Shown here: piece after piece, positions 1 to 32,451 of the stretch | Position numbering within the stretch: position 1 is the stretch's first letter | Layout of the letters: the number at the start of each line of letters is the position of its first letter | Source of the DNA: Planctomycetaceae bacterium | Lineage (GTDB): Bacteria > Planctomycetota > Planctomycetia > Planctomycetales > Planctomycetaceae | Length of the DNA: 32,451 nucleotides | Direction: 5' to 3' | NCBI GenBank assembly: GCA_020850695.1 | Contig: JADZEF010000375.1 | Location: 1-32,451 of the forward strand | Program-made: the position numbers and the translations under genes | The notes under the pieces: model-generated | Databases searched by the model: none | The model's input: the letters and a program-made list of their open reading frames with translations, nothing else | What the model was told of the DNA's origin: nothing

Positions 1-2
1 GC

Positions 3-173
3 CGCAACATGTTCGACTCGCACGCCCACCTCGGCATCACGCCGGGCGAGTGGGCGGCGTTCCTCGACGACCTCCACCAGACGTTCGACAAGTTCGGCGT
101 CCCGGCAGACATGCGGAGCGAGCTGCTCGCCATCGTCGACAGCACGAAGGCCGACATCGTCCGCACCGCGTGA
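3..173 (+). CDS. Group 1 truncated haemoglobin, C-terminal fragment
   Basis: Partial gene: the reading frame is open from the window edge and ends at TGA 171-173, giving the last 56 residues. The segment R-N-M-F-D-S-H-A-H-L-G-I-T followed by an amphipathic helix and a terminal ADIVRT matches the C-terminal part of group 1 truncated haemoglobins. In that family the distal-end helices follow a Met..His-x-x-Leu-Gly-Ile segment and the protein usually ends with an 'xDIV' helix. These are small haem proteins involved in O2 or NO handling. The haem-binding proximal histidine region lies outside the window, so the assignment rests on the tail only. The next gene, apgM, begins 52 bases downstream on the same strand. 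Confidence 0.72.
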   Translation, partial: RNMFDSHAHLGITPGEWAAFLDDLHQTFDKFGVPADMRSELLAIVDSTKADIVRTA

Positions 174-225
174 TTCGGGCCTGCTGCTCTCCGCAGCCTG
201 CGGGCCGGTCTGTACAATCGCCCGC

Positions 226-1440
226 ATGAAATACGCACTCGTCATTCCGGACGGCTGTGCCGACGAGCCGCAGCCGTCACTGGGCGGAAAGACCCCGTTG
301 CAGGCCGCCCGCATCCCGCACATGGACGCCGTCGCGAAAGCGGGAATCGTCGGAGAGGTCGACCACGTCCCCGCATCAATGCCGTCCGGCAGCGACGTCG
401 GCACGATGAGCCTCTTCGGTTACGACCCCCTCCGCTACCACACCGGCCGCGCCCCACTCGAAGCCGCCGCCCAGGGCATCTCCCTCGGCCCCGACGACTG
501 GGCCGTCCGCTGCAACCTGGTCACCGTCCTCGACGGCGTGATGAAGAGCTTCACCGCCGGACAGGTCCCCAACGACACCGCCCGCACGCTCATCGAGACC
601 CTGCAGCGCGATCAGTGCGGCGACCCGCACTGGAAGTTCCACCCCGGCGTCAGCTACCGCAACCTGCTGATGTACCGCGGCCGCGGCGAAGCCTCCCCCT
701 TCGCGTCGGACACCGACACCACCCCCCCGCACGACGTCACCGACCAGCCGGTGGAAAAGTGGCTTCCCAAGGGGCAGGGAAGCGATCTCTTGCGGGGGTT
801 GATGCAACGCAGCGAAGCCTTGTTCGCCGACGCGGCGGTCAACCGCGAGCGCACGGCCCGCGGCGAGCTTCCCGTCACCAACATCTGGCTCTGGGGCCAG
901 GGGAAAGCGCCGGCCCTCACACCCTTCGTCGAACGCTTCGGAGTGCGTGGGGCAGTCATCACGGCGGTCGACCTCTTGCGCGGGCTGGGGCGATTGCTCG
1001 GCTGGAAGATTGTCGAAGTGAAAGGTGCGACGGGCTATCTCGACACCGACTACGCGGCCAAAGGGCGTGCGGCGATCGAGACGCTGAAGGGAGACGTCGA
1101 CTTCATCGTGGTGCACGTCGAGGCGACCGACGAGGCCTCGCATGAGGGACACGCAGATGAAAAGGTGAAGGCGCTCGAGCAGATCGACCACCACGTCGTC
1201 GGACCGCTGCACGCGTGGCTGAAGTCACAGGGGGACTACCGGATCGTCGTCTCGCCCGACCACCCGACCTTCCTGCGGACGAAGACGCACAGCCACGGCT
1301 ACGTCCCGTTCGCGATGTGCGGGGCGGGCATCACGCCGGACTCTGCCGCCACCTACGATGAAGCAGCCGCAGCGCATTCATCGATCCACATGCCCGGCTA
1401 CGAGCTGATGCCGATGTTCCTCGGACGGGGCCGACAATAG
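226..1440 (+). CDS. apgM: 2,3-bisphosphoglycerate-independent phosphoglycerate mutase, archaeal type
   Basis: Cytoplasmic glycolytic and gluconeogenic enzyme interconverting 3- and 2-phosphoglycerate without a cofactor. The 404-residue length suits the ApgM branch of the alkaline-phosphatase superfamily, shorter than the roughly 510-residue GpmI type. The N-terminus has the metal-binding DGCADEP segment (residues 9-15). This is followed by the family hallmark PSGSDVGTMSLFGYDP (about 53-68), which contains the candidate serine nucleophile. Near the C-terminus are HVEATDEASHEGH (about 298-310) and SPDHPT (about 344-349), which supply the remaining metal ligands. The ATG at 226 begins the conserved MKYALVIPDG, so the start is secure. 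It is convergent with hemB, whose stop lies 67 bases away. Confidence 0.95.
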   Translation: MKYALVIPDGCADEPQPSLGGKTPLQAARIPHMDAVAKAGIVGEVDHVPASMPSGSDVGTMSLFGYDPLRYHTGRAPLEAAAQGISLGPDDWAVRCNLVTVLDGVMKSFTAGQVPNDTARTLIETLQRDQCGDPHWKFHPGVSYRNLLMYRGRGEASPFASDTDTTPPHDVTDQPVEKWLPKGQGSDLLRGLMQRSEALFADAAVNRERTARGELPVTNIWLWGQGKAPALTPFVERFGVRGAVITAVDLLRGLGRLLGWKIVEVKGATGYLDTDYAAKGRAAIETLKGDVDFIVVHVEATDEASHEGHADEKVKALEQIDHHVVGPLHAWLKSQGDYRIVVSPDHPTFLRTKTHSHGYVPFAMCGAGITPDSAATYDEAAAAHSSIHMPGYELMPMFLGRGRQ

Positions 1441-1507
1441 ATCCCTTCGATGGAATTCGTCGTCACGCTCCGTGATGGCCGTCCACGGGGCGGTATCGCG
1501 TCGAACC

Positions 1508-3026
<1,519 letters not shown>

Positions 3027-4304
3027 ATGCTCCGCGAAACCGCCTTCCAGATGTCTGCCTCCAATATCCGGTTCGGGCCGGGATGCACGCGCGAGGTCGG
3101 CATGGACATCGTCGAACTCGGCGTGAAGCGGACGCTGGTCATCATCGACCCCGCTCTGCGTCGCCTGCCGGTGGGCGAGACGGTGTTCGAGGCGCTGCGG
3201 GCGTCGCGGGTCGATTTTGATGTCTTCGACGCTGTCTCGGTCGAACCGACTGACGCCAGCTTCCGCCACGCCACGCAGGTTGCGGTCGACGGGCGCTTCG
3301 ACAGCTTCATCGCCGTCGGCGGCGGCAGCACGATCGACACCGCCAAGGCGGCCAACCTGTATTCGACGTACCCCGCCGACTTCTTCGATTACGTCAACGC
3401 CCCGCTCGGCAAAGCCGTCCCTGTCCCCGGACCGCTCCGCCCGCTCATCGCTATTCCCACCACCGCGGGAACCGGCAGCGAGACGACCGGCACCGCAATC
3501 TTCGACTGGCACGAGAAGCATGTGAAGACGGGGATCGCCCACCGCTATCTCAAGCCGATCCTGGGAATCGTCGATCCCGACAACACCCGCACCCAACCCG
3601 CCGAGGTCGCCGCGTCGTGCGGGCTCGACGTGCTGAGCCACGCTCTCGAATCGTACACCGCCGTCCCATACACCGAGCGGCCGCGCCCCGCACGCCCCAT
3701 CGAACGCCCTGCCTATCAGGGAGCCAACCCGCTCAGCGACGTCTGGGCGCTGCGGGCCCTTGAAATCGTCGCCGATTTCCTGGGAAGGGCCGTCGCCGAC
3801 ACGTCCGACGACGAGGCTCGTGCCCAAATGCTGATGGCCTCGTCCATCGCGGGGATCGGCTTCGGCAACGCCGGAGTCCATCTCCCGCACGGCATGTCCT
3901 ACCCGGTCGCGGGGAAGGTTCGCGACTATCGCCCGCCGGGGTACGACGTCGACCACCCGCTCATCCCGCACGGCATGTCGGTCATTCTCCACACGCCGGC
4001 CGTCGTCCGCTTCACAGCAGAGGCCGACCCGCAGAAGCATCTCAACGCCGCCGCGGCCCTCGGGGCCGACATCTCGCATGCTCTTCCCGAAGAGGCGGGG
4101 GAGATCCTCGCCGACCGCGTCATCGACATCATGCGCGAGCTGAAGATGCCCAATGGCCTGAAGGACGTCGGCTACACCGAGGACGACATCCCGGCCCTCG
4201 TCGAAGGCACGCTCCCGCAACATCGCGTGACCAAGCTCTCGCCGCGCCCCGCGTCGGCTGACGACCTTCAGCAACTCTTCAAAGACTCGATGCGGATCTG
4301 GTGA
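3027..4304 (+). CDS. Iron-containing alcohol dehydrogenase, hydroxyacid-oxoacid transhydrogenase (ADHFE1) type
   Basis: NAD-fold, metal-dependent dehydrogenase of 425 residues. It follows the animal ADHFE1 (hydroxyacid-oxoacid transhydrogenase) pattern closely along its length. The shared segments are AFQMSASNIRFGPG (6-19), SVEPTDASF (71-79), AVGGGSTIDTAKAANLY (96-112), IPTTAGTGSETTG (143-155), CGLDVLSHALESY (198-210, first metal ligands Asp201 and His205), RPAYQG and ISxVWAxxAL-like text, GFGNAGVHLPHGMSYP, and GTLPQHRVTKLSPRP near the end. The known human enzyme couples 4-hydroxybutyrate oxidation to 2-oxoglutarate reduction (giving D-2-hydroxyglutarate). The substrate here is inferred. The start is preceded by a pyrimidine-rich heptamer-like tract rather than a Shine-Dalgarno. 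A hairpin follows the stop by six bases. Confidence 0.93.
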   Translation: MLRETAFQMSASNIRFGPGCTREVGMDIVELGVKRTLVIIDPALRRLPVGETVFEALRASRVDFDVFDAVSVEPTDASFRHATQVAVDGRFDSFIAVGGGSTIDTAKAANLYSTYPADFFDYVNAPLGKAVPVPGPLRPLIAIPTTAGTGSETTGTAIFDWHEKHVKTGIAHRYLKPILGIVDPDNTRTQPAEVAASCGLDVLSHALESYTAVPYTERPRPARPIERPAYQGANPLSDVWALRALEIVADFLGRAVADTSDDEARAQMLMASSIAGIGFGNAGVHLPHGMSYPVAGKVRDYRPPGYDVDHPLIPHGMSVILHTPAVVRFTAEADPQKHLNAAAALGADISHALPEEAGEILADRVIDIMRELKMPNGLKDVGYTEDDIPALVEGTLPQHRVTKLSPRPASADDLQQLFKDSMRIW

Positions 4305-4306
4305 GA

Positions 4307-4329
4307 GTGGCACGACACTCCGTGTCGTG
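4307..4329 (+). repeat. Single GTGG stem-loop with TCC loop (REP-like unit)
   Basis: GTGG (4307-4310) is followed by an 8-bp perfect stem, CACGACAC / GTGTCGTG (4311-4318 / 4322-4329), around a TCC loop. It starts two bases after the dehydrogenase stop codon. The 8-bp stem with a TCC loop is the same design as the units at 5911-5929 and 27886-27904, though the stem sequence differs. There is no T-tract after it, so it is a poor intrinsic terminator. Confidence 0.6.
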
Positions 4330-4589
4330 AATTCGCGCCCCGCGTTCCGAACATCTTGTCGAAGAACTGAGACTCGCGTGGGTGCTCCGCCGGAGTGAAT
4401 AGGATTGATGAAGCGGCCGAGCCTGGGAACCTCTCATGGCTCACAATATCCTTCCACGCGACGGAGTCGCGTACCACAATTTGACCTCATGCTTGATGCC
4501 GCACGCTCGCTTCGGATGAAATGCATCGCAGGTCCAGGTCCGTTCACTGGCGCTCGCCTCTCGACGCACATCAACAGGGAATGCCTCTC

Positions 4590-5846
4590 ATGCCTCAGAA
4601 GGGTCTTTCGCGGCGCGACTGGTTGCGGAACGGCGCGGTCGGAGCGGTGGGGGCCGCAACGGCCTGGTCGGCACATCAGAAGGCCGCCGAGGCCGATGAG
4701 GCTCGCGGCAAGCCAAGTTCGCTGACGATCACCAAGGTCGAGACGTTTCCGGTCGAACACAAGATGAAGTATGCAATCGGACCGTCGGTCTCTCAGTCGA
4801 ACGTCCGCGCGTCGCTGCTGGTGAAGATCAGCACCGACAGCGGACTCGTCGGCTGGGGCGAGACGGCCGACGTCGGCGGCACGCACGGCATCATCGAGAA
4901 CCATCTCAAGAGGGTCCTTCTCGGCCGCAATCCCCTCAAGTACCGCGAACTCGTCCGCGACCTCTGGGGACCGAACTTCGGCGATGGGCGAGCGATCGGT
5001 GCTGTCGACATCGCCCTGCACGACCTCCGCGGAAAGGCCCTCGGACTGTCCGTCAGCGAGCTCTACGGCGGCGGCCACCGCACCAAGGTGATGGGCTATG
5101 CGGCGGCCATGAACTACGTCGTCGGCAACGATCCCGCCGAGCAGAACCCGCCCGAGGCGGCGGCCCTCAAGGCCCGCGGCTTCAAAGCCATGAAGATCCG
5201 CACCGGCCGTGATGGTCTGAAGAAGGACATCGCGGTGATGGAGAAGATCCGCGCCGCCGTCGGCCCCGACGTCCGCCTGCTGACCGACGCCAACGGAGCG
5301 ATGACGCTCCCCGCGGCGGTGAAGTTCGGCAAGGAGCTCGAGCGGCTCGACTTCTACATGTTCGAGGAGCCGTTGCCGCAATACCCCAACTATGCGGGGT
5401 ACGACGTGCTGGCCCAGGAGCTCGACATCGCCCTGGCCGGCGGCGAAGTGCTTGACTCGCGAGCGTCGGCGAAGGAACACATCGTCAAGCGGTCGTTCGA
5501 CATCATCCAGGCCGATGCCTCGCTGTGCGGGGGGATTTCGGAAGTCCTCTTCATCTGCGAGATGGCCCGGCTCTTCAGCATTCAGCCGCTGCCGCACTGC
5601 TGGGCCGGGGCACTCGTCATCGCCGCCACGCTGCACCTCAACTCGCTCATTCCGCCGCACTACACCGGCTTCAAGGAAGGGGACGAGCCGATGCAGGAAT
5701 TCGACGTCTACGAAAATCCGTTCCGGGACGAGATCGTCACGAAGAAGCCCGACATCGATAAGGACGGCTACTTCCAGGTCCCGACCGGCCCCGGCCTCGG
5801 CGTCGAGATCATCGAGGACGTGGTCAAGAAGTACGTCAAGAAGTGA
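4590..5846 (+). CDS. Tat-exported mandelate racemase / muconate lactonizing enzyme family protein
   Basis: Enolase-superfamily enzyme (418 residues from this start). It would act on a carboxylate substrate by Mg-assisted alpha-proton abstraction; the substrate is unknown. The catalytic set is visible: a KxR base motif (MKIR, Lys202/Arg204), metal ligands Asp233 (LLTDAN), Glu259 or Glu260 (FEEP) and Glu286 (AGGE), then Asp309 (QAD) and His336 (PLPHCW). The Asp-His dyad is the signature of the mandelate racemase subgroup. An N-terminal SRRDWLRNG followed by an Ala/Gly-rich hydrophobic stretch is a twin-arginine signal, so the folded enzyme should be exported. ATG 4590 was chosen because GGGA lies nine bases upstream; ATG 4581 is in frame but has that motif directly against it. 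Confidence 0.9.
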   Translation: MPQKGLSRRDWLRNGAVGAVGAATAWSAHQKAAEADEARGKPSSLTITKVETFPVEHKMKYAIGPSVSQSNVRASLLVKISTDSGLVGWGETADVGGTHGIIENHLKRVLLGRNPLKYRELVRDLWGPNFGDGRAIGAVDIALHDLRGKALGLSVSELYGGGHRTKVMGYAAAMNYVVGNDPAEQNPPEAAALKARGFKAMKIRTGRDGLKKDIAVMEKIRAAVGPDVRLLTDANGAMTLPAAVKFGKELERLDFYMFEEPLPQYPNYAGYDVLAQELDIALAGGEVLDSRASAKEHIVKRSFDIIQADASLCGGISEVLFICEMARLFSIQPLPHCWAGALVIAATLHLNSLIPPHYTGFKEGDEPMQEFDVYENPFRDEIVTKKPDIDKDGYFQVPTGPGLGVEIIEDVVKKYVKK

Positions 5847-5897
5847 CGCATTCGGCCTGGTTCGCGCGAGGAGCGAGCTTCGGCGCATCCAGCGAGG

Positions 5898-6021
5898 CAA
5901 AGAAAGTAGCCTTCTCGCTCCGCGAGAAGAAAGCCGGGCGCAGGCGCGGCGTCGCGCGACGATCAAAGGTCGATCACGCGCACGGCTTACCTCTCGCGGA
6001 GCGAGAGGGCTACCTTCTTTG
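5898..6021. repeat. Paired inverted stem-loop element with GTAG/CTAC ends (BIME-like), copy A
   Basis: Two 38-base arms (5898-5935 and 5984-6021) are inverted copies with 34 of 38 positions matching. Each arm is GTAGC (GTAG at 5906-5909; CTAC at 6010-6013), an 8-bp stem with a three-base loop, then AAGCC. The left stem is CTTCTCGC-TCC-GCGAGAAG (5911-5929). The right stem, read inverted, is CCTCTCGC-TCC-GCGAGAGG (5990-6008). The second stem pair changes T-A to C-G as a unit. The rest of the 424-base gap between the racemase-family gene and nadE holds no recognisable gene. The same design recurs at 27878-28168. Confidence 0.88.
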
Positions 6022-6195
6022 TCACGCCGCTTCGAGGCATCCCGCGACGAGGCGCTGGAAGGGAATATGCGAACGCGGAGCGGAATGCCTTGCCTGCCTT
6101 GTTTGCGTGACACGATTTCAATGGATGCTCCTTCGGCTTCTATCGTGCGTATCATAAAATGAGGGCATGGCGTTCCGAGAACGCGTTCTGCTGCG

Positions 6196-6229
6196 GCACC
6201 CAGGGTGCTCAAAGCCGCACCCTGGGTGC
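6196..6229. repeat. Inverted pair of GCACCC palindromes upstream of nadE
   Basis: GCACCCAGGGTG (6196-6207) and CACCCTGGGTGC (6218-6229) are perfect inverted copies. Each extended unit (GCACCC-A-GGGTGC type) is also a small hairpin in itself. The spacer contains AAAGCC, as at the inner end of the arms of the 5898-6021 element. No T-tract follows. It sits 42 bases before the nadE start. Confidence 0.75.
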
Positions 6230-6270
6230 GACGCCTTGTCCCGCGTGAATGACATCGAAGTGAGACCCGA

Positions 6271-8337
6271 ATGAATCAGTATGGCTTCGTCCGTGTGGCA
6301 GTCGGTTCGCCGCTGGTCAGCGTGGCGAACCCGCGGGCGAATGGCGAGGCGACGCTTCGGCTGCTCGAAGAGATCGGCGCGAACGACGTGGTGGTCTTTC
6401 CCGAGTTGGGGATCACCGGCTACACGTGCGCCGATCTGTTTCGGCAGCGGGCGCTGCTGGAAGGGGCCGAGGCGGCGATCGGGCGGCTGTGCGGGGCGAC
6501 GCGGTCGCGGCGGCAGCTGATTGTGATTGGTGCGCCGATCCGCGTCGGCAACGAACTTTTCAACTGTGCGGTGGTGCTGTTCCAGGGACGCGTGATCGGC
6601 ATCGTCCCGAAGACGCACATTCCGAACTACAACGAGTTCTACGAGTCGCGGTGGTTTCGCGGAGCCGACGGGAACGAGCCGAAGGAGATCGAGTATCTCG
6701 GCACGCGGGTGCCATTCGGCGTCGACCTGCTGTTCCAGTGCGGCGACCTCGTGGCGTTCGTCGAGATCTGCGAAGACCTCTGGATGCCGATTCCGCCGTC
6801 GTCGCATGCGGCCCTCGCGGGGGCCAATCTGTTGATCAACCTCTCCGCGTCGAACGAGACCGTCGCGAAGAATGAATACCGCAACCAGTTGATCGGCAAT
6901 CAGTCGGGGCGGTGCGTGGCGGCCTATGCGTATGCTTCGGCCGGACCGACCGAGTCGACGACGGACCTTGTCTTCGGCGGCCACTGTCTGATCGCGGAGA
7001 ACGGCCACATCCTGAGCGAAAGCCCGCGAGGGGGGCATCCCGATCATCCGGTGGCCAACGGCGACTGGTTTACCGTCGCCGATATCGATGTGCAGCGACT
7101 ACAAACCGAGCGGGCACTCCTGACGAGCTTCGGCGAAAGTGGCAAGACCTCACAGCGGCCGTATCGGTGGATCGACGTCGAGTTGCACGAGAATCGTTGG
7201 ACCGACCTCAAGCGGACGGTTGTCGCGGCACCCTTTGTGCCGAAAGACCCCGCCACACTGCGGAACCGCTGTGCGGAGATCTTCGGGATCCAAGTGGCGG
7301 GGCTTCGCAAGCGGCTCTCGCGGATGTCCCACCCCAATGTCTTCCTGGGAGTTTCCGGCGGGCTCGATTCCACGCTGGCGCTGCTGGTCGCGGTGAAGAC
7401 GTATCAGGCGGCCGGGGCTGATGTCCGCAGCATTCACGGTTTGACGCTTCCCGGGTTTGGCACAACGTCGAAGACGAAGCAGAATGCGCTCGATCTGATG
7501 CGGAGCCTCGGGATCTCGCAGGAGACGATCGACATCCGCGCGGCCTGCGTGCAGACATTCAACGATCTGCGGCACAAGCCATTTGGGGCCTCGCCGCCCC
7601 ACGGGGCGTCGGCGTGGACGGTCGAATCGCTGACCGAGTTGCTCGGCCAACTCACTCCGGAGCAGCGCAAGAAGGGTGACCTCGTCTTCGAGAACGTGCA
7701 GGCCCGCGAGCGGACCAAGCTACTGATGAGCCGCGGCTTCGTCATCGGCACGGGGGATCTTTCGGAGCTTGCACTCGGGTGGTGCACCTATAACGGCGAC
7801 CACATGAGCATGTATGCGGTCAACTGCTCGATCCCGAAGACGCTGGTGCGGTGGATGGTGCGATACGTCGCCGAGACCGAGTGCCGCAGCGACGTCGAGG
7901 GGACGCTTGACGTCCTCGGGCGGACGACCGGAGAGCGCGACGTCCTCTATCGCACGTTGATTTCAATCGCCGACACGCTGATCTCGCCCGAACTTCTGCC
8001 GGCGAGCAAGGCGGGTGAGATCGAGCAGTCGACCGAGGCCAACATCGGCCCGTATGAACTGCACGACTTCTTTCTGTCGAACTTCGTGCGGAACGGCTTC
8101 AGCCCCGAAAAGATCCTGTGGCTCTCGGAGTTCGCCGAGTTCAGCGTCCCCTACAGCCGCGAGCAGCGGGTGCGGACGCTGCGGACATTCCTGACGCGGT
8201 TCTTCAGCCAGCAGTACAAGCGGAGCTGCGTGCCGGACGGGCCGAAGGTCGGATCGGTGAGCCTCTCGCCGCGCGGCGACTGGCGGATGCCGAGCGATGC
8301 GGACGTCGAACTGTGGCTGGAGGGGTTGAAAGGCTAG
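6271..8337 (+). CDS. nadE: Glutamine-dependent NAD(+) synthetase
   Basis: Last step of NAD synthesis: amidates nicotinate adenine dinucleotide using ammonia released from glutamine. The 688 residues comprise the expected two domains. The N-terminal nitrilase-fold glutaminase has the Glu-Lys-Cys triad: Glu45 (FPELGITGY), Lys114 (PKTHIPNYNEFYE) and Cys167 (EICEDLW). The C-terminal synthetase has the PP-loop SGGLDST near residue 360, with FEN(V)QARxR and GTGDLSELALGW further on. The length suits the large bacterial glutamine-dependent form. ATG 6271 starts MNQYGFVRVA, the first strand of the glutaminase. It is followed by an inverted-repeat element and then by the minus-strand hydroxyproline cluster. 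Confidence 0.96.
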   Translation: MNQYGFVRVAVGSPLVSVANPRANGEATLRLLEEIGANDVVVFPELGITGYTCADLFRQRALLEGAEAAIGRLCGATRSRRQLIVIGAPIRVGNELFNCAVVLFQGRVIGIVPKTHIPNYNEFYESRWFRGADGNEPKEIEYLGTRVPFGVDLLFQCGDLVAFVEICEDLWMPIPPSSHAALAGANLLINLSASNETVAKNEYRNQLIGNQSGRCVAAYAYASAGPTESTTDLVFGGHCLIAENGHILSESPRGGHPDHPVANGDWFTVADIDVQRLQTERALLTSFGESGKTSQRPYRWIDVELHENRWTDLKRTVVAAPFVPKDPATLRNRCAEIFGIQVAGLRKRLSRMSHPNVFLGVSGGLDSTLALLVAVKTYQAAGADVRSIHGLTLPGFGTTSKTKQNALDLMRSLGISQETIDIRAACVQTFNDLRHKPFGASPPHGASAWTVESLTELLGQLTPEQRKKGDLVFENVQARERTKLLMSRGFVIGTGDLSELALGWCTYNGDHMSMYAVNCSIPKTLVRWMVRYVAETECRSDVEGTLDVLGRTTGERDVLYRTLISIADTLISPELLPASKAGEIEQSTEANIGPYELHDFFLSNFVRNGFSPEKILWLSEFAEFSVPYSREQRVRTLRTFLTRFFSQQYKRSCVPDGPKVGSVSLSPRGDWRMPSDADVELWLEGLKG

Positions 8338-8378
8338 GCATCGTCCGAAGACACGTGAACCGATGAGCCGATGCACTC

Positions 8379-8450
8379 GTATCACGGGCACTCCTGCCCG
8401 TGCGAAACCCTACGCATCGTCTCACGCACGGGCAGGAGTGCCCGTGCTAC
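8379..8450. repeat. Paired inverted stem-loop element (BIME-like), copy C
   Basis: Two 26-base arms (8379-8404 and 8425-8450) are inverted copies matching at 25 positions. Each holds the stem CACGGGCA / TGCCCGTG around CTCC. The right arm ends in CTAC (8447-8450), the inverse of GTAG; the left arm has GTAT in its place, the single mismatch. It lies between the convergent nadE and DadA-like genes, so a role as a bidirectional terminator is also possible, although there are no T-tracts. Confidence 0.82.
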
Positions 8451-8523
8451 GTGCAGACCGCGTTTCTGACGCAGCCTATGCAGTCGAAGGGGTCAATCCG
8501 ACGGCCCCGACGGAAGGATCGCG

Positions 8524-9783
8524 TCAGAAGCGGGCCGGTGAAAACGGCGCGGGATCGATGTGCGGCGGCTGTCCGACGATCATCTCGCTGATCAGCCGGC
8601 CGGTGGAGGTCGCGAGGCTCATGCCGAGCATGTTGTGCCCCGTGGCAAGCCACGCATTGGACAGCCTCGGAACGGCGCCGATGATCGGCAGGCTGTCCCA
8701 GGTCATCGGTCGCCAGCCGTACCACGCTTCCTGACGTCCCTTGCCGACGGGATTCACCAGGTACGGCGCCGCCGAGTCGCGTAGCTGCTGAATTCGGCGC
8801 TCGGGAATCGACGTGTCGAACCCGACAAACTCCATCATCGAGCCGAGCCGATAGCCGTCGGAGAACGGAGAGACGCCGACGCGGTGCTCGGGGAAGAGCA
8901 TCGGGTGCTTCGGGCAGATTTCCGGGCGATCCATCGTGACCGAATATCCCTTGCCGGGTTCGACGGGGATGTGGCAATCGAGCATCGACGAGAGCCGCGC
9001 ACTCAACGCCCCGGCAGCAACGACGAGCCGGCTGACAGCGAAAGGCCCCTGTGATGTCTTCAGGCCAATGACATTCCCCTCGTTGCGCTCGACCCCCTGC
9101 AATTCGCACTCCTCGATGAACCGCACGCCGCGTTCCCTCAGCCGTGCGGCCCAGCTGGCATTCAACCGATCCGGGCGCATCGAGACGTCATGCTCGTACA
9201 GAAACGCTCCGGCCAATCCAGGTTTGAGAGCCGGATCGAATTCTGGAAGTTCGCGTCCCTCGATTCGCCGGGCATGCACTCCGAAATGCTCGCTCAGCAG
9301 CCGGTCGGTCTCGGCGAACTCGTGCATTCCGTGAGCCGTCTGCAGGACGTAGAGCAGGCCGTTCTCGGTCCAGTCGCACGCCAGCGCTTCCTCGCGCATG
9401 AGTTGGTGATACTCGACCAGCGACGCGTCGAGGATTGTCTTCAGATGACCGCCGGCGGTCAGCATCTGCCCGTGATGGCAGCGGCGGGCGAATTGCCACA
9501 TCCAGTTCCACAGCGGCGGGCTGAGCCGCGGCTTGACCCGGAAGGGAGCGCTCGGACGAAACAACGACTTGAGCGCCGTCTTGATGGCCCCCGGCTCAGT
9601 GAGGGGAAGAACATGACTGGGGCAGATGTATCCGCAGTTGCCGTGCGAGCAACCCCCCGCCAGCGATCCTTTGTCGATGACCGTCACCGACAGTCCGGCC
9701 CGGTTCAGGTAATGGGCGCAGGCAATGCCGATGATTCCCGAGCCGACGATGACGACTTCTTCGGAAGAAGCACTCGCGGTCAT
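8524..9783 (-). CDS. DadA-like FAD-dependent D-amino acid dehydrogenase, probable cis-4-hydroxy-D-proline dehydrogenase
   Basis: DAO-superfamily flavoprotein, 419 residues. The N-terminus EEVVIVGSGIIGIACAHYL holds the GxGxxG FAD-binding loop, ending in an acidic residue (VIDKG). A second FAD segment, LVVAAGALSA, lies in the middle, and the C-terminus has GWRPMTWDSLPIIG followed by NAWLATGHNMLGMSLA, typical of DadA. In this cluster it should oxidise cis-4-hydroxy-D-proline, made by the neighbouring epimerase, to pyrroline-4-hydroxy-2-carboxylate and pass the electrons to the respiratory chain. ATG 9783 was chosen because it overlaps the epimerase stop (ATGA) and directly precedes the FAD fold; the open frame upstream has no family similarity. 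DadA itself (D-alanine) is the alternative, and the context argues against it. Confidence 0.85.
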   Translation of the reverse strand: MTASASSEEVVIVGSGIIGIACAHYLNRAGLSVTVIDKGSLAGGCSHGNCGYICPSHVLPLTEPGAIKTALKSLFRPSAPFRVKPRLSPPLWNWMWQFARRCHHGQMLTAGGHLKTILDASLVEYHQLMREEALACDWTENGLLYVLQTAHGMHEFAETDRLLSEHFGVHARRIEGRELPEFDPALKPGLAGAFLYEHDVSMRPDRLNASWAARLRERGVRFIEECELQGVERNEGNVIGLKTSQGPFAVSRLVVAAGALSARLSSMLDCHIPVEPGKGYSVTMDRPEICPKHPMLFPEHRVGVSPFSDGYRLGSMMEFVGFDTSIPERRIQQLRDSAAPYLVNPVGKGRQEAWYGWRPMTWDSLPIIGAVPRLSNAWLATGHNMLGMSLATSTGRLISEMIVGQPPHIDPAPFSPARF

Positions 9784-10742
9784 GCGGTCTCCCGAGGATC
9801 GAGGCCGTGCCCGAAGGGATCGCCCACCTGTTGGATCAGCCGTCCGTCGCCGCAGATCCACGCGTCGCCCACGATGCGCGGGACGATACGACCCTCCGGA
9901 GCGGTGCGGTAAGAGGCTTCGAACCGGCTTCCGATGATGCTCTCCTGAATCCACGTCTCGCCCGGAGCCAGCTTTTTATCGGCCGCGAGGCACGCGAGCT
10001 TTGCGCTGGTTCCCGTCCCGCAGGGGGAACGGTCGTAAGCTCCGCCGGGACAGTAGACGAAGTTCCTGCTGTGGGCGTCGCGGGCGACCGGCGGTCCGAA
10101 AAACTCGACGTGATCGATTTCGCCGCCATCGGCGCCCGTGATCCCCTGCTGACGCAGCGCTTCGCGAATCCTTCCCGCAGCCATGGTGAGTTGCGGGATG
10201 TTGGCACGGGTCAGCGCGCAAGGGGCCTGCTTCGCCAGGAAGAACCAGTTGCCTCCCCAGGCGATGTCACCCATGAAGGTCCCGAGACCATCGACGTCAA
10301 CCCGGACGTCCGCCGCATGACGATAGCTGGCGACGTTCTCAATCGCCGCCCGGTTCTTCGACAACAGGTCGACCTCCACCTTGCCGACCGGGGTCTCGAT
10401 GGTGTGCCGCCCGACATCGATGCGGCCCAGATACGCCAGCGTTACGGCGACACCGATCGTCCCATGCCCGCACATTCCAATGACGCCGGCGTTATTGAAG
10501 AAGATCACGCCGGCGGCGCATGTCGAGTCCTCCGGTTCGCAGAGGAGCGCCCCGACGATGGCCTCGTGACCGCGAGGCTCATCGATCACCATGCGGCGGA
10601 AAGGATCGGCTGAATCGCGAAAGCGAGCCCTGCGTTCGCTCAGCGAGCCGCTGCCAAGTGGCGGCCCCCCTTCGATGACCACCCGCGTCGGCTCCCCTTC
10701 CGTGTGCGAGTCGATGATCCGCACCGATTCAGCGACGCTCAT
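9780..10742 (-). CDS. 4-hydroxyproline 2-epimerase (proline racemase family)
   Basis: 320 residues from this start. Proline-racemase-fold enzyme expected to convert trans-4-hydroxy-L-proline to cis-4-hydroxy-D-proline in the cytoplasm. Both catalytic cysteines are present: Cys91 in GMCGHGTIG and Cys241 in DRSPCGTGTSA. This two-cysteine arrangement is that of the epimerase/racemase, not of the dehydratase subgroup, which has Thr at the second site. The N-terminal RIIDSHTEGEPTRVV is also diagnostic. ATG 10742 is supported by the ATGA overlap with the stop of the DapA-family gene. Its own stop overlaps the next start in the same way, so all three genes are probably translationally coupled. Proline racemase activity cannot be excluded from sequence alone. 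Confidence 0.92.
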   Translation of the reverse strand: MSVAESVRIIDSHTEGEPTRVVIEGGPPLGSGSLSERRARFRDSADPFRRMVIDEPRGHEAIVGALLCEPEDSTCAAGVIFFNNAGVIGMCGHGTIGVAVTLAYLGRIDVGRHTIETPVGKVEVDLLSKNRAAIENVASYRHAADVRVDVDGLGTFMGDIAWGGNWFFLAKQAPCALTRANIPQLTMAAGRIREALRQQGITGADGGEIDHVEFFGPPVARDAHSRNFVYCPGGAYDRSPCGTGTSAKLACLAADKKLAPGETWIQESIIGSRFEASYRTAPEGRIVPRIVGDAWICGDGRLIQQVGDPFGHGLDPRETA

Positions 10743-11686
10743 TCGGCTGCTCCTTCCCACTGACTCCACCACGCCTTGAACAACGTCCACTGCTGCGTGG
10801 CGAACGCCTGCTGCGTCGGACTTAGAGCGTCTTCTTCATTGAAGTGCCGCTCATATCCGGCATGCCCCTCCAGTACCATCAGGTGCTTGTAGTAGAGAAC
10901 CAGGTCCGGCCCCTCGTCGAACTTCGACAGCACGAGCAAGGCGTCATCCAACTCCTGCGCGAGCCGGCGAGCCCGGGCATCTCCCGCGGCCGCCTGACGA
11001 CACAGCGACACCAGCCGCAGCACCTGCTTCGGCAACGCGTGGCCAACGCCGGTGATGGCGCCCACCGCCCCGCAACGCACGAAACCGTGAAAGACCTGCG
11101 TGTCGACGCCGACCATCAGCGACAGCTGCGGGTCCCCGGCCGTGATGAACTCGGCCGCATAGTTGAGCGATTCGGCTCCACCGAATTCCTTGAAGCCCAC
11201 GAGATTCGCGTGATCGCGGCGCAGCTCGCGGAACAACTCGGCCCGCGTCTGAAATCCGTAGTACGGACTGTTATAGATGACGGCGGGAAGACTGCCGCCC
11301 GCTTTCAGGCAGGCGGCAAAATGCGATCGCTGAGCCGACGCCGAACTCCCCCGCGAGAGAACGCGGGGAATGAGCATCAGCCCCGCCGCGCCGACCTCCC
11401 GCGCATGGGCCGCATGGCTGACCGCACTCTGCGTGTTCTGAGCGCCCGTCCCCACCACCCCCGGAACGCCCCCTTCCACCAGCCGCCGCACTCCTTCCTG
11501 GCGCTGGGCGTCGGTCAGCAGGGGCCAGTCTCCCATCGACCCGCAATAGATGACCGCCCGCATCCCGGCCTCGATCAGCCGCTGTCCCGTCCGCACGAGG
11601 AGATCGTAGTTCGGCGAACGGTCCGGCAGACAGGGGGTCATGAGCGCCGGCATGCAGCCCTGAAAGAAGTTCGACGTGGGAGCCAT
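10739..11686 (-). CDS. DapA-family lyase, probable 1-pyrroline-4-hydroxy-2-carboxylate deaminase
   Basis: Class I aldolase-fold (dihydrodipicolinate synthase/N-acetylneuraminate lyase family) protein of 315 residues. The Schiff-base lysine is Lys166 (NLVGFKEFGG) and the partner tyrosine is Tyr138 (VIYNSPYYG). The GTTGE motif of true DapA is replaced by GSMGDW (49-54), so lysine biosynthesis is unlikely. Next to a hydroxyproline epimerase and a D-amino acid dehydrogenase, the expected step is deamination and dehydration of pyrroline-4-hydroxy-2-carboxylate to 2-oxoglutarate semialdehyde. It is the first gene of the three-gene cluster. The semialdehyde dehydrogenase that would complete the route is not in the window. 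The reaction is inferred from context; family membership is secure. Confidence 0.85.
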   Translation of the reverse strand: MAPTSNFFQGCMPALMTPCLPDRSPNYDLLVRTGQRLIEAGMRAVIYCGSMGDWPLLTDAQRQEGVRRLVEGGVPGVVGTGAQNTQSAVSHAAHAREVGAAGLMLIPRVLSRGSSASAQRSHFAACLKAGGSLPAVIYNSPYYGFQTRAELFRELRRDHANLVGFKEFGGAESLNYAAEFITAGDPQLSLMVGVDTQVFHGFVRCGAVGAITGVGHALPKQVLRLVSLCRQAAAGDARARRLAQELDDALLVLSKFDEGPDLVLYYKHLMVLEGHAGYERHFNEEDALSPTQQAFATQQWTLFKAWWSQWEGAAE

Positions 11687-11959
11687 CGGATGAACCTATG
11701 CTGGAGATCCGGCCTGGAGGACGCCCATTCTCGACGAGAAGCGGCTTCGAGCGAAACTCACTCCGGATGGAAAGCAGACTTTGGGTGCCGCCGCGAATTC
11801 GACAGCCAGGTCGACCGCCTGGGAATGTTCGGTCATTGGCCTGACGACCCACTCCCAGCGCGGCGCATGACGACGGCCGGCGGAGCATCGAACGGGCGTT
11901 CGCGTTCCACCGGCCGTCATTGTTCCTGGCGACCGACGAGGCCCGTCGGCCTTCGATGA
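11687..11959. other. Upstream region of the hydroxyproline cluster
   Basis: This 273-base gap separates the end of the Gfo/Idh/MocA gene from the DapA-family start on the same strand. No gene with family similarity or a clear coding signature is visible. The spacing suggests the three-gene cluster has its own promoter here, but no -35/-10 pair or operator stands out. Confidence 0.4.
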
Positions 11960-13342
11960 TCAGAACTCTCGTTTCTTCAGGCCGGGCATCGGCACGGGAT
12001 ACTTCCCATCCTTGTCGGCCTGAATGGGAGCCGGCCCGTCGAGCGTCAGCTCGGCGACCTGCGGGGCGAACTCGTGGTCGCTGTTGAGCATCTCGTCGAA
12101 CGTGATGACCTTCCCGGTGTGGCACGCCGCGCGGCCCATGGCCGTCACGAGGCTCGCCTTTGCGCCGCGCTCGCACTCGTTGTAGCTCTTGTCGTCGGTG
12201 CGGATGGCGTGGAGGAAGTCATTCCATTCGACCTGGTACGGGTTGAGCTCGGGGCCTTCCTTGCCGAATTCCCAGGTGAGGTCTTCCTTCACGAACCGCT
12301 GCCCCTTGTAGGTCGACGCCTTCGAAGGCCAATGCGAATTCGCCGAAATGATGGCCGAGCCCTTGGTGCCGTGGGCGTAGCTGGCGAACTCGCTGTGCGT
12401 CCCCGCCATGCAGCGGCCTTCAAGGATGAGCTTGGCGCCGTCCTTGAAGGTGAACTCGGTGGTGTAGGTGTCGAAGTTCTGGTCGATGTAGTCCAGGCGG
12501 TAGTGGCGTCCGCCGAAGCCCTTCGCCTCGACCGGCCAGTCGTCCTTCATCCAGCAGCACTCGTCGATGTTGTGGATGTAGAAGTCGCTGTAGCAGCCGC
12601 CGCTCGCCCACAGGAACCCGTGGAAGTTGCGGATCTGGTACATCAGCTCGGTCGGGTCGGTCTCCTTGCGCTTCGGCACGAAGGCCGAGCCGACGGGCGG
12701 ATGGCAGCGGTAGGCGCGGAGCAGCGTGATGTCGCCGATCTCTCCTTGCTTGATCCGCTGGAAGAGTTCGCCGCGGTCCTTGCAGTGCCGGCACATCAGG
12801 CCGACGCCGACCTTCAGCCCCTTCTCGCGCGACAGCTTGGCCAGTTCTAGCATCTTCCGGGTGCTGGCGCCGTCGACGGTCGTCGGCTTCTCCATGAAGA
12901 CGTTGAGGCCCTTCTCGATGGCGTATTTGAACATCACCCAGCGGAAGGCGACCGGCGTCGTCAGGATCGCGATGTCGCCCGCGCTCAGGCGGTCCATCGC
13001 CTTCTTGTAGGCGTCGAAGCCGATGTACTTGGCGTCCTCGGAAACGTCGACCTTGTCCTTGTGGCTGTTCGCCAGCGTGTTGTAGCTGGCGTTGAGCTTC
13101 TCGGGGAAAACGTCGGCCATCGCGACGAGCTTCGTCGGGCCGTTGCTCACCGACAGCGAGTTCGCCGCCGCCCCGGTCCCACGTCCCCCGCACCCGATGA
13201 GCGCCACCTGGACGGTGTTGTTCTCGGCCGCATAGGCATGCTTGGGAATGGCCACGCCGGCCAGCGCGGAAGCGGCCGCCACGCGGCCGGTGGTCTTCAA
13301 GAGATCCCGGCGGGTGAAGCCGGTGGAATTCGCGTCAGTCAT
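11960..13342 (-). CDS. Tat-exported Gfo/Idh/MocA family oxidoreductase
   Basis: 460 residues from ATG 13342, which is preceded by AAGGA at a normal distance. The N-terminus GFTRRDLLKTTGRVAAASALAG is a clear twin-arginine signal ending near the AYA-AEN cleavage site. The Rossmann motif follows (VALIGCGGRGTGAA, with ALI-GxGxRG), then the family's EKPTT-type motif (MEKPTTVDG) and the C-terminal GFO_IDH_MocA alpha/beta domain. NAD(P)-dependent sugar or cyclitol dehydrogenases of this family with Tat signals are characteristic of planctomycetes, where many paralogues act outside the cytoplasm. The substrate is unknown. It lies upstream of the hydroxyproline cluster on the same strand, but 273 bases away, so a shared function should not be assumed. 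Confidence 0.9.
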   Translation of the reverse strand: MTDANSTGFTRRDLLKTTGRVAAASALAGVAIPKHAYAAENNTVQVALIGCGGRGTGAAANSLSVSNGPTKLVAMADVFPEKLNASYNTLANSHKDKVDVSEDAKYIGFDAYKKAMDRLSAGDIAILTTPVAFRWVMFKYAIEKGLNVFMEKPTTVDGASTRKMLELAKLSREKGLKVGVGLMCRHCKDRGELFQRIKQGEIGDITLLRAYRCHPPVGSAFVPKRKETDPTELMYQIRNFHGFLWASGGCYSDFYIHNIDECCWMKDDWPVEAKGFGGRHYRLDYIDQNFDTYTTEFTFKDGAKLILEGRCMAGTHSEFASYAHGTKGSAIISANSHWPSKASTYKGQRFVKEDLTWEFGKEGPELNPYQVEWNDFLHAIRTDDKSYNECERGAKASLVTAMGRAACHTGKVITFDEMLNSDHEFAPQVAELTLDGPAPIQADKDGKYPVPMPGLKKREF

Positions 13343-13692
13343 CGTGGTTCCTTCGGGCGCAAAAAAGGACATTCGTCGCGGGCGCGGGGAACACACACGA
13401 GCACCAGCCCGCAAATCACTTCACCGACTGTAGCGGGACGAAAAGCGGTTTGCAAAACCGGATTGACGCGGTGTTGCTGCGTTCGGAGATCACTAGGAGG
13501 GCATCAGAACATTCGCAACGTTCTCCAAAGACATACGGAGAAATCCCAGAAATGCAGGGAGTGATGCCATGGTTCTTCCAACAGTCCAGGAATCGGCGTC
13601 GCAGAAGCTCGACATTTTGTCGTTTTTTCGAGAACGGTGTGGCCGCGCATCACGTCTTGGAGAGTGCGTCTCCATTCACGGGAGCATCCCGG
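13343..13692. other. Divergent intergenic region, possible operator
   Basis: Region between the divergent oxidoreductase and the zinc-ribbon protein. The one structure seen is CGGTTT-GCA-AAACCG (13446-13460), a perfect 6-bp dyad that could be a regulator site or a small hairpin. A longer open frame runs into the zinc-ribbon gene from 13450, but its first 80 residues are low-complexity and basic and look non-coding. Confidence 0.35.
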
Positions 13693-13938
13693 ATGCATCG
13701 CCTCATCTCTGGATCGCTGGTCGCCCTCTGCATCGTTGTCTGGGCGGTCGCGCTCGTCGTCTATCTCGAATCGCTGGTCTTCACCAACATGGATGGAATC
13801 CCGCTTCGCATGAAGGTCACGAACTCCGTCCCGTGTCCCCATTGCCGCGGACGATTTGTCAGCCAGGACAGCGGGCTGCACTTCCAATGCCTCGATTGCG
13901 GCGTCAGAGCCGGCCAGGAATTCCTCTCCCACCGCTGA
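13693..13938 (+). CDS. Small membrane protein with C-terminal zinc ribbon
   Basis: 81 residues; no family recognised. The start MHRLISGSLVALCIVVWAVALVVYLES gives one strong transmembrane segment (about residues 5-25). A cytoplasmic or periplasmic tail follows with two CxxC knuckles, VPCPHC and QCLDC, about 20 residues apart. That is the spacing of a rubredoxin-like zinc ribbon. ATG 13693 was preferred because GGGAG lies about eight bases upstream and the hydrophobic helix then starts at once. It is flanked by two minus-strand genes and appears to stand alone. Function is unknown. Confidence 0.6.
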   Translation: MHRLISGSLVALCIVVWAVALVVYLESLVFTNMDGIPLRMKVTNSVPCPHCRGRFVSQDSGLHFQCLDCGVRAGQEFLSHR

Positions 13939-13989
13939 TAGCGCGGAGTTCTCTCCCCGCGAGAGTTTCGCGCGGCGCGTCGGTCGCTC

Positions 13990-15237
13990 TCAGGGTTTGG
14001 GCTTCTCGATGAGGAGCACTTCGCTGCTGGTCGTCAGGTTGCGGTCGTCGGTGACCGTGACGAACCAGCCGGTCGTCCCCTCGGGCGGGGCCTTGCCGGT
14101 GACTTTTCCGTCGACCACTTCCGCCGCCACGCTGGACCACATTCGCTTGTTGATAGGTTCCGTCGACGTGGTGTAGTGGAGCGCGGCCGACTTGACAGGA
14201 GTTCTTGCGACGACGGCCGCCGTGAAGCTCCCCTTGGCCAGCTGCGGCGTCCGGACCACGGGCAGCGGCGTCGCGCCGAGAAGCTTCTCATCGATGAAGG
14301 CGCCGATCTCGGCGGGAGCCCAGCCCTGCGGGTGCCCATGCGGCATGTTGACGGTGATGCGGTAGTTCTTCGGACCCGGGACGACGTCGTAGGACTTCTT
14401 ATAGCTGTCGAGCGGGTAGGCGAAGTCGTTGGTGCCGTTGACGAAGAAGATGGGAACATGGCAGGCGGGGAGGTACTTCGAGGGATCGTAGAGGTCGATC
14501 CAGCGGGTGCGGTTCTCGGGTGTCATCGTGACGAAGCGATTGAGCCAGGCACTGTTGTCGTGCAGGAACCCGCAGCCGTAGACGGGGACGGCGGCTTTGA
14601 AGCGGGTGTCGAGCGAGGCGACGATGCAGGTGAGGTAGCCCCCCCACGAGATGCCGGTGAGGGCGGTGCGGTCCGCGTCGACTTCCGGAAAGCTGCGAAT
14701 GAGAGAGTGCGCCCGGATGACGTCGGCCACCGCATGGTACGACCAGTGCTCGGTGACGGGGTCGCTGATGTGCCCGAACTTGTAGTCGTCGCTCTGATCG
14801 GGGCCGCCGTCCTTGAGCCGCGACCGCTTGTTCATTTCCTCGGGGCGGTTGCCGGCGAGGTCCATGGCGATCGCCGCATATCCGCGCTTGGCCCACAACT
14901 CGGCCCACTCGCGGAACGCGGTGCCGCCTCCGCCATGCACGAGGACAACGGCCGGAAACCTGGTGTCCTTCGGCGTGTCCCCCGCAAGCGTGCCGGGAGT
15001 GGCGTAATAGGCGAACACGCGGGTCGGCTCGCCATGAAACTTCTCGCCCGCATAGAACAGGCTGTGGACGGGGGACTTGCTATCGATCCACTCCACGGCC
15101 GGTGCTTCGCTGAGGGCCTTGAGATCCCAGGGAGACGTCTTCGGAAGCTCGGCGGCCGGCTGGATCGGTTCCGCGGCGCGGCCGATAGCGGGAAGAAGCG
15201 CGAAGCCAATCAAAAGGCAGAACAGGAAGCGGGGCAT
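13990..15237 (-). CDS. Exported alpha/beta hydrolase, acetyl-xylan-esterase/dienelactone-hydrolase-like
   Basis: 415 residues with a Sec signal peptide (MPRFLFCLLIGFALLPAIGRAAE). The alpha/beta-hydrolase core runs from about residue 95. It has an oxyanion HGGGG loop (101-105), the nucleophile elbow GISWGG (Ser197), acid NGTND (Asp271) and base MPHGH (His300), a complete catalytic triad in the usual order. A C-terminal domain of about 90 residues follows (LAKGSFTAAVVARTP...), probably a beta-sandwich. Planctomycete proteins of this type are usually annotated as acetyl xylan esterase or prolyl-oligopeptidase-like; an esterase on plant or algal polysaccharide is plausible but inferred. ATG 15237 gives the cleanest signal peptide. 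The gene downstream of its 5' end is separated by a gap holding a 32-bp palindrome. Confidence 0.85.
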   Translation of the reverse strand: MPRFLFCLLIGFALLPAIGRAAEPIQPAAELPKTSPWDLKALSEAPAVEWIDSKSPVHSLFYAGEKFHGEPTRVFAYYATPGTLAGDTPKDTRFPAVVLVHGGGGTAFREWAELWAKRGYAAIAMDLAGNRPEEMNKRSRLKDGGPDQSDDYKFGHISDPVTEHWSYHAVADVIRAHSLIRSFPEVDADRTALTGISWGGYLTCIVASLDTRFKAAVPVYGCGFLHDNSAWLNRFVTMTPENRTRWIDLYDPSKYLPACHVPIFFVNGTNDFAYPLDSYKKSYDVVPGPKNYRITVNMPHGHPQGWAPAEIGAFIDEKLLGATPLPVVRTPQLAKGSFTAAVVARTPVKSAALHYTTSTEPINKRMWSSVAAEVVDGKVTGKAPPEGTTGWFVTVTDDRNLTTSSEVLLIEKPKP

Positions 15238-15422
15238 CGAGGACCAATCTCCTGGTGCGGAAGGGGGCCAAGCGAAGGATCTGAGTTTATCGGAGAAGGT
15301 CAAAGGTTTCTCCGGTGCACGAGGGGGCGGAGAGAGACGGACGTGGGAGCAGATTTCTGCGGAACTGACCGATGCGGGCTCCGAGACGTCGCGCGAGGGT
15401 TTCGTTCACCCAAAGATCTCTA

Positions 15423-15454
15423 CGCCGAAGGCGTTGCATGCAACGCCTTCGGCG
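15423..15454. repeat. Perfect 32-bp palindrome
   Basis: Two 16-base halves are exactly inverted with no spacer, and each half contains its own small stem (CGCC-GAA-GGCG and CGCC-TTC-GGCG). It lies in the 333-base gap between two minus-strand genes that encode exported proteins. No T-tract follows on the minus strand, so it is not a classic terminator. The rest of this gap, about 15478-15545, is a pyrimidine-rich stretch with repeated CTCTC and CCTC words and no gene. Confidence 0.85.
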
Positions 15455-15570
15455 CAAAAACGACGCGCGTCCGGAAAACAACGAAAACTTACAGCACCCC
15501 GATCTCTCCGTCTCTCCATCCCTCAATCTCTCGATCCTCCCCGTCCCGTGGTCACGCTCGAAGACGAATC

Positions 15571-16704
15571 TCACTCGACGGGAGTGAATCGCACGCCCAA
15601 TCCTTCGGCGTCGCAGAAGCGGAGCTGGAACGACCAGTTATTGGGCACTTCGGGGTCGCTGTGTTGCGGGCCCTGGCAGATCTTCACCAGCACGCGATTG
15701 ACGCCAGCCTTCAACGTCACCGGCGCGACGAACCGATCGAGGCGCGTCCCGTTCAACCATTGCTCGCGGGCGAACGCCCGCTCGCCGTTGAGCCAGACCG
15801 AGATGTTGTCATCGGCCCCGCACCGCACCTGGGCCTTCGTCTCGTTCTCGACACGGATCTCGGCGTAGGCGTATCCGACCGCTTCCTTCTCCGCGGCAAT
15901 GGCCTTGATGAGGTCGGCCTGGCCGAGGGGGTCGGGAATATGATAGGGCTTCCAGCGGATCGGCTCGCCCGACTTGCCCGGGTATTCGGCGTTGAGATCG
16001 ACGGCGGTTTCCGGCGGAAAAGTCTTCGCGAACCCGGTCTTGCCGGGAGCGTCGAACGGGCCGAGCAGCCGCCAGTCGACGACGAACCCCATCTGCTCGG
16101 TGACGTTCGCCTTTTCGCCCGCGGACTTGAGCCGGGCCGCCAGCGTCGTGAGCTGGTCACTGGTTCGAGCGGCGCGGAACGCCGACGACCAGAGACGCTT
16201 CGCACTCTCGACGTCATCCCGCTTCTTCGCTTCGTCCCCCTGCGCCAGGACCGTTGCAACCGCTTCCTCGCGGAACTCGGGATCGTCGAGCCGGCTTGGA
16301 ATGAATGTCGCACGGAAAGCGGGATCGAGTCGATCCAGTACATCGAGCACCAGCCTTCGGGCCCGCCCCTGCCGCCGCCCATCCTTCACGAAAGCGACGA
16401 ACTCTTCTTTTGGAAGCTGGTGCTTCTCCGCCGCAAGTTCCTTTTGAACGAGCGGGTCGAACACGCTTCGATACCAGTTCGCGGCGACGACGTTCGGCGT
16501 GTCCATCGCGACGAGCAGCCGCGGGAGGATGGATACTCCTGCCTGACGAAGCCGGCCTGCCGCCTCGCGAGCCGCGGTCGCTCCTGCCCCATTCGGACCC
16601 GACTTCGCAATCACGGCGAGGTCGCTATCGACGGAATCGGCAAAGGAGATCCGCACGTATGCAAGCGCGAGAATGATTGAGAGGACAACGCGCCGTGTGG
16701 GCAT
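15571..16704 (-). CDS. Exported protein of unknown function with C-terminal beta-sandwich-like domain
   Basis: 377 residues, no family name recognised. MPTRRVVLSIILALAYVRISFADS is a signal peptide. Residues 25-200 are Ala/Leu/Arg-rich and helical, resembling HEAT-type repeats (for example ILPRLLVAMDTPNVVAANWYRS). From about residue 208 a second domain begins with DWRLLGPFDAPGKTGFAKTFPPE and continues through VRCGADDNISVWLNGERAF and LKAGVNRVLVKICQG. These are motifs found in sugar-binding or glycosidase-associated beta-sandwich domains of planctomycete exported proteins ('W.L.GPF' with 'D..V.VWLNG' and 'L..G.N.vLvKi'). A periplasmic or surface role is inferred. The start was chosen for the signal peptide. 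Confidence 0.6.
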   Translation of the reverse strand: MPTRRVVLSIILALAYVRISFADSVDSDLAVIAKSGPNGAGATAAREAAGRLRQAGVSILPRLLVAMDTPNVVAANWYRSVFDPLVQKELAAEKHQLPKEEFVAFVKDGRRQGRARRLVLDVLDRLDPAFRATFIPSRLDDPEFREEAVATVLAQGDEAKKRDDVESAKRLWSSAFRAARTSDQLTTLAARLKSAGEKANVTEQMGFVVDWRLLGPFDAPGKTGFAKTFPPETAVDLNAEYPGKSGEPIRWKPYHIPDPLGQADLIKAIAAEKEAVGYAYAEIRVENETKAQVRCGADDNISVWLNGERAFAREQWLNGTRLDRFVAPVTLKAGVNRVLVKICQGPQHSDPEVPNNWSFQLRFCDAEGLGVRFTPVE

Positions 16705-16766
16705 AGCGAGATCTCAAGAGTCAATCAGCCGGAGAATTGCTCGTTCGCGTCGAAGCTTCGGACATT

Positions 16767-17435
16767 TCATCCGTGCCGGTCGAGTTCACCGAAGAACTCG
16801 CTCAAAGGCAACTCAAAGCCCGGCAGGACTGCGCCACCATCGAGAACATGGTCTTCGCTCAACGTCGTGTAGGCGTCGGCGGCTGTGTAGACGCGAACCA
16901 CTCGCTTCTTCGGATCGATCTCCCAGAACAGTTCCACGCCGGCGTCGAAACATTCCACACGCTTCCGCTTCATTTCCGTCCGCGTGTTCGACTTGCTCAG
17001 GATTTCTGCCACGAGGTTCGGTACGACGCGGGGCACGGCCTTCTTCGGTCGGCGGCGTCCGGGGAGACGATTCCAGCTGATGTAGGAAACGTCAGGAATC
17101 CGCACGAGGTCGATCTGGATCTCGACCATTCCATCTGGTGAAGTCACGAGACCGAGGTTCTGCTTGCGAACCCATGCGCTCAGAAACTCGACCAGGATCG
17201 AGGCCAGCGTCGACTCTTCGAATCCCATGGGCTTCTCCACCAGAATCCCATCGATCAGCTCACACAGCAGCCCTTCCTTGTCATGCAGCCGCACGACATC
17301 GTTGACGCTCGCCGTGCCGGGAAACGGATCGAGGCGAATTCGATCCAACGGGACGCCTCCGAGACCCCCGACGAGATCCGCCAGTGTCTCCGCGGGGGAG
17401 GCCGGACTTCTCGTTCGTGTGAAAACGGTTGCCAT
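16767..17435 (-). CDS. Uma2 family (DUF820) PD-(D/E)XK nuclease-fold protein
   Basis: 222 residues from ATG 17435. The central and C-terminal parts match Uma2: an early LIDGILVEKPMG strand (the E-L-x-D-G-x-L-V-E-K type start), RIPDVSYISW with the conserved Asp, VPNLVAEILSKSN with the catalytic-type Glu, then a Lys-rich helix, AGVELFWEIDPKKRVVRVY and LPGFELPLSEFF at the end. The family is annotated as putative restriction endonuclease-like, often in many paralogous copies, and its biological role is unknown. It follows the S24/S26-like gene by 58 bases on the same strand. An open frame extends 23 codons further upstream but lacks similarity. Confidence 0.85.
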   Translation of the reverse strand: MATVFTRTRSPASPAETLADLVGGLGGVPLDRIRLDPFPGTASVNDVVRLHDKEGLLCELIDGILVEKPMGFEESTLASILVEFLSAWVRKQNLGLVTSPDGMVEIQIDLVRIPDVSYISWNRLPGRRRPKKAVPRVVPNLVAEILSKSNTRTEMKRKRVECFDAGVELFWEIDPKKRVVRVYTAADAYTTLSEDHVLDGGAVLPGFELPLSEFFGELDRHG

Positions 17436-17493
17436 GAATGTCGCTCGACGCGAATCGGACGCAAGGACTCTCAAAACATGCCCGAGGGTGCTC

Positions 17494-17808
17494 TTAATCT
17501 TCAACCCGCACCAGCCGACCGAAGATCCCGTTGGCCGAAATCCAGCCGTTGATTCTTCCGCGGTTGTTGCCGATCTGGAAGCGTTCTCCCTGGATGGCCT
17601 TGATCAGGTGCAGATACTCCTGGCCGTGGACCTTGCACAGGACGATGTCGCCGACGGACAACTCGGCCGGGTCGACCGGCTCGACGGTGCAGAGTTGGCC
17701 CGAGTCGATTTTCCCTTTCATCGAGTGGCCGCGCGGGCGGAAAGAGACAGTCTCGCCTTCGCGCAGCTTGCCGATCCAAGGAGTGGCCCAACCCATGCTC
17801 GATGACAT
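17494..17808 (-). CDS. Small S24/S26-like serine peptidase family protein
   Basis: 104 residues. It contains VSFRPRGHSMKGKI, the G-x-S-M nucleophile motif of LexA- and signal-peptidase-type serine proteases. Next come VGDIVLCKVHGQEYLHLIKAIQGERFQIGNN, where the Lys in HLIKAI sits where the catalytic lysine is expected, and the very regular GNNRGRINGWI...IFGRLVRVE ending. There is no transmembrane segment and no DNA-binding domain, so it is neither a full signal peptidase nor a LexA repressor. Start ATG 17808 is 34 bases after the kinase stop; ATG 17796 (MGWATPWIG) is an equally good alternative. Its place directly after the kinase suggests cotranscription. Its substrate is unknown. Confidence 0.7.
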   Translation of the reverse strand: MSSSMGWATPWIGKLREGETVSFRPRGHSMKGKIDSGQLCTVEPVDPAELSVGDIVLCKVHGQEYLHLIKAIQGERFQIGNNRGRINGWISANGIFGRLVRVED

Positions 17809-17842
17809 CCCGAGGAACGGCGGGCGGCCTGCGGCCAGGCGG

Positions 17843-20782
17843 TCACGGGCTGACCGCGCCGATGTACGGTTTCTGATTCTTCCCTGGATTGGGCACGTTC
17901 GCCAGCGGGCTTCCGGTCCGAGGAGTGAGGAACGTCGCGTCCTTCGGCTCCGTCGACGCGAACGACGGACTGATCTGCCACTTCCCTGCATTCCCAAAGA
18001 ACTCGGCTACCTCGTTCGCCGCCGGCGGCGCGGGCTGGTTGCGGGTCGAATAGTTCCAGTTCGCTCCCGCCGCACCGTTCTCCATCATCGGTGCGAACGC
18101 TTTCGCGAAGTCCCCTGCCTTGTATCCCTTCTCGACAATCACCTCGGGCCCCGTCTGGCCGGCGAAGAGATTGCGATAGAAGCCCAGCCCCGTGGAGAGA
18201 TTGCTCGGCAGGTCGACGAACACGATCGGCCGCGTGCACTTGTAGAACGTGTTGTTCCCCAGCACGACGTCCCGCAGGATCCGCTCGGCCCCCTCAAACC
18301 GGAAACCGACGTCGTTCTGGACGAAGAGGTTCTCGCGAATTTCGAGATACGCCGCACGATCGGCCAGGACGATCCCCGCCATCGGTCCCGAGAACCGGCA
18401 GTTGCGGATCGTCACCTGGTTCACCTGGTCGAGGTCGTTCCCGGCTTCGAACCGGATGCCGGCCGCACTCGCGGACGACCCTTCGATCCGCAGCTTCTCG
18501 AAGACCACATCGCGGCCGTCCTGGAAGAACCCGCTCGGCCCCTTCGCCAGCACACCCGACTTGGTGAAGTTGCGAATGCTGAGATTCTTCAGCCGCAACC
18601 CCTGCACCGATCCGCGCACTTCGATCGCCGCGGCCCGATTGCCGCCGTCGATCTCGAACCCTTCGAGCGTGAACCGGTCGATCTCTCCCAGCACCACGAC
18701 GGGGTCTGTCCCGGCGGTCGGAGCGAGAATGGCGGGCTTCGGACCGTCCGAGATCACCCGGATTGCCTCGGGATACTCGAACTTCGCAACCAGCCGGATC
18801 GCTTCGTCGTACGACTTGCCCCCCGCCACGCGAATCGGCGGCGGATCCCCCTTGGATGAGTCGTAGGTCTTCGCGACGAAATCGATGGCTTCGCGAATCG
18901 TCTCGAAGTGTCCTTCCGGTCCGACCTTGATGTCCTCGCCCTTCTTCGGCGCGCCCAATGGCTTCGCGAGCGGCTTCTCACCGCCGAGACCGTCCTTTTT
19001 CGATGGGCCGCCCCCCATCACCGCCCAGGTGATGGCGGCGGCGAGCAGCGCCAGCACCGCCACGCCGCCACCGATGATCTTCCAGCGGTGAGGGCCGTTC
19101 AGAAGGCCTTTGACACGCTCGAAGTCGACCGCCGGAGCCAGCTTCGAGCTGGCGACCGGTTCGGCGACGACCGCTTCCGCGTAGGCCGGCTGAGCTTCGT
19201 ACCCTTCCTGCACCGCGTAGGCCTGCTGAGGCTGACCGTAGGCGACTGGCGCCGCGGTCGCCACCGGCTGGGCAACCACCGGCTGGGCCATCATGGGCTG
19301 CTGTTCGACGGGCACCGCCACGGCGACGGGGGCCGCAGCCGGCGCTGCCACCGCAGGGATGGGCCCCGACCCCCCCGCACGCGTTCCCGACCCGGGACCC
19401 TTTGTCCCCGACCCGGGCCCCTGCGCCTGCACGGCCTTTCTGGACTTGGTCGACGGAGGCTTCGGAGCGACCGGGGGCGGGTTCTGGTCGAGACCAGACA
19501 GGAACGACGCAAGGTCGGACTGTGGGACGCCGGCCGCCGGCTGCGAAGGAGCCGTGGGCATCGGCGTCCAGACCGGCGGCGGAGCGGGAATGGCGGTGGC
19601 GACGGGGGGCGTCGGCGAGACGACCGCCACGTCGGGAACCGTGTCGACGTTGCGGGCCTGCACCACGCTGGAACCCGGGCGCTGTCCCGTCGGCCGCTGG
19701 TGCCGGCTGTGCTTGCGGCGCCAATCGTCGCTGCCGTGCTGCTCGAGCCAGTGGGTCATGACGTCGGCGACTTCCTCGGCCGACTGATAACGGTCGGGAA
19801 GCTTCTTCGCCATCATCTTATGAATGATGGCCATCAGGTCGTCCGGGATGTCGGGCCGGTCGAGCCTGAGGGACGGCGGCTCTTTCGTCTGGTGCGACAG
19901 CAGCCGCTGCGCCAACGTCCCTTCCGTGAAGGGCGGATGCGCGCTCAGCAGGAAGTAGAGCGTGCAACCCAGGCTGTAGATATCGGCCCGGGCGTCGACG
20001 CGGTGACTGTCGAGGGCCTGCTCGGGGGCGAGATAATCGGCCGTCCCAAGGACCTTTTCGTCGTGGGCGACCGTCAGCGACTGTTCGTCCTCTTCGTTGA
20101 AGAAACGGGCCAGGCCGAGGTCGAGGATCTTCACCACGCCATTGTTGTCGACCAGCAGGTTGCCCGGCTTGATGTCCCGGTGAACCATGCCCGCCGCATG
20201 CGCGTGCCCCAGCCCCAGCGCCGACTGACGGATGTACTCGCAGGCGGTCTCATAGCTCATCACGCCGTCGCGGGTGACGAGGTCGTGCAGGCTGTTCCCC
20301 TCGACGTATTCCATCACCAGGAAGTGGATCTCGGTGTCCTTTTCCACTTCCTTGTCGACGTCGTAGGCGCGGACGATGTTCGCATGGTCGAGCGCCGCGA
20401 CCGCCTGGGCCTCGCGATGGAAGCGGCCCAGGTAGGACGTGTCGTTCACCCGCTTCGACGGCAGCACCTTCAGGGCGCACCGCCGGCGCATCAGCGTGTG
20501 CTCGGCGAGGTAGACGGAACTCATCCCCCCCTTGCCCAGCAGCGACAGCAGCCGGTATTTGCCGAGGAAGAACCCCTTGTGCTTCCCTTGCAGGATCTTG
20601 TCGGCCTGCCAGCGGGTGAGGGCGCCCCGGTTGACGAACTCGTCCGCGAGGGCCCGCGAGTCGTCGAAGCGGACGCCGTACTGGCGGAACTCCTGCAGGA
20701 TGCGGTTCAGCGGCTCGGCATCGAGCAGGCCGCTTTGCCGCACGAACTGCAGAAAGGACTCGCCGGTGAGTTTAATCGCCAT
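17843..20782 (-). CDS. Transmembrane Ser/Thr protein kinase with extracytoplasmic beta-helix domain
   Basis: 979 residues in five parts. Residues 1-74 are the helical N-terminal extension common to planctomycete kinases (ending LTRWQADKILQGKHKGFFLGKY). Residues 75-345 are a complete kinase: glycine loop GKGGMSSVY (83-91), Lys105 (CALKV), HRDIKPGN (Asp203), DLGLA (Asp221, DLG rather than DFG) and APEQ (252-255). Residues 360-550 are a Pro/Ala/Gln-rich linker with GPGSGT repeats. One transmembrane helix lies at 568-589. From about 630 to the end is a region like a right-handed parallel beta-helix, with short repeated strands such as VVLGEIDRFTLEGFEIDGG and LRLKNLSIRNF. The kinase is therefore cytoplasmic and the beta-helix periplasmic, a sensor-like layout. 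The ligand is unknown. All catalytic residues are present, so it should be active. Confidence 0.93.
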   Translation of the reverse strand: MAIKLTGESFLQFVRQSGLLDAEPLNRILQEFRQYGVRFDDSRALADEFVNRGALTRWQADKILQGKHKGFFLGKYRLLSLLGKGGMSSVYLAEHTLMRRRCALKVLPSKRVNDTSYLGRFHREAQAVAALDHANIVRAYDVDKEVEKDTEIHFLVMEYVEGNSLHDLVTRDGVMSYETACEYIRQSALGLGHAHAAGMVHRDIKPGNLLVDNNGVVKILDLGLARFFNEEDEQSLTVAHDEKVLGTADYLAPEQALDSHRVDARADIYSLGCTLYFLLSAHPPFTEGTLAQRLLSHQTKEPPSLRLDRPDIPDDLMAIIHKMMAKKLPDRYQSAEEVADVMTHWLEQHGSDDWRRKHSRHQRPTGQRPGSSVVQARNVDTVPDVAVVSPTPPVATAIPAPPPVWTPMPTAPSQPAAGVPQSDLASFLSGLDQNPPPVAPKPPSTKSRKAVQAQGPGSGTKGPGSGTRAGGSGPIPAVAAPAAAPVAVAVPVEQQPMMAQPVVAQPVATAAPVAYGQPQQAYAVQEGYEAQPAYAEAVVAEPVASSKLAPAVDFERVKGLLNGPHRWKIIGGGVAVLALLAAAITWAVMGGGPSKKDGLGGEKPLAKPLGAPKKGEDIKVGPEGHFETIREAIDFVAKTYDSSKGDPPPIRVAGGKSYDEAIRLVAKFEYPEAIRVISDGPKPAILAPTAGTDPVVVLGEIDRFTLEGFEIDGGNRAAAIEVRGSVQGLRLKNLSIRNFTKSGVLAKGPSGFFQDGRDVVFEKLRIEGSSASAAGIRFEAGNDLDQVNQVTIRNCRFSGPMAGIVLADRAAYLEIRENLFVQNDVGFRFEGAERILRDVVLGNNTFYKCTRPIVFVDLPSNLSTGLGFYRNLFAGQTGPEVIVEKGYKAGDFAKAFAPMMENGAAGANWNYSTRNQPAPPAANEVAEFFGNAGKWQISPSFASTEPKDATFLTPRTGSPLANVPNPGKNQKPYIGAVSP

Positions 20783-21488
20783 TCCGGGGAAGCCTGATTT
20801 CGGGAATGAGCGCCGCCCGGTGGTGAGTACCCGGCAACACTCGTTCTCGAAACGGGAAATAATTCACGAAGCCGACGCCCGTCGGGGTTGAGGCACCCGG
20901 CGGCCGGAGCGGTCAGTGAGTCATGATCGTCAGCGGATCAACGTCGTCAGCGAATAGGACTGTGAACGCGACAGCCAGGGACTGCAAACGAAAGCGGTCT
21001 TCACGTCTCGACGCGAAGAGCACGGGTCTCGGACCAATCAAATTGCGGGAACGTCTTATGATAACCGGATTTCGAGTCGATCGACGAAATGTCGTCGGCG
21101 CGGGAGACATCCGTGCCGTCAGCAGATTTTCCGGGCGAACACGCGACCGGAGTGGCGATTGAGGAGTATGCCACCACATCTACCTTAGCAGGCATCCCCC
21201 CCCCTTGCCAGCCTTTGATTTTGTGACTTTCGGCTCGATTCGACCGATTCAAGCAGGTGAGGGAGCTTGTGAGGCCGGGGGAGGGCTGCGCCCTAATCTC
21301 TCTTTCCCCAGCGCGCAGTTGGTCATGTCGCATCCTGACGTCGCAAGCGACCTCGCACCCCGCCAACCGCCTGCGCAAGCACCATGCGTCCCTTCAATCC
21401 GCATTTTCGCTATCATGGCACCCTTCGATCGCCCCGCGCCGGCTGATCTCGACCCGCAACACGTCCCTCCTCGCCGCGGATTTCGCCC
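20783..21488. other. 706-base intergenic region between the kinase and the M20 peptidase
   Basis: The two flanking genes diverge, so both promoters should be here. No gene with a recognisable family, no RNA gene and no strong hairpin was seen. A run of nine C residues lies at about 21188-21196, close to the middle. Possible start sites for small proteins exist, but their translations look random. Confidence 0.4.
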
Positions 21489-22661
21489 TTGAACGCCATC
21501 GCCCTCCTGCAGGACCTCGTCTCCATCCCCAGCGTCAACCCCATGGGACGCGACCTTTCCGGCCCCGAATACTTCGAGGGACGCCTCACCGAGTACATCG
21601 CGAAGTTCTTTCAGAAACTTGGCGTCGATCATCAGGTCATCGAGGTCGTTCCCGGCCGGGCCAACGTCATCGCCCGCATCGACCGCCCCGGAGCCACCCG
21701 CACCATCCTCCTCGACGCGCACCAGGACACCGTCCCCATCGACGGCATGACCATCGACCCCTTCAAGCCCGAGATCCGCGACGGCCGGCTCTACGGCCGA
21801 GGGTCGTGCGACGTGAAGGGGGGCCTCGCCTCGATGATGGCCGCCTTCGCCCGCCTCGCCACCGAGCGTCCCGCCGGGGCCTCGAACGTCGTCATCTCGT
21901 GCACCTGCGATGAGGAGTCGACCTCTCTCGGCATCAACGACCTGACCCGCCTTTGGACCGATCCCAAGCGGACGGGAACGCTCCTCAGCAAGAAGCCCGA
22001 CCTCTCGATCGTCGCCGAGCCCACCGACCTCGACATCGTCGTCGCCCATCGCGGGGCCACCCGCTGGAAAGTCCGCACCGTCGGCCGCGCCTGCCACAGC
22101 TCGCGGCCGACCGACGGCATCAACGCCGTCTATCGCATGGCAAAGATCGTCACCGTTCTCGAGCAATACGCCGAGCTGCTTCCGAGTCTCGTCAAGCCGC
22201 ACCGGTTGTGCGGGTCGGCCACGCTCAGCGTCGGGCGCATCGAAGGAGGAATCAGCGTAAACACGGTTCCCGACTGGTGCGAGATCGAGATCGATCGCCG
22301 TGTCATCCCCGGCGAAGACGGCATGCAGGCGATGCACGACGTCGAGACGTTCCTCAAGTCGCACGTCGACATCCCCTTCGAGTTCCTGCCGCCGTGGATC
22401 GTCGGCGCGACTCTGCCGGACGACGACAACGGCCCGCTCTCCGACGAGCTGATGACGCACATCGAGAAGGTGGCGGGCCCGCACAAGAAAATGGGCGTCG
22501 CCTACGGCACGCACGCCTCGCGCATTGCGGACAAGGGTGTTCCGTCGGTCGTGTTCGGCCCTGGCTCGATCCTCATGGCCCACACGAAGGACGAATGGAT
22601 TCCGGTCGATGAAGTCGAGAAAGCCGCGGAGATCTATTTCCGCTTTTGCGCGGGGGCGTGA
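21489..22661 (+). CDS. M20 family metallopeptidase (ArgE/DapE type)
   Basis: Zinc-dependent amidohydrolase of 390 residues. The di-zinc ligands are present: DAHQDTVP (His78, Asp80), GRGSCDVKGG (Asp108, bridging), CDEES (Glu142/Glu143, base and ligand), AEPTD, and a C-terminal FGPGSILMAHTKDEW histidine. The dimerisation domain lies at about residues 180-290 (THRGATRWKVRTVGRACHSS). The family includes acetylornithine deacetylase, succinyl-diaminopimelate desuccinylase and carboxypeptidases; which substrate applies cannot be told. The start is TTG 21489, giving MNAIALLQDLVSIPSVNP, the normal family N-terminus; no in-frame ATG lies nearby and no Shine-Dalgarno is evident. Confidence 0.9.
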   Translation: MNAIALLQDLVSIPSVNPMGRDLSGPEYFEGRLTEYIAKFFQKLGVDHQVIEVVPGRANVIARIDRPGATRTILLDAHQDTVPIDGMTIDPFKPEIRDGRLYGRGSCDVKGGLASMMAAFARLATERPAGASNVVISCTCDEESTSLGINDLTRLWTDPKRTGTLLSKKPDLSIVAEPTDLDIVVAHRGATRWKVRTVGRACHSSRPTDGINAVYRMAKIVTVLEQYAELLPSLVKPHRLCGSATLSVGRIEGGISVNTVPDWCEIEIDRRVIPGEDGMQAMHDVETFLKSHVDIPFEFLPPWIVGATLPDDDNGPLSDELMTHIEKVAGPHKKMGVAYGTHASRIADKGVPSVVFGPGSILMAHTKDEWIPVDEVEKAAEIYFRFCAGA

Positions 22662-22845
22662 GGAGGATGGGGGGATAGAGCGATGGGGGAATGGGGAGAA
22701 CAGAACCCGTGGCGTAACAGTTTGGGACTGCGTGCGCTCTTTCAGGACCAGCCAATAAAGGGATGACGGGATTGAGAGAGCATCGCCGCTCAGGGAGATC
22801 GATCTCCATCAGTGGACAACTCGCTGCTGTGGGCTCGGCTTCTTC

Positions 22846-23048
22846 GGGCTGAAGGCCCGAAACTCAATAGCCTGGGCCAAGCGAAGCGCCGGCCCAGGTC
22901 ACCGACCCCGTAATTCCTTCAAGGCCTGTAGGGCCGTCACTCCTTCGAAGACCGAGTGACGGCCCTACAGGCCTCAGGCCGCTTTATTGATCCCACCCAG
23001 CCCGGCGCTTCGCTTGGGCTGGGCTGATGAGTAACGGGCCTTCAGCCC
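22846..23048. repeat. Three nested inverted stem-loop pairs
   Basis: Outer pair: 14-base inverted copies at 22846-22859 and 23035-23048 (GGGCTGAAGGCCCG). Middle pair: 31-base arms at 22869-22899 and 22995-23025, each an 8-bp stem around the identical 12-base loop AAGCGAAGCGCC. Inner pair: perfect 20-base inverted copies at 22922-22941 and 22955-22974, each containing GTAG or CTAC. The middle stems are CCTGGGCC/GGCCCAGG and, read inverted, CCCAGCCC/GGGCTGGG, with three compensated pair changes. This fills the 436-base gap before the sarcosine-oxidase-like gene; the remainder, 22662-22845, shows no gene. Confidence 0.85.
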
Positions 23049-23097
23049 TCAATCCCTCCTTCCCGCGCTCCGACAACAGCTCTCGAGTTCTCCCGTC

Positions 23098-24246
23098 ATG
23101 GCTCACACGTTCGACGTCATTGTGCTCGGGGTCGGAGGCTTCGGCAGCGGAGCCTTCGATCATCTCGCCCGCCGCGGGCTGAAGGTGCTGGGGCTCGACC
23201 GATTCCCCCCTGGGCACGATCGTGGCAGCTCGCACGGCGAAACACGGATCATTCGCAAAGCCTACTTCGAGCATCCCGACTACGTCCCGCTCCTCCTGCG
23301 GGCGTACGATCTCTGGCATGAACTCGAACGCGACATCGGCCAGACGCTGTTTCACCGGGCGGGGCTTCTCATCAGCGGCCCTCCCCACGGCGAAGCGGTC
23401 GCCGGCGCGCGACTCGCGCGGGATCGTTACAACGTCCCGCTTGAAGAAATCCCGCGGGCCGACCTCCCCGCACGCTTCCCCGGCTTTCGCATTCCCGACG
23501 AATTCGATGCGGTCTTTGAGCCGGACGGGGGTTATCTCGAAGTCGAAAACTGCGTCCTGGCTCATGCCCGGCGCGGCGAGCGGGCAGGGGGCGTCATCCG
23601 GTCCAATGAGACGGTCCGTGCGTGGTCGTCCAACGGCCGCACCGTGACCGTCACGACCGAGCGCGACACCTACTCCGCCGCCAGCCTCGTGATCACGGCC
23701 GGCGCCTGGGCGGGAACCCTGCTGGCCGATCTGCGAATCCCGTTGCAGGTCGTCCGCAAGCCCCTCTTCTGGTGCCCCGTCCGCAGCGGCGACTATGCCG
23801 TCCAATCGGGATGCCCGACGTTCTATTTCGATCTGCCGCGAGGCTCGTTTTACGGCTTCCCGTCCATCGATGGCTCGACGCTGAAGGTGGCCGAGCACTC
23901 GGGGGGCGCACCGGTCGATGATCCGCTCCTCGTCAATCGCGAGATTCAACCGGACGACTTCCCCCGCGTCGGCGAGTTCCTTCGCGAGCACATGCCGCAG
24001 ATCGATCCCCAACCCGCTCGGCACTCGGTCTGCCTCTACACCGTCACGCCCGACCATCACTTCGCAGTCGACGTCCATCCGCAATACCGCAACGTCGCGG
24101 TCGGAGCGGGCTTCTCGGGTCACGGGTTCAAATTCACGAGCGTCCTCGGCGAAGCCCTCGCAGATCTTGCGACGACGGGCCGGTCAGACCTGCCGATCGA
24201 GTTCCTGTCGCTCGACCGAAAGGCGCTTCATCCGACGACCATGTAG
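23098..24246 (+). CDS. Sarcosine oxidase / N-methyltryptophan oxidase family flavoprotein
   Basis: 382 residues, the length of monomeric sarcosine oxidase. The N-terminus FDVIVLGVGGFGSGAFDHLARRG has the FAD dinucleotide-binding loop. GSSHGETRIIRKAYFEHPDYVPLL is the diagnostic segment after the first helix. Cys312 in HSVCLYTVTPDHHF is the cysteine that carries covalent FAD in this family, and the end has VAVGAGFSGHGFKFTSVLGEALA. The enzyme oxidises N-methyl amino acids (sarcosine, N-methyltryptophan) or a related secondary amine with O2, in the cytoplasm. The substrate is not determined by sequence. ATG 23098 is the first family residue. The gene stands alone between two repeat-rich gaps. Confidence 0.92.
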   Translation: MAHTFDVIVLGVGGFGSGAFDHLARRGLKVLGLDRFPPGHDRGSSHGETRIIRKAYFEHPDYVPLLLRAYDLWHELERDIGQTLFHRAGLLISGPPHGEAVAGARLARDRYNVPLEEIPRADLPARFPGFRIPDEFDAVFEPDGGYLEVENCVLAHARRGERAGGVIRSNETVRAWSSNGRTVTVTTERDTYSAASLVITAGAWAGTLLADLRIPLQVVRKPLFWCPVRSGDYAVQSGCPTFYFDLPRGSFYGFPSIDGSTLKVAEHSGGAPVDDPLLVNREIQPDDFPRVGEFLREHMPQIDPQPARHSVCLYTVTPDHHFAVDVHPQYRNVAVGAGFSGHGFKFTSVLGEALADLATTGRSDLPIEFLSLDRKALHPTTM

Positions 24247-24322
24247 ACGATCTCACAACTCTTGAAATCTCAGCACCCGATTGCGCGGTCCGCGCACGAA
24301 GTCAGAGGGCGGTCTCTCTCCC

Positions 24323-24485
24323 CTCTGCGTCTTCCCTCTGTGCCCTCTGCGTTCAGCCCTTTCTGCTTTCCCCTCTTCTACTCTCCAGCGTGCGAATCGT
24401 CGACTTGTTCGCTGATCGATATCATCGATCAGCGATCGAACGGCCGAAATCAAGAACGCAGAGGCCGCAGAGGGAAGACACAGAG
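24323..24485. repeat. CGCAGAG-type inverted repeat with central palindrome
   Basis: Outer arms of 32 bases at 24323-24354 and 24454-24485 are inverted copies matching at 29 positions and built of CTCTGCG/CGCAGAG words. Near the centre is a perfect 12-bp dyad with a three-base spacer, TCGCTGATCGAT-ATC-ATCGATCAGCGA (24409-24435). It lies in the 557-base gap before the membrane protein. An open frame upstream of ATG 24804 crosses it but is not a credible protein. The rest of the gap shows no gene. Confidence 0.85.
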
Positions 24486-24803
24486 ATTGGGGAGACGTTC
24501 TCGGAACGCGCCGCACTCCGATGTATTCCGCGGTGGATTGAAGAAGGAAATGCACGGCGTCATCGACTGATGGCTTGCCATTCATTTGCTCTGTCGAATC
24601 ACGACGTCGCCCCTGGTCACATCGCAACCAACGCCTCCCGCCTCCCCAACCGACAGAACCGGCAAATCCCTCAGACTCGACGAGTCGAAGCCCGCCCAAG
24701 CGTAATCCGCACTCCCCCATCGTCCAGAGGGGGACTAACCTTGACGTTGTTGCGTTCCCGCCACGATTCCCCGCAACGACGTCTCCTCCCGACGCGGCCC
24801 GAC

Positions 24804-26393
24804 ATGTCCACCACGCTTCCCGAGCCTCCCGTGCGCCACGCGGTCGAGCCGGCCCATGAGTCCCACGATCCCGCGTTCGACTCGCTCCAGGACCGCATGC
24901 CCGAGTGGATGCGCACGACGAAGTCCTTCGCCGTCTTCGGCGGAATTCTGAGCGCTCTCTTTTTCGTCCTGAGCTTCCTGCCGATCTATCACACCGACGT
25001 CTGGGGACACCTCGCCTACGGGCGCTTCATCACCGAAACCCGCGCGCTCCCCACGACCGAGCCGCTCCTGCCGCTCCTCAAGGGCGTCCCCTTCGTCGAC
25101 TCCGCCTGGCTCAGCCAGCTCGTCGGCTACCAACTGGTCGCCCAGTTCGGCAACTCGGCCATTCGATTTCTTTACGCCGCGTGCATCACCATCTGCTGCG
25201 GGCTGCTGATCGCCCGGATGCAGACCCGCACCCGCAATCCCTGGATGACGTTCGTTGGGCTCATCGCCTACCTCGGACTGCTGTGGATTCAGCTGGCGAT
25301 CGTGCGCCCTCAGCTCGCCGGCATGGTGTGCTGCACGGCGGTTCTGTGTCTCATGACGGGGCGTCGCTTCCCGCGCTGGGGCTGGGCCGCCGTCATCGGC
25401 ATCATGGCTGTGTGGGCCAATGTGCATGGATCGTTCCCGGTCGGCATCGCCATCCTGGGAGCGTTCGCGGTGGGGCGGGCGGTCGACATCCTACGGCGGA
25501 CCAACCGGTTTGGCGCGGTGTTGAAGGACGACACTTTCCGCCGCAACGTCCTGCTGACTCAGCTGGCGTTCGCGGCGACGCTGCTCAACCCGTATGGGCT
25601 GGCGTTGTGGTCAGACGTTGTTTCCTTCTGGAAGAATCCGAATCTCTCGGACCTTGTCGAATGGGAACCGCTGAGCCTGCGGATGAAGCAGGGTCAGGCA
25701 GCCGCCATCGTCGGCTTCCTTCTCGTGGTGCTGTATCGCCTGTCGCCGCGACGCGTGACGGTGACGGAAGTGCTGCTGCAGGTCGGACTCGGCGGGGCGA
25801 CGCTCTGGACCAGCCGCATGATCGTCTGGTGGGCCCCGGTCGCGGCCTACTACCTCGCCCTGCACGGCAACGCGGCGTACCACCACTGGCGCGGCGGACG
25901 GCTGACCCTCGAGCCGATCGAACGCCGCAGCATGTGGACGGTCACCGCCTTCGGACTGTTCATCGTCCCGGCCCTCGTCACTCCGTTTGGCGGTGCGGTG
26001 CTGCACAATCGCAAAGGGGACGCGACAATCGGACTCTCGGCTCAGACGCCGGTCGGGGCCGTCGAGTATCTGCACAAGAACCCGCCGCAAGGCCAGGTCT
26101 TCAACACCTACGAACTCGGCGATTACCTGCTCTGGGCGGGCCCCAGGGACATGAAGGTCTTCGTCAACTCGCACGCTCACCTCGTCCCCGAGGAGATCTG
26201 GCGCGGCTACCTCGACGTCGTCAATCTTTCGTCCGGCTGGAAGGAAACGCTGGAGCTTTACAGCGTCAACACCGTCGTCCTCGACAACACCCGCCGTCGC
26301 GACCTCGCTCGGACCCTGAAGCGGGACGAGGAATGGCGCGTCGGCTACGAGGACCGCAACTCAATCGTCCTGGTGCGTCGCAAGCCGCTGTAG
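24804..26393 (+). CDS. Polytopic membrane protein, GT-C-glycosyltransferase-like
   Basis: 529 residues with roughly ten hydrophobic helices and a soluble C-terminal domain of about 120 residues. After the first helix comes YHTDVWGHLAYGRFITETRALPTTEPLLPLLKG and then FVDSAWLSQLVGY. The pattern 'D.W.HL..G.....RALP..E.......PW.d..WLsq' is seen in bacterial integral-membrane proteins related to GT-C glycosyltransferases and dolichyl-phosphate-mannose transferases. The C-terminus has FNTYELGDYLLW and VFVNSHAHLVPEEIW. A lipid-linked sugar transferase role is possible but unproven. ATG 24804 was chosen over the longer frame because the N-terminal sequence before it is repeat-derived. Confidence 0.7.
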   Translation: MSTTLPEPPVRHAVEPAHESHDPAFDSLQDRMPEWMRTTKSFAVFGGILSALFFVLSFLPIYHTDVWGHLAYGRFITETRALPTTEPLLPLLKGVPFVDSAWLSQLVGYQLVAQFGNSAIRFLYAACITICCGLLIARMQTRTRNPWMTFVGLIAYLGLLWIQLAIVRPQLAGMVCCTAVLCLMTGRRFPRWGWAAVIGIMAVWANVHGSFPVGIAILGAFAVGRAVDILRRTNRFGAVLKDDTFRRNVLLTQLAFAATLLNPYGLALWSDVVSFWKNPNLSDLVEWEPLSLRMKQGQAAAIVGFLLVVLYRLSPRRVTVTEVLLQVGLGGATLWTSRMIVWWAPVAAYYLALHGNAAYHHWRGGRLTLEPIERRSMWTVTAFGLFIVPALVTPFGGAVLHNRKGDATIGLSAQTPVGAVEYLHKNPPQGQVFNTYELGDYLLWAGPRDMKVFVNSHAHLVPEEIWRGYLDVVNLSSGWKETLELYSVNTVVLDNTRRRDLARTLKRDEEWRVGYEDRNSIVLVRRKPL

Positions 26394-26410
26394 CCCTCTT
26401 GATACGCGGG

Positions 26411-26497
26411 GTGGCTGGGGTCGACCGCAGGGAGCCCCCAGCGAACTTCACCCTGCGTCCAATTGCTGGGGGCTCGCAGGGCCTCGACCCCAGCCAC
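26411..26497. repeat. GTGG-ended inverted stem-loop pair
   Basis: Arms of 32 and 33 bases at 26411-26442 and 26465-26497 are inverted copies, with 14 outer and 11 inner positions identical. Each arm begins or ends with GTGG/CCAC and contains its own stem (GCTGGGG...CCCCAGC). The loop word CGCAGGG reads the same way on the plus strand in both arms, so only the stems look inverted. It begins 17 bases after the membrane-protein stop. Confidence 0.8.
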
Positions 26498-26549
26498 TCC
26501 CTCAGATGACGAATACTTCGCGATCCCGTTTCCGACGGACACTCGAATC

Positions 26550-27878
26550 ATGCCTCGCTCCGCGCGTTCTCTGTCGATCGTGACGATTCTGATCGTCCAG
26601 GCCGTCTTCGTCGTGGCGGTCGCGGTGTCGTATGCGACGCTGCCGCACGACGAGAAGACCGACCTCCAGCGCGATCTGCTGGGCCGCGACGTCTATCCGG
26701 CGACGCCCATCGAGCGGACAACGCCGCTCGTCATCGAACCGCTGTACGACGATCCGAACGTCGTGTCCGACGAAGAACTCGCCGGAGTCCTGCGTCAGCT
26801 GCAGCCGCGATTCCCTCGCGAGAAGATGAAGCCCAACTTCGTCGAGCACGCGCTCCGGACGTGGCGCGCCCGGGCCAAGTTCTCCGATCCGAAAGTCATG
26901 TCGGGCGCCGAGCTGGTCGAGGTCCTCGTCAACCACGGGCGCTACGCCAAGTCGTGGGACGACGGCACGGCCGATCGCACGCCGCTGCTCGAAGCCCGCC
27001 CGCACGGCATCGCCATTCGCATCGGCACCGATCCCAACGAATCGGTCCACCACGACCACTGGCTCGCCAGCCTCACCGAGGCCGGCGTTACGCTCGACAC
27101 GCCCATCTTTGCGCCGGGCCGCGTCAACGCGACGTTCAACGATGTCCTCCAGGAAGCCCTCCGCGACTTCCGCCTGGACGAACGCGAGACCGAGTGGTCG
27201 GCGATGGCCTTCGGACTCTGGATCGTCCCGCAGAAGAGCTGGATGACGACCGCCGGCCGCGAGATCAGCTTCGACATGCTGGCCCGGCGGCTCATCCGCG
27301 GCGACAAGCGGCACGGCGTCTGCAACGGCACGCACCGCGTCTACTCTCTCACGGTGCTGCTGCGGCTCGACGAGCAGTTCGACATCCTCAGCGATGAAGT
27401 CCACGCCGAGGTCTGGGCTCACCTGGAAAGCGTTCGCGACCTGTTGAAGGTGTCGCAGCTCGCAGACGGCCACTGGCCGACCAACTGGTCGAAGGGAGAA
27501 GAGGCCGTTATTGATCCGTTGAACGACCTCGACTACCGCAAGGTGATCGCCACCGGCCATCACCTCGAATGGTTGGCGATTGCGCCGATCGAGCTGCATC
27601 CGCCGCGCGAGCAGATCATCCGGGCGGCGAAGTGGGTCTCGGCGAACACCGTGGCCCGCACCGAGTCGGAGATTCTGGAGCGATACACGTTCTACAGCCA
27701 TGTCGCCAACGCGCTGTCGTTGTGGCGCAAGACAAACCCGCCCGACTACTGGATGGCATGGGAAGCCGCTCATCCCGGCACCGGGACGCCGCCGCCGGGG
27801 ACGCCTCCCGCGCCGCCGGCTCCGTCATCGCCCGAGGGCCCGAAACTCCCGCCGCTCCCCGCCGCGCCGGCCCCGTGA
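26550..27878 (+). CDS. Membrane-anchored protein of unknown function with proline-rich tail
   Basis: 442 residues from ATG 26550; no family name recognised. MPRSARSLSIVTILIVQAVFVVAVAVSYATL is a signal anchor. The body is mostly helical. HGVCNGTHRVYSLTVLLRLDEQFDILSD, LADGHWPTNWSKG and ATGHHLEWLAIAPIELHPP look like the repeated helical hairpins of an alpha/alpha toroid (the terpene-cyclase or prenyltransferase-like fold), which is a guess from pattern only. The last 40 residues are Pro/Gly/Ala-rich (PPPGTPPAPPAPSSP). It follows the membrane protein by 156 bases on the same strand, with an inverted-repeat element between. Its stop codon abuts the next repeat element. Confidence 0.65.
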   Translation: MPRSARSLSIVTILIVQAVFVVAVAVSYATLPHDEKTDLQRDLLGRDVYPATPIERTTPLVIEPLYDDPNVVSDEELAGVLRQLQPRFPREKMKPNFVEHALRTWRARAKFSDPKVMSGAELVEVLVNHGRYAKSWDDGTADRTPLLEARPHGIAIRIGTDPNESVHHDHWLASLTEAGVTLDTPIFAPGRVNATFNDVLQEALRDFRLDERETEWSAMAFGLWIVPQKSWMTTAGREISFDMLARRLIRGDKRHGVCNGTHRVYSLTVLLRLDEQFDILSDEVHAEVWAHLESVRDLLKVSQLADGHWPTNWSKGEEAVIDPLNDLDYRKVIATGHHLEWLAIAPIELHPPREQIIRAAKWVSANTVARTESEILERYTFYSHVANALSLWRKTNPPDYWMAWEAAHPGTGTPPPGTPPAPPAPSSPEGPKLPPLPAAPAP

Positions 27879-28168
27879 AAGTAGCCCTCATGCTCCGCAT
27901 GAGGTTAAGCCATCCGCGGAATCGATCTGGAACATCTTCCAGCGTGGATGGCACCCCACGCTGGGACGCGGGGGCTGCTTGCACCGCACGGCGGTCAACT
28001 TCTCGACGAGCGCACTCGGTAGGAGAGACACGAGTTGCGCGTCGATGGCATCACGGCAGTCCATTGTCTTGCCCAAGAGGCCAATCCGGGAGTGCCCTCA
28101 GCGTCTCCGTTTTTGCCGGGCCGATTCTTCGAACGGCTTAACCTCATGCGGAGCATGAGGGCTACTTT
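27878..28168. repeat. Paired inverted stem-loop element with GTAG/CTAC ends (BIME-like), copy B
   Basis: The 34-base arms (27878-27911 and 28135-28168) are perfect inverted copies. Each is AAAGTAGC, the stem CCTCATGC-TCC-GCATGAGG (27886-27904), then TTAAGCC; CTAC is at 28162-28165. The left arm begins on the last base of the preceding gene's stop codon. About 223 bases lie between the arms, holding a 9-bp hairpin (CCAGCGTGG / CCACGCTGG, 27939-27964) and no gene. Compared with copy A (5898-6021), stem positions 5 and 6 differ in both strands of the stem, so pairing is kept. Confidence 0.9.
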
Positions 28169-28248
28169 TGAACCGACTGGTGTGGTCAGCGGCTCTTCCG
28201 CGCGGTTAGAGTGAAGGCGTGCGGATCTGAGAGCGGTTTTCCGTTGAG

Positions 28249-29103
28249 ATGTTCGTTATGCGCCGTGTGCTGCTGCCGTGGATCACCCTGCTTGTCGTCG
28301 GGCTCGCGATTCCCTCGCGGGGCTTCTGCCAGGACGATGCCAAGCTGAAGAAGGTCACACTGCCCGCCAACAAAGGGAAGCTCCATCTGTATGTGCTGAT
28401 GGGGCAGTCCAACATGTCGGGCCGCGGGCAGATTTACGAGCGGGACAAGAAGCTCAACGACCATCTCATCACGTTGACGAAGGATGACAACTGGAAGCTC
28501 GCGTCCGAGCCTCTCCACTGGGACAAGCCGCCTGGCGTCGTCGGCGTCGGGCCGGGTCGAGCCTTCGGGGAAGCCATGCTGGCGGAATCGGAGGACATCG
28601 GCTACGACAAGGACGAAAAGGTGACAGTCGGTTTGATCCCCTGTGCCGAGTCCGGGTCGGCCCTCTCGCGCTGGGAAAAAGGGGGCGACCTGTATGGCCG
28701 CACGTTGAAGCGTGTCCGCCGGGCGATGAAGGACGGGACGCTCAAGGGCTTCCTCTGGCAACATGGCGAGACGGATGCCGCGTCGTACACCGCGGCGACG
28801 ACGTATGGCGATCGTCTACAGCGGATGATCGCCGACATGCGCGAGCAACTGGGGCAAGGGGACGTCCCGTTCGTCGCCGGCAAAGTGAGCCGGCTGCTGC
28901 CGCTCGATCGATTTCCCGCCACGGATCTGGTCAACTCGGGAATCGACGCGCTGCCGAAGCGCGTCAACGCGTTCGGCATCGTATCGACCGACGGGCTCAA
29001 CATGATGGCGGACGGCGTCCACTTTGATGGACAGTCGTCGCGGGTGCTGGGAAAGCGGTTCGCGGGAACGATGCGGGAAGTTCAGAAGAAGGCCAGGAAG
29101 TGA
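28249..29103 (+). CDS. Exported sialate O-acetylesterase-like protein (DUF303/SASA)
   Basis: 284 residues with a signal peptide (MRRVLLPWITLLVVGLAIPSRGFC). The SGNH-hydrolase-like motifs of the sialate O-acetylesterase domain are clear: VLMGQSNMSGRG with nucleophile Ser54, GVGPGRAFGEAM, the strongly diagnostic FLWQHGETDA, and DGVHFDGQSS with the acid/base pair. The family removes acetyl groups from sialic acids or from polysaccharides such as xylan, in the periplasm or outside the cell; the exact ester is unknown. Two in-frame ATGs exist, 28249 and 28258; the second gives a more typical signal-peptide start and has GAG nine bases upstream. Its stop overlaps the start of the methyltransferase (GTGA). 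Confidence 0.88.
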   Translation: MFVMRRVLLPWITLLVVGLAIPSRGFCQDDAKLKKVTLPANKGKLHLYVLMGQSNMSGRGQIYERDKKLNDHLITLTKDDNWKLASEPLHWDKPPGVVGVGPGRAFGEAMLAESEDIGYDKDEKVTVGLIPCAESGSALSRWEKGGDLYGRTLKRVRRAMKDGTLKGFLWQHGETDAASYTAATTYGDRLQRMIADMREQLGQGDVPFVAGKVSRLLPLDRFPATDLVNSGIDALPKRVNAFGIVSTDGLNMMADGVHFDGQSSRVLGKRFAGTMREVQKKARK

Positions 29104-30284
29104 CGGACGACGGATCGCGGGGAAGGTTGGAACTGATCGCCACGGCGGCCTTCGGGCTCGAAGCGGTGGTGGCGCGCGAGCTCAAGCAGCTCGGCTACGA
29201 CGACCAGCAGAGCGAGGACGGACGGATCACGTTCCGTGCGGACGAAGCGGCGATCTGCCGGGCGAACGTCCGCCTCCGCAGCAGCGACCGCGTGCTGGTG
29301 AAGGTCGGCTCGTTCGAAGCCCGCGACTTCGGCCAGCTCTTCGACCGCACGCGCGACCTCCCGTGGGCCGACTGGATTCCGTTCGATGCCCGGTTTCCGG
29401 TCCGCGGCCGCTCGGTCAAGTCGATGCTCCACAGCGTGCCCGACTGTCAGGCGATCGTGAAGAAGGCGGTCGTCGAGTCGATGCGCCGCAAGACGCGCAC
29501 CGCCTGGTTCCCGGAAGAGGGGCCGGAATACTCGATCGAAGTCAGCCTGCTGAAGGATCGCGCGACGCTGACGATCGATACGACGGGCGACGGCCTGCAC
29601 AAGCGCGGCTATCGCAAGCTCGTCGGTCCGGCCCCGCTGAAGGAAACGATGGCGGCAGGGCTGGTTCAGCTGAGCTACTGGAATCGCGACCGGCCGTTGA
29701 TCGATCCGTTCTGCGGGACGGGAACGATCGCGATCGAAGCGGCCCTCATCGGTCGCAATATGGCTCCAGGGCTGCAGCGTCCCTTCGCCGCCGAGCACTG
29801 GCCGCGGGTGCCAAAGAAGTTATGGGATGAAGCCCGCAAGGAAGCCCGCGGCCTGGCGCTGCCCCCGCTGCCCGAGCCGATCCTGGCCAGCGATATCGAC
29901 GAGCGCTCGCTCGACCTCGCGCGGCGGAACGCCGAGCTGGCGCGGGTGGCCCAGGACATCCGGTTCGAACGCCGCGACGTCCGCGACCTGAGCAGCCATC
30001 GCAAGTACGGCTGCCTGATCACGAACCCTCCCTATGGCGAGCGGTTGGGGGCCGATGCGGGACTGGAAGCCCTGTATCGCGACTTCGCGCGGGCCGCCCG
30101 CAAGCTCGACACATGGTCGACCTATGTGCTGACGGCGTACCCGCATCTCGAAGACGACTTCGAGCGGAAGGCCGATCGTCGCCGCAAGCTCTACAACGGC
30201 CGGATCGAGTGCGCGTACTACCAGTTCCAGGGGCCGCGGCCCCCATGGCAGGCGCCGCCCGATCGCCCTTCGTCTCAAAATTAG
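29100..30284 (+). CDS. THUMP-domain class I RNA N2-guanine methyltransferase (RlmL/YpsC type)
   Basis: 394 residues. The N-terminal part (about 8-160) is a THUMP RNA-binding region with its preceding ferredoxin-like domain. The Rossmann methyltransferase follows: SAM-binding motif IDPFCGTGTIAIEAAL (201-216), ILASDIDERSLDLARRNAE (261-279) and catalytic TNPPYGERLG (308-317). NPPY is the exocyclic-amine (m2G) methyltransferase motif. The DPFCGTGT plus NPPYGERLG combination matches RlmL and YpsC, which modify 23S rRNA. The protein lacks the second methyltransferase domain (RlmK) of the E. coli fusion. The start is GTG 29100, overlapping the esterase stop as GTGA, which implies translational coupling to an otherwise unrelated gene. 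Confidence 0.92.
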   Translation: MTDDGSRGRLELIATAAFGLEAVVARELKQLGYDDQQSEDGRITFRADEAAICRANVRLRSSDRVLVKVGSFEARDFGQLFDRTRDLPWADWIPFDARFPVRGRSVKSMLHSVPDCQAIVKKAVVESMRRKTRTAWFPEEGPEYSIEVSLLKDRATLTIDTTGDGLHKRGYRKLVGPAPLKETMAAGLVQLSYWNRDRPLIDPFCGTGTIAIEAALIGRNMAPGLQRPFAAEHWPRVPKKLWDEARKEARGLALPPLPEPILASDIDERSLDLARRNAELARVAQDIRFERRDVRDLSSHRKYGCLITNPPYGERLGADAGLEALYRDFARAARKLDTWSTYVLTAYPHLEDDFERKADRRRKLYNGRIECAYYQFQGPRPPWQAPPDRPSSQN

Positions 30285-30590
30285 CGGGCACGTCGCTCCG
30301 TGACGAAAATCGTTCCGTGGTTCCGTGACGCGAAGGTCGGCGGAGTCTCATGCCCCGACGCGTTGGGAAGGGCGTGATCGGAACTCTCGCATGACGACCG
30401 ACCACGCCCTTCGAAGACTCAGGGCGTGCCACCGGATGCTGGCTTCACATGAGGGAACCACTGGGCGCGGATCGCGCGTAATCCGCAATTGACCTATTTC
30501 CCTCAGGTCACGATCATCAGGCTCATCCGGTTGTCGCAGCCGTCCGAACCGTGCGTTTGACGACACTCTTTCCTTCCATCGATTGCCCGC
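30285..30590. other. Intergenic region with inverted repeat, upstream of exbD
   Basis: The main structure is an inverted pair at 30366-30381 and 30398-30413 (GGAAGGGCGTGATCGG and its near-inverse, 14 of 16 positions matching). It lies about 80 bases after the methyltransferase stop and could be a terminator stem, though no T-tract follows. The last 100 bases before exbD should hold its promoter; no convincing hexamers were found. Confidence 0.5.
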
Positions 30591-31040
30591 ATGTTCCACG
30601 GCAGCCGCTCGAACCAGGAAGAGCCTCTCTTCATCAACCTCACGCCGATGATCGACGTGATCCTCACGTTGCTCATTTTCTTCATGACGGCGTCGAAGCT
30701 GTATGACTGGGAAGAGCAGAAGCTCGACGTGGCGGTCCCGCAGGTGGGCAGCGCGCGTCCCCTTACGCAGCTTCCCGATGACGTCGTCCTGACGGTCGAT
30801 GCGACGGGGCAGATCGCCTACAACGGCGACGTGATGGACGCGGCCGAATTGAAGAAGCGACTGATCACCGCCCGCGAGAACTTCCCCGAGCAGGGAGTGG
30901 TCATCCGGGCCGACGGCCGCGCGACGCACCAGAAGGTGGCCGACGTGATGTCGGCCTGCAACGCGGCGGGAATCGGAAAAATCATGTTCTCCGTCCGCGA
31001 GACCGGGGGAGAAGTCACCGCGCCGCCGGCAGGGAAGTAG
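30591..31040 (+). CDS. exbD: ExbD/TolR-family biopolymer transport protein
   Basis: 149 residues: a short cytoplasmic N-terminus, one transmembrane helix (FINLTPMIDVILTLLIFFMTAS, about residues 15-36) and a periplasmic domain. The aspartate in the PMIDVILTLLIFF motif is the proton-pathway residue of the family. The periplasmic part, with VVIRADGRATHQKVADVMSACNAAGIGKIMFSV, is the standard ExbD/TolR fold. The family acts with ExbB/TolQ proton channels to drive energy transfer to the outer membrane. No ExbB/TolQ gene is adjacent in this window, so the partner must lie elsewhere. ATG 30591 gives the expected short N-terminus. Confidence 0.92.
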   Translation: MFHGSRSNQEEPLFINLTPMIDVILTLLIFFMTASKLYDWEEQKLDVAVPQVGSARPLTQLPDDVVLTVDATGQIAYNGDVMDAAELKKRLITARENFPEQGVVIRADGRATHQKVADVMSACNAAGIGKIMFSVRETGGEVTAPPAGK

Positions 31041-31358
31041 CGAGCCGATTTCGAGGCAATCGTCGACGGGTGGCTCGGGGCGGCCGGCACGTCCGGCAAA
31101 CCTCCCCCAGCATCCGCAGGCACTGGCACGGGAAGAGTTTGCGCCGCCGGAGCCACCGTGCGCCGGGGCCGAATTGGATCGATCTATTCGTCATCGGGGC
31201 ATCCCGCTAAGATCCGCCCCCCTTCGGATTCCGTATGCCGTGATGTCCTCCGCGCGCATCGCCCCCCAACCGACTCCCCCTGACTTCCTCGCCGCACGGT
31301 GCGGCCCCGGCGATGTGTGCGGACTGTCTCCGACGTTCCCTCGGCCCGGAAAACTCTC
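31041..31358. other. Intergenic region with GTGG-ended inverted repeat
   Basis: GTGGCTCGGGGCGGC (31070-31084) and GCCGCCGGAGCCAC (31143-31156) are inverted copies with one base inserted, again with GTGG/CCAC outermost. The 58 bases between them include another small GC-rich stem. No gene is evident; a promoter for the lipoprotein should lie in the last 200 bases. Confidence 0.5.
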
Positions 31359-31679
31359 ATGCGGCGGATTGGGTCTTACCTTGTGCTGGCCAGTGCGGTG
31401 AGCGTGACCGGGTGTCTGAACCCGATGACGACGCGCCTCCCCGAGCTTGCGCCGCGCGAGACCCGGAGCGAGCTGCGTTCGCTGGCCCGCCACGACCCGT
31501 TCCCCGACCCGGACCTGGGCCCCGACACGTTCGCCCGCCCGCGCGGCTTCGAGAACGAGCGCCCCGCCCCGCGCCGCCTCTACGAAGAGCGGCTGATGCA
31601 GGGCCAGCAACCCGAGTTCGCTCCCAACATGCCGGTGGCTCCCGCGGCAAGCTACAGCTATCCGAACGTCGTGCATTGA
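31359..31679 (+). CDS. Small predicted lipoprotein
   Basis: 106 residues, no family recognised. MRRIGSYLVLASAVSVTGC is a lipoprotein signal with the cysteine at residue 19 (lipobox SVTGC), so the mature protein should be lipid-anchored. The rest is Pro/Arg-rich and probably disordered, with many charged residues (RLPELAPRETRSELRSLARHDPFPDPDLGPDTF). ATG 31359 has GGA about eleven bases upstream and is the only start that gives the lipobox. It follows exbD on the same strand at 318 bases, so a link is possible but unproven. Confidence 0.6.
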   Translation: MRRIGSYLVLASAVSVTGCLNPMTTRLPELAPRETRSELRSLARHDPFPDPDLGPDTFARPRGFENERPAPRRLYEERLMQGQQPEFAPNMPVAPAASYSYPNVVH

Positions 31680-31907
31680 GCGGCAGTTATTGTACACCCG
31701 AGATATTGACGGCGACCGGGCGCCCTTGCCGTTTCTCTCGGGATCACCGCTGAGCCTCACCACGCGAAACGCGTTCGCGGGTTCGCTTGACTTGGCATGG
31801 TCCTGAGTACCGTGATGCCGTTGGCACTCGGGGATTGTCATTGACCGCGTGAATGGTACCCTTTGAGGAATGAATCTATCGACCGAGTTCATCACTCGAG
31901 GCTTGAG
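31680..31907. other. Intergenic region before the FGE/SUMF1-family gene
   Basis: No gene is seen. The sequence begins to look less GC-rich here than in the rest of the window. TTGAC occurs near 31787 and 31841, but no matching -10 hexamer at normal spacing was found, so no promoter is called. Confidence 0.3.
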
Positions 31908-32451
31908 ATGCGATACCTGCTTCCGTGGGTGCTGGGAATCCTGCTGCTTTTCAAGATGTTTATTACCGATGTCGAGGCGGACGATCGCGAGTACATCACC
32001 AGCTCTACGACCGGGATGCGACTCGTGCTGATTTCCAAAGGCGAATACTTGCGTGGAACAAGCGACGCCGAAATCGAACGGATGCTCCAGGAGAATCCGA
32101 CAGCAAGGCGAGAGTTTCTCGACGACGAACGACCGCAGCATCGGGTCAAGATCAGCAAGGATTTCTACTTGGGGCAGTATGAAGTCACCCAGTGGGAGTG
32201 GATGTCAGTCATGAGATCGGCACCATGGAAGGGTGAAGACTATGTCAGGGAAGGGAAGGACTATCCAGCAACATTTATTAGCTGGGACGACGCACAGGAA
32301 TTCTGCAGGAAGTTGAGTGAAAAGGATGGGCGAACCTATCGACTGCCGACGGAGGCAGAATGGGAATATGCTGCTCGGGGCGGCGCGGCAACGCGATATA
32401 GCTTCGGCGACAATGGAGAGAGACTCAGTGAATATGCCTGGTACACAGTGA
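31908..32451 (+). CDS. Formylglycine-generating-enzyme (SUMF1) family protein, 5' part
   Basis: Partial: open to the window edge, 181 codons seen. MRYLLPWVLGILLLFKMFITDVEAD is a signal peptide or anchor. The FGE-sulfatase domain follows: MRLVLISKGEYLRGTSDAE, HRVKISKDFYLGQYEVTQWEWMSVM, PATFISWDDAQEFCRKLSEKDGRTYRLPTEAEWEYAARGG and YSFGDNG. These are the standard landmarks of the fold (F..x..EVT..W, SWxxAxxFC.kLs, RLPTEAEWEYAARGG). True FGE oxidises a sulfatase active-site cysteine; many planctomycete paralogues only share the fold, and the catalytic cysteines lie beyond the window. Codon use is more AT-rich than its neighbours. ATG 31908 follows GCTTGAG. Confidence 0.88.
   Translation, partial: MRYLLPWVLGILLLFKMFITDVEADDREYITSSTTGMRLVLISKGEYLRGTSDAEIERMLQENPTARREFLDDERPQHRVKISKDFYLGQYEVTQWEWMSVMRSAPWKGEDYVREGKDYPATFISWDDAQEFCRKLSEKDGRTYRLPTEAEWEYAARGGAATRYSFGDNGERLSEYAWYTV

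Follow-up and report, generated by a model that had tools for sequence, protein, structure and literature searches.

A gene-less, REPIN-like element in a planctomycete genome and its probable links to a Y1 transposase and to the Acido-Lenti-1 family

Here we analysed a 32,451-nucleotide stretch of a Planctomycetaceae genome (contig JADZEF010000375.1; hereafter, the window) and found three nested inverted hairpin pairs that most probably (we put this at about 86%) constitute a gene-less miniature transposable element of the REPIN kind, the arms of which would be the DNA substrate of a Y1/HUH transposase (TnpA-Y1, with subclass 1.2 motifs) that is encoded between the same arms on another contig, C15. 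We read the element in this way because the arms recur, exist in gene-bearing and gene-less versions, covary in their stems, have a conserved and oriented foot, co-occur with the transposase and are variably present in another genus. Its different foot and the subclass 1.2 motifs of the transposase keep us from filing it as a classical GTAG REPIN.

The element in the window and its copies

The hairpins occupy positions 22843–23051, with 203 bp between the outer hairpins (Table 1). The outer inverted pair (22846–22899 and 22995–23048) is 54 nt in length and 81% complementary, and inside it lies a perfect 21-nt pair. The element folds at −142.5 kcal/mol, far more stably than shuffled sequences do by chance (−82.1, s.d. 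4.7; z = −12.9). The first-pass annotation had described nested inverted hairpins of which the middle pair has identical loops and three compensated stem differences, and this is exactly what the sequence contains: the left middle hairpin (CCTGGGCC-AAGCGAAGCGCC-GGCCCAGG) and the right one, read on the minus strand from 23023 to 22996 (CCCAGCCC-AAGCGAAGCGCC-GGGCTGGG), have the same loop, which is partly self-pairing (GCG-AAG-CGC), and all three stem pairs that differ are compensated (T-A/C-G, G-C/A-T and G-C/C-G). The symmetric stacking is likewise present; the supposed three hairpin types reduce to two, as the outer and inner hairpins are of one type (GGSCTGNAGGSCCGNNACTC). Each of the two inverted arms follows the plan small hairpin–NNAG–big hairpin–spacer–small hairpin. 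The 11-nt loop between the inner small hairpins is the site at which the C15 copy holds a transposase gene. Matches to MIR1151 and htlv_FSE at the inner palindrome were far under the cut-off and were taken as chance.

Table 1 Features of the element, its neighbours and its matches to RF01687 (window coordinates)
Feature	Position	Strand	Basis
Upstream neighbour, outside the element: M20 family peptidase gene	21489..22661	+	
Left outer small hairpin, TTCGGGC-TGAAG-GCCCGAA	22843..22861	+	sequence, arm-model match
RF01687 sub-threshold match, left arm	22845..22881	-	23.4 bits
Left foot, ATAG, adjoining the big hairpin on its 5' side; putative guide tetranucleotide (NNAG)	22867..22870	+	sequence; enrichment of AG feet beside transposase genes
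Left big (middle) hairpin, CCTGGGCC / loop AAGCGAAGCGCC / GGCCCAGG	22871..22898	+	sequence, covariation
Inner small hairpin of the left arm, AGGCCTGTAGGGCCGTCACTC, of the outer type	22922..22942	+	
Inner small hairpin of the right arm, exact reverse complement of its left counterpart	22954..22974	-	
Right big (middle) hairpin, CCCAGCCC / loop AAGCGAAGCGCC / GGGCTGGG	22996..23023	-	sequence, arm-model match
RF01687 sub-threshold match	23001..23049	+	30.1 bits, E 7e-5
Right foot TCAG, 5' of the big hairpin	23024..23027	-	sequence
Right outer small hairpin, GGGCTGAAGGCCC	23036..23048	-	
Downstream neighbour, outside the element: FAD-dependent oxidoreductase (DAO) gene	23098..24246	+	

The loop word had been suggested as a tag for related structures. 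It has 22 exact matches in the 8.6-Mb genome, compared with 12 for the reversed word; because some of these matches are stemless (L003, L005 and L007), the word alone is not diagnostic, and the hairpin plus its context is. A covariance model built from 16 arms recovered 24 strong arms of the family at E values of about 1e-6 or better—a modest copy number—with the genome's best match in the window itself (R1, 22843–22899; 86.9 bits). Seven miniature pairs are readable (in the window and on C161, C253, C180, C352, C16 and, decayed, C396), and further copies comprise the gene-bearing one on C15, a number of solo arms and, on C81, a ‘double-foot’ copy; spacers between inverted arms vary from copy to copy. 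Little is left of the arm pair in the C81 copy (L240, G000:C81:21785-21868) except one big hairpin between two feet, much as in the published ‘double foot’ REPs of TnpA-Y1 subclass 2.4. One GC-rich repeat (CCCTCTCCCCCGCCTCGGGGGAGAGGG) adjoins arms of distinct families at two loci, L244 (G000:C415) and L032 (G000:C313).

Across the 16 arm copies, 98.3% of big-hairpin cells are paired and 35 cells are double-changed (14.0 in shuffles). This covariation, together with the position of the arms beside a single-strand DNA transposase, supports the earlier proposal of selection on single-stranded structure. The case for three separate compensatory events within this copy does not survive: the big hairpin has two stem versions, a CCTGGGSC type and a CCCAGCCC-like type, and 5 of the 7 scorable elements, including the transposase-bearing copy, have one arm of each. 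The three differences between the arms in the window were inherited with the arm types and are not three events in this copy; the compensated differences are still evidence that the stems stay paired. It had also been asked whether inner and outer hairpins occur alone, and they almost never do: their common consensus has 27 matches in the genome (2 for the control), about 3 of which are outside arms.

Transposase genes and the probable mobility of the arms

On C15, window-type arms enclose an intact open reading frame of 151 amino acids (C15:17924-18376; L001:1577-2032), the product of which has a PF01797 Y1_Tnp domain (81 bits) and the stop codon of which overlaps the inner hairpin. Two other arm families, B (CCGGGGGC-AAC-GCCCCCGG) and C (CCCAGGGT...ACCCTGGG), follow the same plan and enclose related transposase genes on C339, C340 and C370 (loci L042 and L039/L040). 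A single genome contains three arm families that have different sequences, one architecture and a transposase each. The four transposases align at D-H-[VI]-H, W-Q and Y-x3-Q-x2-H-H; the related genes are 38–57% identical to the C15 gene, which is the only one found for the arm family of the window. A profile of the related proteins matches the solved IS608/ISDra2-type transposases (IS608 TnpA, 2a6m; E 1.8e-11). In NCBIfam, transpos_IS200 scores 65.2 bits (cut-off 55) and REP_Tyr_transpos 31.6 bits (cut-off 80); these scores and the Y motif led us to reject a class 2 RAYT, and class 3 TnpA-Y1, considered on taxonomy, was rejected on motifs. Placed by its motifs against Table 1 of PMC6006769, the C15 protein is a predicted TnpA-Y1 with the marks of subclass 1.2.

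The family B gene at L042 (G000:C339, about 1450–1910) is apparently frameshifted near its N terminus and may be inactive or an assembly error. Other Y1 transposase genes (L047, L049 and L050, on G000:C241, C323 and C175) have GTAG-preceded hairpins nearby (for example, GTAGGGCAGGCTCCCGCCTGCC), which suggests that this genome harbours classical GTAG REPs alongside its NNAG families.

Scanning 84,980 species genomes yielded 80 homologous transposase loci from many phyla, including Verrucomicrobiota and Planctomycetota. Upstream and downstream flanks are mirror images above the 95% control at 55 of 78 loci and above the 99% control at 32 of 78. We defined a foot signature as AG directly 5' of a hairpin of at least 7 bp that starts with CC, and applied it to 77 loci (154 flanks); it was set after inspection of the flank listing of the same loci, and its counts are to be read with that caution. 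Hairpins with an AG foot in the correct orientation occur in 98 of the 154 flanks and in the wrong orientation in 24, compared with 27 of 840 background strand-windows, and eight other dinucleotide feet occur 1–14 times each in transposase flanks; about one third of flanks lack the signature under this strict test. The feet are overall NNAG, with GTAG once in 102, and the big hairpin lies a median of 59 nt from the gene. At the one acidobacterial locus examined (L169), arms are nearby and the tidy symmetrical arrangement is absent. Two loci have other layouts: several RF01687 arms in both orientations arrayed beside the transposase gene (L272, G169:C5), and, unlike the arrangement in the window, a pair of RF01687 arms that meet head to head as a near-perfect double hairpin on each side of the gene (L271, G019:C266).

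Presence and absence could be followed in genus g44. One miniature element of G090 is missing at the orthologous site in G051, G016, G027, G288 and G230; a second is missing in G051, and a lone small hairpin stands at its site in G016 and G027. A gene-bearing element is common to G090, G016 and G027 at one locus, where conservation stops at the outer hairpins, and is missing in G051; the G051 stretch that replaces it, checked as a possible gene-less derivative, has no recognisable arms. The pattern is consistent with miniature copies that move and a gene that stays in place, and may reflect gain or loss alike. One gene-bearing element (L340, G027:C19) has an extra tandem copy of one arm and the adjacent gene end. 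No target-site duplication of the kind that marks a MITE of a DDE transposon was obvious by eye in the copies read. At the g44 empty sites, the junctions and the intergenic sequence around them are too diverged to show a duplication, the exact ends or the target, and it is by inference that we arrive at transposition, the cleavage sites and the element ends. For the window element, a search of 40 relatives for an empty site found the upstream gene in several, an alignable intergenic region in none, and no congener.

Relation to the Acido-Lenti-1 RNA family

Both window arms match Rfam family RF01687 (Acido-Lenti-1) below its gathering cut-off of 37 bits (Table 1), and a copy of another arm family in the same genome exceeds it (41.5 bits). 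The genome has 41 RF01687 matches, including at least ten minus-then-plus pairs 150–175 nt apart. Among 248 genomes of the class, 109 have both RF01687 and the transposase (called present at E of at most 1e-30), 5 the transposase only, 38 RF01687 only and 96 neither (odds ratio 55; Fisher P = 3e-30, which overstates independence because the genomes are related). RF01687 was found in 25 of 25 genomes reached through named transposase loci, including an acidobacterium and a lentisphaerian, and was over the cut-off in 21 of these, compared with 0 of 14 control genomes. When 60 transposase loci were scanned, it was the sole Rfam family to appear at the thresholds used, and it lies close to the transposase gene in L106, L096, L109, L124, L112, L128 and L141.

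Rfam annotates RF01687 as ‘Gene; sRNA’ and its discoverers rated it a probable RNA (PMC2864571); a literature search of main texts returned passing mentions only. One arm of such transposase-linked elements is apparently what Rfam lists as the Acido-Lenti-1 ‘sRNA’. We lean towards the broader view that Acido-Lenti-1 is primarily a DNA arm, and not an RNA, of a widespread single-strand transposition system in several bacterial phyla, in which arms of three hairpins and an NNAG guide would be the substrate of subclass 1.2 TnpA-Y1 proteins, as a further REP-like system beside IS200/IS605 and the GTAG REPtrons. An orphan RNA family would then be reinterpreted as mobile DNA, and Rfam-based annotation marks such arms as sRNA genes.

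Proposed mechanism, alternatives and known systems

We postulate that each arm folds when the region is single-stranded, for example as lagging-strand template. The transposase would bind the big hairpin and use the adjacent NNAG foot as a guide; its tyrosine would nick the DNA, and the unit would be excised and reinserted as single-stranded DNA. The transposase gene would stay put while gene-less copies spread. Cleavage, the guide role and the single-strand intermediate were established by work on IS608 and TnpA-REP (PMC8266576), and are extended here by analogy; the C15 gene product presumably acts on the window copy. The choice of hairpin and foot by the enzyme can now be tested.

Strong RNA folding, stem covariation and the filing of RF01687 as a probable sRNA would also suit arms that are mainly RNA—a transcribed structured small RNA or an mRNA 3' element selected for folding, which the transposase only spread. 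We consider this unlikely: the elements are mirror-symmetric, so that the same arms are read from either strand, they keep a constant orientation to the transposase gene, an arm adjoins transposase genes across phyla and miniature copies come and go at orthologous sites. Less probable still is that the hairpins serve the host, for instance as a nucleoid or gyrase site or as a terminator of transcription in both directions, with stems kept by host selection. Known REPs can serve such roles (PMC6006769) and the strong hairpins of the element do sit in a gap between two genes, but no T-run follows them in the sequence read, the same arms surround transposase genes in many phyla, and one genome has three sequence-distinct families that share an architecture and have their own transposases.

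The symmetric nesting had prompted the suggestion that hairpin elements inserted successively into one another. This we regard as hardly credible, given that outer, middle and inner hairpins recur in the same order as a unit in other copies and around the transposase genes of other phyla, and that the outer and inner hairpins are one type and almost never alone. Compatible with a mobile element is a narrower proposal, that the compensated changes arose by template switching within hairpins (quasi-palindrome correction) and not by selection. In its favour, inner hairpin pairs are identical within an element (20/20 in three copies) and differ between elements; the big-hairpin differences are common across elements as two arm types, and the conserved AG foot and loop are left unexplained, which makes template switching a tentative, minority explanation.

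The closest known systems are the REPINs and RAYTs (Bertels and Rainey 2011, PMC3116915) and the REPtrons (PMC8266576). Like these, the window family comprises both singlets and inverted hairpin doublets with compensatory changes, and its presumed agent of spread is a Y1 transposase whose low-copy, locus-stable gene lies between hairpins of the same type. The window family has two inverted hairpin arms with a variable spacer and, in its C15 copy, a cognate Y1 gene flanked by the same hairpins. It differs in that each arm has three hairpins and not one; in place of GTAG (or GTGG) before the hairpin it has NNAG, rarely GTAG (ATAG and TCAG in the window); and the transposase has Y-x3-Q-x2-HH where class 2 has Y-x3-NP. 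IS200/IS605 elements (subclass 1.1) share the HUH Y1 fold and hairpin ends, whereas copies of the window family are mostly gene-less with inverted arms and diverge from one another, and several near-identical gene-bearing copies were not found. Class 3 TnpA-Y1 (PMC6006769) is known from Planctomycetes and Acidobacteria, with atypical flanking structures and a high copy number in some genomes, but has NHVH, Y-x4-Q and a CnGA foot in contrast to the DHVH and Y-x3-Q-x2-HH of the C15 protein and its NNAG foot. RF01687 shares with one arm the order small hairpin, foot, big hairpin, and was described as an sRNA of Acidobacteria and Lentisphaerae, whereas here it forms inverted pairs around, or derived from, transposase genes; REPIN-like biology is seen across Planctomycetota, Verrucomicrobiota, Lentisphaerota and other phyla. 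Subclass 1.2, marked by DH[VI]H, WQ, Y-x3-Q-x2-HH and about 148 amino acids (Table 1 of PMC6006769), agrees with the C15 protein in motifs, length and low copy number. In its published description (Quentin et al. 2018, PMC6006769), that subclass comes mostly from Cyanobacteria and Bacteroidetes, lacks REPs and generally has no terminal structures; the elaborate arms in most flanks here, in Planctomycetota, Verrucomicrobiota and others, probably provide a substrate for a transposase subclass described as having none.

Follow-up and report, generated by a model that had tools for sequence, protein, structure and literature searches.

Element B, the inverted-repeat element at positions 27878-28168 of the 32,451-nucleotide stretch of Planctomycetaceae DNA that was analyzed (the window), is in our estimate, with a probability of about 90%, a REPIN and one member of a dispersed, nonautonomous mobile family. 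This family adds a new member to a well-known kind, the GTAG-tagged REPs and REPINs.

Element B is a head-to-head doublet of GTAG-tagged REPs

By sequence and DNA folding, the left arm of B (27878-27911, forward strand) is one complete GTAG-tagged REP, and the right arm (28135-28168) carries the same REP sequence on the opposite strand with its GTAG tag outermost. As the initial annotation had reported, the two arms are inverted copies that agree at all 34 of their 34 positions. Read 5′ to 3′ from the outside, each arm has the form AAA-GTAGC-CCTCATGC-tcc-GCATGAGG-TTAAGCC and thus comprises GTAG, one nucleotide, a perfect 8-bp stem, and the 3-nt loop tcc. In the left arm, the tag occupies 27881-27884 and the hairpin 27886-27904, and the arm folds as DNA at -7.7 kcal/mol (z -5.1). 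The REP unit is a 24-base hairpin, two inverted copies of which make up a head-to-head doublet with an outer length of 285 bp. GTAG-tagged REPs have been defined by GTAG or GTGG located 0 to 2 nt 5′ of a hairpin with a fully paired basal stem and a 2- to 5-nt loop (PMC6006769), and the tag position, paired basal stem, and loop size of both B arms lie within this definition.

The 223-nt spacer (27912-28134) is unique in the genome by genome comparison; a search across the genome returned no second match, and the spacer has no similarity to RAYT proteins and no match in Rfam. We therefore dropped the candidate explanations that it holds a decayed transposase or is a repeat in its own right. It contains a second palindrome, CCAGCGTGG-8-CCACGCTGG (27939-27964), that occurs in none of the other collected loci. 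On the upstream side, the frame 26463-27878 (forward strand) ends in a TGA at 27876-27878, the last base of which doubles as the opening A of the left arm, as had been noted initially. On the downstream side, a gene for a SASA esterase (Pfam; 28249-29103) starts 80 bp past B.

REPs of this family are dispersed and mostly paired

The window holds another element, copy A (5903-6016), with the same layout as B. It is a REPIN of the 107- to 111-bp size class with stems CTTCTCGC and CCTCTCGC and loop tcc, and the two elements belong to one family. We searched the genome (8.6 Mb in 440 contigs) with a 26-mer and found 93 places at three or fewer mismatches, and the reversed control gave none. This genome has 88 matches to PF07596 (SBP_bac_10, also called DUF1559), a domain with no match in 14 control genomes, and is on that basis taken to be planctomycete. 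This result bears out the proposal of the initial annotation that A and B represent one dispersed, mobile-type family of conserved structure, and it rules out a chance inverted repeat. The pattern GTAGC-N6-GCTCCGC occurs at 91 places (11 for the control), and 35 of these 91 copies carry one identical hairpin. Pattern searches combined with collected stretches of the genome, flanks included, yielded approximately 115 distinct REP copies on many contigs, which establishes the REP as a dispersed sequence of high copy number.

Single REPs are also present. Close pairs follow a consistent architecture, with 39 of 40 in head-to-head orientation. Their outer lengths show preferred spacings of 107 to 111 bp (20 close pairs) and 158 to 191 bp (15 close pairs, with a cluster at 171 to 176 bp), and the spacers of the doublets are poorly conserved, with sequence in common among several of them. 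Inverted REPs at preferred spacing around a less conserved spacer are the arrangement known from REPINs.

B itself could also be read as two single REPs from separate insertions that enclose approximately 220 bp of host DNA. Solitary REPs available for such insertions exist in the genome, none of the 39 doublets is longer than B, and its spacer is unique, whereas other spacers fall into size classes. However, only one-quarter of close pairs would be expected to be head-to-head if insertions were independent, and the inner edge of the right arm of B, TCTTCGAACGGCTTAACC, is common to a 179-bp copy (L013), which suggests that B belongs to the long class in a stretched form. Separate insertion is for these reasons an unlikely account of B, and we favor its assignment as a REPIN. 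Because its spacer is atypically long (285 bp outer length versus 107 to 191 bp for most doublets), B may not be a transposing unit but a copy that was stretched or is composite.

Other repeats were observed in the window. A GTAG-type hairpin pair at 8378-8451, GTAG-CACGGGCA-ctcc-TGCCCGTG, is close to the family flanking a RAYT gene on another contig (C241, L278) and gives the genome of B a second REPIN-like family. Inverted arms of 54 nt at 22846-23048 are like repeats located on both sides of a Y1 transposase gene (C15, L033: AAGCGAAGCGCCGGGC...). GGAGTCA tandem repeats at 2493-2569 and 2982-3025 have an inverted counterpart, and similar repeats flank a further Y1 transposase gene on both sides (C370, L031). 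Finally, 43-nt inverted arms of the CTCTGCGTCTTCCCTCTGTG type surround 99 nt at 24312-24496.

Compensatory changes maintain the small hairpin within each arm

The initial annotation had proposed that covariation be examined at stem positions 2, 5, and 6, and compensatory changes are indeed present at all three among 91 copies that were collected with six stem bases and most of the 3′ strand left unconstrained. Watson-Crick pairs were found in 86 of the 91 copies at position 2 (66 expected), 84 at position 5 (54 expected), and 84 at position 6 (47 expected). None of 2000 permutations reached these values at any of the positions, although the shuffles ignore kinship among copies and the significance is not to be read as an exact probability. 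Such compensatory hairpin changes are likewise a property of REPINs.

The 39 doublets provide 78 cells in which pairing inside the hairpin can be compared with pairing between arms. Inner pairs are kept at positions 2, 5, and 6 in 77, 72, and 72 of these cells, whereas the corresponding counts for arm-to-arm pairs are no more than 66, 55, and 48. Selection therefore acts on the small hairpin inside each arm, where pairing is maintained, and not on the long arm-to-arm stem, where it is not.

This distinction is informative with regard to a classical MITE, which would derive by deletion from a DDE-type insertion sequence, have long terminal inverted repeats that pair with each other, and duplicate its target on insertion. 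B is short, belongs to a dispersed family, and has long perfect inverted arms, as such an element would. However, the two arms of one element in this family can differ at as many as 11 of their 34 positions, and it is the inner hairpins that are kept. Moreover, flanking direct repeats at 40 doublets show no excess over shuffles and hence no target-site duplication, and the transposase associated with these REPs elsewhere (see below) is a Y1/HUH protein. We regard a MITE origin as highly improbable.

The initial annotation had also read the identity of the B arms as pointing to gene conversion or a recent origin. This part was not supported, because both arms simply carry the commonest sequence of the family. 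The exact commonest 34-nt sequence is found in 16 of the 78 arms of the 39 doublets, so that approximately 1.6 doublets would be expected by chance to have both arms equal to it, and three were seen. Gene conversion is thus not needed to explain identical arms. The initial annotation was accurate for the family, its covariation, and its gene-end site, and it had missed that the hairpin is the unit.

REPs are enriched at gene ends and missing from nearly all related genomes

A gene-like frame stops at positions -9 to +1 of GTAG at 37 of 113 REP ends, as scored from gene-like frames rather than from gene annotation of every copy, compared with 0.8% of random points. Thirteen frames stop at +1, 11 of them on the TAG of GTAG itself, and ten stop at -5, as in B. 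This pattern fits the report of Di Nocera et al. (2013; PMC3733652), in which GTAG REPs are located at gene 3′ ends and the TAG of GTAG serves as the stop codon.

Occupancy of this kind is also what would be seen if B were a host RNA element, either a terminator or an mRNA 3′ stabilizer, maintained by selection on RNA with dispersal being secondary. In addition to the third of REP ends near a stop, the RNA fold of B reaches -167 kcal/mol (z -9.6), and its right arm together with TTTT matches a terminator pattern. Yet termination requires neither a conserved GTAG tag nor an outer AAA, RAYT genes are flanked by the same doublets, and the family is missing from nearly all relatives. Specifically, the exact REP pattern is absent from the 58 nearest relatives, and the element is absent from 19 orthologous gene ends in the bacterial family, at 18 of which the upstream gene pair is syntenic. 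The outcome that the initial annotation had set against a mobile family, the same element at the same site in distant relatives, was therefore not encountered. Note that synteny with the relatives was observed for the upstream genes alone, and among the relatives no exact empty site for B was found. A host RNA function has little probability as the origin of the family. A local effect on mRNA ends at element B is possible and is compatible with its assignment as a REPIN, and such a role could be a co-opted local effect rather than the reason for the family.

The same REP type flanks one RAYT clade in other PVC genomes

A scan for GTAGCCCTC-N2-GCTCCGC-N2-GAGG returned Planctomycetes, Verrucomicrobiaceae, Lentisphaerae, and Kuenenia-labelled bins among the matches listed. 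One locus from Planctomycetia (L117, JACOUI010000291.1) is a complete REPtron, with a RAYT gene at 5162-5836, a whole REPIN of the same type as in B on each side, and a stop codon formed by the TAG of GTAG. The L117 protein and a protein from the genome of B (L276) both match PF01797, and NHVH, WQ, and YIxxNP motifs can be read in their sequences, such that both have the HUH motif, WQ motif, and catalytic Tyr of Y1/HUH enzymes.

We used the L117 RAYT to find related proteins in 29 REP-bearing genomes and the genome of B. Nine of 12 RAYTs at least 50% identical to L117 are flanked on both sides by the same REP type, as opposed to none of 21 that are less than 50% identical (Fisher p = 6e-6, from related proteins in genomes that were picked for having the REP). 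The remaining three of the 12 have variant hairpins with related loops, and the more distant RAYTs carry other hairpins. In a phylum sample of 392 genomes, the REP was present in three, the RAYT clade (E ≤ 1e-50) in seven, and both in two (p = 0.0008).

We also observed that in several different REP families the RAYT gene ends exactly on the TAG of a flanking GTAG (L117 at 5014-5016 and 5834-5836, and L246, L252, L256, L257, L260, L273, and L277).

The genome of B has 12 Y1_Tnp matches, and none of these genes is flanked by a CTCATGC REP, the type of the B arms, in the 440-contig assembly, in which a gene may be missed. The RAYT nearest to L117 (50% identity; C323) has GTGG-CACGCGAG-tccc hairpins on its flanks, a type with just four copies in the genome. 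We considered as a cognate a degraded RAYT on another contig (L042, C175; 1453-2000), which is truncated, of the MPDxRRAxVPGGTFFF type, and has a decayed CTCATGC REP just downstream. It was rejected because the REP upstream of it (GTAGGGCAGGCTCC) is from another family, and the downstream REP was taken to be a later insertion. Either the cognate RAYT was lost or missed in the assembly, or another RAYT acts in trans. Only tentatively do we suggest that the REPIN population was orphaned after a fairly recent amplification, or that the diverged C323 RAYT, whose own flanking hairpins have only the loop type in common with the REPs of B, serves it in trans.

Relation to known systems and proposed mechanism

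The elements resemble the ends of IS200/IS605 insertion sequences in having subterminal hairpins, a 5′ guide tetranucleotide, an HUH-Y1 transposase, and no target duplication. The IS200/IS605 ends enclose the transposase gene of their element and do not consist of a single hairpin in two inverted copies, whereas the hairpins described here are inverted, dispersed, and without a gene.

Among repeats of bacterial genomes, Di Nocera et al. (2013; PMC3733652) described 24 families of GTAG-tagged REPs, and R. baltica and O. terrae are among the PVC bacteria from which such REPs were reported. These are alike in having GTAG at one end, a 6- to 9-bp stem, a 2- to 3-nt loop, a predominance of head-to-head dimers, a gene 3′-end site, and a TAG stop, a likeness of architecture. 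REPINs (Bertels and Rainey 2011; PMC3116915) share the inverted REPs, less conserved spacer, preferred spacings, compensatory changes, and, as observed here in other PVC genomes, the association with a specific RAYT. Compared with those, the doublets here are longer (107 to 191 bp for most and 285 in B), and the assembly of B is without a flanked cognate RAYT. The closest structural analogue of a B arm is the REP of the Stenotrophomonas maltophilia REPtron Sm, a REPtron with a group 3 TnpA_REP; this REP likewise combines GTAG with a perfect 8-bp palindrome and a loop of 3 nt (PMC8266576). The loop is tcc here and GCT there, and in B one base separates GTAG from the stem.

These parallels lead us to infer how the family may have spread. 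In single-stranded DNA, such as arises during replication, each arm would fold into its 8-bp, tcc-loop hairpin. An HUH/Y1 transposase of the RAYT type would then bind the hairpin together with the GTAG guide and cut near the edge of the element, by analogy with the GTAG hairpins that are cleaved as single strands, including the REPtron Sm hairpin, for which cleavage at CT was demonstrated in vitro (PMC8266576). The doublet may be moved or copied as single-stranded DNA without target duplication, and transposition as a unit, which has been proposed for REPINs (PMC3116915), would by the same analogy apply to the family of B. Copies would survive mainly where genes stay unbroken, which would place them against stop codons. 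With no RAYT flanked by this REP in the genome of B, its copies may or may not be mobile at the present day.

The findings link REPs of one hairpin type (GTAGC, an 8-bp stem, and the loop tcc) with a single RAYT clade across Planctomycetes, Verrucomicrobia, and relatives, and they make RAYT-REP specificity testable beyond Proteobacteria with hairpins that vary by compensatory change. The genome of B offers a natural example of a REPIN family that is populous and has no flanked cognate transposase in its own genome. If this family is served in trans by the C323 RAYT, the loop and the tag, and not the stem sequence, would set specificity.
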